Source: Pseudomonas putida
GTDB taxonomy: Bacteria > Pseudomonadota > Gammaproteobacteria > Pseudomonadales > Pseudomonadaceae
Assembly: GCA_029953615.1 (NCBI GenBank)
Contig: CP124529.1
Location: 3,968,501 to 4,032,500 of the forward strand
DNA length: 64,000 nucleotides
Direction: 5' to 3'
Below, in pieces: positions 1 through 64,000 of this stretch; the stretch's first letter is position 1; the number at the start of each line of letters is the position of its first letter. The translations under genes were made by a program, and so were the position numbers. Under the pieces are notes generated by a model. That model ran no database searches. It saw nothing but the letters and a program-made list of their open reading frames with translations, and was not told the origin of the DNA.

Positions 1-1417
1 CATCGCCCTGTTCAACTACTGCTTTGCCAAGCAGCACGGCGGTGAGTTCATCCTGCGCATCGAAGACACCGACCAGTTGCGCTCCACGCGCGAGTCGGAG
101 CAGCAGATCTTCGATGCCCTGCGCTGGCTCGGCATCGAATGGAACGAAGGCCCGGACGTCGGTGGCCCGCACGGCCCGTACCGGCAGAGCGAGCGTGGCG
201 AGATCTACGCCAGGTACGCCAAGGAGCTGGTTGACGCCGGCCATGCCTTCTACTGCTTCTGCACTGCCGAAGAGCTGGAGCAGATGCGCGCCGAGCAGCA
301 AGCTCGCGGCGAAACCCCGCGCTACGATGGCCGCGCGCTGCTGCTGAGCGCCGAAGAAGTGCAGCGCCGTCTGGACGCTGGCGAGCCGCACGTGATCCGC
401 ATGAAAGTGCCGAGCGAAGGCGTGTGCGTGGTGCCGGACATGCTGCGTGGTGATGTCGAGATCCCGTGGGACCGCATGGACATGCAGGTGCTGATGAAGA
501 ACGACGGCCTGCCGACGTACTTCCTGGCCAACGTGGTCGATGACCACCTGATGGGCATCACCCACGTGCTGCGCGGCGAAGAGTGGCTGCCATCGGCCCC
601 CAAGCTGATCAAACTTTACGAATACTTCGGCTGGGAGCAGCCCAAGCTGTGCTACATGCCGCTGCTGCGTAACCCGGACAAGTCCAAGCTGTCCAAGCGC
701 AAGAACCCGACCTCGGTGACGTTCTACGAGCGCATGGGCTTCATGCCCGAGGCGATGCTCAACTACCTGGGCCGCATGGGCTGGTCGATGCCGGACGAGC
801 GCGAGAAGTTCTCGCTGGCCGAGATGGTCGAGCACTTCGACCTGTCGCGTATCTCGCTGGGCGGCCCGATCTTCGACATCGAGAAGCTGTCCTGGCTGAA
901 CGGCCAGTGGCTGCGCGAACTGCCGGTCGAGGAGTTTGCCGCGCGCCTGCAGAAGTGGGCGTTCAACAGCGACTACATGATGAAGATTGCCCCGCACGTG
1001 CAAGGCCGGGTGGAAACCTTCAGCCAGGTTGCCCCGCTGGGCGGCTTCTTCTTCGAGGGTGCGCTGAAGCTCGACGCCAAACTGTTCGAAAGCAAGAAAC
1101 TGTCGGCCGACCAGGTGCGCCAGGTGATCCAGCTGATCCTGTGGAAGCTCGAAAGCCTGCGTCAGTGGGAAAAAGAGCGCATCACCGGTTGCATCCAGGC
1201 CGTGGTCGAGGCGCTGGAACTGAAGCTGCGTGACGCCATGCCGCTGATGTTCGCCGCCATCACCGGCCAGGCCAGCTCGGTGTCGGTGCTCGATGCCATG
1301 GAAATCCTCGGCCCGGACCTGACCCGCTACCGCCTGCGCCAGGCCCTGGACCTGCTGGGTGGGGTGTCGAAGAAAGAAAACAAAGAGTGGGAAAAGCTGC
1401 TGGCCTCGATTGCCTGA
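1..1417 (+). CDS. gltX: Glutamate--tRNA ligase, 5'-truncated by window edge
   Basis: Class I glutamyl-tRNA synthetase, which charges tRNA-Glu with glutamate in the cytoplasm. The reading frame is open from base 2 ([16 protein letters not shown]...), so the N-terminal residues with the HIGH-type signature lie outside the window. The ILRIEDTDQ segment and the KLSKRK (KMSKS-type) ATP-binding motif near base 690 are both present. The C-terminal anticodon-binding region is complete to the TGA at 1415-1417. The gene lies upstream of three tRNA-Glu genes, its own substrate. Identification is secure. Confidence 0.97.
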
Positions 1418-1434
1418 TTCAGTTTTACACCTAA

Positions 1435-1511
1435 CCTGTGGGAGCGGGCGTGCCCGCGAATGCGATGGTGGATCAAACACCGCTTTCGCGGGCGCGCCAC
1501 GCTCCCACAGG
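1435..1511. repeat. REP inverted pair after gltX
   Basis: Two REP palindromes face each other: CCTGTGGGAGCGGGCGTGCC... and its near reverse complement ending GCTCCCACAGG. This is the P. putida-type REP seen repeatedly in this window. It can fold as a long hairpin downstream of gltX and may act as an mRNA 3' end. Confidence 0.9.
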
Positions 1512-1594
1512 CCAGCTGAACCCAGAAAAACCGGGGCAGGGCGGTAAGTGATTGTTATCTGTGAAATTTTTTTTGAATATTTTGAAAAATTAGT

Positions 1595-1623
1595 TTGACA
1601 GCCCTGCAATCCGATCTTAATAT
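1595..1623 (+). promoter_or_regulatory. Promoter of the tRNA Ala/Glu array
   Basis: A perfect -35 (TTGACA, 1595-1600) is followed after 17 bp by a -10-like TAATAT (1618-1623). The next bases are the GC-rich stretch GCGCCCCG, which resembles the discriminator of stringently controlled stable-RNA promoters. It lies about 75 bp upstream of the first tRNA-Ala. Confidence 0.7.
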
Positions 1624-1698
1624 GCGCCCCGTCCACAGCGATGAACGAAAACGAAACGTCAGGCACCCAGCCAGCGCTTCGGTTCAAAGCGACATTGT

Positions 1699-1774
1699 GG
1701 GGCTATAGCTCAGCTGGGAGAGCGCCTGCATGGCATGCAGGAGGTCAGCGGTTCGATCCCGCTTAGCTCCACCA
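1699..1774 (+). tRNA. tRNA-Ala (anticodon GGC), copy 1
   Basis: Complete 76-nt cloverleaf with encoded CCA. The acceptor stem is GGGGCTA/TAGCTCC, and the anticodon loop ATGGCAT lies within a CCTGC/GCAGG stem. First gene of the Ala-Glu array. Confidence 0.97.
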
Positions 1775-1846
1775 AATTCCGCTTGGCAGCCAAGGCTGCC
1801 GGGCAAGACCGGGTCCAGCAACCGGGTCTTGAAGGTAAGAAGGTTC

Positions 1847-1922
1847 GTCCCCTTCGTCTAGTGGCCTAGGACACCGCCCTTTCACGGCGGTAACAGGGGT
1901 TCGAGTCCCCTAGGGGACGCCA
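1847..1922 (+). tRNA. tRNA-Glu (anticodon TTC), copy 1
   Basis: Complete 76-nt cloverleaf with encoded CCA. The acceptor stem is GTCCCCT/AGGGGAC, and the anticodon loop CTTTCAC lies within a CCGCC/GGCGG stem. Separated from tRNA-Ala copy 1 by a 72-nt spacer unlike the other two Ala-Glu spacers. Confidence 0.97.
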
Positions 1923-1975
1923 GTTTCGCACAAGCGATGTTTCAGAATGTCGCTGGGCCGAGAGGCTAAAAATCC

Positions 1976-2051
1976 GGGGCTATAGCTCAGCTGGGAGAGC
2001 GCCTGCATGGCATGCAGGAGGTCAGCGGTTCGATCCCGCTTAGCTCCACCA
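1976..2051 (+). tRNA. tRNA-Ala (anticodon GGC), copy 2
   Basis: Identical in sequence to copy 1. First part of the second Ala-Glu unit. Confidence 0.97.
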
Positions 2052-2092
2052 ATTTGCCGCGGTTCGTGTAAACGGATCGGCACGAAGGTTAC

Positions 2093-2168
2093 GTCCCCTT
2101 CGTCTAGTGGCCTAGGACACCGCCCTTTCACGGCGGTAACAGGGGTTCGAGTCCCCTAGGGGACGCCA
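2093..2168 (+). tRNA. tRNA-Glu (anticodon TTC), copy 2
   Basis: Identical to tRNA-Glu copy 1. The spacer to the preceding tRNA-Ala (...CGGATCGGCACGAAGGTTAC) is nearly the same as in the third unit, which points to a recent tandem duplication. Confidence 0.97.
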
Positions 2169-2194
2169 CTTTTCCTGCGTTTTGCAGGGCTTTA

Positions 2195-2227
2195 AAGGCT
2201 CGTCGATTACTGATGAGCCTTTTGTTT
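2195..2227 (+). terminator. Terminator-like hairpin between tRNA-Glu 2 and tRNA-Ala 3
   Basis: Stem AAGGCTCGTC / GATGAGCCTT followed by TTGTTT. It ends one base before tRNA-Ala copy 3 begins, so copy 3 has no room for its own promoter. It looks like a duplicated copy of the array's end terminator. Confidence 0.7.
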
Positions 2228-2228
2228 C

Positions 2229-2304
2229 GGGGCTATAGCTCAGCTGGGAGAGCGCCTGCATGGCATGCAGGAGGTCAGCGGTTCGATCCCGCTTAGCTCC
2301 ACCA
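2229..2304 (+). tRNA. tRNA-Ala (anticodon GGC), copy 3
   Basis: Identical to copies 1 and 2. It begins directly after an internal terminator-like hairpin, so its transcription must depend on read-through or processing. Confidence 0.97.
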
Positions 2305-2346
2305 TTTCTGCCGCGGTTCGCGCAAGCGGATCGGCACGAAGGTTAC

Positions 2347-2422
2347 GTCCCCTTCGTCTAGTGGCCTAGGACACCGCCCTTTCACGGCGGTAACAGGGGT
2401 TCGAGTCCCCTAGGGGACGCCA
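2347..2422 (+). tRNA. tRNA-Glu (anticodon TTC), copy 3
   Basis: Identical to the other two tRNA-Glu copies. Last gene of the array. Confidence 0.97.
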
Positions 2423-2449
2423 CGTTTACCCGCGTTTTGCGGGACTTTG

Positions 2450-2486
2450 AAGGCTCATTCGATTATTGAATGGGCCTTTTGTTTTT
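2450..2486 (+). terminator. Terminator of the tRNA array
   Basis: Stem AAGGCTCATTC / GAATGGGCCTT with a 7-nt loop, followed by TTTGTTTTT. Typical intrinsic terminator closing the array. Confidence 0.8.
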
Positions 2487-2595
2487 CTCCCTGCCCCAAC
2501 ATTCCGCAACCGACAGACGGCTACAGTTTCTGCTTGCCAAAAAATATTATGTGAATAATATTTCGAGCATCATATTTTGTTCGGCGAGTGGTCTG

Positions 2596-3136
2596 ATGAG
2601 TGACAAGAAGAGCAGAACCCGTGAACGCATTCTCGAAGCGGCGCGAAGTGCGCTGATCCAGCATGGCCCGGCCGAACCTAGCGTCAGCCAGGTCATGGGG
2701 GCGGCGGGCCTGACCGTCGGCGGTTTCTATGCCCACTTCGACAGCAAGGACGAGTTGATGCTTGAAGCGTTCCGCCAGTTGCTGGCCGAGCGCCGCGCCT
2801 TGCTCTCCCAGGTCGACCCCAGCCTCGATGGCGCCGGGCGGCGGGCGCTGGCCAGTGCCTTCTACCTGTCGCGCAAGCATCGTGATGCCGAAGTGCACGC
2901 CTGCCCGCTGCCTAACTCCTTGGCCGAGATGCAGCGCCTGCCGGAGGCCTTCCGCGAGGTGCTGGCCGAACATATCGAGCTGATGGCTGCCGCCATGGTC
3001 GGACCGCCCCGAGGACGCCGACAAGGCCTTGGCCGACCTGGCCCTGATGGTTGGCGGACTGGCGCTGGCCCGTGCGCTGGGCACCAGCGAGCTGTCTGAT
3101 CGGATTCTGCGCGCCGCCAAATCGGCGGTGCTTTAA
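2596..3136 (+). pseudogene. TetR/AcrR family regulator, frameshifted
   Basis: TetR-type repressor. The N-terminal helix-turn-helix (SRTRERILEAARSALIQHG... VGGFYAHFDSKDELM) is intact. The start ATG at 2596 (MSDKKSRTRER) matches the usual TetR N-terminus better than the upstream in-frame alternative at 2470. Near 3001 one extra base shifts the frame: the expected continuation DRPEDADKALADLALMVGG...RAAKSAVL is encoded in the next frame and stops at 3134-3136. Apart from that base the gene is full length (about 179 residues). It ends 15 bp before the hydrolase gene, so the two probably form an operon. The effector is unknown. Confidence 0.8.
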
Positions 3137-3151
3137 CCCTGGAGCATGGCG

Positions 3152-4006
3152 ATGACTACCCTGAGCTGGATTCGTGGTGTCAATGGCACCCTGGGCCGCC
3201 TGGCCCCCGAGCACGTCGCGGGCAAGATGCGCCGTGCCTTCATGACGCCGCGCAACCTGCCGCCACGGGATTGGGAGTTGCCCATGCTGGCCAGCGCCGA
3301 GCGCATTACCCTGCGCTTCGGCTTGTCTGCCCTGCGCTGGGGCAAGGGGCCGACCGTGCTGCTGATGCACGGCTGGGAAGGGCGGCCGACCCAGTTTGCC
3401 GCGTTGATCGAAACCTTGGTCCAGGCCGGGCACACGGTGGTATCGCTGGAGGGACCGGGGCATGGGCGCTCGCCCGGCGAGCAGGCCAATGTGGTGCTGT
3501 TTGCCCGTGCGCTGCTGGAGGCTGCCGCAGAACTGCCGCCGTTGCGCGCGGTGATTGGCCATTCCATGGGCGGTGCCAGTGTCTTGCTGGCCTTGCAGAT
3601 GGGGCTGCGCACAGAGGCAGCGGTCAGCATTGCAGCCCCGGCGCGACTGTTGGGCGTACTGCGTGGCTTTGCCCATCGTCTGGGGCTGCCAGCGCGGGCG
3701 CGTGCGGCGTTCATTCGCCAGGTGGAGCGGGATGTGGGCATGCAGATTGCGCGGCTGGATGTGACGGGTTACCAGCTGGAGTTGCCGGGGTTGGTGGTGC
3801 ATGCCGCCGATGATGCCTTGGTGGCCGCTGATGAAGCCCAGGTGATCCACAAGGCCTGGTTCGATAGCCGCCTGATGTTGCTGGAGGCGGGTGGCCACCA
3901 GCGGGTGCTGTCCGACCCTCGCCTGAGTGAGGCGGTGCTGGAGCTGCTGGCCCGGGCTGGCGCGGTCCCTGTAGGAGCGGCCTTGTGTCGCGATGGGGCG
4001 CGGTAG
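3152..4006 (+). CDS. Alpha/beta-fold hydrolase
   Basis: Cytoplasmic alpha/beta hydrolase of about 284 residues. Visible elements: oxyanion-hole segment LLMHGWEGR, nucleophile elbow GHSMGG (Ser about 138), a late acid in HAADDALV, and catalytic His in GGHQRVL. The ATG at 3152 is preferred over that at 3146 because GGAG (3141-3144) is 7 nt away. The last 13 or so codons and the stop lie inside a REP-type palindrome (AVPVGAALCRDGAR), so the natural C-terminus is probably a little shorter. Located directly after the TetR gene, its likely regulator. The substrate cannot be told. Confidence 0.85.
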   Translation: MTTLSWIRGVNGTLGRLAPEHVAGKMRRAFMTPRNLPPRDWELPMLASAERITLRFGLSALRWGKGPTVLLMHGWEGRPTQFAALIETLVQAGHTVVSLEGPGHGRSPGEQANVVLFARALLEAAAELPPLRAVIGHSMGGASVLLALQMGLRTEAAVSIAAPARLLGVLRGFAHRLGLPARARAAFIRQVERDVGMQIARLDVTGYQLELPGLVVHAADDALVAADEAQVIHKAWFDSRLMLLEAGGHQRVLSDPRLSEAVLELLARAGAVPVGAALCRDGAR

Positions 4007-4087
4007 CGGCCCCAGAATCTCAGCCCCGGCACAGATTGCCGGGGCTGCTGCGCAGCCCATCGCGACACAAGGCCGCTCCTACAGGGA
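3966..4087. repeat. REP-like inverted repeat with perfect 32-bp arms
   Basis: The 32-bp arm at 3966-3997 (TCCCTGTAGGAGCGGCC...) is repeated as an exact reverse complement at 4056-4087. Between them lies a second hairpin (CAGCCCCGGC / GCCGGGGCTG, 4021-4047). The left arm overlaps the 3' end and stop codon of the hydrolase gene. This REP subtype (GTAGGAGCGGCCTTGTGTCGCGATGGG) differs from the other REPs in the window. Confidence 0.9.
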
Positions 4088-4174
4088 GCGTGTAGCCCCG
4101 CAGGCAAGTGCAGAAGGGCTGGACTTTCCCCCGTCGGTCGCTGCTAAATCCACTTTTGTGCCAAGGAAGCGAAC

Positions 4175-4611
4175 ATGAGTTGGGACCTGGCAACACCCTT
4201 TGTGATCGACCTGCGCGTCGGTAGCGAGGACATCGACGGCCTCGGCCACGCCAATAATGCGGCCTACGTCACCTGGCTGGAGCGATGCGCCTGGCGCCAC
4301 TCCCAGCGCCTGGGCCTGGACCTGGCCGAATATCGCCGGCTGGACCGTGCCATGGCCGTGGTACGCCACGAAATCGACTACCTGGCCGCCGCTTACGAGG
4401 ATGACGAGCTGCAACTGGCCACCTGGATCATCGACTGGGACCAGCGCCTGCGCATGACCCGGCGCTTCCAGCTAAAGCGCCCGCGCGACGGGGTAACCTT
4501 GCTATACGCGCCCAGACCACTTTCGCCTGCATCGAGCTGTCCAGCGGCAAGCCAAGGCGCATGCCGGCGGAATTCCTCGACGGTTATGGCCCGGCGCTGA
4601 TCGGCGCCTGA
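4175..4611 (+). pseudogene. Acyl-CoA thioesterase (4HBT, hotdog fold), frameshifted
   Basis: Hotdog-fold thioesterase of the 4-hydroxybenzoyl-CoA thioesterase/FadM type. The segment DIDGLGHANNAAYVTWLERCAW carries the typical DxxGHxNN active site. At about 4502-4505 a TA appears duplicated (CTATACGCGCC where CTACGCGCC would give LLRAQTTFACIEL), a +2 shift. The rest of the protein (ELSSGKPRRMPAEFLDGYGPALIGA) follows in the other frame and stops at 4609-4611. If the two bases are an error, this is an intact protein of about 144 residues. Confidence 0.8.
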
Positions 4612-4662
4612 AGCACCGCCAATTTTTGTTAGACTGCCGGCTTTTTCCGCCGAGACCCCGAC

Positions 4663-5634
4663 ATGCAAATTGCCCTGGCCCCCATGGAGGGGCTGGTCGA
4701 CAACATCCTGCGCGACGTGCTGACCCGCGTGGGCGGTATCGACTGGTGCGTCACCGAGTTCATCCGCGTGTGCGACCGCCTGCTGCCGCCTTCCTCGTTC
4801 GACAAGCTGGCGCCCGAGTTGCGCAATGGCGCGCGGACCGCCGCCGGGGTACCCATGCGTGTGCAGCTGTTGGGCTCGGACCCTGTATGCCTGGCGGAAA
4901 ACGCCGCGCTGGCCTGTGAGCTGGGGGCGCCGGTGATCGACCTGAACTTCGGTTGCCCGGCCAAGACCGTGAACAAGTCCCGTGGTGGCGCGGTGTTGCT
5001 CAAGGAGCCGGAGCTGCTGCACGCCATCGTGCGCGAGGTGCGGCGTGCCGTGCCGACGGATATTCCGGTCACTTCGAAGATGCGCCTGGGCTTCGACAGC
5101 CCTGATGACGCGCTGGAGTGTGCCACGGCGCTGGCTGAAGGCGGCTCGGCACACCTGGTGGTGCATGCGCGGACCAAGGTCGAGGGCTACAAGCCGCCGG
5201 CCCACTGGGAGTGGGTGGCGCGGGTGCAGGATGTGGTCAAGGTGCCGGTGTTCGCCAATGGCGAGATCTGGACCGTGGACGACTGGCGGCGCTGTCGAGA
5301 GGTCAGTGGCGCCGAAGACATCATGCTGGGGCGTGGGCTGGTCTCTCGGCCCGACCTGGGGCTGCAGATTGCCGCGGCGCGTGACGGGCGGGAGTACCAG
5401 CCGCTGAGCTGGGCCGATTTGCTGCCGTTGCTGCGTGAATTCTGGCGCCAGGCCCAGGCCAAGCTGTCGCCACGCTATGCACCGGGGCGGATGAAGCAAT
5501 GGCTGGCGATGCTGACCCGCAGTTATCCCGAAGCGGTTGTGTTGTTTGCCGAATTGCGGCGGGAAGATGATTGCACGCGGATCAGCCGGTTGCTGGGGGT
5601 TGAGGTGGCTTCCTTCGAAACTTGTGTTGCCTGA
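4663..5634 (+). CDS. dusC: tRNA-dihydrouridine(16) synthase
   Basis: FMN-dependent enzyme that reduces a D-loop uridine of tRNA to dihydrouridine. The 323-residue length fits DusC. N-terminal TIM-barrel motif [11 protein letters not shown]; active-site segment [17 protein letters not shown] with catalytic Cys98; [19 protein letters not shown] and FANGEIWT follow the Dus pattern. The subfamily (DusC, rather than DusA or DusB) is chosen from the [10 protein letters not shown] signature and the short C-terminus. Monocistronic, followed by a REP pair. Confidence 0.93.
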
Positions 5635-5635
5635 A

Positions 5636-5718
5636 CCGGCCCTTTCGCGGGCACGCCCGCTCCCACAGTGACCACCCTGTGCAGTACCTGTGGGAGCGGG
5701 CGTACCCGCGAAGAGGCC
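5636..5718. repeat. REP inverted pair after dusC
   Basis: TTCGCGGGCACGCCCGCTCCCACAG faces CTGTGGGAGCGGGCGTACCCGCGAA, separated by about 20 bp. Same REP family as at 1435, 12849, 20766, 25589 and 29884. Confidence 0.9.
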
Positions 5719-5759
5719 ATCAAATCCAGTGCAGAAATCCAGATTTTTTCTGCTCCCCC

Positions 5760-5787
5760 CTTGAAAGCTTTCCCTCAGGCCCTATCT
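5760..5787 (+). promoter_or_regulatory. Sigma-32 (heat-shock) promoter of ibpA
   Basis: CTTGAAA (5760-5766), a 13-bp spacer, then CCCTATCT (5780-5787). This closely follows the sigma-32 consensus CTTGAA-N13-17-CCCCATNT. It lies upstream of a small heat-shock protein gene, as expected. Confidence 0.8.
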
Positions 5788-5793
5788 CTTGAG

Positions 5794-5855
5794 TACGCGA
5801 TGCCGAAGTCGGGTCGCGTAATGACTTACTTGCTGAATCTCAGGAGTTCATGACC
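5794..5855 (+). ncRNA. ROSE-like RNA thermometer in the ibpA 5' leader
   Basis: The leader has two hairpins. The first is a stable stem TACGCGA (5794-5800) / TCGCGTA (5814-5820) with inner CCGA/TCGG. The second (about 5821-5852) contains TTGCT, which can pair imperfectly with the Shine-Dalgarno AGGAG (5842-5846). Short two-hairpin ROSE-like thermometers are known for Pseudomonas ibpA. The pairing here was judged by eye. Confidence 0.7.
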
Positions 5856-6299
5856 ATGACTACCGCTTTCTCTCTCGCACCACTGTTCCGTCATTCCGTT
5901 GGTTTCGACCGTTTCAACGACCTGTTCGAGTCGGCGGCACGTAACGAGGCCGGTAGCAGCTACCCGCCCTACAACGTTGAAAAGCATGGCGATGACCACT
6001 ACCGCATCGTGGTTGCCGCAGCCGGTTTCCAGGAAGACGACCTCGACCTGCAGGTTGAAAAAGGTGTTCTGACCGTGACCGGTGGCAAGCGCGACAATAG
6101 CGCTGCTGAAGTGACCTACCTGCATCAGGGTATCGCCCAGCGCGCCTTCAAGCTGTCGTTCCGCCTGGCCGACCATATCGAGGTCAAGGCCGCCGGCCTG
6201 GCCAATGGTCTGCTCAGCATCGACCTGCTGCGCATCGTGCCTGAAGAAGCCAAGGCCAAGCGCATTCCGATCAACGGCGACAAACCAGCGCTGAACTGA
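5856..6299 (+). CDS. ibpA: Small heat-shock protein (Hsp20, IbpA)
   Basis: ATP-independent holdase that binds unfolding proteins at high temperature. It has 147 residues with an alpha-crystallin domain (YPPYNVEKHGDDHYRIVVAAAGFQEDDLDL...), a GVLTVTGGKR strand and a C-terminal RIPI (I-x-I/V-type) motif needed for oligomerisation. The second ATG (5856, MTTAFSLAP) is chosen because AGGAG ends 9 nt upstream, whereas the ATG at 5850 is only 3 nt away. Expression is expected to be controlled by the sigma-32 promoter and the thermometer in the leader. Confidence 0.95.
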   Translation: MTTAFSLAPLFRHSVGFDRFNDLFESAARNEAGSSYPPYNVEKHGDDHYRIVVAAAGFQEDDLDLQVEKGVLTVTGGKRDNSAAEVTYLHQGIAQRAFKLSFRLADHIEVKAAGLANGLLSIDLLRIVPEEAKAKRIPINGDKPALN

Positions 6300-6315
6300 T
6301 CGTGTAGATGTGAAG

Positions 6316-6343
6316 AAGGGCACCCTCGGGGGTGCCCTTTTTT
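6316..6343 (+). terminator. Terminator of ibpA
   Basis: Stem GGGCACC / GGTGCCC with loop CTCGG, followed by a T-tract (TTTTTT). Confidence 0.9.
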
Positions 6344-6386
6344 GTGCCCGTCAGTGGCCCTTCAGGGGCTCCTTTGCGGGAGCGCT

Positions 6387-9300
6387 TCAGTAATTCGCCG
6401 GCGCTTCCAGCAACATCTGTCGAAACTCCGGCAACGGCAGCGGCCGGCTGTGCAAGTACCCCTGGTAAAGGTGGCACCCCAGCCGCTCCAGGAACTCCAG
6501 TTGTTCGGTCAGCTCGACCCCTTCGGCAATCACCGTCAGGTCCAGGCTGCGGGCCATGGCGACGATGGCGCGGACGATTTCGGCGTCGTTCGGGTCCTCC
6601 GGCGCGTCGCGCACGAAGGTCTGGTCAATCTTCAGCGTATCCACCGGCAGGCGCTTGAGGTAGGTCAGCGAGGAGTAGCCGGTGCCGAAGTCATCCATGG
6701 CAAAGCTCACCCCGTAGCGCTTCAGTTCGCGCATCTTGCTGATGGTGTCTTCCAGGTTCTGGATGACGATGCCTTCGGTAATCTCCAGCTTCAGCATTTG
6801 CCGTGGCAGGCGGTAATCGTCCAGGCTGCGCAGCACCCGCCCGACAAAGTCGTTCTGACGGAACTGCCGCGGGCTGATGTTCACGCACAGGCTGAAATCA
6901 TCGGCGTCGATCAGCCGGTCGCCAAGCATGCGCGCGCAGGCATCGCAAGCTTCATCGAGGATCCAGCTGCCAACTTCCAGGATCAGCCCGCTTTCTTCCA
7001 GTACCTGAATGAATTGTGCGGGCGGCTGCTGGCCCAGTTGTGGGTGATGCCAACGCAGCAGCACCTCGGCGCCGACAATGCGGTTGTCGCGAGCATCCAC
7101 CTGGGGCTGGAAGTGCAGCGCCAGTTCGCCGCGGGCCAGGGCCAGACGCAGGTCGTTTTCCATGCGCAGGCGCTCGCTGGCGGCCTTTTGCATGGTGGTG
7201 TGGAACAGCTGAGTGGTATTGCGCCCGGAATCCTTGGCCCGGTACAGGGCGATATCGGCACGCTTGAGCAGGTCGGCCGGTGTGGCGCCGTGGTCAGGGA
7301 TCAGCGCCACGCCAATGCTGGGTGTTACCTGCAGGCGCTGGCCGTCCAGAGACATCGGCTCGGCCAGTAGTTCGCGCAGGGTGTCGGCCAGCTCGCGGAC
7401 TTTTTCTTCGACCATTTCGCGGCTGCCTTCCAGGCCGCTGAGCAATACCACGAATTCGTCGCCACCCAGGCGCGCCACGGTGTCTTCCAGGCGCACACTG
7501 GCCTCCAGCCGCGCGGTGATGATTTTCAGCACCGTGTCGCCCACCGGGTGGCCCAGTGAGTCGTTGATGTGCTTGAAGTGGTCGAGGTCGAGGAACAGCA
7601 GGGCGCCGCGCAGATTGTGGCGTCTGAGCAGGGCGATCTGCTGGCTCAGGCGATCCATCAGCAGGGCGCGGTTGGGCAGGTTGGTAAGCGGGTCGTGGTA
7701 GGCCAGGTGGCGAATCTGTGCCTGGGCGTTCTTCAGCTGGCTGACATCGCGGGCGGTCAGCAGCAGGCAGTCCACCTCGTTGAGGGTGATCGGCTCCACC
7801 GACACCTCCACGGTAAGGATATCGCCACGCTTGTTGCGTCCGAGCATCTCGCGGTGGTGCACCCGGCCACGCTCGCGCAATTCGGCCAGCAAGGCGCTAC
7901 GCTGCTTGTCGTCGGCCCAGATGCCGACCTCATACACCGTGCGGCCGATCACGTCGGCGGCGTTGTAGCCGGTCAGGCGGCAGAAACCATCGTTGATTTC
8001 CAGGTAACGACCGCTGTGGCGTTCGGTGATGGTGATGGCGTCGGGACTGGAGTGGAAGGCCTTGGCGAACTTCTCCTCGCTGGACTTGAGCGCCGCTTCG
8101 GCGCGCTGCTGCTGGGTGATGTCGCGCAGGGTGGTGACGCTGCAGGGCTGGTCGTCGACAGTGATGAGGCGGCTGGAAATCACGCAGGTCAGTGGTGCGC
8201 CATTACGATGGTTGACCACCACGGCGACGTTGCTCAGGGCCTGCTCGCGGATTACCCGCTCGATACGCTGTGCGCGCTCGATGGACTCCGCCCACAGGCC
8301 GATTTCCTCGGCGGTGCGGCCGATCACCTGGTCGGTGCCCCAGCCGAAGGTCTGGGTGAACGCGGGGTTGATCTCGATGAACTGGCCAGTGTCCTGGCGG
8401 GTGACGCAGATCGGGTCGGGGCTGACCTGGAACAGGCTGGCGAACTTCTCTTCCGAGGCGCTCAGGCGCTGTTCGCGCTCCACCTGGTCGGTGATGTCGA
8501 GCAAGGTGCCAGCCATGCGCAGTGGGTTGCCCTGCTCGTCGCGGTACAGCCGGGCGCGGCTTTCGATGTAGCGCGAGATGCCGTTTTCCAGTTGCACCCG
8601 GTAGGTGATCTGGTAGTTGCCGGCAGGTCCTTCGCGCAGGCTGCGGTAGGCCTGGCGCATCGAGTTGCGTTCTTGTTCCGGGACCCCTTCGAAAAAAGCG
8701 TCGAACGATTCATGAAAGGGGATGGGCGGCAGGCCGTGCAACTGCGCGGCGCGGGCCGAACCGTAGAGCATGCCGCTGGGAATATGCCAGTCCCAGGTAC
8801 CCAGCTGTGCCGAATCCAGGGCCAGGTCCAGGCGCTCCTGGCTGTCCTTCAGGGCCTGCTCGGCGCGTTTGCGTTCGGTGGTGTCGATAAAGGTGCTGAG
8901 GAGGAAGGTCACACCCTCCAGCTCGATTCCCTGGGTGCAGAGGATGCCATCGTGCACCTTGCCGCTGATGGCGCGGAACTGCACTTCCAGGATCAGCGGG
9001 CCATTGTTGGTACGGGTCGACTCCAGCAACTGGTGCCGCTGTTCAGGGTTGACCCACAAGCCCAGCTCCAGGCTGGTCTTGCCGATCACCTGGCTGCCGG
9101 GCCAGCCGAACATGTCTTCGAAGTGCTGGTTGACCTCGAAGATCATGCCGTCGAGGCGGCGGGTGAGTAAAATGGCGTTGGGGCTGAGGTGAAACAGGGT
9201 GGCGAAGCGTTTTTCCGAATTGATCAGCGCCGTTTCCCGTTCGCGCTGACGGGTGATTTCGCGGATCACCCCGATCATCTGCGGGCGGCCATGCATGTCG

Positions 9301-9683
9301 TGGGTCAGGCTGCCGTTGATTTCCAGCCAGTGCAGGCTGCCATCCGGCCAGCGGATGCGGTGACGCATGGCCTGTTCCACCGGTTCGCCATTGAACACCG
9401 CCTGGAACACCTGGCGTGTGCGTGCGCGGTCTTCCTCGGGCAGCAGGTCTAAATAGTCGATATCGGCGGGTAGCGGGCGCTGCGGGTCGAAGCCAAACAG
9501 GGCCTGGGTGCCCCGTGACCAGCTGACCCGGCCGCTGTCGATATCCCACAGCCAGGCACCCAGTCGCGCGCCGTTGAGCGCGGCCAGCAGTTGCGGGGCG
9601 TTCTGCCAGGCCTGTTCCGACTCCTGAGGGTCGGCCGCAGGTATCCGCGGCAGGCGCAAAAAGCGGTTAGCTGATTTGGGCAT
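6387..9683 (-). CDS. Multi-PAS diguanylate cyclase/phosphodiesterase (GGDEF-EAL)
   Basis: A 1098-residue cytoplasmic c-di-GMP enzyme with no clear membrane segment. About five PAS/PAC modules fill residues 30-660, for example LFHLSPNAILLTRR, LFQVSPDPICVTRQ and AFHSSPDAITITER. The GGDEF domain (about 670-835) has an intact RLGGDEF site and an inhibitory I-site RLED five residues before it. The EAL domain (about 845-1095) has EVLLRW in the EAL position, DDFGTGYSSL and EGVEL. Both catalytic centres look intact, so the protein may be bifunctional, with activity set by PAS ligands. Convergent with ibpA. Confidence 0.93.
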   Translation of the reverse strand: MPKSANRFLRLPRIPAADPQESEQAWQNAPQLLAALNGARLGAWLWDIDSGRVSWSRGTQALFGFDPQRPLPADIDYLDLLPEEDRARTRQVFQAVFNGEPVEQAMRHRIRWPDGSLHWLEINGSLTHDMHGRPQMIGVIREITRQRERETALINSEKRFATLFHLSPNAILLTRRLDGMIFEVNQHFEDMFGWPGSQVIGKTSLELGLWVNPEQRHQLLESTRTNNGPLILEVQFRAISGKVHDGILCTQGIELEGVTFLLSTFIDTTERKRAEQALKDSQERLDLALDSAQLGTWDWHIPSGMLYGSARAAQLHGLPPIPFHESFDAFFEGVPEQERNSMRQAYRSLREGPAGNYQITYRVQLENGISRYIESRARLYRDEQGNPLRMAGTLLDITDQVEREQRLSASEEKFASLFQVSPDPICVTRQDTGQFIEINPAFTQTFGWGTDQVIGRTAEEIGLWAESIERAQRIERVIREQALSNVAVVVNHRNGAPLTCVISSRLITVDDQPCSVTTLRDITQQQRAEAALKSSEEKFAKAFHSSPDAITITERHSGRYLEINDGFCRLTGYNAADVIGRTVYEVGIWADDKQRSALLAELRERGRVHHREMLGRNKRGDILTVEVSVEPITLNEVDCLLLTARDVSQLKNAQAQIRHLAYHDPLTNLPNRALLMDRLSQQIALLRRHNLRGALLFLDLDHFKHINDSLGHPVGDTVLKIITARLEASVRLEDTVARLGGDEFVVLLSGLEGSREMVEEKVRELADTLRELLAEPMSLDGQRLQVTPSIGVALIPDHGATPADLLKRADIALYRAKDSGRNTTQLFHTTMQKAASERLRMENDLRLALARGELALHFQPQVDARDNRIVGAEVLLRWHHPQLGQQPPAQFIQVLEESGLILEVGSWILDEACDACARMLGDRLIDADDFSLCVNISPRQFRQNDFVGRVLRSLDDYRLPRQMLKLEITEGIVIQNLEDTISKMRELKRYGVSFAMDDFGTGYSSLTYLKRLPVDTLKIDQTFVRDAPEDPNDAEIVRAIVAMARSLDLTVIAEGVELTEQLEFLERLGCHLYQGYLHSRPLPLPEFRQMLLEAPANY

Positions 9684-9745
9684 CGGTACCAGACCTTTGG
9701 CGTATGACGCGTCCTTGGAGGTGGCAATACCGGGCTGACAACCGG

Positions 9746-10624
9746 TCAGGCGGGCCCCGCGTGGCTGTCGAGCAGGGCCATGAATGCCCTGGCCGCGTTC
9801 GATAGCGTACGCTCCGTGTGCAAAATGTAGCCTAGCTGGCGCGACAGCTGTATGCCCGGCAAGGCGATGGGTGCAACCTGTTCGTCGAGCATGGTTCGTG
9901 GCAACACGCTCCAGGCCAGGCCGATCGACACCATCATTTTGATGGTTTCCAGGTAGTTGGTGCTCATGGCAATGTTCGGCGTCAGGCCCTGGCTCTCGAA
10001 CAGGCGCTGGACAATATGGTGGGTGAAGGTGTTGCCGCCGGGGAATACGGCCGGGTGGCGAGCGACATCGGCCAGGCTTACCGCATGGTTGTTGGCCAGT
10101 GGGTGTTCAGGGGCGGCGACGAAGTCCAGGGCGTCGTCCCACACGGGCACCGCCTTGACCAGGTGATGCGGCTCGGGGGCCAGGGTAATCACCGCAATCT
10201 CGGCGCGGCCATGCAGAATTTCGTCGTAGGCCTGTTCCGAATCCATGAACTGGATATCCAGCGCCACGGCCGGGTACTGACGAGTGAAGGCCCGCAGCAG
10301 CGGAGGCAAGCGGTGCAGGCCGATGTGGTGGCTGGTGGCCAGGGTCAGGCGACCACTCACTTCCCCGGTCAGGTTGGTCAGCGCCCGGCGAGTATCATCG
10401 AGCACGTTGAGTATCTGGTAGGCCCGCGGCAACAAGGCGCGCCCGGCTTCGGTCAGGGTCACCTCCCGGCCCAGGCGGTCGAACAGGCGCACGTCCAGTT
10501 GCTGCTCCAGCCCGGCGATGCGCTTGCTGATGGCTGGCTGGGTCAGGTGCAGGCGCTCGCCGGCGCCAGAGAAGCTGCCGGTTTCGGCGATGGCGATGAA
10601 TGCACTGAGGTTGGCCAGGTCCAT
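9746..10624 (-). CDS. LysR family transcriptional regulator (next to leuC)
   Basis: 292-residue LysR regulator with an N-terminal winged HTH (MDLANLSAFIAIAETGSFSGAG... LTQPAISKRIAGLE) and a C-terminal effector-binding domain containing an HTSHHIGLHRLPP-like hinge. It is divergent from leuC with a 130-bp shared intergenic region. This neighbour relation is conserved in Pseudomonas and suggests control of leuCD, but the inducer is not visible in sequence. Confidence 0.9.
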   Translation of the reverse strand: MDLANLSAFIAIAETGSFSGAGERLHLTQPAISKRIAGLEQQLDVRLFDRLGREVTLTEAGRALLPRAYQILNVLDDTRRALTNLTGEVSGRLTLATSHHIGLHRLPPLLRAFTRQYPAVALDIQFMDSEQAYDEILHGRAEIAVITLAPEPHHLVKAVPVWDDALDFVAAPEHPLANNHAVSLADVARHPAVFPGGNTFTHHIVQRLFESQGLTPNIAMSTNYLETIKMMVSIGLAWSVLPRTMLDEQVAPIALPGIQLSRQLGYILHTERTLSNAARAFMALLDSHAGPA

Positions 10625-10663
10625 TGCTTGAATTCCTGATGGTTATGCAAAGCATGAAAATTA

Positions 10664-10680
10664 TGAATTTGAGTTATTCA
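10664..10680. promoter_or_regulatory. Possible LysR binding dyad between lysR and leuC
   Basis: TGAAT-N7-ATTCA is an exact dyad with the T...A ends typical of LysR boxes, placed between the divergent genes. Candidate only. Confidence 0.35.
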
Positions 10681-10754
10681 ATCTATCGCCATAGCATCGT
10701 CCGTACAAGCCAAGGGGTCTTTGGCATAGAAAGACGCTGATGAGGAACAGTCTG

Positions 10755-12188
10755 ATGGCTGGCAAAACGCTCTACGACAAACTCTGGGAAGCCCATGAGG
10801 TCAAGCGCCGTGATGACGGCTCGTCCTTGATCTACATCGATCGCCACATCATCCACGAAGTGACGTCGCCCCAGGCCTTCGAAGGCCTGCGCCTGGCCAA
10901 CCGCAAACCCTGGCGCATCGACGCCAACATCGCCACGCCGGACCACAACGTGCCGACCACGCCAGAGCGCAAGGGCGGTATCGAGGCCATCGTCGACCAG
11001 GTGTCGCGCCTGCAGGTGCAGACCCTCGACGAGAACTGTGACGAATATGGCATCGTCGAATTCAAGATGAATGACGAGCGTCAAGGTATCGTCCACGTCA
11101 TCAGCCCGGAGCAGGGTGCCACCTTGCCTGGCATGACCGTGGTCTGCGGTGACTCGCACACCTCCACCCACGGCGCCTTCGGTGCCTTGGCCCATGGCAT
11201 CGGCACCTCCGAGGTAGAGCATGTGCTCGCTACCCAGTGCCTGGTCGCCAAGAAGATGAAGAACATGCTGGTACGCGTGGAAGGCCAGTTGCCTGCCGGT
11301 GTTACCGCCAAGGACATCGTGCTGGCCGTGATCGGCAAGATCGGTACCGCCGGTGGTAACGGCCACGCCATGGAGTTTGCCGGCAGTGCCATCCGCGAAT
11401 TGTCGATGGAAGGCCGCATGACCATCTGCAACATGTCCATCGAAGCCGGTGCCCGCGTAGGCCTGGTGGCGGTGGACGACACCACGGTTGCCTATGTCGA
11501 AGGCCGCCCGTACGCGCCCAAGGGCGAGCAGTGGAAACAGGCGGTCGCAGCCTGGAAAGGCCTGGTTTCCGACGCTGACGCAGTGTTCGACAGCGTGGTC
11601 GAGCTCGATGCTGCGCAAATCAAGCCGCAGGTCAGCTGGGGCACCTCGCCGGAAATGGTCCTGGCCGTCGACCAGCGCGTGCCGGACCCGGCTGCCGAGC
11701 CAGACCTGATCAAGCGTGGCTCGATCGAGCGCGCCCTCAAGTACATGGGCCTGGCCGCCAACCAGGCGATCACCGATATCAAGCTTGACCGCGTATTCAT
11801 CGGTTCGTGCACCAACTCGCGCATCGAAGACCTGCGCGCTGCCGCCGCAATCGCCAAGGGGCGCAAGGTCGCTGCCAACGTCAAGCAGGCACTGGTGGTT
11901 CCGGGCTCGGGCCTGGTCAAAGCCCAGGCCGAGCGTGAAGGCCTGGACAAGATCTTCCTCGAAGCCGGTTTCGAATGGCGTGAACCAGGCTGCTCGATGT
12001 GCCTGGCGATGAACCCGGACCGCCTGGAGAGCGGCGAGCACTGCGCGTCCACCTCCAACCGCAACTTCGAAGGCCGTCAGGGCGCCGGTGGCCGTACGCA
12101 CCTGGTCAGCCCGGCCATGGCCGCCGCCGCCGCGGTGACCGGCCACTTCATCGATGTCCGCGAGTTGATCCAAGGGAGCGCAGCATGA
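10755..12188 (+). CDS. leuC: 3-isopropylmalate dehydratase large subunit
   Basis: Leucine biosynthesis: isomerises 2-isopropylmalate to 3-isopropylmalate together with LeuD. 477 residues, aconitase family. The [4Fe-4S] cysteine segments FIGSCTNSR and [11 protein letters not shown] are present, as are [12 protein letters not shown] and [10 protein letters not shown]. The ATG at 10755 ([11 protein letters not shown]) is preferred because GAGGAAC lies just upstream; an ATG at 10740 lies before that ribosome site. The stop overlaps the leuD start (ATGA). Confidence 0.98.
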
Positions 12189-12829
12189 AAGCCTTTACCC
12201 AGCACACTGGCCTCGTCGCGCCGTTGGACCGTGCCAACGTCGATACCGACCAGATCATCCCCAAGCAGTTTCTGAAGTCGATCAAGCGCACCGGCTTTGG
12301 CCCCAACCTGTTCGACGAGTGGCGTTACCTGGACGTGGGCCAGCCTTATCAGGACAACAGCAAGCGCCCGCTGAACAAGGAGTTCGTGCTCAACCACGAA
12401 CGCTACCAGGGGGCCAGCGTGTTGCTGGCGCGGGAGAACTTCGGTTGCGGCTCCAGCCGTGAGCACGCGCCGTGGGCGCTGGACGAATACGGCTTCCGCA
12501 GCGTGATCGCGCCGAGCTTCGCCGACATCTTCTTCAACAACAGCTTCAAGAACGGTTTGCTGCCGATCATCCTCAGTGACGAGGAAGTCGACGAGCTGTT
12601 CAGGCAGGTGGAGGCCAACCCGGGTTACCAGCTGACCATCGACTTGCAGGCGCAGGCGGTGACCCGCCCGGATGGCAAGGTACTGCATTTCGAGATCGAT
12701 GCGTTCCGCAAGCACTGCCTGCTCAACGGCCTGGACGACATCGGCCTGACCCTGCAGGACAGCGACGCGATCAAGGCCTTCGAAGGCAAGCACCGCGCAG
12801 CGCAGCCTTGGCTGTTCCGTGATGCCTGA
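12185..12829 (+). CDS. leuD: 3-isopropylmalate dehydratase small subunit
   Basis: Swivel-domain subunit (214 residues) that completes the LeuCD isomerase. Typical motifs: [29 protein letters not shown] and [13 protein letters not shown]. The ATG overlaps the leuC TGA by 4 bp, so translation is probably coupled. Confidence 0.98.
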
Positions 12830-12848
12830 TTGTTTGTAGGTGGCAGTA

Positions 12849-12929
12849 CCGGCCTCTTCGCGGGCACGCCCGCTCCCACAGAGAGCAGCGCTGTACCTGT
12901 GGGAGCGGGCATGCCCGCGAAAGGCCGGC
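12849..12929. repeat. REP inverted pair after leuD
   Basis: CGCGGGCACGCCCGCTCCCACAG and CTGTGGGAGCGGGCATGCCCGCG in opposite orientation, splitting leuCD from the methyltransferase gene. It could attenuate read-through from leuCD. Confidence 0.9.
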
Positions 12930-12960
12930 GCAGGCAGCAAAAAACCAAAAGGAATGAGAC

Positions 12961-13725
12961 ATGACCAGCACCCAGCACACCGATGTGGTCCAACGCCAGT
13001 TCGGCGAACAGGCCAGCGCCTACCTCAGCAGCGCCGTGCACGCCCAGGGCAGTGAGTTTGCCCTGCTGCAGGCTGAACTGGCAGGGCAGGGCGCTGCCCG
13101 CGTGCTGGACCTGGGCTGTGGCGCCGGGCATGTCAGCTTCCATGTCGCCCCGCTGGTCGCCGAAGTGGTCGCCTACGACCTCTCGCAAGCCATGCTCGAC
13201 GTGGTCGCCAGTGCCGCCGCCGAGCGCGGCCTGGCCAATATCACTACCGAGCGCGGCGCCGCCGAACGCCTGCCGTTCGCCGACGCCTCGTTCGACTTCG
13301 TCTTCAGCCGTTATTCGGCCCACCACTGGAGCGACCTGGGCCTGGCCCTGCGCGAAGTGCGTCGGGTGCTCAAGCCGGGTGGCGTGGCGGCGTTCATCGA
13401 CGTGATGTCGCCGGGCAGCCCGCTGCTCGACACCTACCTGCAAACGGTCGAAGTACTGCGTGACACCAGCCATGTGCGCGATTATTCCGCCGCCGAATGG
13501 CAGCGCCAGGTCAGCGAGGCTGGTCTGCACGTGCGCAGCCACACCCGCCAGCCGCTGCGCCTGGAGTTTTCCAGCTGGGTCGAGCGCATGCGCACGCCCG
13601 AGCCGATGCGCGTGGCCATCCGCCAATTGCAGCAAGCCATGGGCGAAGAAGTGCGGCAGTATTACCAGATCGAGGCCGATGGTTCGTTCAGCACCGATGT
13701 GCTGGTGTTGTGGGCCGAGCGTTAA
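12961..13725 (+). CDS. Class I SAM-dependent methyltransferase (UbiE-like)
   Basis: 254-residue methyltransferase. SAM-binding motif I VLDLGCGAGHVSFHV (about residue 45), an acidic residue after motif II (VAYDLSQAML), AERLPFADASFDFV and a post-motif VLKPGGVAAFIDV. It is of the UbiE/BioC type, but the real substrate cannot be told. It sits between leuD and leuB, with its own ribosome site (AAAGGAATGAG) and a REP pair before it. Confidence 0.85.
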   Translation: MTSTQHTDVVQRQFGEQASAYLSSAVHAQGSEFALLQAELAGQGAARVLDLGCGAGHVSFHVAPLVAEVVAYDLSQAMLDVVASAAAERGLANITTERGAAERLPFADASFDFVFSRYSAHHWSDLGLALREVRRVLKPGGVAAFIDVMSPGSPLLDTYLQTVEVLRDTSHVRDYSAAEWQRQVSEAGLHVRSHTRQPLRLEFSSWVERMRTPEPMRVAIRQLQQAMGEEVRQYYQIEADGSFSTDVLVLWAER

Positions 13726-13779
13726 GAATTTTTCGGTGGGGCCCGCTTGGCCGCACCGCGTGAATGGATAGAGGAAAGC

Positions 13780-14862
<1,083 letters not shown>

Positions 14863-14925
14863 TCTCTCTGGCCCGCCACCCAAAATTCCCGGTGGCGGCC
14901 CACTTTTAGCAAAGGTGTAGTTGCG

Positions 14926-16038
14926 ATGAAACGTGTAGGTCTGATCGGTTGGCGCGGTATGGTCGGTTCCGTGCTCATGCAGCGGATGCTGGAGGAGCAG
15001 GATTTCGACCTCATCGAGCCGGTGTTCTTCACCACCTCCAATGTTGGCGGCCAGAGCCCGAACGTGGGCAAGGATACAGCTCCGCTCAAGGACGCTTATT
15101 CGATTGAAGAACTCAAGACCCTCGACGTGATCCTGACCTGCCAGGGCGGCGACTACACCAACGAGGTCTTCCCCAAGCTGCGTGAAGCCGGCTGGCAGGG
15201 TTACTGGATCGATGCCGCCTCGTCCTTGCGCATGCAGGATGACGCGGTGATCATCCTCGACCCGGTCAACCGCAAGGTCATCGACCAGCAGCTGGACGCG
15301 GGTACCAAGAACTACATCGGCGGCAACTGCACCGTCAGCCTGATGCTGATGGGCCTGGGCGGCCTGTTCGAAGCCGGCCTGGTCGAGTGGATGAGCGCCA
15401 TGACCTACCAGGCCGCCTCGGGTGCCGGCGCGCAGAACATGCGCGAGCTGATCAAGCAGATGGGCGCTACCCATGCTGCCGTTGCCGATGACCTGGCCAA
15501 CCCGGCCAGCGCCATTCTCGACATCGACCGCAAGGTTGCCGAGACCATGCGCAGCGAAGCGTTCCCGACCGAGAACTTCGGCGTGCCGCTGGCTGGCAGC
15601 CTGATCCCGTGGATCGACAAGGAGCTGCCGAACGGTCAGAGCCGTGAAGAGTGGAAAGCCCAGGCCGAGACCAACAAGATCCTCGGCCGCTTCAAGAGCC
15701 CGATCCCGGTCGACGGCATCTGCGTGCGCATCGGCGCCATGCGTTGCCACAGCCAGGCGCTGACCATCAAGCTGAACAAGGACGTGCCGCTGGCCGACAT
15801 CGAAGGCATGATCAGCCAGCACAACCCTTGGGTGAAGCTGGTGCCTAACCAGCGTGAAATCAGCATGCAGGAGCTGAGCCCGACCAAGGTTACCGGTACC
15901 CTGAACATCCCGGTTGGCCGCCTGCGCAAGCTGAACATGGGTTCGCAGTACCTGGGCGCGTTCACCGTCGGTGACCAATTGCTGTGGGGCGCGGCCGAAC
16001 CGCTGCGCCGCATGCTGCGGATTCTGCTGGAGCGTTGA
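14926..16038 (+). CDS. asd: Aspartate-semialdehyde dehydrogenase
   Basis: Reduces beta-aspartyl phosphate to the semialdehyde, the branch point to lysine/diaminopimelate, threonine and methionine. 370 residues, proteobacterial type. N-terminal nucleotide loop [15 protein letters not shown]; catalytic Cys135 in [21 protein letters not shown] and the active-site His in [12 protein letters not shown]. Followed by a strong terminator. Confidence 0.97.
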
Positions 16039-16055
16039 TCGTTCCGGTCTGACCG

Positions 16056-16087
16056 AAAACCCGCGCTGGCGACAGCGCGGGTTTTTT
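16056..16087 (+). terminator. Terminator of asd
   Basis: AAAACCCGCGCTG / CAGCGCGGGTTTT with a 4-nt loop and T-tract. Confidence 0.92.
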
Positions 16088-16130
16088 ACATCCGATCCAT
16101 CCCGGCCGGCCCGACCAGGCTCTTCTCTGC

Positions 16131-16166
16131 TTTTGCTTTTGCTTTTGCTTTTGCTTTTGCTTTTGC
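16131..16166. repeat. Hexanucleotide microsatellite (TTTTGC)6
   Basis: Six perfect tandem copies of TTTTGC, close to the left end of the large inverted-repeat element. Confidence 0.97.
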
Positions 16167-16200
16167 TTCTAGGCGCGCGATAGTTCAGGCGCCGCCGATT

Positions 16201-16822
16201 GCGACTTCAGGAGGCCGAGCGAAGGGACTGCGGAGGGAGGTGACGGGCATGGATGCCCGTCAAGCGCTGAGGCCCCATGGATGGGGCCTGCAGCGCGTAC
16301 TCCCGGGAGCAGGCCCGTAGCGAGGGAACCCCGGAGCGAAGCGCAGGGGCCGGATGATGGGAGCGGACGGTTTTTGGTTCCTTTTTGCCACGACAAAAAG
16401 GGACCCGCCGTAAGGGCGGAAAGGTGAGTCAGCGCCACCTTTGAAAATGAATGTTGACCTTGTTGTTGATGCCCACGCTTGAAAGCGAAGAGCGAAGAGC
16501 GAAGAGCGAAGAGCGAAGAGCGAAGAGCGAAGAGCGGAAAAGTACTGGTCTTGATATCGCGCATTGTCCATTTACGATGGCGACGCATACTCACCTTTTC
16601 GCCCTTACGGCGAGTCACTTTTTGCCAAACGCGGCAAAAAGTAACCAAAAAACGCTGCGCTCCCATCATCCGGCCCCTACGCTGCGCTCCGGGGTTCCCT
16701 CGCGCCGGTCTTGCTCCCGGGAGTACGCGCTGCAGGCCCCATCCATGGGGCCTCAGCGCTTGACGGGCATCCATGCCCGTCACCTCCCTCCGCAAGACCT
16801 CTGCTCGGCCTCCTGAAGTCGC
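16201..16822. repeat. Large imperfect inverted-repeat element (about 620 bp)
   Basis: Two arms of about 230 bp (16201-16428 and 16590-16822) are imperfect reverse complements. Both begin or end with GCGACTTCAGGAGGCCGAGC. Each arm contains smaller palindromes, such as GACGGGCATGGATGCCCGTC and GGCCCCATGGATGGGGCC. The core (16430-16589) holds a heptamer repeat. No convincing protein is encoded: the open frames through it are low-complexity and occur on both strands. It resembles the long repeated intergenic elements of Pseudomonas; it is not an insertion sequence, as there is no transposase. Confidence 0.85.
16485..16533. repeat. Heptanucleotide tandem repeat (GCGAAGA)7
   Basis: Seven perfect copies of GCGAAGA in the loop region of the large inverted repeat. 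Confidence 0.97.
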
Positions 16823-16823
16823 G

Positions 16824-16865
16824 AAGATCAAGATCAAGATCAAGATCAAGATCAAGATCAAGATC
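16824..16865. repeat. Hexanucleotide microsatellite (AAGATC)7
   Basis: Seven perfect copies of AAGATC directly after the right arm of the inverted repeat, mirroring the (TTTTGC)6 tract on the left. Confidence 0.97.
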
Positions 16866-16962
16866 AAGAGCAGCGCAGCTCCAGGTTTGGGCCGGCACAG
16901 ACAAAACTCTACAATCCGAGTAAAGTGCCGCCCCCGCCGTTTTCAGCAAAAGGATCCCTTCC

Positions 16963-17968
16963 ATGACACACCCTTTGGACATCGCCGTCGTCGGCGCCAC
17001 CGGCAGCGTCGGTGAAGCCCTGGTGCAGATTCTCGAAGAACTGGATTTCCCGGTCGCCACCCTGCACCTGCTGGCCAGCATGGAATCGGCGGGCAGCAGC
17101 GTGATGTTCGCCGGAAAGAAGCTGAAAGTGCGCGAAGTGGATAGCTTCGACTTCGCCCAGGTCAAACTGGCCTTCTTCGCTGCGGGCGCTGCAGTCAGCC
17201 GCAGCTTTGCCGGCAAGGCGCTGCAGGCGGGCTGCACGGTCATCGACCTGTCCGCCGGCCTGGACGACGCCCTGGCCCTGGTGCCCGAAGCCAACGCCGA
17301 ACGCCTGGCTGGCCTGGCATTGCCCGCCCGCATCGTCAGCCCGTGCTCGGCTGCGGTTGCCTTGGCCGTTGCCCTGGCACCGCTCAAGGGCCTGCTGGAT
17401 ATCGAGCGGGTGCAGGTAATGGCCGCGCTGGCGGTATCCGCGCAAGGCCGTGAAGCGGTCAACGAACTGGCCCGGCAAACCGCCGAGCTGCTCAATGCCC
17501 AGACCGCTGGAGCCGCGCTTCTTCGACCGCCAGGTCGCATTCAACCTGTTGGCCCAGGTCGGCGCTGCCGATGAGCACGGCCACACGGCGCTGGAGCGCC
17601 GCCTGGTCAGTGAGCTGCGGGTACTGCTGGGCCTGCCTGAGCTGAAGATTTCCGTTAGCTGCGTTCAAGTCCCGGTGTTTTTCGGCGATAGCTTCAGTGT
17701 GGCGGTGCAGAGCCGTCGTCCGGTGGACCTGGACGCGGTCAGCCAGGCCCTCGAGGCGGCCGACAGCGTCGAGCTGGTGGCGCGCGATGATTATCCGACC
17801 CCGGTTGGCGACGCAGTGGGCCAGGACGTGGTCTATGTTGGTCGTGTACGGCACGGTGTTGATGACGACCAGCAGCTCAACCTCTGGCTGACCACCGACA
17901 ACGTGCGCAAAGGCGCCGCGCTCAATGCCGTGCAAGTGGCGCAATTGTTGATTAAACACATGCCGTAA
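16963..17968 (+). pseudogene. USG-1-like aspartate-semialdehyde dehydrogenase homologue, frameshifted
   Basis: Second Asd-family protein, downstream of the true asd as in other pseudomonads. The Rossmann start DIAVVGATGSVGEALVQIL and VIDLSAGLDDALALV are clear. The Cys position reads VSPCSAAVAL instead of the family PNCSTIQ, so activity is doubtful. Near 17498-17500 one extra C (GCCCAGACCG) breaks the frame; the C-terminal half (EPRFFDRQVAFNLLAQVG ... AQLLIKHMP) continues in the next frame. If that base is an error, the protein is about 335 residues. Function of USG-1 is not settled. Confidence 0.8.
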
Positions 17969-18039
17969 AAGATACTGGCGAGCAATTTTGTCCTGCTCTG
18001 CATGCAGGTTTCAGGACGCTTCATACAAGGGAAGAGGTC

Positions 18040-20755
18040 ATGCTTCGAATTCGCAAACTGGTTCTGGCCATGGCTGCAGCATCGGCGCTGTCGTCGGGCA
18101 TGGCGAATGCCCTGGGCCTGGGGGAGCTGACGCTCAAGTCGGCACAGAATCAGCCGCTGGACGCCGAGATCGAGCTGCTCGACGTGCGCGACCTCACCGC
18201 TGCCGAAGTGGCGCCGAGTCTGGCGCCGCCGGAAGAGTTCAGCAAGGCCGGGGTGGCGCTGCCGACTTACCTCGAAGACCTCACCTTCACACCGGTGATC
18301 AACCCCAACGGCAAGAGCGTGCTGCGGGTTACCTCCAGCCAGCCGCTGCCGGGGCCGGTGGTAAAGTTCCTGGTCCAGGTGATGTGGCCGCAGGGCCGCC
18401 TGCTGCGTGACTACAGTGTGCTGCTCGACCAGGCCAAGGCCCAGGGTGACAAGCCGGCGCCAGGTAATGTCGCTCCAGCGGTAACCGGTGCTGGCAGCTA
18501 CTACCACCCAGCGCCGCGACACCTTGTGGCAGATCGCCGCGCGCAACACCCAGGGGGGCTCGATCCAGCAGACCATGATCGCGATCCAGGCGCTGAACCC
18601 GGACGCCTTCATCGGCAACAACATCAACCAGCTGAAGGTGGGCCAGGTGCTGCGCCTGCCCGACCAGCAGCAGATCCAGAACATCCCGCAGGGCGAGGCG
18701 ACCGCCGAGGTGGCCGAGCAGTATGCCGCCTGGCGTGAAGGCCGCCGCCTGGGGCCGCGTGCACGGCAGCTGGACGCCACCCGTCGCGGTGCCGCCGAGG
18801 CAGCGCCGGCGCGTATCGCCCAGGGCGACAACCTGCGCCTGGTCAGCCCGGGCAACCAGGCCGGTGCCAACCAGGCCAAGGCCCTCAACGACAAGCTGGC
18901 GGTGGCCCAGGAAAGCCTGGACACCAGCCGTCGCGACAACGAAGAACTCAAGAGCCGCATGGCCGACCTGCAGAGCCAGCTGGACAAGCTGCAGCGTCTG
19001 ATCGAGCTGAAGAACAACCAGCTGGCCCGGCTTGAAGCCCAAGGCGCGGCCGCCCCGGCGCAACCGGTGGTCAAGCCTGCGCCTGCTGCCGTCGATACCG
19101 CACCCAAACCGATGCCAGCCGCCAAGGCTGCACCTGCCGGCAGCGTGGTCGACGACATCATGGGCAACCCCCTGCTGCTTGGGCTGATCGCCGGTAGTGC
19201 CTTCCTCGTGCTGCTGCTTCTGCTGTTGCTGCTGGCGCGCAAGCGCAAGGCGCAGCAGGAGGCTGAAAAGCACCTGCGCATGGCGCGGGCGCTCGAAGAA
19301 GAGCAGGGCGCGGGCTTCGACAGCGATAGCGCGAGCCTTGATGGCGTCGAGGTTTCGGCCCCGAGCGTGACCCTGTCTCCGGCCGTGGTCGCCGCTTCGG
19401 CTGCCGCCGCAGCCGCTGCTGAGAAACCGGCGGCACCCACCGTCGAAGCACAGCCTGAACCGCAAGCCGACCCCTACGCTGCACTGCTTGAAGAGGTCGG
19501 GCAATGCGTGGCCGAAGGCCGCCTGAACCGCGCTACCGATTTGCTGGAGCCTGCCGTGGCCGCCGCGCCGCAGCGTGACGACCTGCGCCTTGAACTGATG
19601 GATATATACGCCCGCCAGGGTGACCAGAGCGCGTTCGTCGAGCAGGAGCGCAAGCTGCCGGCCAGCGAGCAGAACAGTGCTGCGGTTGCCGGGCTGAAAG
19701 AGCGCTACCCGGCCATGCTCGGGCTGGCCGCTGCCGGCTTGGGCGCGGCGGCCCTGGCTGCCGAGATGGATGAGCAGTACGTGCAGGAACTGCTGCTGGA
19801 TAAGTCCGAAACGCCAGTGGTTGCCGATGTGGCGCCCGAGGAAGTGCTGGCGTCCGAGCCCGAGGTGGCAGTTGACCCGCAAGCCGTCGCGCAAGCGGAG
19901 CCTGCGCCAGAGCGCGAGCCCGAAGGTGAGTTGGACGCTGAGCTGGATGCCTTCGACGAAGTGCCGACCCTCGATGCGTCGGGCCTGGACGAGCAGGGCC
20001 TGGACAGTGCCTTCGACCTGAGCCTGGGCGACGACCTGGCCGAGGAAGACCCGCTGGCAGCGCCGCTGCTGGACGAGCCGGTGACGCCACAGCCTGCATT
20101 TGAAGAGCCGGTACTGGATGAGCCCGTGCTGGAAGCTGCTCAGCCAGAAGAACAGCCGTTTGCCCTGGATGCCGAGCTGCAGGCCGACGCCGACGCCGAT
20201 TTCGAAGCCATGCTGGCCCAGGCCGAACCACAGCCCGCTGTTGACCTGTCCGATTTCGATCTCGATATCAACGAACCGGTTGCCCCGGCCGCCCCGGCTA
20301 CGGTCGACGAAACCCCGGTGGATGTCGCAGCCGAGCTGGCTGCCTTCGACAGCGAGCCGGCATTCGACCCGCTTTCCGAGTTCGACCTGCCATCCGATTT
20401 CGACCTGTCGTTGTCGCTGGAAGACGATTCGCCGGCGGCCAAGAGCTTTGCTTCGGAGCTGAGCGACGTCAACGCCGAACTGGACAAGCTGTCGCAGAGC
20501 CTCGAAACGCCTTCGCTGGAGCCGCACTTTACCAGCGAAGACGCAGCTGCCCAGCCCGAGCCTCAGCCACTGGACGACCTGGACTTCGACTTCTTCTCCG
20601 GCAGCGACGAGGTGGCCACCAAGCTTGACCTGGCCCGCGCCTATATCGACATGGGCGACAACCAGGGCGCGCGCGACATTCTTGATGAAGTGGTCAAGGA
20701 TGGCGACGACAGCCAGCGCCAGGAAGCCGAGGACATGCTTTCCCGGTTGGTCTGA
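18040..20755 (+). pseudogene. fimV: FimV-type LysM inner-membrane protein, frameshifted
   Basis: Polar landmark protein needed for type IV pilus and twitching functions in Pseudomonas. A signal peptide (MLRIRKLVLAMAAASALSSG) is followed by the N-terminal FimV domain (LGELTLKSAQNQPLDAEIEL). A LysM peptidoglycan-binding domain (RDTLWQIAARNTQGG...QVLRLPD) and a coiled coil follow. One TM segment (about 19190-19250), a long acidic low-complexity region and a C-terminal TPR-like FimV motif (KLDLARAYIDMGDNQGARDILDEVV) complete it. One extra base at about 18503 (TACTACCACCCAG) splits the frame between the N-terminal domain and LysM. Confidence 0.88.
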
Positions 20756-20765
20756 GGTTGCCTGC

Positions 20766-20863
20766 GCAGGCCTCTTCGCGGGCGCGCCCGCTCCCACAGT
20801 TTTCCCACAGGTTCAGGCCTTGTGAGTAACTTGTGGGAGCGGGCATGCCCGCGAAGAGGCCCT
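20766..20863. repeat. REP inverted pair after fimV
   Basis: GGCCTCTTCGCGGGCGCGCC... faces ...GGGCATGCCCGCGAAGAGGCC. Same REP family as elsewhere. A further stem CGGCAGCC/GGCTGCCG lies at 20884-20905. Confidence 0.9.
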
Positions 20864-20949
20864 CAAGCGCGATACACATTCAGCGGCAGCCCTACACGGC
20901 TGCCGTTGTCGTTATAATCCCCGCCATTCCGTACACCCCCACAGGTTTC

Positions 20950-21810
20950 ATGCTCTTGGACATCATCGACACCGCCGCCGCCGAGTCCGCGGCCGAAGGC
21001 TACTCCCGCATCGCTCTGGGCGTGGAATACAAAGGTGCGCGCTACCGTGGCTGGCAGCGCCAGGCCAGTGGTGTGCCCAGTGTCCAGCAGGCCCTGGAGC
21101 AGGCGCTGTCCAAGGTGGCCAACGAGCCGATCTCGGTCATTTGCGCCGGGCGCACCGACGCCGGCGTGCATGGCTGCGGGCAGATCGTGCACTTCGACAC
21201 CCGCGCCGTGCGCGACGAGCGCGCCTGGACCATGGGCACCAACTTCAACCTGCCCCATGACATCAGCGTGGTCTGGTCGCGGCCGATGCCGGCCCACTTT
21301 CATGCCCGCTTCAAGGCCTGCGCGCGGCGTTACCGCTACGTCATCTACAACGACCCTATCCGCCCGGCGCACCTGGCCGAGGAGGTCACCTGGAACCACC
21401 GCCCGCTGGATGTCGAGCGCATGGCCGAAGCCGCGCAGTACCTGCTTGGCACCCATGACTTCAGTGCCTTCCGCGCCAGCCAGTGCCAGGCCAAGTCGCC
21501 GATCAAGCACATCTACCACCTGCGCGTTACCCGCCATGGCCAGATGATCGTGCTGGACGTGCGCGCCACGGCGTTCCTGCACCACATGGTGCGCAATATT
21601 GCCGGTGTGCTGATGACCATTGGCGCCGGAGAGCGCCCGGTCAACTGGGCACGCGAAGTGCTCGAGGGCCGCAACCGCCGCGAAGGCGGGGTCACGGCGC
21701 ACCCGTACGGGCTTTACCTGGTGCAGGTGGAATACCCCGAAGAGTATGCGCTGCCCAAGCGTTACATCGGCCCACACTTTTTGACCGGCTACGAGGCATT
21801 GGCAGACTGA
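20950..21810 (+). CDS. truA: tRNA pseudouridine(38-40) synthase
   Basis: Makes pseudouridine in the anticodon arm of many tRNAs. 286 residues. The catalytic Asp (about D70) lies in CAGRTDAGVHG. RYRYVIYN, FSAFRASQCQAKSPIKHI and FLHHMVRNIAGVLM are TruA signatures. The start at 20950 (MLLDIIDTAA) lies after a TATAAT at 20913-20918; an in-frame upstream start runs through the REP and is rejected. Confidence 0.97.
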   Translation: MLLDIIDTAAAESAAEGYSRIALGVEYKGARYRGWQRQASGVPSVQQALEQALSKVANEPISVICAGRTDAGVHGCGQIVHFDTRAVRDERAWTMGTNFNLPHDISVVWSRPMPAHFHARFKACARRYRYVIYNDPIRPAHLAEEVTWNHRPLDVERMAEAAQYLLGTHDFSAFRASQCQAKSPIKHIYHLRVTRHGQMIVLDVRATAFLHHMVRNIAGVLMTIGAGERPVNWAREVLEGRNRREGGVTAHPYGLYLVQVEYPEEYALPKRYIGPHFLTGYEALAD

Positions 21811-21871
21811 CGGGCGAAAAGTCATTTGCTAACATCCGGCCTTTCACCGTAACAAGCAGGGTTCGCTGTCC

Positions 21872-22492
21872 ATGAGCAATGTTCGCAGCAAGATCTGCGG
21901 GATTACCCGCACCGAAGACGCACTGGCCGCTGCCGAAGCGGGGGCCGATGCCATCGGCTTCGTCTTCTATGCCAAGAGCCCGCGCGCCGTGGATGTGCGC
22001 CAGGCGCGGGCGATCATTGCCGAGCTGCCGCCGTTCGTGACCACGGTAGGGTTGTTCGTCAATGCTTCGCGCTGCGAGCTGAACGAGATCCTCGAAGTGG
22101 TTCCGCTGGACCTGCTACAGTTCCACGGCGACGAAACCCCGCAGGACTGCGAAGGCTACCACCGCCCCTGGATCAAGGCCCTGCGCGTACGCCCGGGCGA
22201 CGATCTGGAGGCGGCCTGCCAGCTTTACGCCGGTGCCCGCGGCATTCTGCTGGATACCTATGTGCCGGGCGTACCCGGAGGCACCGGTGAAGCCTTCGAC
22301 TGGTCGCTGGTGCCGGCGCGCCTGAGCAAGCCGATAATCCTGGCGGGCGGGCTGTCTGCCGACAATGTCGGTCAGGCCATCGCCCAGGTGCAGCCGTATG
22401 CGGTGGATGTCAGTGGCGGCGTGGAGCAAGCCAAGGGCATCAAGGACGCGACGAAGATCGAGGCCTTCATGCGTGCGGTGAAACAGGCGTGA
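21872..22492 (+). CDS. trpF: Phosphoribosylanthranilate isomerase
   Basis: Third committed step of tryptophan synthesis (Amadori rearrangement). 206 residues, TIM barrel. The catalytic Cys is in SKICGIT (residue 9) and the Asp is in [28 protein letters not shown] and DVSGGVE form the phosphate-binding end. Located between truA and accD, away from other trp genes, as in other pseudomonads. Confidence 0.97.
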
Positions 22493-22714
22493 TGGCAGAT
22501 GTGACGGCTGGCTGCGCGCCATCGTCCATAGCTTTCGCAGCCCTTCAGGGCAGCCGCCTGTGCCTGTGGCGGCAACACAACACATTAACGGTGGGGTGGC
22601 GCGCGGGAAGTACCTGCGGCCGGTCCACCATCGTTTCATGAAAGTTATTGAGCTCAAGGGCAGGGCAGGGCCGGCGACACCGGACCCCGCCTGCCAATAC
22701 TGGAGAAAGAAAGC

Positions 22715-23607
<893 letters not shown>

Positions 23608-23608
<1 letters not shown>

Positions 23609-24915
23609 TGAAACAACGATCCCTGGGCGAATGGCTCGCCTACCTCGAGCAGTTGCACCCCTCGGCCATCGATATGGGCCTGGAGCGGTCGCAGAAGGTG
23701 CTTGCCCGGTTGGCGCTGGGCAAGCTGGCGCCACGCGTGGTGACGGTGACCGGCACCAACGGCAAGGGCTCGACCTGCGCGTTCGTGGCCTCGCTGCTGC
23801 GTGCCCAGGGGCTCAAGGTGGGCGTATACAGCTCGCCGCACCTGTTGCGTTACAACGAGCGGGTGCTCATCGATGGCCAAGAGGCCAGCGATGAGCGCCT
23901 GTGCGAAGCCTTCGCCGCCGTCGAGGCGGCACGGGGCGAAATTTCCCTGACCTACTTCGAGATGGGCACCCTGGCCGCGTTCTGGTTGTTCTACCAGTCG
24001 CAACTGGATGCCGTGGTCCTGGAAGTGGGCCTTGGTGGCCGCCTGGACACCGTGAACGTGGTGGATGCCGACCTGGCCCTGGTGACCAGCATCGGCGTCG
24101 ATCATGTCGATTACCTGGGTGATACCCGCGAGCTGGTAGCCTTCGAGAAGGCCGGCATCTTCCGGCAGGGCAAGCCGGCGCTGTGCGGTGACCTCGATCC
24201 GCCGCAGCCGTTGCTGGACAAGGCTGCCGAACTGGCCGCGCCACTGTTTCTGCGCGGGCGTGACTTCGACCTGGCCAGCGCCGATGGCAGCTGGAGCTGG
24301 CGTGGTACTGCAGCGGATGGCGCGCAGGTAGAGTTGCGCGACCTGCCGTTGCTCGACCTGCCCATGGAAAACGCCACGCTGGCCTTGCAGGCCTACCTGC
24401 TGATGGGCTTGCCCTGGGACGCCGGGCAGATTCGCCAGGCGCTGTTGGCTACCCGCATCACTGGCCGCCTCGATCGACGCCTGCTGAGCTGGCAAGGCAA
24501 GCCGGTGGAACTGTTGCTGGATGTCGGGCACAACCCGCATGCCGCCGAGTACCTGGCCCGTCGCCTGGCTGCCCGGCCGCTCAAGGGGCGCCGCCTGGCG
24601 GTGTTCGGCCTGCTCGCCGACAAGGACCTGGACGGCGTTGTCGCGCCGCTGCAGGGCCTGGTCGACGACTGGGCGGTGGCGCCACTGGATACCCCGCGCA
24701 GCCGCCCGGCTGCGGAACTGGTCGCGGCCTTGACGAACGTCGGCGCCGCGGTGAAGTCTTATGCCAGCGTCGGCGCCGCCCTTGAAGGGCAGTGCGCGCA
24801 GGCGACGGCGGATGACCAGGTCTTGCTGTTCGGTTCGTTTTTCTGTGTTGCCCAGGCACTGGAATGGCTGGAGCGGCACGCCCAGGAGGGTGGAGTAGAT
24901 GGCAGTGCTGGATAA
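23608..24915 (+). CDS. folC: Bifunctional folylpolyglutamate/dihydrofolate synthase
   Basis: Adds glutamate to dihydropteroate and to folates. About 435 residues, Mur-ligase fold. P-loop TGTNGKGST (about 48-56), GVYSSPHLLRYNERVLIDG and LEVGLGGRLDTVN are characteristic. The ATG at 23608 overlaps the accD stop (TGATG); a GTG at 23605 is the alternative. The 3' end overlaps dedD by 17 bp. Confidence 0.96.
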
Positions 24916-25562
24916 AGGGATGAAACAGCGCATGGTGGGTGCGTTGGTGCTGGTGGCGCTGGCGGTTATCTTCCTGCCGATGCTGTTCAGCCGCGAGGAC
25001 GAGATGCGCCAGGTGCATGTCGAGGCCCCCCAGGCACCGGCCATGCCAAGCCTGCCGGAAGTGAAGGTGGAGCCGGTCGCCGTGCCGGAGCCGCAGGTCA
25101 TTCCCGAAGAGCCGCAACAGGCACCGGTGGTGGTGGACGAGTCCACTGCGCCGGCGAGCGCGCCCAGCCAGCCGATTACACCGTCGCCGCAGACCCAGCC
25201 TCAGGTACAAGTGCAGGCACAGGTGCAGCCCCAGCCTGCCAAGCCGCAGGCACCCGTGGCCAAGGTCGAGCCTCAGCCGGCAGCCAAGCCGCCTGCGCCG
25301 TCGAAGGTCGACGTCAATGGCCTGCCGGTCAGTTGGTCCATCCAGCTGGCCAGCCTGTCCAACCGTGCCGGGGCCGAAAAACTGCAACAAACCTTGCGTA
25401 GCCAGGGTTACAACGCCTATATCCGCTCGGCCAGTGGCATGAACCGGGTATACGTGGGGCCGCTGATCGAGCGCGCCGAGGCCGAGCGTGTGCGTGACGC
25501 GAATCAACCGCCAGAACAGCCTCAAGGGCTTCGTGGTGCGCTTCCAGCCTGAACGTAGCTGA
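24899..25562 (+). pseudogene. SPOR-domain cell-division protein (DedD-like), frameshifted at 3' end
   Basis: Inner-membrane protein with one N-terminal TM segment (MVGALVLVALAVIFLPMLF), a long Pro/Gln/Val-rich linker, and a C-terminal SPOR domain (SWSIQLASLSNRAGAEKLQQTL... MNRVYVGPLIER) that binds denuded septal peptidoglycan. At about 25502 one extra A shifts the frame. The expected SPOR end INRQNSLKGFVVRFQPERS is encoded in the next frame, stopping at 25560-25562. Without the shift the protein is about 220 residues. Translationally coupled to folC. Confidence 0.82.
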
Positions 25563-25588
25563 GTCTGGCAGGGGCGGCTTTGCCGCCC

Positions 25589-25675
25589 ATTCGCGGGTGA
25601 ACCCGCTCCCACAGGGAGCGCGCAATGGCAGGGTTTGCACATCACCTGTGGCAGCGGGTTTACCCGCGAATGATC
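25589..25675. repeat. REP inverted pair after dedD
   Basis: ATTCGCGGGTGAACCCGCTCCCACAG and CTGTGGCAGCGGGTTTACCCGCGAAT in opposite orientation. A small hairpin GGGCGGC/GCCGCCC lies directly before it (25572-25588). Confidence 0.88.
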
Positions 25676-25761
25676 CAGCGCCAATCCACCTGACATTCCG
25701 CTTACCCAACCCCCCGCCGCTCTGGTAAAATGCGCCGCCTCAAACGTCTGCAGGCAGCACC

Positions 25762-26319
25762 GTGGCATTTACCTTGGTTGATTGGGCGATCATCGCGATC
25801 ATCGCCGTCTCCACACTGATCAGTCTCAAGCGCGGCTTCGTCAAGGAAGCCTTGTCCTTGCTCATCTGGATCATTGCCGGTGCGGTTGCCTGGATGTTCG
25901 GCGGTTCGCTCTCGGTGTATCTTGAAAGCTACATCCAGACGCCGTCGATGCGCGTCATCGCCGGCTGCGCCATTCTTTTCGTCGCCACCTTGCTGGTGGG
26001 GGCCATGCTCAACTTCCTTATCGGCGAGCTGATCCGCGTGACCGGGCTGTCCGGCACCGATCGTTTCCTGGGCATGGCCTTCGGCGCTGCCCGTGGCGCC
26101 TTGCTGGTGGTAGTGGCCATCGGGCTGATCAGCCTGGGGCCGGTTCAACAGGACACCTGGTGGCAGGAATCACGCCTGATACCACAATTTCTCTTGGTCG
26201 CCGACTGGTCGAAAAACCTGATCCTGGGTTTTACCGGCCAGTGGACGCCCAGTGGGCTGATCGGCACTCCGGCTGATCTTCCGTTCAAGGAACAGTTGCT
26301 CGGGCCGGCAAAGCCCTGA
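25762..26319 (+). CDS. cvpA: CvpA family membrane protein
   Basis: Inner-membrane protein of 185 residues with four predicted TM segments (AIIAIIAVSTLISL, LLIWIIAGAVAWMFGG, VIAGCAILFVATLLVGAML, GALLVVVAIGLISL). Named for its role in colicin V production in E. coli; its general role is unclear. GTG start at 25762. It precedes purF by 42 bp, the conserved cvpA-purF pair. Confidence 0.95.
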   Translation: MAFTLVDWAIIAIIAVSTLISLKRGFVKEALSLLIWIIAGAVAWMFGGSLSVYLESYIQTPSMRVIAGCAILFVATLLVGAMLNFLIGELIRVTGLSGTDRFLGMAFGAARGALLVVVAIGLISLGPVQQDTWWQESRLIPQFLLVADWSKNLILGFTGQWTPSGLIGTPADLPFKEQLLGPAKP

Positions 26320-26361
26320 GCGCTATTCACTCAAGTTTCGTCAAAGTAGGGGTTGCGTCGC

Positions 26362-27867
26362 ATGTGTGGCATCGTCGGTATCGTCGGTAAGTCGAACGTC
26401 AATCAGGCGCTGTATGACGCGCTTACGGTCCTCCAGCACCGCGGCCAGGACGCTGCCGGTATCGTGACCAGCCATGACGGCCGGTTGTTCCTGCGCAAGG
26501 ATAATGGCCTGGTGCGCGATGTGTTCCAGCAGCGCCACATGCAGCGCCTGGTCGGCAGCATCGGCATTGGCCACGTGCGCTACCCGACTGCGGGCAGCTC
26601 GACCTCGGCCGAGGCGCAGCCGTTCTACGTCAACTCGCCGTACGGCATCACCCTGGCACACAACGGCAACCTGACCAACGTCGAGCAGCTGGCCAAGGAA
26701 ATCTACGAATCCGACCTGCGCCACGTCAACACCAACTCCGATTCGGAAGTGCTGCTGAACGTGTTCGCGCACGAGCTGGCGGTGCGTGGCAAGCTGCAGC
26801 CGACCGAAGAAGACGTGTTCGCCGCGGTTTCCCACGTGCACAGCCGTTGCGTCGGTGGTTACGCCGTGGTGGCGATGATCACCGGCTACGGCATCGTCGG
26901 CTTCCGTGACCCCAACGGCATCCGCCCGGTGGTGTTCGGCCAGCGTCATACCGACGAAGGCGTGGAATACATGATCGCCTCGGAAAGCGTGGCGCTGGAC
27001 GTGCTCGGCTTCACCTTGATCCGCGACCTGGCGCCGGGCGAAGCGGTGTACATCACCGAGGAAGGTCAGCTGTACACCAAGCAGTGCGCCGAAGCACCGA
27101 AGCTGCAACCGTGCATCTTCGAACATGTCTACCTGGCCCGTCCGGACTCGATCATGGATGGTGTCTCGGTGTACAAGGCCCGTCTGCGCATGGGTGAAAA
27201 ACTGGCCGACAAGATCATGCGCGAGCGCCCTGAGCACGACATCGACGTGGTCATCCCGATCCCGGACACCAGCCGCACTGCGGCCCTGGAACTGGCCAAC
27301 CGCCTGGGCGTGAAGTTCCGCGAAGGTTTCGTCAAGAACCGCTACATCGGCCGTACCTTCATCATGCCCGGCCAGGCCGCGCGCAAGAAATCGGTACGCC
27401 AGAAGCTCAACGCCATCGAGCTGGAGTTCCGCGGCAAGAACGTGATGCTGGTGGACGACTCGATCGTGCGTGGCACCACCTGCAAGCAGATCATCCAGAT
27501 GGCCCGCGAAGCTGGCGCCAAGAACGTCTACTTCTGCTCCGCAGCCCCTGCGGTACGCTACCCCAACGTCTACGGCATCGACATGCCGAGTGTTCACGAA
27601 CTGATCGCCCACAACCGTACCACCGAACAAGTGGCCGAGTTGATTGGCGCCGACTGGCTGGTCTACCAGGACCTGCCGGACCTGATCGACTCGGTCGGTG
27701 GCGGCAAGATCAAGATCGACCACTTCGATTGCGCGGTATTCAACGGTGAGTACGTCACCGGCGATATCGACGAAGCCTACCTCGACCGCATCGAGCAGGC
27801 GCGTAACGACCTGGCCAAGGTCAAGAACCAGGCGGTCAGCGCGATCATCGACCTCTACAACAACTGA
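26362..27867 (+). CDS. purF: Amidophosphoribosyltransferase
   Basis: First step of purine synthesis: PRPP plus glutamine gives phosphoribosylamine. 501 residues. The start [10 protein letters not shown] exposes the N-terminal Cys nucleophile after Met removal, so the ATG at 26362 is required and the upstream in-frame start at 26353 is wrong. The glutaminase domain is followed by the phosphoribosyltransferase domain with PRPP loop [12 protein letters not shown]. Confidence 0.98.
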
Positions 27868-27883
27868 TTTCGGGAGCGACGGC

Positions 27884-29095
27884 ATGACGGATCAATGGGA
27901 TGCCGGGCGACTGGACAGTGACCTCGAGGGTGTCGGCTTCGACACCCTGGCGGTGCGCGCCGGTCAAAACCGTACACCGGAGGCCGAGCACAGCGAAGCG
28001 CTGTTCCTGACCTCTAGCTATGTGTTCCGCACGGCGGCCGATGCGGCCGCACGCTTTGCCGGCGAAACGCCGGGCAACGTCTATTCGCGCTACACCAACC
28101 CGTCTGTGCGTGCCTTCGAGGAGCGCCTGGCAGCCATGGAAGGTGCCGAGCAGGCCGTGGGCACCTCCACCGGCATGGCAGCAATCCTCGCCGTGGTGAT
28201 GTCGCTGTGCAGTGCCGGTGACCATGTGCTGGTTTCGCAAAGCGTGTTCGGCTCGACCATCAGCCTGTTCGAGAAGTACTTCAAGCGCTTTGGCGTGCAG
28301 GTAGACTACGTGCCACTGGTCGACCTCGCCGGCTGGGAAAAGGCCATCAAGGCCAATACCAAGCTGCTGATCGTCGAATCGCCGTCCAACCCGCTGGCCG
28401 AATTGGTCGATATCACCGCGCTCAGCGAAATCGCCCATGCCCACGGTGCCATGCTGGTGGTGGACAACTGCTTCAGCACCCCGGCGCTGCAGCAGCCGCT
28501 GAAGCTGGGGGCCGACATCGTGTTCCACTCGGCCACCAAGTTCATCGACGGCCAGGGCCGCTGCATGGGTGGCGTGGTTGCCGGCCGTGCCGAGCAGATG
28601 AAAGAAGTGGTGGGCTTCTTGCGCACCGCAGGGCCGACTCTCAGCCCGTTCAACGCCTGGATCTTCACCAAGGGCCTGGAAACCTTGCGCCTGCGCATGC
28701 GTGCGCACTGCGAAAGCGCCCAGGTACTGGCCGAATGGCTGGAGCAGCAGGAGGGCGTGGAGAAGGTGCATTACGCCGGCCTGCCAAGCCACCCGCAGCA
28801 TGAACTGGCCAAGCGCCAGATGAGTGGCTTTGGTGCGGTGGTCAGCTTCGAGGTCAAGGGTGGCAAAGAGGGCGCCTGGCGCTTCATCGACGCTACCCGG
28901 GTGATTTCCATCACCACCAACCTGGGTGACAGCAAAACCACCATCGCCCACCCGGCCACCACCTCCCACGGCCGCCTGACGCCGCAGGAGCGTGAAGCCG
29001 CGGGTATCCGTGACAGCCTGATCCGTGTTGCCGTGGGCCTGGAAGACGTGGCCGACCTGCAGGCCGACCTGGCGCGCGGGTTGGCGGCGCTGTGA
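27884..29095 (+). CDS. metZ: O-succinylhomoserine sulfhydrylase
   Basis: PLP enzyme that makes homocysteine directly from O-succinylhomoserine and sulfide, the direct sulfhydrylation route of Pseudomonas. 403 residues, Cys/Met metabolism PLP family. The PLP lysine is Lys219 in [37 protein letters not shown] and [12 protein letters not shown] are typical. ATG at 27884, 16 bp after purF. The name rests on Pseudomonas context; family members can use related substrates. Confidence 0.95.
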
Positions 29096-29865
29096 TCGAA
29101 ATCGGCGGCGGTACGCCCGGCCACAACGGCCGGGTAGCCCTGGTGACCGGTGCCGCGCGCGGCATCGGTCTGGGCATTGCCGCCTGGTTGATCTGCGAAG
29201 GCTGGCAGGTCGTACTCAGCGACCTCGACCGCCGGCGCGGCGCCAAGGTGGCCAAGGCCCTGGGTGACAACGCCTGGTTCATCACCATGGACGTTGCCGA
29301 CGAAGCCCAGGTCAGCGCCGGGGTGTCCGAGGTGCTGGGGCAGTTTGGCCGGCTGGACGCGTTGGTGTGCAACGCAGCCATCGCCAACCCGCATAACCAG
29401 ACCCTGGAAAGCCTGAGCCTGGCGCAGTGGAACCGCGTGCTGGCGGTCAACCTCAACGGCCCGATGTTGCTGGCCAAGCATTGTGCGCCGTACCTGCGTG
29501 CGCACAACGGGGCGATCGTCAATCTCACCTCCACCCGGGCGCGGCAGTCCGAGCCCGATACCGAGGCCTACGCGGCGAGCAAGGGCGGCCTGGTGGCCTT
29601 GACCCACGCCCTGGCCATGAGCCTGGGCCCGGAGATCCGCGTCAATGCGGTTAGCCCGGGCTGGATCGATGCCCGTGATCCTTCACAGCGCCGTGCCGAG
29701 CCGTTGACCGAGGCGGACCATGCCCAGCACCCGACGGGCAGGGTAGGGACGGTGGAAGATGTGGCGGCCATGGTGGCCTGGCTGCTGTCGCGCCAGGCAG
29801 CGTTCGTCACCGGCCAGGAGTTCGTGGTCGATGGCGGCATGACCCGCAAGATGATCTACACCTGA
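29092..29865 (+). CDS. SDR family oxidoreductase
   Basis: Short-chain dehydrogenase/reductase of 257 residues. Cofactor motif [17 protein letters not shown], catalytic Tyr/Lys pair YAASKGG and a C-terminal [14 protein letters not shown]. The GTG start overlaps the metZ stop (GTGA), so the pair is probably co-translated. Conserved next to metZ in Pseudomonas; the substrate is unknown. Confidence 0.9.
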
Positions 29866-29883
29866 GCATTCTGCATATCCTGT

Positions 29884-29980
29884 ACGGGCCTCTTCGCGGG
29901 CACGCCCGCTCCCACAGGTACTGCACAGATTTCAAAACCTGACGCGAACCTGTGGGAGCTGGCTTGCCGGCGATAGGGTC
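29884..29980. repeat. Two REP units after the metZ-SDR operon
   Basis: GGGCCTCTTCGCGGGCACGCC...CCCACAGG and, 30 bp on, a divergent unit CCTGTGGGAGCTGGCTTGCCGGCGATAGGG. The second belongs to another REP subtype. Confidence 0.85.
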
Positions 29981-30099
29981 ATATGCCCAAACCCGATTTG
30001 TCTTTTTTGAAAAAAATTCAATGGGGCTATTGACTTAGCTTCGCCACCTGCGTAAATTTCGCGGCCTCAGCGAAGCAAACGCAACAAGCAACATCGCGA

Positions 30100-30175
30100 G
30101 GGTGATTAGCTCAGCCGGGAGAGCATCTGCCTTACAAGCAGAGGGTCGGCGGTTCGATCCCGTCATCACCCACCA
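30100..30175 (+). tRNA. tRNA-Val (anticodon TAC)
   Basis: Complete 76-nt cloverleaf with CCA. Acceptor GGGTGAT/ATCACCC; anticodon loop CTTACAA in TCTGC/GCAGA. Head of a tRNA operon with three tRNA-Asp. Confidence 0.97.
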
Positions 30176-30241
30176 CTTCCTGAGATGTTCCTGGTGCATC
30201 AGGTTTCGCAAGAAGCCGATAGCCAGAGAGGAACGCACTGC

Positions 30242-30318
30242 GCAGCGGTAGTTCAGTCGGTTAGAATACCGGCCTGTCACGCCGGGGGTCGCGGGTTCGA
30301 GTCCCGTCCGCTGCGCCA
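30242..30318 (+). tRNA. tRNA-Asp (anticodon GTC), copy 1
   Basis: 77-nt cloverleaf with CCA. Acceptor GCAGCGG/CCGCTGC; anticodon loop CTGTCAC in CCGGC/GCCGG. Confidence 0.97.
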
Positions 30319-30418
30319 TTTTTCAGTAACAGGCGGGTGCTTGGCACCAGTCTGAAGCCACAAGGCAAAACGCCTTGGGCTGATCCCAGTTTCAATCGGG
30401 CGCAAGCCTGAACGATAC

Positions 30419-30495
30419 GCAGCGGTAGTTCAGTCGGTTAGAATACCGGCCTGTCACGCCGGGGGTCGCGGGTTCGAGTCCCGTCCGCTGCGCCA
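30419..30495 (+). tRNA. tRNA-Asp (anticodon GTC), copy 2
   Basis: Identical to copy 1. The upstream flank CAATCGGGCG-AAGCCTGAA recurs before copy 3, showing that copy 3 arose by tandem duplication that included the spacer. Confidence 0.97.
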
Positions 30496-30540
30496 TCTTC
30501 GTTTCAAGGTCCCTTGAACACCTTGAAGCAAACACAAGAG

Positions 30541-30566
30541 AAGCGATCACGTTATCGCTTTTTTTG
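30541..30566 (+). terminator. Terminator after tRNA-Asp 2
   Basis: AAGCGAT / ATCGCTT hairpin with a run of seven T, lying between tRNA-Asp copies 2 and 3. Confidence 0.75.
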
Positions 30567-30636
30567 TGCCTGCCCTGAGGCCATCGCGCCGGAAGGGTAG
30601 ACCCAGGTTTCAATCGGGCGAAAGCCTGAATGATAC

Positions 30637-30713
30637 GCAGCGGTAGTTCAGTCGGTTAGAATACCGGCCTGTCACGCCGGGGGTCGCGGGTTCGAGTCCC
30701 GTCCGCTGCGCCA
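30637..30713 (+). tRNA. tRNA-Asp (anticodon GTC), copy 3
   Basis: Identical to copies 1 and 2. Lies downstream of a terminator-like hairpin. Confidence 0.97.
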
Positions 30714-30753
30714 TCTTCGCCTCGAGGCCCCTTGAACGCCTCGAAGCAACGAG

Positions 30754-30779
30754 AAAGCGACCTTAGGGTCGCTTTTTTC
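30754..30779 (+). terminator. Terminator of the Val-Asp tRNA operon
   Basis: AAAGCGACC / GGTCGCTTT with a 4-nt loop and T6 tract. Confidence 0.85.
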
Positions 30780-30912
30780 GTTTTTCGCTTGGGCAATTCC
30801 GCCCTTGATCCAGATTTACACGAACCTGACAGACTCTTCACCGATCAACGGTTCCTGTGCCTGCCTGCTGTGTTGCACAATAGGCACCTTTCTGACTTAC
30901 CCGGAATACGCA

Positions 30913-31752
30913 ATGACCAGATCTACCGTCTTTGGTGCGCTCGGGCTGGCCCTGGTGCTGGCGGGCGTGACCGGTTGTTCCTCGAAAAAAGCCGCCGTCT
31001 ACGAGCATGAGAACTTCGACGACTCGGGTACCTTCTCGCGCAGCTTCCCGGTGAGCGATGCCGGCTCCTGCGAGGCCGCCCGGCGTGCCTTGCTCAGCCA
31101 GGGCTACATCATCACCAGCAGTGGCGCCAACCAGGTGGTGGGTAACAAGAGCTTCCAGCAGAACAGCGAGAACCACCTGCAAATCAGCTTCAACGTCACC
31201 TGTGCGCCCGATGTGAGCGACGAGCAGCGCTCGACCATGTTCGCCAACGCCTTGCAGGACCGTTACGCCCTGAAAAAGTCCAACACCTCCGCCAGCCTGG
31301 GCGTGGGTGTGCTGGGGTCGGTGTCGATGCCGATTGGCTCCAGCGACGACTCGATGGTCAAGGTGGCCAGCGAGACGGTGACGGCGGCGCAATTCTATGA
31401 CCGTTATTTCGCCCTGGTGGAGAGCTACCTGCCCAAGCCCAAGCCGCAGCAGAAAAGCAAGGCCAAGGTCGAGGAGCCCGCGCCGAAGGCCGAAGCGCCC
31501 GCGCCTGCCCTGGGGCTGCCGGAGCAGGCTGCGGCGGCACCGGTGGCACCAGCCCCGGCAGCGGCACCCTTGGTGGAAGCGGCGCCAGCCCCGGCTACCG
31601 TTACCCCAGCCGATGAGGCCGTAGCGGCACCGGTGGTGGATGACAGCCAGGGCTCGCAGCCGGTGGCGCCACCGGCGGAGTCGGCACCTATTGAAGTACA
31701 GCAGCAAGCGCAGCCTGCCGAGGCCGCCGAGACCGCGGTCCCCGGACTTTGA
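30913..31752 (+). CDS. DUF2242-type lipoprotein
   Basis: 279-residue probable lipoprotein with a signal peptide and lipobox LAGVTGC at the N-terminus (start 30913, MTRSTVFGALG). The globular part (about 30-170) resembles the DUF2242 family (EHENFDDSGTFSRSF, SCEAARRALLSQGYII). The C-terminal 110 residues are a Pro/Ala/Glu-rich low-complexity tail, perhaps spanning the periplasm. The function of the family is unknown to me. Confidence 0.8.
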   Translation: MTRSTVFGALGLALVLAGVTGCSSKKAAVYEHENFDDSGTFSRSFPVSDAGSCEAARRALLSQGYIITSSGANQVVGNKSFQQNSENHLQISFNVTCAPDVSDEQRSTMFANALQDRYALKKSNTSASLGVGVLGSVSMPIGSSDDSMVKVASETVTAAQFYDRYFALVESYLPKPKPQQKSKAKVEEPAPKAEAPAPALGLPEQAAAAPVAPAPAAAPLVEAAPAPATVTPADEAVAAPVVDDSQGSQPVAPPAESAPIEVQQQAQPAEAAETAVPGL

Positions 31753-31811
31753 TGGCTTGCCTGTACTGGCCCCGTCCGGGTACTGCGCAGACGTTGAGAA
31801 CTGCGCAGTAG

Positions 31812-31842
31812 CTGTGGGAGCGGGTTTACCCGCGAAGGGGCC
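31812..31842. repeat. Single REP unit
   Basis: CTGTGGGAGCGGGTTTACCCGCGAAGGGGCC, a lone REP without an inverted partner. Confidence 0.85.
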
Positions 31843-32001
31843 GGTGCAGCCAATGCACATCCCCTGTTACAGACACCCGGTGATAATGTTCTGAACACCT
31901 GCTACGTTTACCACTCATAAGCTTGTCATCATTCCTTCACTCCACCTGCTTAGGTTGAAGGCGACACCGATAAAGATCATGAGATAAGAGGACGCAGGTC
32001 G

Positions 32002-32088
32002 ATGGACGAATATCAGGAAGAACTTCTCGAATACCAGGCTTATGAACTGGACACTCCGGAACCGGCCGACGACGCCACTGAGCTCTAG
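32002..32088 (+). CDS. Possible 28-residue acidic small protein
   Basis: ATG at 32002 reads a 28-residue strongly acidic peptide (MDEYQEELLEYQAYELD...DDATEL) to a TAG at 32086-32088. AGAGGACG lies about 10 nt upstream as a possible ribosome site. The composition (Glu/Asp/Tyr/Leu, amphipathic) is unlike chance sequence here. The stop overlaps the convergent AraC gene by 4 bp. No known function. Confidence 0.45.
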   Translation: MDEYQEELLEYQAYELDTPEPADDATEL

Positions 32089-33125
32089 CCCACCCGCCGC
32101 TGGCTGCGGCGGAACTCCCCCGGCGTAAGGCCCGTCCAGCGCTTGAAAGCGCGCTGGAAGGCCTCGGCCGACGCAAACCCCAACAGATAGGCGATCTCGC
32201 CAAAGGCCAGTTCCGTATCGCGGATATAGGTCTCGGCCAGGTCGCGCCGTGTTTCGTTGAGCAGGTCGCGAAAGCGCGTGCCTTCCTCGGCCAGCTTGCG
32301 GCGCAAGGTCCAGGTCGGCAGCTGCAGGTGCCGCGCCACTTCTTCCAGGTCCGGTTCGCGACCGCCATTGAGCAACGGGCCCAGCAGGTGGGTGATGCGC
32401 TCACCCAGGCTGCGTACGCGGGTGCGTTGCAGCATCTCCGCCTCGCACAACTGCAGCAGGTGCTGCCAGGTGCTTGGGCAATGCCGCGGGTTGGCCAACT
32501 CCAGCGTGGCGCGGCTCAGGCGCAGCTGATTGCTTTCGGCGGCAAATCGCACGGGTGTACCGCACAACGGCTGGTAACGCTCGGCGTAGGCAGGGGTGGC
32601 AAATTCGATTTCCAGGCGTTCGGCCTGCACCGGTGTGCCGGCAAGGTCGCTCAGCTGGGCCAACCAGCCCGCGAGCAGGGAATCGACGACGAAGCGGTTG
32701 TAGGCGTTGTAGGGGCTGATCGAGTAGAAGCGCAGCCAGGCGCCGTGGGCATCTTCATGGAACGTGGAATGGCCACGGTAGTTGGCTGCATACAACGGCT
32801 CGAAGCGCAACAGGGTGCGTGCCGCCTCGCCCACGCTGGGCGCCTGGGCCGCCGTGACCCCGGCCAGCCCGGCCTGCGCCAGACGGCTCAGGCGCCCCAT
32901 GTGCAGGCCCAGCGCAGCCTCACCGCAGAGTTCGATGGCGGCATGCCCCAGGTGCATGTAGCGCGGTATCGACAAGCGGGCATTGGCCTCGCCCAGGCGT
33001 GCCGCGTTCAGGCCATAGCGCTGCAACAGTGGCTGCGGGTCGTGGCCAAGCTCGCGCAGGGCCTCGCTCAGCGGCTGGACAAAGCCGACCGAAAGGTCGC
33101 CCAGGCGCACACGGGGGCGGGCCAT
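32085..33125 (-). CDS. AraC family transcriptional regulator
   Basis: 346-residue regulator of the OruR-like subgroup: an N-terminal arabinose-binding-like domain (about 20-205) and a C-terminal double HTH (about 240-340; LAFGEIAYLLGFASAEAFQRAFKRWTG). It starts 4 bp after the nitrilase-fold gene, so the two are almost certainly co-transcribed. The target is unknown. Confidence 0.9.
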   Translation of the reverse strand: MARPRVRLGDLSVGFVQPLSEALRELGHDPQPLLQRYGLNAARLGEANARLSIPRYMHLGHAAIELCGEAALGLHMGRLSRLAQAGLAGVTAAQAPSVGEAARTLLRFEPLYAANYRGHSTFHEDAHGAWLRFYSISPYNAYNRFVVDSLLAGWLAQLSDLAGTPVQAERLEIEFATPAYAERYQPLCGTPVRFAAESNQLRLSRATLELANPRHCPSTWQHLLQLCEAEMLQRTRVRSLGERITHLLGPLLNGGREPDLEEVARHLQLPTWTLRRKLAEEGTRFRDLLNETRRDLAETYIRDTELAFGEIAYLLGFASAEAFQRAFKRWTGLTPGEFRRSQRRVG

Positions 33126-33129
33126 CGGC

Positions 33130-34251
33130 CTACAGCCACAGGTTCAGCAGGCGGGCGCCAGGGCTGGGCGTTCCCGCCAGCAGTTCGCCAGCCTGGTGGG
33201 CAAAGCCTTGGCCGTCGCTGCCCTGTTCCCAGAACTGCCCACGCATGAACACGCTCATGCTGCTGACATCGGCACCGGCGGCCTTGGTCAGGTGCTGCCA
33301 GGCAGCCTGTTCGCTGACTTCGCCGCGCTGCAAGGGCAACCTGGCGCTGGCGTTCTGGTGGCGATTGCCACGCCAGGGTGCCTGCCAGCTGCCCTTGCCG
33401 CTGAGGAACACCGGGTTGGCGATCAGTTCCACTGCCTGGCGGGCCAGTTGCTGGTGGTTTTCCGGGTACCAGCTGTCGCTGCCCACCAGTACCCCCAGGC
33501 GCCCGGCAGGGGTTTGCACGACCTGCAAAGGCTGCTGGCGCCCATCGTGGACATAGCGGCGCATTTCGCTGTCGGGGAACTGTTGACGCTGTGGCTGGCC
33601 CAGCAGCGAGCCGTCACCGGCGAACACCATGCTGCTGTTGAACAGCGGGCCGCTGCCGGCATGCAGTACGCCCTGCTTCACATAGGGGGCGGGCAGCACG
33701 ATCGAGCCGGCTACCAGGGTCACGTTGAATTCCTTGGCCAGGCCACCGAACAGTTGCTGGTAATCCGTGGCCATCTGCTCGGCCTTCATGCGCAGGTGCG
33801 CGTCGGCGCGCCGGTCGTCGCCGTCAGCACCGAGCATGGCCAGGCCATAGCGCAGCGGGTTGCTCAGCTCCAGCCATTGCAGGGCTTCGCGGCTTTGCGT
33901 GACCTGGTACAGCTCGTTCTTTTCGCCGCGCGCCCACAGCCAGGTACCGATGTGCTCGGGCAGCACCACTACCGTGCGCGGGCCGACCAGGCCCTGGGCT
34001 CGGGCCTGCTCCAGGTAGGCCGCGAGCTTGCGGTGCAGGCGTTGCAGGTTCTGGTAGTCGCCCGGGTACAGCAGCGGCTCGACGCCGAGCAGGTTGCCGT
34101 GCTCGCCGGGTACGCCATGGTTCAGCGCCAGTTCGATGCGCAGGTCGGACAGATAATGGCCTTCCGGGCGCTGCTGGGTCCAGAAACCGTAGCCACAGAG
34201 TGCGGCGGCCATCACCAGCGCCAGGGTGCTTGCCAGGAGTTTTCGCATCAA
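33130..34251 (-). CDS. Nitrilase-fold protein lacking the catalytic Cys and Lys
   Basis: 373-residue protein with an N-terminal signal anchor (LLASTLALVMAAALCGYGF) and a carbon-nitrogen hydrolase domain. The Glu of the catalytic triad is kept (VVLPEHIG). The Lys segment, usually G-K-x-R-K, reads GQPQRQQFP. The nucleophile loop, usually I-C-Y-D-x-x-F-P-E, reads VGSDSWYPE, with Gly for Cys. It is thus probably not an active amidase or N-acyltransferase. The downstream AraC gene shares its operon. A ligand-binding or structural role in the periplasm is inference. Confidence 0.75.
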   Translation of the reverse strand: MMRKLLASTLALVMAAALCGYGFWTQQRPEGHYLSDLRIELALNHGVPGEHGNLLGVEPLLYPGDYQNLQRLHRKLAAYLEQARAQGLVGPRTVVVLPEHIGTWLWARGEKNELYQVTQSREALQWLELSNPLRYGLAMLGADGDDRRADAHLRMKAEQMATDYQQLFGGLAKEFNVTLVAGSIVLPAPYVKQGVLHAGSGPLFNSSMVFAGDGSLLGQPQRQQFPDSEMRRYVHDGRQQPLQVVQTPAGRLGVLVGSDSWYPENHQQLARQAVELIANPVFLSGKGSWQAPWRGNRHQNASARLPLQRGEVSEQAAWQHLTKAAGADVSSMSVFMRGQFWEQGSDGQGFAHQAGELLAGTPSPGARLLNLWL

Positions 34252-34422
34252 ACTTCAGCTTTCACCTAAAAATGAGCCGGCCGTGCAGAAATCAGGGACA
34301 TGACGCAGCCTGATTCATCAGCTCTGGAGTCCCTGTTGCACTGCGTTTGCAGTATCGCGACTGGATCATACCAAAGCTGCCGGGCACTTAGGCGCATTCT
34401 CTGCTGCGCAACAGACCGGGTG

Positions 34423-36980
34423 TCACGGTTGGCACATCAGGCGCTGGCGCTCGTAGTTGACCGCCGCGTCCCGTTCCGGCAGGTCGTAGTGGGCCGCGCA
34501 CTGGCGTTCGCCCCATTTGATGGTCAGGCTGCCCTGGTCCTGCTCCAGCAGCACCAAGGCCTTGCCGCTTGGGTCGGAAATCGCCAGCTGGCGGCCCTCG
34601 GCGTCCTCGACCGATGCCCCGAAGGGTAGCAACTGGCCGCGTTCGTCGAACAGCTCGAACTGCACCCGACGCCCGCTCTTGCCGGTGTAGCGGGCAAGCA
34701 CTACGGCGCCGCGGCGTGGCACCAACTGCTGGGTGGCGTTGTCGATCTCGATGTCGCCGCCCAGGTCGCGCGTGTCCAGGCTGATCCAGTTGACCCGATA
34801 GGGCTGGGCACTGGGGATCACCGCATAGCCGTTGCGCCCGGTTTCCACGCCGCTGTAGTTGCTGATTTTTGCCCCCTGCACACCCGGTACTTCGGCCAAG
34901 GCGAAGGTTTCGCCGAGCGTCTGGCCGAGGTTGATACCGCCCTGGTGGGCAACCACGGCGCCGGCGACGTTGAGGTTCTGCGAATCGTAGCCGCGCCCCT
35001 GGCTATAGCCCAGGCTGATGTCGGCGACCGAGGTGCGGGTGTTCAGGTTGGCCGAGGCCGAGCTGCCGCTGGTGCGACTGTGACCGCCCTGGATCGAGTA
35101 GAAGGTGTCGCTGGTTTCCGACAGGTAGCCGTTGATGCCCGCCTGGGTGGTCTCGTTGCCTTTCTGCGTACTGCTGGTGACGAACGCTCGCGGTGCGCGG
35201 GCGCGGCTGCCGAGCGGGAACGATAGCGACAGGTTGAACTGGGTATCCTGCCCCGCAGGGCCTGAGGTTTCCAGCTCCTTGGTGCGACTGACGTCGAGGT
35301 TATAGGAGATATCGCCCCAGTTGTTGCTGTAGCCGGCCGACAGGCTCTGCGAACCGCCGCGGTTCCAGTAGCGCTGGTCGCTGGCCGTCAGGTAAAGGCT
35401 GCCGAGTGCACGGTCGCGGCCCAGGCTCTGGTTGATGGTCAGGTCGGTGCGGGTCTTGGAGTTGCCGCTGCGCTTGATCGCGTCGCTGCTCTGGTCCTCG
35501 ATTATGCTGGGTGAGGGTGCGGAAGCCCTCGGTGGAGTAGCGGTAGGCGGCCAGGGTGAAGTTGGTATCGGTGCCGGTGAAGGTCTTGGCGTACAGCGCC
35601 CGCAGGCTGTTGCCCTGGGTGGTCTGGCCCTGGGCCTTGCTCGAGGAATGGGTGACATCGAGCGAAAATGCGCCCACCAGTGTGTTCAGGCCACTGCCGA
35701 CGGCCAGTGCCTTGTAGTCGTCGGTGGCTTGCAGGCCAACCACGCCGGTTACGGTGTTGGTCAGGCCGTAGGCCAGCGTCGTGCTGAGCATCTGCGGCGT
35801 GGCCAGGCCCTCGCTGTTGCTGTTGTAGCGCCCGGCGGACAGGCTGTACTTGACCTGGCCGCCACGGACCATCAGCGGCAGGCTGGAGAACGCCTGCGTG
35901 CTGACCCGCCGGCGACCGTCGGTCTCGATGATGGTGATTTCCAGGTCGCCGTTGGAGCCGCTGGGGTAGATGTCGCTGATCTCGAACGGGCCGGGCGGTA
36001 CGTTGGCGGTGTACAGCAGGTAGCTGTTCTGGCGGATCTCGACCCTGGCGCTGGTTTGCGCCACGCCCCGCACCACAGGTGCGTAACCGCGCTCGCTGTC
36101 GGCGCGCATGCCTTCGTCCGAAGCCAGCTTCAGGCCCCGGTAACGCACGCTGTCGAACAGGTCGCTGTCGCTGAAGATGTCGCCGGCGCTGAACTGGCCC
36201 TTGAGCGCGGTCACGTCGTGCTGCAGGTAGCTGCGGTTGCTCTTGAAGCTGTCCGGCCGCCCGGTGCCACTGCTGAAGTTCGACTCGTTGCGCAAGCGCC
36301 AGCTGCCAAGGTTGATGCCGTTACGCAGGCTCAGGTTGTTGTTGATGCGGGTCTCGGCATCAGCGGCGCTGCGGCTGGTGTTGAACTGATAGTTGATGAA
36401 TGCCGCAGGCACACCCGCGTCCCACAGTTGCGGGTCGACGTAGCCGCGCAGGCCGCGCTTCATGGCGACTTGCGGAATGCTGGCGGACAGGCGCAGGTGA
36501 CCACGAATCATAGTTCAGGCTGGCCTGGTCGATCAGCGTGGGCAGGTCGTGGCAGGCCGCTTCGCTATCCAGGCGCCCCTGGGCCCTGAGCTTGTCCATG
36601 TCGATGCCCAACTGCTCGAGCAGCTCCAGGGTCAGGCACGGTTCCACGCGCCCGGTGTGGGGGTTGCGGTTGAAGTCGATGTCACGCCGGCCCACCAGTA
36701 CCTCGTTACTGTACAGGTCTACCCGATAGTTGCCCGGCAGCACGCTGCTGGCCGATAGCAGTAACTGCAGGTCGACCGCCGATTGCACACCTTGCAAAAA
36801 GGTGGTGTTGAAGCCCTGCAGCTGGGGATCGTCCTGCGCCGTCGCGAGGCCGGGCAGCGCGCTGCACAGCAGCAATGACAGGGCGTTGAGCTTCCAGGCT
36901 GGACGAGGCGTGCTGCCATTGAGCGCGCGCGCGCCTGCATCGGCACCGTCTACGGAGCGGGGGGCGATGGACAAAGACAT
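34423..36980 (-). pseudogene. Fimbrial outer-membrane usher (FimD/CupC3 type), two frameshifts
   Basis: Outer-membrane usher that threads chaperone-pilin complexes across the membrane. A signal peptide (LNALSLLLCSALPGLATAQ) is followed by the N-terminal chaperone-binding domain (FNTTFLQGVQSAVDLQLL), the beta barrel with plug (NVPPGPFEISDIYPSGSNGDLEITI) and C-terminal domains (RRGAVVLARYTGKSGRRVQFELFDERGQLLPFGASV). Single extra bases at about 36503 and 35502 break the frame twice. In each case the next frame continues at once, so a complete usher of about 850 residues can be read. Last gene of the pilin-chaperone-usher half-operon. Confidence 0.85.
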
Positions 36981-37064
36981 ACGAGGAACCTATTTCATGT
37001 CCCGGCACGGGCTGGGCACGGGGAGGCCGCTCACGACCGGGGCGTGCGAGGTGGGGTTATGCGA

Positions 37065-37811
37065 TCACAAGCTGATGGCGGGTTCGGCAGGCTTGGCGCT
37101 ACCTGGCTGGGCAGGGCTCAGCAGCACGGAATAGCCATGCTGGGCGCCATAATCGTTGATGCTCTTGAAGGTGAGCGTCAGTGGGCCGTCCACTTGCGAA
37201 AGTGCCGAGCTGAAGGTCTTTTGTTCTCCGGGGGCGATCATGCTCGAGTCGGCGCTGAACACGGCCTGTTTGCCGCGTTTGACTTCGATGTCGGCCATCG
37301 ACACGTGATACAGGCTGGGGTTGTTCACGGTCAGCGTTGCCTTGCCGGCGTGCTGGGTCACTTGCCAGACCAATTGCTCCGGTGCCAGCAAGGCATTGCC
37401 GGGCAAGTTGGCCGGGCGGAAGAAAATCTTGATGCGTTGGCGCACTGCCAACTGCAGGGTATTGGCCTGGGTACTGGCTTGCGGAATTTCCTGCACATTC
37501 AGCCAGACCACCGATTCGCGGTCGGTCGGCAGGCCCTGGCCCTCATAGAGAATGCGCAGCAGTTGTTCCTGCTTGGGCATCACTCGGGCCAAGGGAGGGG
37601 TAATGGCAAACGGCGCCTGCGCGCTGTCGCCGGCATCCACCCAGGACTGCACCAGGACTTCCTGGTTGCCATTGCGCACGATGACATTGGCTTCCTTGTG
37701 AGCACCGTCGAACACGACGCGCGTAGCGCTCAGGGAAATGCTGGCGGTTGCCTGGGCAGCGACGAGCATGCCCAGCAACCCGAAAACGGGATACAGAGAA
37801 CGACGCAACAT
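37065..37811 (-). CDS. Periplasmic fimbrial chaperone (PapD-like), first copy
   Basis: 248 residues. Start at 37811 (MLRRSLYPVFGLLGMLVAAQATA signal peptide), not the longer upstream frame. The PapD N-domain has SLSATRVVFDGAHKEANVIVRNGN and the conserved RESVVWLNVQEIP; the donor-strand region and LRILYEGQGLP are typical. It binds and folds pilins for the usher encoded just downstream. Confidence 0.93.
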   Translation of the reverse strand: MLRRSLYPVFGLLGMLVAAQATASISLSATRVVFDGAHKEANVIVRNGNQEVLVQSWVDAGDSAQAPFAITPPLARVMPKQEQLLRILYEGQGLPTDRESVVWLNVQEIPQASTQANTLQLAVRQRIKIFFRPANLPGNALLAPEQLVWQVTQHAGKATLTVNNPSLYHVSMADIEVKRGKQAVFSADSSMIAPGEQKTFSSALSQVDGPLTLTFKSINDYGAQHGYSVLLSPAQPGSAKPAEPAISL

Positions 37812-37884
37812 GGTTGGGGTACCTTGCGGGACGAAGAAGTGGCGAGGCTGTTCAGCCTCGCGCAGGGGAACAGCGGCGAATCGA

Positions 37885-38484
37885 TTATTCGTACTGCAGG
37901 ATGAACGGCAGGGTGGCGTCACCACGACCGGCGGTGGCAGTGCCGGCGGTGCCGGTGGTCACGTAGGCTGCGGAGAAGCTCAGGGTGGCATCGCCGCCGG
38001 CAGCGCCAGCGCCGTGTACTTCGCTCTGGATCTTGGCGGTGGCGGGCGAGCTCAGGTCGATCAGGTTGCCGTTCGGGTCAAGCAGGGCGATGCCGACGTT
38101 GGCAGCAGTGCCGGTGCCTTTGGTCAGGGCCAGGACCTTCTTGCCGGTGACCAGGCCCGAGCCGCCGCTGTTGGCGTCGAAGACCATCGCCACCTTGGTG
38201 CCGACGTTGCAGTTGACGTTGAGGTTGAAGTCCTTGCCGGATACGCGGCCTGCGCTCGGGTTCTCGGCGGTGCCCATGTCCTTGATCGAGACGCTGCCCA
38301 TGTCCACGGCGATTACGCGGTCGGCATTGGCGCCGTCGACCGAACAGGCGTCATTGTTGATCACGCCGGTGAAGGAAATCTTGCCGCTGCCACCTTTCAC
38401 TGGCCCGGAAGGTTCGGCAGCCAGTACACCGGCTGAAGCGGTGATGAGCGAGAGGGTCAGTGCGGCCAGGGAGAATTTATTCAT
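37885..38484 (-). CDS. Major fimbrial pilin subunit
   Basis: 199-residue type 1-like pilin. Start at 38484 (MNKFSLAALTLSLITASAGVLAAE, signal peptide). GKISFTGVINNDACSVDG carries the first Cys, and NVNCNVGTKVAMVFDA the second, for the pilin disulfide. The C-terminal DATLPFILQYE has the alternating pattern and penultimate Tyr recognised by the chaperone. First gene after an RcsB-like box. Confidence 0.92.
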   Translation of the reverse strand: MNKFSLAALTLSLITASAGVLAAEPSGPVKGGSGKISFTGVINNDACSVDGANADRVIAVDMGSVSIKDMGTAENPSAGRVSGKDFNLNVNCNVGTKVAMVFDANSGGSGLVTGKKVLALTKGTGTAANVGIALLDPNGNLIDLSSPATAKIQSEVHGAGAAGGDATLSFSAAYVTTGTAGTATAGRGDATLPFILQYE

Positions 38485-38533
38485 ATTAATGTCCACATGA
38501 AAGTGAGTAAGTGCTGCAACTAAGTGCACGCTC

Positions 38534-38576
38534 ACAATAAGTCAGGTGGTTTCCCTGGCCCATCAGACGAATCTTA
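38534..38576 (-). promoter_or_regulatory. RcsB-like box and promoter of the pilin-chaperone-usher operon
   Basis: Minus-strand box TAAGATTCGTCTGA (38576-38563), immediately followed by a poor -35 (TGGGCC), 17 bp, and -10-like TATTGT (38539-38534). The box is a partial dyad and fits the RcsB homodimer consensus I recall from enterics at 12 of 14 positions. The same layout occurs at 48492-48450. Confidence 0.6.
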
Positions 38577-38598
38577 ATGGTTGGCCTACGACGCTTAG

Positions 38599-39246
38599 TT
38601 AATTGAAGATATGCCTCGCCAAGCAATAGGCCAATAACTCCTGATCGCTGTTTACTTCAAGTTTACGCATGGCGGAAACTTTCTGTGCACTGATGGTCTT
38701 GGTACTTCGGTGTTGGCTGCGGGCAATCTCGCTGACACTTTGGCCGGCCACGAACAGGCGCAGTATTTCGAATTCCTTGGGCGACAGGTTTTCTACCCGT
38801 TGGTCGATGGCGGTATTACAGGCTATCACCGAATGCCTTGCCGGTTCCGGCGCCCGGTAGGTGCGGTTGCGAGCCACCGCGTTCAGGGCCTTCTCGATTT
38901 CACCGTGCAGTTGGCTCTTCTGGATGACACCGTCCACGCCCAGCTCCTGCAGCCGCGTGAATATCAGTGGGTTGGAAATCATGGTCAGCACGAGAATGCG
39001 AACAGCGGGATAGTGGCGCTTGAGATACTCGATCAGTTTCAACCCGTCACCGTAGGGTGAGTCTGCCGGCATGTTGTAGTCGGAAATGACCATGTCCACG
39101 GGTTGGCGTTCGAGCAGTTCGATCAGCCCTTGCGAGCAGACGGCTTCGCCGACCACGCAAAAGCGCGGGTCGCGTTCGACCAGTTCGCGGACGCCGAGCA
39201 GTACGATGGGGTGATCGTCGGCGATGATGACCTTCAGTTTTTCCAT
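38599..39246 (-). CDS. RcsB/RocA-like response regulator (LuxR-type HTH)
   Basis: 215-residue two-domain regulator. Receiver domain (KVIIADDHPIVLLGVR; phospho-acceptor Asp56 in VISDYNMP; Thr in VLTM) and a C-terminal LuxR HTH (LSPKEFEILRLFVAGQSVSEIARSQHRSTKTISAQK). The N-terminus and HTH closely follow enteric RcsB, which supports the ATG at 39246; an in-frame ATG at 39291 is the alternative, and neither has a clear ribosome site. It is the predicted output of the hybrid kinases upstream and the likely activator at the two boxes flanking the locus. Confidence 0.88.
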   Translation of the reverse strand: MEKLKVIIADDHPIVLLGVRELVERDPRFCVVGEAVCSQGLIELLERQPVDMVISDYNMPADSPYGDGLKLIEYLKRHYPAVRILVLTMISNPLIFTRLQELGVDGVIQKSQLHGEIEKALNAVARNRTYRAPEPARHSVIACNTAIDQRVENLSPKEFEILRLFVAGQSVSEIARSQHRSTKTISAQKVSAMRKLEVNSDQELLAYCLARHIFN

Positions 39247-39315
39247 AAATGACGACCCGTTAGCCAGTGCGGATGAGTGGGTGGTTTCCATGCGTTATCA
39301 GCGCTGTAGTTGATT

Positions 39316-42300
39316 CTATGCAAGGCTGTCGAGCATTGCCGACAGCTTGTCCAGCACCTCCCGTATCCTGGCCGTCAGGGTAGCGTCGAGCGGCGAGTTG
39401 GCCAGCGCGTCCTCAAGTAAGCAGCACTGCTCGGACAGGGCTCTGGCCTGCACCGCGCCCAGGGCCCCGGCGACGCTGTGCAGGCGCTCGCCAAGACGCC
39501 GATGGTCGCGTTGTACGAGGGCCAGGCGCAACTGCTGCAGGTCCTCGTGCATGGTGCTGATGAACAGCGCGCGCATGCTGGCGGGCACTTGCACAGTGTC
39601 GCCGGTGGCAGGCAGGGGCGAGGTGCCGTGGGTGTCCGCTTGCGCATGGCTGGGCCCATCGGCCAGGACCGGCCGGCACAGACGGAGCAGATGGCTGCGC
39701 AAGGCCTGCAGGCTCAACGGTTTGACCATCCAGGCATTCATGCCCACCTCGAGGCAGCGCTGGCCCTCTTCGCGCAGGGCATTGGCGGTAACGCCGATGA
39801 TCGGCAGACGGGCGTCGTGCTGGCGCAGGGTTCTGGCCAGCTCGTAGCCATTCATCAACGGCATGTTCACATCGGTCAAGACCAGGTCGAACAGGCCTGG
39901 CTGCCAGCGTTGCATGGCCTGTTCGCCGTTGGCCGCGACGACCGTGGTGCAGCCCAGCGCCTCGAGTTGCTCCTGAAGGATCGCCTGGTTGATCGGATTG
40001 TCCTCGGCCACCAGCACATGCAGGCGCAGGGCGGCACGTTGCTGCTGCGCACAATAGTGACTATCGGGCACGCCGCCCTGGCGCACCAGGGCGATGACCT
40101 GGGCGATGGCGCGCACGTCATGCAGGTCTACCCGCCAGCAGCCGTCGATGAATGCGCCGGGGGCCGGGCCGCCGCTGCAAGCGCAGATCCGCTGGCCATG
40201 CCAGCTGGCAGCATCCGGGCAGTCGAGCAGGTCGACCAGCAAGGCCTGGGGGTTGTCCTGCTCCAGGGGGGGAATCGTCAAGGTTGCGGCGATGCCCAGG
40301 CGCTGCAGCCAGTCGACGCCATGCTGGGCAAGTTCCGGTATCGGCGCACGCACGTACACCGGGGTCGGGTCGGGCACCAGGTTCGGGCAGTCGCTCAGCG
40401 CCCCTTCGGCCAGCGGCAGGCTGACGGTGAGCGAGAAGCTGCTGCCCAGGCCCGGCTCGCTGACCACCTTGATCCGGCCGCCCATCATCTCGGCCAGCCA
40501 GCCGCAGATCGGCAGGCCCAGGCCTGCGCCGCTCTCGCTGGAGGCGTCGGCGACCTGGTAGAACAATTCGAACAACCTGGCCTGCTGCGCCTGGGAAATG
40601 CCGATGCCGGTATCGGCAACCTGGAATTGCAGGCTGACCTGGTTGGCGTCGAGCGTCAGCACGCGGGTACGCAGCACCACCCGGCCGGTGTCAGTGAACT
40701 TGATGGCGTTGCTCAGCAGGTTGTTGAGGATCTGGCGGATGCGTATCGGGTCGCCCACCACCTGGGCCGGCAGGCGGGCGTCGTGGCAGGCATACAGCAG
40801 CAAGCCCTTGCGCTCGGCGAAGGCGCGATAGGTGCGCACGGTGTCCTCGAGCAGTTCCAGCGGGCAGAACGTTACCGGCTCGAGCGCCATTTGCCCGGAC
40901 TCGATCTTGGTCACGTCGAGCACGTCGCTGATCAGCTGGAACAGGGTTGCCGAGGAGCGCTGGATGGTGTGCAGGTAGCCTTGTTGGCGAGCATCCAGCT
41001 GCGTCAGGCCGAGCAGCTCGAGGGTGCCCAGCACGCCGTACAGCGGGGTGCGGATCTCGTGGCTCATGGTCGCCAGGAACAGGGTCTTGGCGGTGTTGGC
41101 GGCATCGGCGGCGCGGCGCGCCTCGTCCAGCGCCTGGGCGTCCTCGACGTGGCGGGTTACGTCGTTGAATGCATAAAGGCGCACGTCTTCGCCGTGGTAG
41201 CGGGTCGACACGAAACCCACCTGCAGATGGCGACCTGCGACCTGCAGGTAATGTTCGCCGCTGCTAGCCTCGCCCACCGTCGAGGCGAGGGTGTTGACCA
41301 GTTCCTGGGTGCCCTGCCATTGCTGCGCCCGCTGGTTCTCCAGCAGCACTTCGTGGTCGCCGTTACGCACCACGCACAGGCCGGTCGGGGCGGTATCGAT
41401 GACCACCCGGTTGAAGGCTTCGCTTTCGGCGATGGTTTCATGGGCGGCGCGTGCCGGCAGGATGACCTGACGCTGATACCAGCGGATTGCTACCCGGCCC
41501 AGCCCGATGAGCACCAGGAAGGTGACGGCAATACTGGTCAGCGACCAGAACGCGTAGCGGAAAAAGTGCCGGTAGGTCACGGTGTAGACCGCGCTCCAGC
41601 CGCCGTTGGCCTGTTCGTGGAGACGGAACACGAGGCCCTCGGGTTTGATGTTGAGGCCCTCGTGCACGCCCTCCAGGGTGGCAGGCGTACCGATGAGCAC
41701 TTCGCCGGACGGGGCGATGAGGTTGAAGTGGTCATACACCGTCCAGTCCATGATGCGTTCAAAATCGTCGATCTGCGCCAGGTCCACCAGCGACGCCACT
41801 TGCATGCGCTGGCTGTCGGCGTTGGCCGAGTGCAGGATGACATTGGCATACGCCAGCACGCGCGGCGGGGAGGCCTGGTCCGGCTGTTCGACATAACTGC
41901 GCCAGATGATCCCGCCTCCCGGGCGCCAGTCCTCGGCGCGTGGCTGGCGCGCCATGACCTGGCGGATGACGTCGATGAATGGTTCTTCCTCGGGCTTGCC
42001 GCGCCCACGCCCTGCAGCGGGCACCGTGATGTCGTAACGGGCATCCGGCGAGAACAGGAATACCTGCGGCGAGCGGTAGGGCGAGGCTGACCAGAACATG
42101 CTGTAGAAACTGGCCAGGTTCGCTCCCTGGGTGTAGACCTCCGACACGTCGCCGTCAGCGAAATTGCGCCGGTCGAGCTTGAGGCTGAACGGCATGGAGA
42201 ACGGGAAAACCTCGCCCTTGTAAATGTCCGGCCCTTCTTCGGGCAGTGGCGTCAGCACGGGTTCGAGCGTACGAGGGAAGTCGAGCAGCTGCCCCTGGGC

Positions 42301-42528
42301 GCTGCGTTGTACGAGGGACTGGAGGAAGGTTTCCTGCTCCTGGATATTTTCCATCAGGCGGGCGAAATGGATGCTGACCGTATCGCTGTGTTCATCGACC
42401 AGGCGCTCGATCGACCACAGGCTGAAGCCGGCCAGCAGCAGTGCCAGGCCCAGCAGCACGGTCATGCCTTTGTTCAGGCGCAAAGAGCTGCGGGCCAGGT
42501 TTTCCAGCAGGGCGTTGTAGTGTTTCAT
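39316..42528 (-). CDS. Hybrid sensor histidine kinase with receiver and HPt domains
   Basis: 1070-residue unorthodox kinase of the RocS/RcsC type. TM1 ([18 protein letters not shown], about 20-40), a periplasmic sensor of about 290 residues, TM2 (about 330-350), a PAS-like segment, HisKA with [16 protein letters not shown], HATPase ([28 protein letters not shown]), a receiver ([10 protein letters not shown] ... [13 protein letters not shown]) and a C-terminal HPt ([16 protein letters not shown]). It carries the only HPt seen in the locus, so it may also relay phosphate for the second kinase. It lies 69 bp upstream of the RcsB-like gene. Confidence 0.93.
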
Positions 42529-42612
42529 GCAAGGATCCGCAAGGCCGTGGGGGCATCGATAGCCAATGTAGATTACCTTGGATGCCCGGCCGGTGCTGTG
42601 AGTTACAGCGAG

Positions 42613-43806
42613 TCAGTAGGCCGAGGGCGGGCCGTCGCTGTGCAGCAGGCGCTGGAACTGTTCCGCCGACACGGCATGGGAAATCAGAAAGCCCTGTACC
42701 TGGTTGCAATCGACCTTGCGCAGCAGTTCGAGCTCCTCCGGTGTCTCGACCCCTTCGGCCACCACCGTGAGGCCGAGTTTGCGGCCCAGGGCGACGATGC
42801 TGGCCAGGGCCGAGGCCAGGCTCTCGCTTTCATCGCAACGCTGCACCAGCGCGCGGTCGATCTTGAGCTCGGTGAAGGGCGTCGAGACCAGGCTCATGTA
42901 GGAGCTGTAGCCTTTGCCGAAGTCGTCCTGGGACAGGCCGAAACCTTTCATCCGCAGACGGCAGGCGCCCGCGTAGAAGTTGCTCAGCTGTTCGGGAATG
43001 GAGCATTCCATCAACTCGAAGCAGAGCTTGCCGGGCACGCCCTGGTGGTGCAGGACGAACTCCAGCAGGCGGTCGGCCAGGTCATGGCTGTTCAGCAGGT
43101 GGGTCGGCAGGTTGATCGAGACCGGGATGTCATAGCCCCGTTCCCGCCAGCGCGCCTGGGCATCCATGGCTTGCTTGAGCATCACCCACAGCAGCCGTTC
43201 CTCCAGGCCGAAGGCTTTGAGCGCCGGCAGGAAGGTGCCAGGCAAAAGCACCCCTTGCTCCGGATGCATCCAGCGCACCAGCGCCTCGGCTGCGACGATG
43301 CGGCCATTGTGCAAGGACTTCTTGGGTTGGAACCAGGCCTGGAAGGCCCGGTTGTTCAAGGCGTCGACCAGGGTCTGGCGGTCGAATTCGGAGGTGGTCG
43401 CCGTGGCCTGGGCCGGCGCCTGATGGTGCAGCTGCAATTGGTCGATCAGGCTGCGCAGCGCGCTGGGCTCGACGGGCTTGGAGATCAGCCCGAGCACGTC
43501 CACGCCGAGGTTCTTGGCCACTAGGCTGGCCGCCATCAGCATGCGCCGCGAGGCCGCGCTCATGATCGCCAGGCCTGGCTTGTGGCGCAGCCCGGCGAGG
43601 TGCTGGATGAACTGCACACCATCCATGCCGGGCATCAGCAGGTCGGTCAGGACCAGGTCGAAGTCACGCTGGCGCAGGCGCTCCAGGGCTTCCTGACCAT
43701 CCCGGGCCGCTTCCAGGTTGAAGCTGCCGAGTTCGCTGAACAGGTGTTGCAGGTACATATGCTGGAACGGGTGGTCTTCGACAATCAGGATGTTAAAGGA
43801 CTTCAA
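42613..43806 (-). CDS. REC-EAL response regulator, c-di-GMP phosphodiesterase (RocR/PvrR-like)
   Basis: 397 residues. Receiver domain (ILIVEDHPFQHMYLQ, Asp55 in LVLTDLLMPGMDG) followed by an EAL domain (about 145-390). Catalytic residues look complete: EALVRW, SINLPTHLL, ELMEC, DDFGKGYSS, ELKIDRA, VAEGVET and QGFL. It should hydrolyse c-di-GMP under control of the neighbouring kinases. Its start overlaps the end of the second kinase gene by 14 bp, implying coupled translation. RocR and PvrR play this part in P. aeruginosa. Confidence 0.92.
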   Translation of the reverse strand: MKSFNILIVEDHPFQHMYLQHLFSELGSFNLEAARDGQEALERLRQRDFDLVLTDLLMPGMDGVQFIQHLAGLRHKPGLAIMSAASRRMLMAASLVAKNLGVDVLGLISKPVEPSALRSLIDQLQLHHQAPAQATATTSEFDRQTLVDALNNRAFQAWFQPKKSLHNGRIVAAEALVRWMHPEQGVLLPGTFLPALKAFGLEERLLWVMLKQAMDAQARWRERGYDIPVSINLPTHLLNSHDLADRLLEFVLHHQGVPGKLCFELMECSIPEQLSNFYAGACRLRMKGFGLSQDDFGKGYSSYMSLVSTPFTELKIDRALVQRCDESESLASALASIVALGRKLGLTVVAEGVETPEELELLRKVDCNQVQGFLISHAVSAEQFQRLLHSDGPPSAY

Positions 43807-46649
43807 GACGGCTACCTCGATACGGGGCCAGGCAGTTGAACAGGGCTTGCAGGTTGAAAGGCTTGATCAGGCAGCGATCCATGCCGGCGGCCAGGCACAG
43901 TTCTTCCTCGCCGCGCAGGGCATTGGCGGTGGCGCCGACTATGGGCCGGGTGCAACCCAGCCGGCGCAGGGTCCGGGCCAGTTCGTAGCCGTTCATGGCG
44001 GGCATGTTGACGTCGGTCAGCAGCAGGTCGAAATGCTCGCGCTGCCAGGCTTGCAGGGCCTGTTCGCCGTCGCTGGCCAAGGCCACGCTGCAGCCGAGCT
44101 GTTCGAGCTGGTCACGCAGGATCAGCTGGTTGATGACGTTGTCCTCGGCCACCAGCACGTGCAGCCCCAGTGGCTCGGTCGAGGGGGCCGGCACGGCCTG
44201 GTCCCGGGGGCGACGCAGGCCCTGGGCCTGGCCGACGGCCTGGTGCAGGGCCGCCAGGTCGTTGAGGTTGACCTGCCAGTGACCGGCTTCGTGCCGCCCC
44301 TCCCAGCAGTCCTGGGAGCTGGCCAGGATGCGCGGGCCAGACCATTCGGTGACCAGCCAGCGCTCGACATTGCCGGGATGCAGTTCGACCAGCAGTTCGC
44401 CAGCCAAAGCGCTGCCCGGCACCGGTGCGCCGACCTGGGCCCGTGCGCCCCAGCGGCACAGCCAGCCACTGATGGCTTCGGCCAGTTCGTGCACCGGGGA
44501 TACGCACGTAAATGCGTTCGGCCAGCAGGTTGAACGGGGTACCAGCACGGCCAGATGCGACTTCCAGCGGCAGGGTCAGGCTGAAGCTGCTGCCCAGGCC
44601 CAATTCGCTGACCACGCGCAGATGGCCATTCATCAATTGTGTCAGGCGCTGGCAAATCGGTAGCCCGAGCCCGGTGCCGGGGATGGCCTGGGTATAACCT
44701 TCGGTCTGGTAGAAGGGGTCGAAGATGAACGGCTGGTCCTGTTCGGCGATGCCTTTGCCGGTGTCCGAAACCTGCCACAACAGGCAGGACCTTTCGCCGT
44801 CGCGGTTGAGCAACCTGGCCCGCAGCACCACCCGGCCGCAATCGGTGAACTTGACTGCATTGCTCAGCAGGTTGTTAAGGATCTGGCGGATCCGGTTGAC
44901 GTCGCCGATCAGCTGTTCCGGCAGACGCGGGTCCAGGCAGCTGTAGAATTGCAGGCCCTTGCTGGTGGCAGCCGCACTGTAGCCCTGGATCACTTCACGG
45001 ACCAGATTCGGGGCACTGAACTCGCTGAGTTCGAGGGCCAGTTGTCCGGCCTCGATCTTCGACACGTCCAGCACGTCACAGATCAACTGCAGCAAGGTCG
45101 ACGAGGAACCTTCGATGGCCCTCAGGTAATCGCGTTGCTGTACGTCGAGCGTGGTACGCGAGAGCAGTTCCAGGGTGCCCAGTACACCATATAACGGCGT
45201 GCGGATTTCGTGACTCATGGTCGCCAGGAACTGCGTCTTCGCTTCGTTGGCAGCGTCGGCCGCGCGCCGGGCGTCTTCCAACGCGGCCTCGATCTGCTTG
45301 CGGGCGCTGATGTCGCTGAACGCGCACAGCAGCACCTGCTCGCCCTTGTAGCGGGTGGGTGAGCAGCTCAGGTACAGGTGGCGCCCTTCGGCGCTCTCGA
45401 AGTAGTCGCTGCACTGGCCGTCGGGCCGCTCGAAGGCCTGCTCGATCCATTGTCCGCTGCGCAGGCTGCGGGCCTGGTCCTGACCCAGCCACTGCTGGGC
45501 CAGGTGGTTCTCCAGCACCACCTGGCCATCACTGCGACGCAGCACGCACAGGGCGACGGGCGCGGTTTCAATGACGTCACGGCTGAACATCTCGCTTTCC
45601 ACCAGTGCGCGGATGCGTTCGACGGTGGGGGTGAAGAAACGCTGGTCGAAACGCTGGATCAGCACTCGTATCAAGCTGATGCTGAGGATGCAGAGCAGCA
45701 GGGCTCCTAGCAGTTGCTGCCACAGGCCGGCAAGGATGGCGGACAGGTCGATCGCGTAGACCAGTTGCCAGTCCGAGGACATCAATGGCTTGCTGATGAC
45801 CAGGTACTCAGGCAGCAAGCCCTGGCCGGCGAAGCCGAAAAAGTTGTCACCCACGGGCTGGCGCAGCGAACGCTCCAGTGTCGGCCCCGGGCTGTTGGTG
45901 AACACCAGCATGTCGTCAGCGTTGAACATCATGAATTCGCCCGCGCTTGCATCCGCGAGCGCCGGCGCCACTGCCTGGCTGTCGATTTCCAGGCCCAGCC
46001 AGCCCGAATCCGCGTCGCGCTCGTCCAGGCGCAGGAAGATGAACAGGCGCGAGCGGTGCGCGTCTCGGTCGGCCAGCCACAGTTCCTGGGGCGCGGTGGA
46101 TCGTTCGCCTGCAGCACGCAGCTGCTCCAGCAGCGCAGGCGAAGGCGGCGCGGCCTCGGCGTCTGCGTGGTACAGCCAGCGCATCGGGGCCTGGGCTGCC
46201 GTGTCGACGTACAGCAGGTTGACCTGCCTGGCCTGGAGGTAGGCGCACATGCGCCGGGTCAGCCACAGGCTCCAGCGCTTGCCCGGCTGACTGCCCAGTT
46301 CCAGGTGCACTTCTTCGCCTGGGGCCAGGGGCAGCCAGTCCGCGCCCGGTTCCGTCTGGCGCACGGCCGCGAGGCTCAGGCTCTCCAGCAGTGCCTCGCG
46401 GTTGGTGAAGAAAGTGTGCGCCTCGGCGATCGCGCTGCTCATGGCGCCGTGGCGCCGGGCGATGTCGGTGTTGAAGGTGAACGACAGGAAATTGTAGGCC
46501 GCGCCGAGAATGCCGGCCGACAGCACGATCGCCAGCAGCCGAAGCAGGCGGCGCGCTGCCTCGGGGTCGGAGAGGAGGGGGTTGATCTGTTGCAGATAGG
46601 CTTTGAGTCGCATGCGGCGAATGTAGGCAGGCCGCTGGCAACTGGACAT
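43793..46649 (-). pseudogene. Hybrid sensor histidine kinase (PvrS/RocS-like), frameshifted
   Basis: About 950 residues when both frames are joined. TM1 (LLRLLAIVLSAGILGAAY), a periplasmic sensor, TM2 (QLLGALLLCILSISLIRVLI), PAS (DVIETAPVALCVLRRSDGQ), His[18 protein letters not shown], HATPase (NLLSNAVKFTDCG, GTGLGLPI) and a C-terminal receiver (LVAEDNVINQ ... LLLTDVNMPAMNG). One extra C/G in a run of four (44496-44499) shifts the frame between HATPase and receiver; without it the text reads YVRIPVHELAEAISG. No HPt follows the receiver. HisKA and receiver are strikingly similar to those of the other kinase, so they are probably paralogues. Confidence 0.88.
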
Positions 46650-46682
46650 CAGACGATCCTTAAAGGCCGTCTGGCCGTGGGC

Positions 46683-47672
46683 TTACTTGTAATAAAGATC
46701 CACCAGCGCCATGGCTTCGAACGGACCGGGGATGGCCGCCGAGCGCCAGATCAGGTCGGCGCGGAACGCGTTGCGGATCACGCCCGGCGCGGTCAGTTCG
46801 GCCAGCTTGAACCAGCTGTCGAAGGGCACCGGTTGGTTGCTGTCCTGCTGGGTCAGGGCGATGCCAACCGAGCTGTTGTTGCTGGGTACCAGCAGTTTGT
46901 CGATGACACTGGCGCTGCCAACGACCGGGGTGAAGCGAGCATTGACGGTGTAGGGCGTGTCGCAGGACCGCACCAGGTCGAGGCTGAAGTCGGCCGAGCT
47001 GGCGACTTGGCCGACCTGTGCCGAGCTGGCCAGGGCACGGCGGAAATTGACCACCGAAGGCAGGATGGTCAATTCAGGCGAGCAAGGCACGAAGCGGATG
47101 TTGTTCATGCCGGTGACCACATAGTTGAGGTTGCTGTTGGGCTTGGGATTGAGGCCACCTCTGCCGTCCAGCTGGAATACCCGGTATTCGCCGAGCGTGC
47201 TGGCTTGCCCATCGGTTGGCGTTGCGCCGTACTTTTCGATGAACACGGTGAAGTTCAGGGTGAAGCGGGCCTTGTCCCAGCCCGCACAGTTCGCCCAGGT
47301 GCAACCATGAAGCGAGTTGTAGCCCGTGGTGACGGCGCCCGAACTCTGGGTAATGGTCTGCGAGCCGTAGCGAATCCCGACCCGTATGCCCTTGCCGATA
47401 TTGGCCTTGGCCGGGTTTACGTAGAAATAGACGTCTTCCCTTATACCGGTTTCATAGTCGTCGGCGCATATGACCGGAAGCGAGTGTTGCGCCGACTCCC
47501 AGATGATCGTGCCGTCGGGCGCGTCGGCCGGTACCGCCAGTGCGGTGCCCAGTGCCTCCTTGAGTACCGCCTCCTTGGACGGGTCCAGCTTGCAGGACAG
47601 TGCGTAACTGGTGGCGGGGCAGCTGGCGACGATGAATAACAGGCCCAGCAAGTGTTTGCGGATCAGGGTCAT
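46683..47672 (-). CDS. Fimbrial tip adhesin-like subunit
   Basis: 329 residues. Start at 47672 (MTLIRKHLLGLLFIVASCPATSYA signal peptide, CAGGA upstream); a GTG at 47702 overlapping the chaperone stop is the alternative. Its length and Cys pairs (LSCKLDP...VICADD; CTWANCAGW; VPCSPEL...RSCDTPY) suggest a two-domain tip adhesin with a C-terminal pilin domain ending in EAMALVDLYYK, the chaperone-binding strand. Ligand unknown. Confidence 0.82.
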   Translation of the reverse strand: MTLIRKHLLGLLFIVASCPATSYALSCKLDPSKEAVLKEALGTALAVPADAPDGTIIWESAQHSLPVICADDYETGIREDVYFYVNPAKANIGKGIRVGIRYGSQTITQSSGAVTTGYNSLHGCTWANCAGWDKARFTLNFTVFIEKYGATPTDGQASTLGEYRVFQLDGRGGLNPKPNSNLNYVVTGMNNIRFVPCSPELTILPSVVNFRRALASSAQVGQVASSADFSLDLVRSCDTPYTVNARFTPVVGSASVIDKLLVPSNNSSVGIALTQQDSNQPVPFDSWFKLAELTAPGVIRNAFRADLIWRSAAIPGPFEAMALVDLYYK

Positions 47673-47698
47673 GGGGTAGCTATCCTGTAGGGGTGTGT

Positions 47699-48403
47699 TC
47701 ACGGCAGCGCGATGCGGTGGTGCCTCTGCAGGCCGATATCGGTGAGTTCGCTGAACGTCAGGTGGCTCTGCACGGGCAAGGGTGAAGGTGCTTCGAGGGT
47801 GAGCGATTCCCCCGGGCGCAGCAGGATATAGTCCGTTAGCTGTTGCGACTGCCCAGGGTTGTCGAGCCGCAGGTCCACCAGCGAGACATGGAAGGCACTC
47901 GGGTTACGCACTTCGATCTGGCCGGGCTGGGGCGCGCGCCATTGCAGGCCATCGGCTGCCGCACTGGCCGAGCCTGGCAGGCCGGCAGGGCGGTAGAACA
48001 GCTTCAGGCGCTGGCGGATGGCGAACTGCAGGGTGTCGGCCTGTTCGGGTTTACGCGGGATCTCGAGAATGTTCAGCCAGAACAGTGACTCCCTGTCCTC
48101 GGGCAGGCCCTGGCCGGCGTACAGCACCCGCAGCAGCTGCTGGCCGTTGGCGGGTATCAAGGCTAACGGCGGGACAACCGCGAAGGGGGTATCGCGGCCC
48201 TCGTCGGGGCTGCTGACCCAGCTCTGCACGACCGTGTCGAGGCCGCTGCGATTGACCACGTTGATGTTCGCTTCCTTGGCCGAGCCCTGGTAGATCAGGC
48301 GCGTGCCTTCGATCTTGAGCTGGCACCAGGCAGTGGAGGCCAGGCTCATCAGCAGGAGTGCCGCCATGGCCGGGCGCGAGAGGGTATGAAGCAGGCGCGA
48401 CAT
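47699..48403 (-). CDS. Periplasmic fimbrial chaperone, second copy
   Basis: 234 residues with signal peptide (MSRLLHTLSRPAMAALLLMSLASTAWC, start 48403). PapD motifs GTRLIYQGSAKEANINVVNRSG, LRVLYAGQGLPEDRESLFWLNILEIP and FYRPAGLPG. It shares the RESxxWLN core with the first chaperone but is divergent, as expected for a chaperone dedicated to the adhesin encoded directly downstream. First gene of the upstream half of the locus. Confidence 0.92.
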   Translation of the reverse strand: MSRLLHTLSRPAMAALLLMSLASTAWCQLKIEGTRLIYQGSAKEANINVVNRSGLDTVVQSWVSSPDEGRDTPFAVVPPLALIPANGQQLLRVLYAGQGLPEDRESLFWLNILEIPRKPEQADTLQFAIRQRLKLFYRPAGLPGSASAAADGLQWRAPQPGQIEVRNPSAFHVSLVDLRLDNPGQSQQLTDYILLRPGESLTLEAPSPLPVQSHLTFSELTDIGLQRHHRIALP

Positions 48404-48449
48404 GGTCGGGGAAGGGTCTCCGGTGAGGTTGGCTGGGAGGGGCCTGGCT

Positions 48450-48492
48450 ATCCTAGACCGCTGCATCGCCGCCGGCTTTGAGACGTTTCTTA
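48450..48492 (-). promoter_or_regulatory. RcsB-like box and promoter of the chaperone-adhesin-signalling operon
   Basis: Minus-strand box TAAGAAACGTCTCA (48492-48479), then AAGCCG in the -35 position, 17 bp and TAGGAT (48455-48450). It shares 11 of 14 bases and exactly the same spacing with the box before the pilin gene. Confidence 0.6.
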
Positions 48493-48600
48493 AACCGCGC
48501 GTATTTTATTTTGCTGGTTTGTGAACGACCTCACGCGCGCAGCCAGGCCGGCCAACGCTCATCCGATAGGCTCAACCATGGGCATCGGGGAGTGGAAATC

Positions 48601-48945
48601 ATGAGCGGCAAGCGATTCGCAGTGAGTGTGGCTATTTGCCTGGCCCTGGTTGGCCAGGCCCAGGCAGGCGGCGGCGTCGCCTCAGGAGTGCTGCAATTCA
48701 GTGGCAGCATCGTCGAACCATCCTGCACCACCACGGTGGGCAGTGCCGGTTGGCGCATGGATAACTGTCCGGCGCTGGCGCGTGACAGCGTCATTGGCAT
48801 CCAGGCGGTGGATGAACAGGCGCTGCCGGCGCAGGCGGTACGCATTGATCGTGGGCACAGCGTGGACCAGGCCTACAGGCTGGTCGATGAGCACGGCAAG
48901 CCGTTGACCCAAGGCCGTTACGTGGTGGTCGTGACCTCACCTTGA
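48601..48945 (+). CDS. Small type 1 pilin-like protein
   Basis: 114 residues. Start at 48601 (MSGKRFAVSVAICLALVGQAQA, signal peptide). GVLQFSGSIVEPSCTTTVG matches the N-terminal part of type 1 pilins, with a second Cys in MDNCPAL. It ends GRYVVVVTSP, without the usual aromatic chaperone-binding end. Divergent from the chaperone gene over 197 bp. It could be a minor subunit, terminator or periplasmic regulator of assembly. Confidence 0.7.
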   Translation: MSGKRFAVSVAICLALVGQAQAGGGVASGVLQFSGSIVEPSCTTTVGSAGWRMDNCPALARDSVIGIQAVDEQALPAQAVRIDRGHSVDQAYRLVDEHGKPLTQGRYVVVVTSP

Positions 48946-48969
48946 GGGAATGGCGCAGCCAGCCCTGAG

Positions 48970-49150
48970 TCAGCGCTGGCGTAATTGTCGCGGGGTGGCA
49001 TTGAGCAGGCGCCGCATCAGCCGCCGCAGCGCAGTTGCGTCCTGGTAGCCGACCTGCGCCGAGACCGCTTCGACGGAGTAATCGCCAGACTCGAGCAGCG
49101 CCCGGGCCTTGTGCAACTGCACCCGCTGGATCAGCTGCCGGGTGGCGCGC
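48970..49150 (-). pseudogene. AraC-type regulator, 3' remnant
   Basis: The minus strand encodes about 60 residues of an AraC C-terminal HTH (RQLIQRVQLHKARALLES...GYQDATALRRLMRRLL...TPRQLRQR) to a TGA at 48972-48970. The N-terminal domain and first HTH are missing: at about 49150 the sequence changes into a tautomerase gene on the other strand. Confidence 0.75.
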
Positions 49151-49494
49151 TACCGCAGCGCAGCCTGTGCTGGGTGCTCATCGAGCAGGTGCGTGGCGCT
49201 GACTGGCTGTGTGGCGGGGTGAACATGCACGCCCAGGCCATTCCCTGCATCGTCACGGTAAAGGTGCCGACCGGGGTCCTCGATGCACGGATGCGCAAGG
49301 ATTATGTGCAGGGCCTGCACCAGGCCATCGAACACTGCGTGGGGCAGGATGACGGGCGCATGCTGATGACGTCAATACAGCTGGTCGACGTCGCCGATGG
49401 CACCTGGGGCGCCAACGGCAACCTCTGGCATCTTGCCGATTTCACCCGCGCCGCCGGTTACGGCCATCTTCTCGCTCGCGCCCCGCAGCCATGA
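49146..49494 (+). pseudogene. Tautomerase-family protein, 5'-truncated
   Basis: About 115 residues resembling a two-domain tautomerase (4-oxalocrotonate tautomerase superfamily): LCWVLIEQVRGADWLCGG is the end of domain 1, and IPCIVTVKVPTGVLDARMRKDYVQGLHQAIE starts domain 2. The first roughly 30 residues, with the N-terminal catalytic Pro, are absent. The break coincides with the end of the AraC remnant. Confidence 0.6.
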
Positions 49495-49574
49495 GCACCG
49501 CGCCAAGGCGCGGCTGAAACTGCGTACCGCCGGGCCCGACTGGCTGGGCGATCCAGCCAGACTGTACGGCGCTG

Positions 49575-50688
49575 TCAGGGGTGGGCTGGGTAGTCGATGT
49601 AGCCTCGCTCGTCGCCACCAAAGAAGGTTGCAGGGTCGGGAGTGTTGAGTTGCAGGCCGTCGCGAATGCGGCGTGGCAAGTCCGGGTTGGCCAGGAACGG
49701 TCGGCCGAAAGCCACCACATCGGCACGGCCTTCGGCAATCGCTTGTTCAGCAGAAGCTGCGTCGTAGCCGCCTGCGAGCACCAGGACACCTTCCCAGGCA
49801 TCGCGCAGCTGCAAGATGATCTCGTCCCAGCGCGGGTCGAAGTTTTCGTCCTTGACGGTGCCGACGACCGCGGGCTCGACCAGGTGCAGGTAGGCCAGGC
49901 CGTAGCGGTTCAGTGACTTGACGATGTAGCTGAAAGTTTCGAAAGGGGTGTCATCACCCATACCCATGAACCGCCCCATCGGGGTGAGGCGCACACCGAC
50001 GCGATCTGCGCCGATCTCTTGCGCCACGGCCTGGACCACCGCCAGCAGCAGGCGCGCCCGATTCTGGTACGAGCCGCCGTAGGGGTCGCTGCGCCGGTTG
50101 CTGTTGCTGTTGATGAACTGGTCGAGCAGGTAGCCGTTGCCGGCGTGGATCTCGACGCCGTCCATGCCCGCCGCCATGGCATTGAGCGCAGCATTACGGT
50201 AATCATCGATGATCGCCGCGATCTCTTCGACTTCCAGGGCGCGCGGGACCGGTACATCGCCCCAGACGCCATTGCCGTCGTGGTCGACGATGAACGTCTT
50301 GCCGGGCGCGGCGATCGCACTCGGTGCAACGGGTAGGCCATGGTCAGGCTGGAAACTGGGGTGCGAAACGCGCCCGACGTGCCACAGCTGCATGAAGATG
50401 CGCCCGTCCTGTGCGTGCACCTTGTCGCTCACCTGCTGCCAGGCTGCGATCTGTTCGGCCGTGTAGATGCCAGGTGTCCAGGCATAACCTTGCCCCTGCC
50501 GGGAGGATTTGTGTGGCTTCGGTGATGATCAAGGCTGCGCTGGCGCGCTGGGCATAATATTCCGCCGCCATTGCCGTCGGGATATCGCCGGGTTGGCCTG
50601 CACGGGAGCGGGTCAGTGGCGCCATGGCGATACGGTGCGGCAGTTGCAAGGCGCCCACGCGAATGGGATTGAACAGATGACGGGCCAT
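49575..50688 (-). pseudogene. Old yellow enzyme family NAD(P)H:flavin oxidoreductase, frameshifted
   Basis: NemA/xenobiotic-reductase type FMN oxidoreductase acting on electrophilic alkenes or nitro compounds. N-terminus [27 protein letters not shown]; substrate-binding HAGNGYLLDQFINSNSNRRSDPYGGS; ends YIDYP. One extra base in a run of four C (50493-50496) shifts the frame; without it the text reads [30 protein letters not shown]. About 370 residues when joined. Confidence 0.85.
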
Positions 50689-50839
50689 TACTCAGTTCCT
50701 TTGCAAGTGGTTTGAATGCGGTTGGCAAGTGCAGCGATAGCGCGGCTGTTTGCTGGATTCAGGTTAATGTCCGGCGCCCCGACTGATAATCAGCACAACC
50801 GGGGCAAGTGCATTGCGCAACTCGCAAAACCCGGCAACC

Positions 50840-51808
50840 TCAAAGCGCCGTTCGCGCTTTACCTCGATACACCCGCAGCACATCAGCCATCACCGACAAT
50901 GCAATTTCGGCGGGGGTCCTGGAGCCGATATCCAGGCCGATGGGCATGTGCAGGCGATCGACATCCGCAGGCGCCAAGCCGCCGATCCGGCGCAATCGCT
51001 CCGCGCGTTTTTCCGAGGTCCGTTTCGAGCCCATGGCACCGATGTAGAAGGCAGGCGTGTGCACGGCCTCCATCAGTGCGAGGTCGTCGATTTTAGGATC
51101 ATGGGTCAGCGCAACCACCGCCGTCGCTTCGTGACAACCGCCGTTGGCGATGTAGATCGAGGGCAGTAGCGGAATCACCGTCACACCTTCGAGCGACAGC
51201 GCGGCCACTTCTTCTCGCGGATCGCAAGCGATCACTTCAAAGCCCAGGGCCCGGGCGAACTGTGCGCAGGCCTCGGCAACTGGTGACAGGCCTGCCAGCA
51301 GCAAGCGCAGTGCCGGACCCAGGGCGATCTCCAGGCGACTTCCCGTGCGCACTACGGTGTCGCTGCCGTCGGTGCGGCTGCGGGTGCTGAACAGGCCGCT
51401 TTCCAGGTCGATCACCCGGGTCAGGCGACGTTGACCGCGCAGTGCGTCGAGCAACTGGCCCAGGTGGGCCCGCCATTCGGCGCTCGGGCGCCTGTGCTCG
51501 ACCAGCACGTCCAGGCTACCGCCACACGGCAGTTGCAAGCGTCTGCGCTGTTCGGCACTGGCGCCGTAGCAGATGACCTGTGCCGGTGCGGCATGCTCGC
51601 CACGGCTGAGCGCCTCGAGAAACGCCTCCTCGACGCAGCCGCCAGACAACGAGCCACTGTGCGCACCGGACTGGATGGCCACCAGCATTGCGCCAGGCGC
51701 GCGCGGTGCCGAACCGAAGGTGGAAAGGACCGTGCACAGCCACACGCTGTGTCCTTCGTCAGCCCAGGCCAGCGCCTGCTCCAGGACCGTCACATCAAGA
51801 TGTTGCAT
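50840..51808 (-). CDS. xdhC: XdhC/CoxI family molybdenum-cofactor maturation protein
   Basis: 322 residues. Binds and sulfurates Moco and hands it to xanthine-dehydrogenase-type enzymes. N-terminal CTVLSTFGSAPRAPGAMLV and SGGCVEEAFL; C-terminal Rossmann part with ALTHDPKIDDLALMEAV and YIGAMGSKRTSEKRAERL. It lies 42 bp downstream of the molybdenum subunit gene, whose product is its probable client. Confidence 0.92.
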   Translation of the reverse strand: MQHLDVTVLEQALAWADEGHSVWLCTVLSTFGSAPRAPGAMLVAIQSGAHSGSLSGGCVEEAFLEALSRGEHAAPAQVICYGASAEQRRRLQLPCGGSLDVLVEHRRPSAEWRAHLGQLLDALRGQRRLTRVIDLESGLFSTRSRTDGSDTVVRTGSRLEIALGPALRLLLAGLSPVAEACAQFARALGFEVIACDPREEVAALSLEGVTVIPLLPSIYIANGGCHEATAVVALTHDPKIDDLALMEAVHTPAFYIGAMGSKRTSEKRAERLRRIGGLAPADVDRLHMPIGLDIGSRTPAEIALSVMADVLRVYRGKARTAL

Positions 51809-51850
51809 TTGCCGTTACCTTTGCAAAACACAGGTTCAAGCGCCGCCGGT

Positions 51851-54073
51851 TCACGCCTTGCGGGTCAGCGGCAGCGCCAGCCGGCGCTGGCCGGTGGCAT
51901 CCGCCACTGCGTTACCCAGGGCTGCCGCCATCGGGCCCTGGACGATTTCGGCTGCACCCAGGAAGGGTTGGCCAGGCTGGTCGATCAGGTGCACTTCCAC
52001 GTGTTTCGGAAGTTGCGGGAAGCGCAGGATCGGATAGCCACTCCAGTCATAGCTGCGTACCCCACCGGGGTCATAACTGACCGCCTCGTAGAGCGTCCAG
52101 CTGCTCGACTGGACGATGCCGCCCTCGACCTGGTTGCGCAGCCCATCGGGATTGACGATCTGCCCGACGTCCACCGCCGTGACCACCCGCTGAATCTCGA
52201 TCTCGCCGGTTTGCGGATGCACCTGGATTTCCACTGCCACCGCGCAGTAGCCCATGATGTTCTTGTAGCGGGCGAAGCCCAGGCCGATGCCCGTGCCCGG
52301 TGCAGACGAACGCCGTGGCCAGGCGAATTCATCGCGGGCCCGTTCGACCACGGCGCGGGCCCTTGGGTCGGTGAGGTGGCTCAGGCGGAACTCGATGGCA
52401 TCCACGCCTGCCTGCGCCGCCAGTTCGTCCAGGCAGGCCTCGATGGCAAACACATTGATGTGGGCACCCAGCGAGCGCATTGCCGAAGTGCGGAACGGCA
52501 TTTCGCTGATGAAGTGCATGTCGATGTCGCTTGCGCCCGTTTGGTACAGCGGGATCGCGTTGCGGTCGCCATCGCCTTCAGGCTGGGCAATCGGCACCGA
52601 TGGCGCCGAGATGAACGGGCGGGCGAGCATGCGCGCGGGCACCAGGCGGCCGGCGTTGGTGATGCGCTCGTTATGCGGCGTGGTCCACAGCTGGTACTGC
52701 CAGTGGTTGATGCGTCCGCTGCTGTCCAGGCTGGCCTCCAGTTCGCTGAGCATGGCCGAGCTGTACGGTTCCCACAGGTTTTCCTGTTCACGCATCCACT
52801 GCACGCGCACCGGCACACCGGGCATGCGCATGGCGATGAGCGCCGCGTCGGCTGCGGCATCATCGGCGCCGTTGTGGCCATAGCATCCGGAGCCTTCGGC
52901 ATGTATGCAGCGTACCGCACTCAGCGGCAGGCCGAGCATTTCGGCGATGCCCGCACGCAGCGGGAACACACCCTGGGTGTGGGTCCAGACGGTCAACGTA
53001 CCGTCCGTGAACCAGGCCAGCGAACAGGAGGGGCCGATGGAACCGTGCATCAGGTACTGTTTGGTGACGCGCGCCCGATAGGTCTTGCCACTTGAAGGCG
53101 TCGGCTGGCCTTCGTGCTGGATGGGGTAGCGCCTGGATTGCAACTTGGGCAGCAGTTGGTGGATAACGGCCTGGTCCGGAATCACCTCGCCAGTGGTCCA
53201 CCTCGCCGCCGCGTAGCCCGCCCGCATTGCCTTGATCGCTTGCCATTCATCCTTGGCCACCACGGCGAGATAGTTGCCATCCTCGACCACCTTGACGACG
53301 CCCGGCAGGCGTTCAATTGCCTGGCTATCGAAGCCGATGAGCGTGCAGCCCGGCCTTGGTGGCCGGATCACCCGGGCATGGAGCATGCCCGGCAGCCGCA
53401 TGTCCTGCACGAACGCCGCGCCACCGCTGACCTTGGCCGGAATATCCAGGCGTGGGATGGCGTGGCCGATGAGCTTGAACTGCGCAGGTGAAATGTCCGG
53501 CGAGCTGGCCTTGGCATATTGATGCAAGTCCACGCCTGCCACCGCCTCGGCATAGCTCATGCGGGCGCCGGACGGGGCCGTGATCATCGCATCGCCTGTG
53601 TGCAGCGACGACACTTCCACGCCCCAGTGCCTGGCGGCTGATTCCATCAGCATCTGCCGCACCTGCGCAGCGGCGTTGAACAGCGCCGTGCCACTGTCGA
53701 AAATGGTATGGCTGCCGGCCGTGTAGCCTTCGTTCGGCGTCAGCGCCGTGTCCGCCGTGAGGAAAGTGACCGCTGCCGGCGAGACGTCCAGCCGCTCGGC
53801 GGCGATCTGCAACAGCGCGGTCTTTACCCCGGTGCCCAGTTCCACCTTGCCGGTATACACGGTAACGCCTTCGACGCCGACCCTGATCCACGCGTCGAGG
53901 TACGGGTTGGTGCGCAGGCTGCCTGGCAGGTCCGGGGCGAGCACGACAGTACCGAGGGTATCCACCTCGGTATCGGCCAGCGCCTTGCGGGCGGCCGGCA
54001 TCAGCGCGAATGCCATCAGCAGGCTGCCGCCCTGCAGGAACGCGCGGCGACCGAACTCAGTTGTGAACGACAT
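51851..54073 (-). CDS. Molybdopterin-binding subunit of a periplasmic hydroxylase (IorB-like)
   Basis: About 740 residues, xanthine oxidase family, like isoquinoline 1-oxidoreductase beta. An N-terminal Tat signal (FGRRAFLQGGSLLMAFALMPAA) implies export as a folded complex. The C-terminal LGAAEIVQGP carries the catalytic Glu of the family. The start at 54073 (MSFTTEF) is preferred over 54082; both overlap the FeS-subunit gene. It acts with the FeS subunit and the cytochrome c; the substrate (an N-heterocycle or aldehyde) cannot be told. Confidence 0.9.
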   Translation of the reverse strand: MSFTTEFGRRAFLQGGSLLMAFALMPAARKALADTEVDTLGTVVLAPDLPGSLRTNPYLDAWIRVGVEGVTVYTGKVELGTGVKTALLQIAAERLDVSPAAVTFLTADTALTPNEGYTAGSHTIFDSGTALFNAAAQVRQMLMESAARHWGVEVSSLHTGDAMITAPSGARMSYAEAVAGVDLHQYAKASSPDISPAQFKLIGHAIPRLDIPAKVSGGAAFVQDMRLPGMLHARVIRPPRPGCTLIGFDSQAIERLPGVVKVVEDGNYLAVVAKDEWQAIKAMRAGYAAARWTTGEVIPDQAVIHQLLPKLQSRRYPIQHEGQPTPSSGKTYRARVTKQYLMHGSIGPSCSLAWFTDGTLTVWTHTQGVFPLRAGIAEMLGLPLSAVRCIHAEGSGCYGHNGADDAAADAALIAMRMPGVPVRVQWMREQENLWEPYSSAMLSELEASLDSSGRINHWQYQLWTTPHNERITNAGRLVPARMLARPFISAPSVPIAQPEGDGDRNAIPLYQTGASDIDMHFISEMPFRTSAMRSLGAHINVFAIEACLDELAAQAGVDAIEFRLSHLTDPRARAVVERARDEFAWPRRSSAPGTGIGLGFARYKNIMGYCAVAVEIQVHPQTGEIEIQRVVTAVDVGQIVNPDGLRNQVEGGIVQSSSWTLYEAVSYDPGGVRSYDWSGYPILRFPQLPKHVEVHLIDQPGQPFLGAAEIVQGPMAAALGNAVADATGQRRLALPLTRKA

Positions 54074-54539
54074 GCAGGCCACCGTTTTCGACGACGCGGG
54101 TGATCGCTTCGATGATTCGCAGATGCGTGCCGCAGCGACACAGGTTGGTGGCCATGTGCGCGCGGATGGTGGCTACGTCGGGCTGCGGATTGTGCTCCAG
54201 CAGGGCCTGGGCGCGCATGATCATCCCGGCGATGCAGTAGCCACATTGCGCGGCCTGGGTATCGATGAAGGCTTGTTGCAGCGGGCCTGGCCGTTCAGGC
54301 GTGCCCAGGCTCTCGACGGTGCGCACGTTGCGGCCTTGCATGCCGGCACACGGGGTCACGCAGGAGAATACCGGCTGGTCGTCGACGATGACGGTACAGG
54401 CACCGCACTGGCCCAGCCCGCAGCCATACTTGGCGCCGTTGAGTTCCAGGTGGTTGCGCAAGGCATAGAGCAGCGGCATATCCGGATCGATATCCAGGCT
54501 GTGCAGCTTGCCGTTGACTGTAAGGTTCACGTTGCTCAT
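54057..54539 (-). CDS. (2Fe-2S) subunit of a periplasmic hydroxylase (IorA-like)
   Basis: 160 residues. A plant-type ferredoxin domain (YGCGLGQCGACTVIVDD) and a C-terminal helical [2Fe-2S] domain (QCGYCIAGMI ... NLCRCGTH). It passes electrons from the molybdenum site to the cytochrome. The start ATG at 54539 overlaps the cytochrome stop by 4 bp. It has no signal of its own and is probably carried out by the Tat signal of its partner. Confidence 0.94.
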   Translation of the reverse strand: MSNVNLTVNGKLHSLDIDPDMPLLYALRNHLELNGAKYGCGLGQCGACTVIVDDQPVFSCVTPCAGMQGRNVRTVESLGTPERPGPLQQAFIDTQAAQCGYCIAGMIMRAQALLEHNPQPDVATIRAHMATNLCRCGTHLRIIEAITRVVENGGLHVVHN

Positions 54540-55804
54540 GGGGTCTCCTCGCGCAGAGCCTGAATAGTCGAATGCAAATCCGGCCACGGCCGTTCTGGGG
54601 CGGCTTGGCCACGGACGAAGTCCGCCAGGGCGGCGAGCTGCTGGTCGCTCAGGCTGGCCGCGAACGGCGGCATCGCCGGGCCTGGCTCACCGGGTGTGGG
54701 GGCGATGCCTTCCAGTACCGTCTTGATGAAGTTGCGTGGCGCAGGGGCCTGCACCGAGGACGTCACCGTCAGCGCTGGCCTGCCGTCGATACTGCGCATC
54801 GGTGCGCCTGCACCATGGCAGCCTGCGCATGCGGCCTGGAACAGATCACCGCCCAGGCTGGACGATTCGGCCGAGGCCACAGCTTTTGTCTCGAGCGTGG
54901 CTGGTTGATGAGAGGAGGCCGGCAAACTCAGCAGATATTCCGCCATGGCTTCGACATCGCTCCGAGGCAGCCGCGCGAGTTCCTGGCTGACCGGGCGCAT
55001 GGGGCCGGCGGCGGTGCCATGGCCGTCGACGACTTTGGCTTGCAGGTAATCCACCAGCTGGGCTTGGGTCCAGGGCGTTTCGCGCCTGGCCAGGCCGAGC
55101 AGGGAAGGGGCCTCCCAGCCGTCAACCACTCCACCGGCAAGCGCCTGGCCCGTTTTCTCGGCACCGAGCAGGTTCAAAGGGGTATGGCATCCGCCGCAGT
55201 GGCCCGCGCCTTCGACCAGATAGCGGCCACGGTTCCACTGTGGGGACGCCTGCGCTGTCGGCACGAACGGCGCTGAATGCAGGAACAGCAGATTCCAGCC
55301 CGCAACCAGCGGGCGAAGGTTCCTCGGGAATTTCATGCGGTTGGGGGTTGCCGGCTGGTGCACCGGAGGCCCGCTCATCAGGTAGGCGTAGGCGTCCGCC
55401 AGGTCCTGATCGTCGAGTAACCGGTAATGCGTGTACGGGAAGGCCGGGTAGAGGAAGTGCCCATCGCGGGAAACCCCGTCGCGCATGGCTCGCTGGAACG
55501 CTTCGAGTGGCCACTTGCCGATACCGGTCTGCGCGTCAGGCGTGATGTTGGTGCTGTACAGCGTGCCAAACGGCGTCACCAGTGGCAGGCCGCCCGCCAG
55601 GTACTTGCCGCCAGGGCGCGTATGGCAGACCGCGCAGTCGCCGGCGGTGACGACCTGGGCACCGCGCGCAATCTGTGCGGGTTCGAATACCATGGGCCGC
55701 TCGATAGGGTCGATTGCCGGTCGCCACATCAACCCGAACGCTGCGGCTACCCCGCCCACGCCCAGCGCAATAGCTGCCAATGCCCAACGCTTCCTGTGCG
55801 ACAT
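54536..55804 (-). CDS. Tri-haem cytochrome c, electron acceptor of the molybdenum hydroxylase
   Basis: 422 residues. An N-terminal anchor or signal (ALAAIALGVGGVAAAFGLMW) and three haem c sites: CAVCH (about 57), CGGCH (about 205) and CAGCH (about 330). It resembles the cytochrome subunits of membrane alcohol dehydrogenases and of nicotinate/isoquinoline dehydrogenases. First gene of the cytochrome-FeS-Mo-XdhC operon. Confidence 0.93.
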   Translation of the reverse strand: MSHRKRWALAAIALGVGGVAAAFGLMWRPAIDPIERPMVFEPAQIARGAQVVTAGDCAVCHTRPGGKYLAGGLPLVTPFGTLYSTNITPDAQTGIGKWPLEAFQRAMRDGVSRDGHFLYPAFPYTHYRLLDDQDLADAYAYLMSGPPVHQPATPNRMKFPRNLRPLVAGWNLLFLHSAPFVPTAQASPQWNRGRYLVEGAGHCGGCHTPLNLLGAEKTGQALAGGVVDGWEAPSLLGLARRETPWTQAQLVDYLQAKVVDGHGTAAGPMRPVSQELARLPRSDVEAMAEYLLSLPASSHQPATLETKAVASAESSSLGGDLFQAACAGCHGAGAPMRSIDGRPALTVTSSVQAPAPRNFIKTVLEGIAPTPGEPGPAMPPFAASLSDQQLAALADFVRGQAAPERPWPDLHSTIQALREETP

Positions 55805-56079
55805 CGATACCCACCTCGTTCTGCGCCTTTAGCAACCAGCAACTCCCGGTATTGCCGGATGCCGATCAGTTCAGGGCGAGCCTAAAGGACCACGGCTGGT
55901 GCGGGTATGGGTCGCTCGCGCAAGGCAGCTTTGCTCATTACGCAAGGCTGGCAGCGCGTGTTCGATAGCACGTCTGTTCAATCTCGAGGCCGGGCAGGTG
56001 GCTATGCTGCAGGCTGATGCAACCTCGACTGGTGATGCCACCAGCTTCCTTCACGGATATCTTCGACAGGGGTCGGTCA

Positions 56080-56982
56080 ATGGACAAGTTTCTCGCCTTG
56101 AGCATGTTCGTAGAGACGGTACGTTGCGGTGGCTACTCCGCCGCCGCCCGCAAGCTTGGCGTGGCAACATCGTCCGTGGCGCGTCAGGTTGCAGCACTGG
56201 AGGCGGAGCTGGGCACCACGCTGATTACCCGCAGCACACGCCAGAACCGCCTGACCGACCTGGGCCAAGCCTATTTCGACAACGCGGTGGGCATTCTCGA
56301 TGCGCTCGCTGCAGCCGATGGCATGGTTACCGACAGGGGCAGCGAAGCGAAAGGCAAGCTGCGGGTCAGTGTGCCGGTGGAGTTCGGCCGACGCTTGATC
56401 TCTCCCCACCTGGGGCGGTTTCTGGCGAGCCATCCGGAGCTGGAGGTCAGCCTCAACCTCAGCGACGAGCGGGTGGACCTTTACAAGGACCGAATCGACC
56501 TGACCGTGCGCCTGGGGTCGACCGTCTCCAGCGAAGATGTGATCTGCACCACCATCGGTCATTTCCAGCGCTGGCTGGTGGCCAGCCCGGCCTACCTGGA
56601 GCGGCACGGTGCGCCGACGCAACCGAGCGAACTCACCCGGCATTCCTGCATGCGCTTCGATTACGGCGGGCCAATGCGCGACTGGCTGTTCGAGGTGGCT
56701 GACGAGACGGTGCCCGTCGCGGTGCAGGGCCGGATGCAGAGCAACAATGCCGACATTCTCAGGCAGGCAGCGGTCGCCGGGCAGGGCATTGCGCTGCTGG
56801 CCGACTGGCTGGTTGCCGAGGATGTGCAACAGGGCCGGCTCACCCGCTTGCTGCCTGAATACGAAGTGAACCCGATGTCAGTCAATGCCTCGATCAATAT
56901 CGTCTACCTGCCAATCAATCGCGCCTCGACGCGTATCAGGGCCTTTGCGCATTTCATGAAAGAGTTGGTCAGTGTTGCCTAG
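56080..56982 (+). CDS. LysR family regulator divergent from the molybdenum hydroxylase operon
   Basis: 300 residues. HTH (LALSMFVETVRCGGYSAAARKLGVATSSVARQVAALE) and a substrate-binding domain. The start at 56080 (MDKFLALSMF) has ACAGGGG upstream. Transcribed away from the cytochrome gene across 275 bp, so it probably controls that operon. CrgA-like subgroup. Confidence 0.9.
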   Translation: MDKFLALSMFVETVRCGGYSAAARKLGVATSSVARQVAALEAELGTTLITRSTRQNRLTDLGQAYFDNAVGILDALAAADGMVTDRGSEAKGKLRVSVPVEFGRRLISPHLGRFLASHPELEVSLNLSDERVDLYKDRIDLTVRLGSTVSSEDVICTTIGHFQRWLVASPAYLERHGAPTQPSELTRHSCMRFDYGGPMRDWLFEVADETVPVAVQGRMQSNNADILRQAAVAGQGIALLADWLVAEDVQQGRLTRLLPEYEVNPMSVNASINIVYLPINRASTRIRAFAHFMKELVSVA

Positions 56983-57078
56983 CGACATTGCGCAACGCTC
57001 TATTGCGTACTGTGTGGCTTCTGCCTGTGCAACTGACGCCGTACTCTGGGCTGAACTACCTTACTCAGGGCCTGGACC

Positions 57079-57702
57079 ATGCACATTCCCCCGCTCCTGG
57101 CATTCGACTTTCTTGACCCTTGGAGCTGGGTGGCGCTGCGCCGGCTTGCGCTCGCGATGAGCCAGGCAGGGCAACCACTGAACGTCACCTTTCAACCCTG
57201 CCGCTCGCCATTGAGCCGTGCCGCTGCTGGCATGGCCTACCACGACTTTCTCGAGCGTCGCTTTGGCACCCAGTCGCTGACCCAGCAATCCCTGGTGGCT
57301 GCGCAGATGCGCCAGCTCGGCATTGAACCGGTGTTCAGCCAGATCGTTCGCCTGCCCGACACGCGCCCCGCGCTTGCCGCTGTACTGTGGCTGCAGCGTA
57401 GCGGGAAACCCGCTCATCACTTTGTGGAAAGTGCGTTTGAGGCCTTGTATTGCCATGGCCAGGACATTGGTGATCCGGCGGTTCTGGAACAGCTGCTGCA
57501 GCGGGAACAAGTACCTCTGGGCGAAGTCGTTCAATTCATGCACAGCGATACGTTCAGTGAGGAACTGCAGGCCGCCGAAGCCACGGCTGCGGCTTGGGCG
57601 GGACGCGTGATCCCATCTTTGCGCATCAACGGTACGGTGGTATTCGGTGCGCAGACACCGAGTGTTCTGGCGCCGATGCTTGGTTTCTTCAGTGCTCAGT
57701 AA
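57079..57702 (+). CDS. DsbA-family thioredoxin-fold protein without CXXC
   Basis: 207 residues of the DsbA/FrnE/HCCA-isomerase group. The segment that usually holds the active site reads FDFLDPWSWVALRR, with no cysteine. The cis-Pro loop is kept (VIPSLRING). It is more likely a glutathione-dependent isomerase or binding protein than an oxidoreductase. It follows the LysR gene by 96 bp. Confidence 0.75.
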   Translation: MHIPPLLAFDFLDPWSWVALRRLALAMSQAGQPLNVTFQPCRSPLSRAAAGMAYHDFLERRFGTQSLTQQSLVAAQMRQLGIEPVFSQIVRLPDTRPALAAVLWLQRSGKPAHHFVESAFEALYCHGQDIGDPAVLEQLLQREQVPLGEVVQFMHSDTFSEELQAAEATAAAWAGRVIPSLRINGTVVFGAQTPSVLAPMLGFFSAQ

Positions 57703-57869
57703 GGAGTGAATTGTCCATCAAGGCAATCAAGGACTGGGTGTGGCCCTGTTCATCAGTTTTGCAATCCTTGTTGCACGGTTAGTACAGGGGATTGCGATTG
57801 GTCGCCAGTGGCCGCTATCGGACCCATAGCGGTCTTTTGCCGAGGACAGCAATCGGCCAAAAGCGGACT

Positions 57870-58118
57870 GATTACCGGCAGAGTGGTGCGGCTGGGGGCA
57901 TGCAGGGTACCGCTCGCCTACTCGGGCAAATGGCTGGTGCTGTCATCATGACACTGCTCTTTAACCTGCTTCCCGCCAACTCTGCGCCTCAGTTTGCCCT
58001 TTGCACGGGAGCCTCATTGAACTTACTCGCTGCCCTTGTAAGCACGCTGCAAGGCATGCCTAAAGCACCAGTTTCTAACAAATGCACTGAATCCCAAAAC
58101 ATCGATTTTCATCGTTAG
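57870..58118 (+). pseudogene. MFS transporter 3' remnant (and other debris)
   Basis: The frame reads SGAAGGMQGTARLLGQMAGAVIM ... NLLAALVSTLQG, which resembles the last TM helices of DHA2-type MFS transporters. The rest of the gene is missing. Upstream (57730-57800), a frame reading VALFISFAILVARLVQG may be another piece. At 58155-58229, MQIAYGVFISVAHITWF resembles a LysE-type exporter end. Apart from these and a small hairpin (CCGCTAT/ATAGCGG, 57812-57832), 57703-58369 holds nothing I can identify. Confidence 0.5.
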
Positions 58119-58369
58119 CGTGTCATAGATGTAGTTCGACCCGAGACAGCTTTGCCCATGCAAATTGCCTACGGTGTATTCATTTCAGTAGCCCATATCA
58201 CCTGGTTCGCTGGCGTTGCGACATAACGACCAAGCGTCGAAATCGTGGTCAATGCACAGAGGGCCGATCCATAGCTGGCAGCTTAGGGTTGATAGCAGCC
58301 GTTCGCGTATGGCCGCTGTCGACCCTTCCAGTTCAAACATGTCAGTAAAGGAAAGCCTCTTAGCCTCAG

Positions 58370-58867
58370 CTACTTCCGCTTGAAGGCTTCACGACGAGAC
58401 TCGCGTTCGTGAAGGAAACGATCGCTGATCAGCGCTTCCAAGTCCTTGCGTTCCACAGGGTCGCCGCAGTGAGGACAAACGCTGGCCACACCCACATCAT
58501 GGCCGCAGGCGCGGTGCACGAAATGCACGGCCAACCCCTCATCCGGATTCTTGCACCACTTCTCGCCCCAGGCGCGTAGTGCGTAGATCACAGGATAGAA
58601 GTCCCGGCCCTTATTGGTCAGATGATATTCGTAGCGCAGCGGCTTCTCGCTGTAGGGCCGGCGTTCGACCAGGCCTTTCGCCTCCAGCGCTTTCAGGCGC
58701 GAAGTCAGCATCTGGGGCGTAGCGGTGGTCTGGATCTGCATTTCCTCGAAGCGTGTCGCGCCCATGTACAGCTCACGCAGGACCAAAATGGTCCATTTGT
58801 CGCCCACCGAATCCAGCGAGCGTGCCACCGGGCACACCGTATCGCTTGTCTCGTCCTGCATCGCCAT
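58370..58867 (-). CDS. HxlR family transcriptional regulator
   Basis: 165 residues. Winged HTH of HxlR type (CPVARSLDSVGDKWTILVLRELYMGATRFEEMQ ... LTSRLKALEAKGLVERR) with the conserved Cys near the N-terminus. The C-terminus has a zinc-ribbon-like CGHD...CPHCG. The start at 58867 (MAMQDET) fits the family. It is divergent from the cysteine hydrolase-MFS operon, with two dyads in between. Confidence 0.9.
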   Translation of the reverse strand: MAMQDETSDTVCPVARSLDSVGDKWTILVLRELYMGATRFEEMQIQTTATPQMLTSRLKALEAKGLVERRPYSEKPLRYEYHLTNKGRDFYPVIYALRAWGEKWCKNPDEGLAVHFVHRACGHDVGVASVCPHCGDPVERKDLEALISDRFLHERESRREAFKRK

Positions 58868-58888
58868 CACGCTGTTTTCTCCGTAGAA

Positions 58889-58905
58889 ACTATTGTTTTC
58901 ATAGT
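58889..58905. promoter_or_regulatory. HxlR operator candidate 1
   Basis: ACTATTGTTTTCATAGT, an imperfect dyad 22 bp before the hxlR start. It shares ACTAT...TTTTCATAGT with the second dyad 76 bp away. Confidence 0.6.
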
Positions 58906-58959
58906 AACGCAGCGAGGATAACGATGTCCCATGGATCAACCCTCGAAGTCTCATTTTTG

Positions 58960-58986
58960 TTGACACTATGATTTTCATAGTTAACA
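58960..58986 (+). promoter_or_regulatory. HxlR operator candidate 2 within the hydrolase promoter
   Basis: ACTATGA-TTT-TCATAGT (58965-58981) is a perfect 7-3-7 palindrome. It starts at the last base of a perfect -35 (TTGACA, 58960-58965) and runs to a weak -10 (TTAACA/AACATG), so a bound regulator would block the promoter. Confidence 0.7.
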
Positions 58987-59077
58987 TGAGGCCTGTGCGG
59001 CTTACGCTGTAGCAGTGGGGCAGTTGCCGCTATGGCAAACGTCCCGGAACGCCTCTCTGTTCACCTGGAGCACCATC

Positions 59078-59704
59078 ATGACCCATCCTGTGTATGCCTC
59101 GCAGCGGACCGCTTTGCTGCTGGTCGACCCCTACAACGACTTCCTGTCCGATGGCGGCAAGCTTTATCCCATGCTTAGACGCGTCGCGGACGAGGTTCAA
59201 CTGCTCGACAACCTGCGCATGACTGTTGCCGCCGCGCGAGGACAAGCCATTCAGGTCTACTACGTGCCTCATCGGCGCTGGCAGCCCGGCGACTACACCC
59301 ACTGGGATCATCCCAATCCGACCCAACGCCTGATCCAGCAACGCCACACTTTTGCCAAGGGTTCCTGGGGCGGCGAATGGCATCCCGACTTCGTGCCGCA
59401 GGAGGGCGACATCATCATCCAGGAACACTGGGGACAAAGCGGGTTCGCTAATACCGACCTGGACTTTCAGCTAAAGCAGCGAGGCATCACACACGTGATC
59501 GTCGTCGGCCTGCTGGCGAACACCTGCATCGAATCGACCGCACGCTTCGCCATGGAGTTGGGTTATCACGTCACGCTGGTACGCGATGCTACAGCCGCCT
59601 TCAGCAAGGAAATGATGCACGCGGCGCACGAGCTGAACGGGCCGACGTTTGCGCACAGCATCGTCGACACCCGTGGACTCGTGCAGACGTTGCAACAGCA
59701 GTGA
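59078..59704 (+). CDS. Isochorismatase-family cysteine hydrolase
   Basis: 208 residues. Asp in LLLVDPYNDFL, Lys in FAKGSWGGEWHPDF and Cys in VVGLLANTCIESTARFA form the family triad. Start at 59078 (MTHPVYAS) with CTGGAG upstream. Such enzymes hydrolyse amides, isochorismate or carbamates; the substrate is unknown. It precedes an MFS exporter by 12 bp and is probably HxlR-regulated. Confidence 0.88.
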   Translation: MTHPVYASQRTALLLVDPYNDFLSDGGKLYPMLRRVADEVQLLDNLRMTVAAARGQAIQVYYVPHRRWQPGDYTHWDHPNPTQRLIQQRHTFAKGSWGGEWHPDFVPQEGDIIIQEHWGQSGFANTDLDFQLKQRGITHVIVVGLLANTCIESTARFAMELGYHVTLVRDATAAFSKEMMHAAHELNGPTFAHSIVDTRGLVQTLQQQ

Positions 59705-59716
59705 AAGGGCTGCGTC

Positions 59717-60925
59717 ATGTCTGCTTCTTGCACATCGCCCATGGTCGTTACCGGCCGCCTTGTCACGCTCATGGCCCTGTGCTGCGCGCTGGCGGTCTCG
59801 ACTATCTACTATCACCAACCGCTTCTGCCGCAGATGGCAGCGTCGTTTGGCCTGGCGCCGACACAGGCCGGCCTGGTCGCCACGCTGACGCAGCTTGGCT
59901 ATGCGCTAGGGCTGCTGTTCATCGTGCCGCTCGCCGATTGTCGACAGCCACGCCAACTCGCGCTGCTGGCCATCGCGGGGAATGCCGTTGCCTTGCTTCT
60001 TTGCGCGGTAGCGCCGACTTTCACGATGCTGTGCGTGAGCAGCCTTCTGGTCGGGGTGACGGCGATCACTGCGCAGCTCATCATTCCCTGTCTGTCAGGG
60101 TTGGCCACTGCGGCTGAGCGAGGTCGTATCGTCGGCAGCCTGCTCAGCGGCCTCTCGGCAGGTCTTTTACTGGCGCGCATGCTCGGGGGAATCGCCGGCG
60201 CACATGTGGGGTGGAGAGTCGTCTTTGTGCTGGCCTCGCTCAGCGACGTCCTGCTGCTGCTCATCGTTGCCAAGCGCCTGCCCGCCACCACGAGTCTGCA
60301 GACGATCAGCTACGGGCGGCTCCTGGGCTCGCTAGGCAGCCTGGTCAGGCAGGAAGGCGTGCTGCGTTACTGCGCGGCGAGCGGCTTGCTGATGTTCGCC
60401 GCATTCAGTGCACTGTGGGCCTCGCTTGCCGCGCTGTTGGCACAACCCCCCTACGGACTAGACTCCGCCACCATTGGTCTGCTTGGCCTGGTCGCGCTGT
60501 TGGGCATCGTCGCGTCCCCCCATATTGGCGCGCTGACCGATCGCCTAGGCGCACGCACCATGGTCCTCGCCGGCGCAATGACCCTCGTTCTGGGTTTCAC
60601 CTGCATTGCAGCGAGCGGGCAACATCTCGGCTGGCTGATCCTCGGCATGGTGCTGCTCGACATAGGCAATCGTGCCGGGCTGGTTGCCAACCAGGCGCGC
60701 GTATTCACCCTGAGGACCGAGGCCAGAAGCCGGCTCAATACGGTATTCATGGGGTCGTATTTTTTGGGGGGAGCGATCGGCGCCGCATTGGGGAATTACG
60801 GCGTGCACCGGGCAGGCTGGATCGGCCTGGCTGCTGTTGGCATCCTACTGTCTTTTGCAGCTACGGCGATCAGTGTGCTTGCACCCCGTGAGTCGAGCTC
60901 GACGATGAGCGAGGTTCGCCCTTGA
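59717..60925 (+). CDS. MFS transporter (DHA1-like, YnfM/arabinose-efflux type)
   Basis: 402 residues with 12 predicted TM segments. N-terminal YYHQPLLPQMAASFGL and TQLGYALGLLFIVPLAD are typical of the YnfM-like drug-efflux group. Co-transcribed with the cysteine hydrolase, suggesting a detoxify-and-export pair. Confidence 0.88.
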   Translation: MSASCTSPMVVTGRLVTLMALCCALAVSTIYYHQPLLPQMAASFGLAPTQAGLVATLTQLGYALGLLFIVPLADCRQPRQLALLAIAGNAVALLLCAVAPTFTMLCVSSLLVGVTAITAQLIIPCLSGLATAAERGRIVGSLLSGLSAGLLLARMLGGIAGAHVGWRVVFVLASLSDVLLLLIVAKRLPATTSLQTISYGRLLGSLGSLVRQEGVLRYCAASGLLMFAAFSALWASLAALLAQPPYGLDSATIGLLGLVALLGIVASPHIGALTDRLGARTMVLAGAMTLVLGFTCIAASGQHLGWLILGMVLLDIGNRAGLVANQARVFTLRTEARSRLNTVFMGSYFLGGAIGAALGNYGVHRAGWIGLAAVGILLSFAATAISVLAPRESSSTMSEVRP

Positions 60926-61145
60926 GCGATTCAAAAACGACGCGACAGCGTACCTTTTGCTGGTTTGCTCAGGCTTTTGACCATGCCGTAGTTTGGCGTC
61001 CAAGTACCAGGCGGGCTTATCACTCACCCAGGTATTGAGATACCCAATCCGCTGGGTTCCCGATGGACCTCTCATGACCGGGAGGGGCCTGCGCCGTATT
61101 TCGTTCGCCCCTACCAGAACTGCGAACGGGTGAACGACATTCGCG

Positions 61146-62069
61146 CTAGAGCGATGCCCACTCTTCACGATACTGGAGCAGGAAATCCACAAAAGCGCGC
61201 ACCCTCTGCGGGACATGACGACCGTGAGGGTATAGCAAGGTGTACGGCCTCGATCGCCCGCCAAACGGTTTCAAGACTTCAACGAGTCGTCCGTCCGCCA
61301 GCTCTTGTTCCACGATGAATTTGTAGGTTTGAAATAAACCGGCAGCGTTCTTGGCGAGTGTCACTCCGCCCAACACATCGTCGGAACACGAATAGCTTCC
61401 AGCGGTGAATACCTCACGCTCTCGACCGTCCTCTTGGAACAGCCACGAGATACGCCTACCGCTACTCGGAAGCTCAAACTGAATGCATTCATGCTGCTCC
61501 AAGTCCTGCAAGGTCTGCGGTGTCCCGGCTTTCTCCAGGTAGGCCGGGGACGCAACGACAACCAGCTTGGCATCCTCCAGCAACCTCGCAATCATCGTGG
61601 AGTCAGGCTGAGCTCGTACACGAATCGCCAGATCGTACCCTTCTGCAACGAAGTCGATATTTCGATTACCAAGGTGGATATCAACCGTTACTTCAGGATA
61701 CAGGTCCCGAAATTTTGGCAGCAACGGCAGGATGCGGTGGTGCCCATAAGTCGTGGGCAGGCTGATACGAAGACGGCCTGAAGGCGTTGCTTGAGCGCCC
61801 ATAACGGCCTGCTGGGCCTCCACCAGTTGCGTGAGTGCCTGGCTGCATTGCTCGAAGAAATCCTTTCCCGCATCGGTCAATCGAATGCTTCGGGTTGTCC
61901 TTGCGAACAGCCGAGAGCCCAGCCTTTTTTCCAAACGAAGGATCGACCTGCTCACTGCGGCCGGGGTAACGCCAGCGAGCTGAGCTGCGGCAGTAAAGCT
62001 GCCCGCTTCCGCCGACAGGCAAAACAGCTCAATGCTTCCCAACTGCAGATCGTCAAAGTGCCGCTTCAT
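61146..62069 (-). CDS. LysR family transcriptional regulator
   Basis: 307 residues. HTH (IELFCLSAEAGSFTAAAQLAGVTPAAVSRSILRLEKRLG) and an effector domain (GRLRISLPTTYGHHRILPLLPKF). CrgA-like. Divergent from acuR over 116 bp. Codon use and GC are a little lower than in the core region, as in the rest of 57-64 kb. Confidence 0.9.
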   Translation of the reverse strand: MKRHFDDLQLGSIELFCLSAEAGSFTAAAQLAGVTPAAVSRSILRLEKRLGSRLFARTTRSIRLTDAGKDFFEQCSQALTQLVEAQQAVMGAQATPSGRLRISLPTTYGHHRILPLLPKFRDLYPEVTVDIHLGNRNIDFVAEGYDLAIRVRAQPDSTMIARLLEDAKLVVVASPAYLEKAGTPQTLQDLEQHECIQFELPSSGRRISWLFQEDGREREVFTAGSYSCSDDVLGGVTLAKNAAGLFQTYKFIVEQELADGRLVEVLKPFGGRSRPYTLLYPHGRHVPQRVRAFVDFLLQYREEWASL

Positions 62070-62150
62070 GGGATTTATCCGTACAGAGGCTGGTAGGAGG
62101 CTGGGCGTCGCACACTGCGGTAGACAGATACACCGAACTGAGAGCGCTGC

Positions 62151-62178
62151 TTGACAATTAGACTGCTCGGTCTAATTA
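62151..62178 (+). promoter_or_regulatory. acuR promoter with overlapping AcuR-type operator
   Basis: A perfect -35 (TTGACA, 62151-62156) is followed directly by the exact dyad ATTAGAC-N6-GTCTAAT (62157-62176) and -10-like TAATTA (62173-62178). The dyad covers the whole spacer, as expected for TetR-type autorepression. Confidence 0.75.
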
Positions 62179-62197
62179 TCCTTGGATGGACATTCCA

Positions 62198-62818
62198 ATG
62201 AAAGCCCCCAGGCGTGGGCGCCCTCCAAAAAACTCGCGTAGCGATCCCGATACTCGGCGTGCATTGATCCGCTGCGGTGTGGAGCTGCTGACCGAGCAAG
62301 GATTCAACACTACCGGTATTGAACAGGTTCTCAAACGGGTCTCCGTACCGAAAGGCTCCTTCTACCACTATTTCGACAGCAAGGATGCCTTCGGGCGTGA
62401 GGTCCTCGCTGAATACGGAAAGTTCTTTGAGCGCCGCCTGCGCCGGATCCTGCTCAACCCCCATCGGGAGCCGTTGGAGCGTATCCAGGATCTGCTGCAC
62501 GAGTCGCTCATTGGCATGGAAAAGTACAACTGGCGTCGCGGCTGCCTGGTAGGCAATCTCGGCCAGGAAGTGACTTTGTTGCCCGATGATTTTCGCGGTC
62601 AGATAGAGAATATATTTCGAGTCTGGGAGGCGTTGCTCAGCCAATGCCTCCGGGAAGCGCAGGCCAACCAATCGATAGCCCACTCTGTTGAATGTGAACA
62701 ACTGGCGGCTTTCTTCTGGATTGGCTGGGAGGGCGCAATCATGCGCGCACGTCTCTGCGAAAATGGTCACCCACTGTTGATCTTCGTAAAAGTATTTCTC
62801 GCCGGCATTGCCCGGTGA
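62198..62818 (+). CDS. acuR: AcuR-type TetR family repressor
   Basis: About 206 residues. N-terminal basic arm RRGRPPK and HTH (NTTGIEQVLKRVSVPKGSFYHYFDSKDAFG). The C-terminal RRGCLVGNLGQE...LPDDFR and FWIGWEGAIMRARL match, from memory, AcuR, the acrylate-responsive repressor of Rhodobacter. Start 62198 is preferred (GGATGGA 7 nt upstream); ATG 62186 is the alternative. Confidence 0.85.
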   Translation: MKAPRRGRPPKNSRSDPDTRRALIRCGVELLTEQGFNTTGIEQVLKRVSVPKGSFYHYFDSKDAFGREVLAEYGKFFERRLRRILLNPHREPLERIQDLLHESLIGMEKYNWRRGCLVGNLGQEVTLLPDDFRGQIENIFRVWEALLSQCLREAQANQSIAHSVECEQLAAFFWIGWEGAIMRARLCENGHPLLIFVKVFLAGIAR

Positions 62819-62836
62819 GTTTTTATCGCGGATTAC

Positions 62837-62851
62837 TAGACAACCGGTCTA
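62837..62851. promoter_or_regulatory. Second AcuR-type operator before acuI
   Basis: TAGAC-AACCG-GTCTA, the same half-sites as at 62157, placed just before the AAAAGGAG ribosome site of acuI. Confidence 0.65.
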
Positions 62852-62863
62852 AAAGGAGTCGCT

Positions 62864-63847
62864 ATGTTCAATGCAGTCGTTGTGGAGAACCAGGAAGGCG
62901 CTAAGCAGGCCCATTACCGCGAGCTATCAGATGACCAATTGCCAGCTGGCAGTGTCACCGTTGCGGTGTCTCACAGTACGCTGAACTACAAAGATGCTCT
63001 TTGCATCACAAGCCGGAGCCCGATCGCCCGACATTTTCCTATGATTCCGGGGATTGATTTTGTAGGGGTGGTGGAGCGCAGCGACGACAGCCGCTATCGC
63101 GAAGGCGACTCTGTATTACTTAACGGCTGGGGTGTTGGGGAAAGTCATTGGGGCGGCCTATCCCAGAAGGCCCGAGTGAGCGCGGATTGGCTGATTCCAC
63201 TTCCGCAGGGGATGACACCCCATAACGCCATGGCGATAGGCACCGCGGGTTACACATCCATGCTTAGTCTGATCGCCCTGGAGCGCGCCGGGCTAAGGCC
63301 TGATGCAGGACCTGTTTTGGTAACCGGGGCGAATGGTGGCGTCGGCAGCATTGCCGTAGCGCTGCTGGCTGCCCGAGGGTATGAGGTCATCGCCTCGACC
63401 GGCCGGTTAGATGAGGCAGACCACTTGGTCCGGCTGGGCGCGACGGAAGTGATTGATCGAAATACGTTATCTTCACCGGGTAAGCCATTGGGCAAAGAGC
63501 GCTGGACAGCGGCGATTGACTCGATAGGAAGTCATACCCTTGCGAACGTATGTGCTCAGACCAAAGCCGACGGCTGGGTTGCCGCTTGTGGCCTGGCACA
63601 GGGCATGGATTTCCCGGCTACAGTAGCGCCCTTCATTTTGCGGGGGGTGAGCCTCTTGGGGATCAACAGCGTCACACGTCCATATGCCGAACGAGTCGAG
63701 GCATGGGCTCGGCTGAACGCGGAGCTGGATCTGTCGATTCTGGAGCAGTTAACAAGCGAAGTACCGCTTTCAGAAGTAATCCCTGTTGCAGATGACCTAT
63801 TGGCCGGAAGGATTCGCGGGCGCCTCGTTGTTGATACCAGCGTTTAA
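62864..63847 (+). CDS. acuI: Acryloyl-CoA reductase (AcuI/YhdH-type MDR oxidoreductase)
   Basis: 327-residue zinc-free medium-chain reductase. SHSTLNYKDALCITSRSPIARHFPMIPGIDFVG and the NADPH motif VTGANGGVGSIAVALLA fit AcuI/YhdH. Reduces acryloyl-CoA to propionyl-CoA and so detoxifies acrylate-type electrophiles. Strong ribosome site AAAAGGAG. Forms an operon with acuR. Confidence 0.9.
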   Translation: MFNAVVVENQEGAKQAHYRELSDDQLPAGSVTVAVSHSTLNYKDALCITSRSPIARHFPMIPGIDFVGVVERSDDSRYREGDSVLLNGWGVGESHWGGLSQKARVSADWLIPLPQGMTPHNAMAIGTAGYTSMLSLIALERAGLRPDAGPVLVTGANGGVGSIAVALLAARGYEVIASTGRLDEADHLVRLGATEVIDRNTLSSPGKPLGKERWTAAIDSIGSHTLANVCAQTKADGWVAACGLAQGMDFPATVAPFILRGVSLLGINSVTRPYAERVEAWARLNAELDLSILEQLTSEVPLSEVIPVADDLLAGRIRGRLVVDTSV

Positions 63848-63921
63848 TCCATAGCCCAAGCACGCTCGATGCTTTCAAAGAGGCCAGCCCTCCGTGTTGG
63901 GGGCTGGGTCGCTCAGGAAAC

Positions 63922-63953
63922 TGCTCATCACCGGAATGTGCCGGTGATGAGCA
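63922..63953. terminator. Bidirectional terminator
   Basis: A perfect 13-bp stem TGCTCATCACCGG / CCGGTGATGAGCA with a 6-nt loop, between the convergent acuI and SDR genes. Confidence 0.8.
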
Positions 63954-63962
63954 TTCTGTCAA

Positions 63963-64000
63963 TCAATGACCTGCGCTCTGACCGCCGTCGACGTGCAGGA
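63963..64000 (-). CDS. SDR family oxidoreductase, 3' end only
   Basis: The minus strand reads LHVDGGQSAGH followed by TGA (63965-63963). VDGG near the C-terminus is the usual end of short-chain dehydrogenases. The rest lies beyond the window. Confidence 0.6.
   Translation of the reverse strand, partial: LHVDGGQSAGH

Follow-up and report, generated by a model that had tools for sequence, protein, structure and literature searches.

The cupD1-5 fimbrial genes of P. aeruginosa PA14 are located on PAPI-1 and are listed as one cluster in the available parts of PMC2696094 and PMC3842833. According to the available text of PMC3842833, RcsB activates cupD1 via an upstream site in which GAA at -78 to -76 is essential, and cupD activation is reported to be strictly dependent on RcsB. 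Overproduction of RcsB induces pvrS, pvrR, rcsC, and rcsB (same source). The accessible portions of the two PA14 accounts (PMC2696094, PMC3842833) make no mention of an RcsB site at the pvrS promoter. The Roc1 system of cupC/cupB is a likeness of another kind, in which a NarL-type activator, an EAL antagonist, and a hybrid kinase control fimbriae (PMC3842833, in the part available). In enteric bacteria, RcsB homodimer sites usually lie upstream of the -35, as far as the available part of PMC5651002 describes them. The rprA and osmC promoters in that account resemble those described below in having an activator site upstream of the -35 region and an activator with an RcsB-type HTH.

The DNA analysed here is a 64,000-nt stretch of Pseudomonas putida (the window). 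Its fimbrial locus is of the cupD/pvrSR/rcsCB type, with pvrS, pvrR, rcsC, and rcsB in this order beside a chaperone-usher operon; its pvrS and usher genes are in pieces. The same four regulators occur in the same order in PA14. The locus type also occurs in P. taiwanensis DSM 21245 (L039), an environmental laboratory strain. In contrast to the single cupD1-5 cluster listed for PA14, the window has a further unit upstream of pvrS, which consists of a second chaperone and an adhesin and carries its own box. The features are as follows.

48492-48479, minus strand: box before chaperone 2, TAAGAAACGTCTCA, identified from the sequence and from comparison with relatives
48455-48450, minus strand: -10-like hexamer TAGGAT of the chaperone 2 promoter, 23 bp downstream of the TAAGAAACGTCTCA box
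47699..48403, minus strand: second chaperone (PapD-like); likely start ATG 48403, downstream of the promoter and preceded by GGAG
46683..47702, minus strand: adhesin-like fimbrial subunit with PF00419 at the C-terminal end
46662-46649, minus strand: third box, before pvrS, TAAGGATCGTCTGA, absent from the preliminary description
46625-46620, minus strand: -10-like hexamer TACATT of the pvrS promoter, 23 bp after TAAGGATCGTCTGA and 6 nt before the pvrS ATG
44112..46613, minus strand: first open piece of the pvrS-like hybrid kinase, from ATG 46613; the remainder sits in another frame (ORF 44548-43793)
42613..43806, minus strand: pvrR-like receiver-EAL protein, from its ORF and domains
39316..42528, minus strand: rcsC-like unorthodox kinase with HisKA, HATPase, receiver, and Hpt domains
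38599..39291, minus strand: rcsB-like response regulator with a receiver and a GerE HTH
38576-38563, minus strand: box before the pilin, TAAGATTCGTCTGA, 23 bp 3' of the rcsB stop codon
38539-38534, minus strand: -10-like hexamer TATTGT of the pilin promoter, 23 bp downstream of the TAAGATTCGTCTGA box
37885..38484, minus strand: pilin, likely start ATG 38484
37065..37925, minus strand: first chaperone, ORF as listed
34423..36980, minus strand: usher, open only as three overlapping pieces in different frames; uninterrupted in one frame in all 20 named relatives

The preliminary description had reported the same 14-bp dyad at an equal distance from both promoters of the locus. The two places and the 23-bp spacing stand, and the 11 of 14 bases said to be common to the pilin and chaperone 2 boxes were found again on recounting. 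The dyads, however, are imperfect, since only 8 of 14 positions in each of these boxes equal their own reverse complement. The promoter list was also incomplete: a third box with the same layout precedes pvrS, the first gene of the regulator operon. Against the enteric RcsB-box consensus, the pilin box matches at 13 of 14 positions rather than the 12 given before.

Conservation was examined in 20 named Pseudomonas loci. The box (at most 1 mismatch) is present in 44 of 48 regions upstream of pilin, pvrS, and chaperone 2 genes, but in just 4 of 4821 other windows, and permuted patterns reach at most 1 of the 48 regions. Boxes are 88-98% identical across loci, whereas the 17-bp spacers are 38-43% identical. 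With the window included, the distance from box start to TAnnnT is exactly 37 nt at 21/21 pilin, 20/21 pvrS, and 9/9 chaperone 2 promoters. When orthologous upstream regions are compared, a check proposed earlier, the boxes prove to be kept at the pilin and pvrS genes and also at chaperone 2 in 8 of the 8 named loci possessing it. The AAGCC directly 3' of the chaperone 2 box is conserved as well, the first six bases being 91% identical.

Conservation has its variations. Putida-group boxes differ by promoter, with TAAGGAT at pvrS, TAAGATT at the pilin, and TAAGAAA at chaperone 2. In fluorescens-group loci, adhesin units have degenerate boxes or none, and aeruginosa-type loci carry CAnnnT or GAGGCT in place of TAnnnT. 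The pilin box of the window begins 92 nt upstream of the pilin ATG and has GAT, whereas GAA is essential in PA14 cupD1. In the aeruginosa-type locus L143, the pilin box begins 80 nt upstream of the ATG and has GAA, at positions -77 to -75; the pvrS gene there is preceded by an exact box at a distance of 49 nt from the ATG. In another locus (L042), the chaperone 2-adhesin pair is encoded on the opposite strand, past the usher, and the box is still with the pair. That the pair has its own box is an addition to the PA14 picture.

The preliminary description had also proposed scanning the whole genome with its pattern. In the 5.76-Mb genome, exact matches are confined to the locus: the two hits are the pilin and chaperone 2 sites, a circular result because the pattern was derived from them. 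At 1 mismatch there are 5 hits, one of which is the pvrS site and is not circular; the other 4, outside the locus, all lack TAnnnT at this spacing. A backward control pattern is commoner (27 hits).

Across genomes, the box pattern concentrates in rcsB carriers. Exact hits to TAAGRNWCGTCTNA number 67 in 30 carriers (taken from 119 genomes with a match), against 21 for the backward control; in 20 non-carriers, the first listed of 279 and smaller genomes on the whole, there are 2 hits against 5, and one of the 2 comes from a relic of the locus. Of the 67 carrier hits, 53 lie within 16 kb of rcsB, a count that includes sites other than the three promoters (in G391 C8, three such hits precede other genes). 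Exact hits near rcsB are missing from 5 of the 30 carriers, and the two of these that were examined bear a 2-mismatch box before pvrS. Among the 14 carrier hits elsewhere are a pvrS promoter (G363, L131) and the upstream region of an adhesin-like ORF (L129), and two hits precede a response regulator (L119, L122).

An RcsB-like regulator is encoded between the two sites first described, as had been claimed. Among solved structures, E. coli/Salmonella RcsB is its closest match. E. coli RcsB contacts bases with K180 and S184 (PMC5829831, in the part available). The window regulator keeps the K180 equivalent but has Ala at the S184 position, which is Ala, Thr, or Ser across the 20 loci. We therefore call it RcsB-like and do not claim orthology to enteric RcsB, whose systems also differ in their relay proteins and targets. 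Plasmid records searched for RcsB gave distant relatives only (best 45.1%), and viral contigs gave no RcsB relatives. A binding atlas of P. aeruginosa factors (PMC8041468) has RcsB only in its reference list, and the available parts of PMC6900184 and PMC7917084 give no RcsB-box sequence.

Could the shared box be a chance resemblance? In the window, the pattern with at most 2 mismatches has 3 matches against a shuffle mean of 4.56, and 76 of 100 shuffles gave at least 3; because such matches are no more frequent than in shuffles, window counts prove nothing. Conservation, exact spacing, and genome distribution nevertheless contradict chance, which we regard as practically negligible. At the level of sequence, it is these comparative controls, not the window counts, that settle the reality of the boxes. 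Another possibility is that the main binder of the boxes is a different NarL/LuxR-type regulator, either Roc-like or an orphan, which would cross-regulate the locus and leave RcsB as one input among several. Regulators with similar HTHs are common: 42 loci (L076-L117), which we take to be Roc loci, encode them at about 37-46% identity, and the exact box precedes another receiver-GerE regulator gene in two carrier genomes (L119, L122). In 40 of these 42 loci, the pvrR-like gene is on the strand opposite the regulator, a difference from the present locus. However, in the 20 non-carriers the pattern does not exceed its control, and strict RcsB dependence of cupD in PA14 (PMC3842833, available part) argues the same way, so that a different main binder appears improbable. 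The earlier proposal that the RcsB-like regulator activates both halves of the locus is supported by conservation, carrier concentration, and the cupD1 GAA. Since cupD1 activation and pvr/rcs induction by RcsB are described in PA14, it is largely precedented, and the cupD half fully so; the regulator's own operon would be a third target.

The pvrS promoter was surveyed in 51 loci, left from 59 candidates (window included) after removal of 8 without a pvrS-pvrR pair; some are close relatives, and L149 and L062 appear to be one record. In 48 of 51 loci and 26 of 28 representatives, the best box match is 49 or 50 nt upstream of the pvrS ATG. Shuffled patterns match at this place in 5.7 of 28 on average, with a maximum of 18/28 because some resemble the real one. 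The three exceptions are L060, L066, and L144; for L060, an alternative in-frame start has a 3-mismatch box at a distance of 49 nt. L063 and L072 each have several equally good places with 3 mismatches, that at 49 being one of them. In 45 of the 48 loci, TAnnnT or CAnnnT follows 37 nt after the box start, and across relatives 6-7 nt usually separate the end of the -10 from the ATG. Because the promoter is fixed relative to the ATG and leaves so short a distance, the pvrS message is predicted to be leaderless and probably begins right at the start codon. The mean Shine-Dalgarno pairing energy is -1.89 kcal/mol for pvrS, -3.15 for pilin, and -3.43 for rcsC (21 each, with overlapping ranges). Kasugamycin is reported to leave leaderless mRNAs unaffected (PMC5230787).

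Alternatively, the box-ATG distance may reflect an earlier or later start, and translation of pvrS may depend on transcripts that read through from the adhesin unit. In the window, pvrS starts 70 nt after the adhesin stop, so read-through is possible, and sequence alone does not suffice to place bacterial start sites. However, the distance is kept in loci without an upstream adhesin and in L136 and L137, where a search of 20 kb showed no fimbrial genes. Only 6-7 nt remain between hexamer and ATG, apparently with no Shine-Dalgarno-like run kept, and in L045 the hexamer and ATG are displaced together by one base. We consider this alternative unlikely.

In the preferred explanation, the 14-bp elements would be operators of the locus's own RcsB-type response regulator. 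Each would adjoin a promoter that has a -10 and lacks a good -35, for which phosphorylated RcsB next to RNA polymerase would substitute. We infer a class II-like position, centred at about -42.5 if pvrS mRNA starts at the ATG. The driven units would be pilin-chaperone-usher, chaperone 2-adhesin, and pvrS-pvrR-rcsC-rcsB. By driving the last, RcsB would amplify its own relay and, via the EAL protein PvrR, its own brake. Taken as a whole, with operators at three promoters, a -35 stand-in, a self-amplifying and braked relay, and leaderless pvrS, this explanation is in our judgement very likely. A further joint proposal is moderately probable: RcsB directly drives its own operon from a promoter locked to the pvrS ATG, producing a leaderless kinase mRNA, this is kept from aeruginosa-type genomes to Stenotrophomonas, and box variants set the activation order relay, shaft, tip.

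As the chaperone-adhesin pair has an RcsB-type promoter to itself, tip and shaft genes can probably be reshuffled without leaving their common regulon. RcsB raises its own operon and its antagonist PvrR in PA14, where the available accounts name no site. The pvrS box, added here, is a candidate cis element for this autoinduction, and its locked position makes it a ready one. With it, the positive loop and its c-di-GMP brake become open to direct test. If the kinase gene does have a conserved leaderless start, this would be an unusual translational handle on the loop.

The fimbrial locus, of the cupD/pvrSR/rcsCB type, carries three copies of a 14-bp candidate RcsB site (the box), each followed after 23 bp by a -10-like element (the hexamer). 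With the genes of each line read 5' to 3' on the minus strand, its parts are:

Upstream side of the regulators (-): second chaperone, then an adhesin-like subunit
48479..48492 (-): box before the second chaperone
Regulators (-): hybrid kinase (pvrS), receiver-EAL protein (pvrR), unorthodox kinase with Hpt (rcsC), RcsB-like regulator (rcsB)
46649..46662 (-): box before pvrS
Downstream of the regulators (-): pilin, chaperone, usher
38563..38576 (-): box before the pilin

The regulator order pvrS-pvrR-rcsC-rcsB is shared with PA14 (PMC3842833). The host genome is a single contig of 5.76 Mb. Among named genomes, the rcsB loci most similar to its own come from Pseudomonas sp. MN1F (97%), P. vlassakiae (96%), UBA4617 (95%), and P. 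taiwanensis (93%), which points to the P. putida group. The window usher (34423-36980) is broken into three open pieces that lie in different frames, and pvrS (43793-46613) into two; each is one open frame in 20/20 named relatives. Either sequencing errors or real decay would account for these breaks. Divergent from the second chaperone, across the boxed region, lies a short ORF (48601-48945, plus strand) that has a signal-like start and no Pfam match.

The preliminary description had paired box and hexamer before the pilin and the second chaperone, and both positions and spacings were confirmed. The box before pvrS is an addition with identical spacing. The pattern of the preliminary description, TAAGA-N2-CGTCT-N-A, has two exact matches in the whole genome, both in this locus and both being the sites it was drawn from. 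One mismatch yields five matches, including the pvrS site; the other four have no TAnnnT at the box-hexamer spacing. Within the window alone, match counts are not above chance, and the case therefore depends on comparison.

A scan of named genomes kept 80 loci, 20 of which (L038-L057) have the regulators followed by pilin, chaperone, and usher and were used for upstream comparison, over 160 nt before the start of homology. This comparison of orthologous regions, a check proposed at the outset, bore the boxes out: with at most one mismatch, the box is present before the pilin in 17/20, pvrS in 20/20, and the second chaperone in 7/8. Allowing two mismatches gives 20/20, 20/20, and 7/8. The eighth chaperone region, L044, does have a one-mismatch box, but one that lies 155 nt upstream of the homology start and is cut by the 160-nt limit. 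At one mismatch or fewer, the box occurs in 4 of 4821 other 160-nt windows of these loci, and permuted patterns average 0.03 hits (maximum 1) among the 48 upstream regions. Mean identity is 88-98% for the boxes and 38-43% for the 17-bp spacers. With the window included, the distance from the box start to TAnnnT is 37 nt in 21/21 pilin, 9/9 second-chaperone, and 20/21 pvrS regions, and 38 nt in the remaining one. In L042, where the chaperone-adhesin pair lies past the usher on the opposite strand, box and hexamer still precede the pair. A point against the model comes from the fluorescens group: among its adhesin-like genes upstream of pvrS, a one-mismatch box with TAnnnT is found in L050 only; L051, L053, and L055 have three-mismatch boxes with TAnnnT, L056 a one-mismatch box without it, and L045 and L052 no box. 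L056 has box and spacer twice (1584 and 2716), ahead of the adhesin-like ORF and again ahead of pvrS; the former copy lacks the hexamer, and the arrangement looks like a duplication of the promoter.

The geometry at pvrS was followed in 51 loci with a pvrS-pvrR pair, including the window and a relic piece (L133). When 250 nt before the ATG were searched with the place left free, the best match to TNAGRNNCGTCTNA in 48/51 loci lay at 49 or 50 nt upstream of it. The same holds for 26 of 28 representatives that share less than 70% identity across the final 60 nt. Shuffled patterns shared a distance in 5.7 of the 28 on average and at most 18. The set included a Stenotrophomonas locus (L069, two mismatches) and also L143. 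Two loci with no fimbrial gene found in the 20 kb (L136, L137) have a box with one mismatch to the degenerate pattern 49 nt before the pvrS ATG. At +37, the hexamer of the 48 loci is TAnnnT in 37, CAnnnT in 8, and other in 3. Aeruginosa-type loci have CAnnnT or GAGGCT in place of TAnnnT, which counts against the model.

The hexamer usually ends 6 or 7 nt before the pvrS ATG, a position that would place +1 on or beside the A of the ATG. In L045, hexamer and ATG are displaced together by one base. Pairing with the 16S tail is weakest upstream of pvrS, with mean energies of -1.89 kcal/mol there, -3.15 at the pilin, and -3.43 at rcsC (21 sequences each), though the ranges overlap. Judged from sequence, the pvrS mRNA is probably leaderless.

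Exact matches to TAAGRNWCGTCTNA were counted in 50 of 398 genomes: 30 carriers, drawn from 119 genomes whose rcsB match reaches at least 68% identity, and 20 non-carriers, the first in the list. The total is 69 matches. No more than 16 kb from rcsB are 53 of them, spread over 25/30 carriers; 14 lie elsewhere in carriers, and 2 in non-carriers. That 5/30 carriers have no exact match near rcsB is a further point against the model. For the backward control pattern, the counts were 21 (carriers) and 5 (non-carriers). One non-carrier match (G123, L133) stands ahead of a pvrS piece that continues into an usher piece; this is a relic of a cupD-type locus with an internal deletion. L133 (1724-3481), from a genome that lacks any rcsB match, still has the pvrS box and a boxed adhesin-like ORF. 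Exact boxes also precede another receiver-GerE regulator gene (L119 2978, L122 2689), in two genomes where fimbrial genes are absent from the neighbourhood of the pvrS-rcsB cluster, matching what PMC3842833 reports on orphan regulators in PA14. In a P. spelaei-like genome, an exact box (L129 2876) stands ahead of an unlinked fimbrial adhesin-like ORF (PF00419). In L120 (2758) and L130 (2777), TAAGACTCGTCTTA and TACACT at the usual spacing lie in the interval that separates a 194- or 179-aa ORF, which they precede, from a divergently oriented adhesin-like ORF.

The link to RcsB comes from PA14, where cupD1 transcription depends on RcsB, with an essential GAA at -78 to -76, and RcsB overproduction induces pvrS, pvrR, rcsC, and rcsB (PMC3842833). 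The reverse complement of the PA14 pvrS deletion primer printed in PMC2696094 gives CTTTCGGC-ATG-AAGTTG, 17 bases identical to those around the pvrS ATG in L143. The L143 pilin box starts 80 nt before the ATG and its GAA therefore lies at -77 to -75, at most one base off the PA14 cupD1 site given in PMC3842833. The window regulator aligns to residues 3-207 of the 214 of E. coli RcsB; K180 is retained, and position S184 is occupied by Ala in the window regulator and by Ala, Thr, or Ser in those of the 20 loci.

The literature searched, mostly at the level of listings, yielded no statement of the pvrS box geometry or of a separate chaperone-adhesin promoter. The most likely reading is that RcsB activates three units of the locus in the window. 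The cupD-type target and autoinduction are already known; what is probably added here is a conserved pvrS box in fixed and probably leaderless geometry and a predicted separate promoter for the chaperone-adhesin pair.
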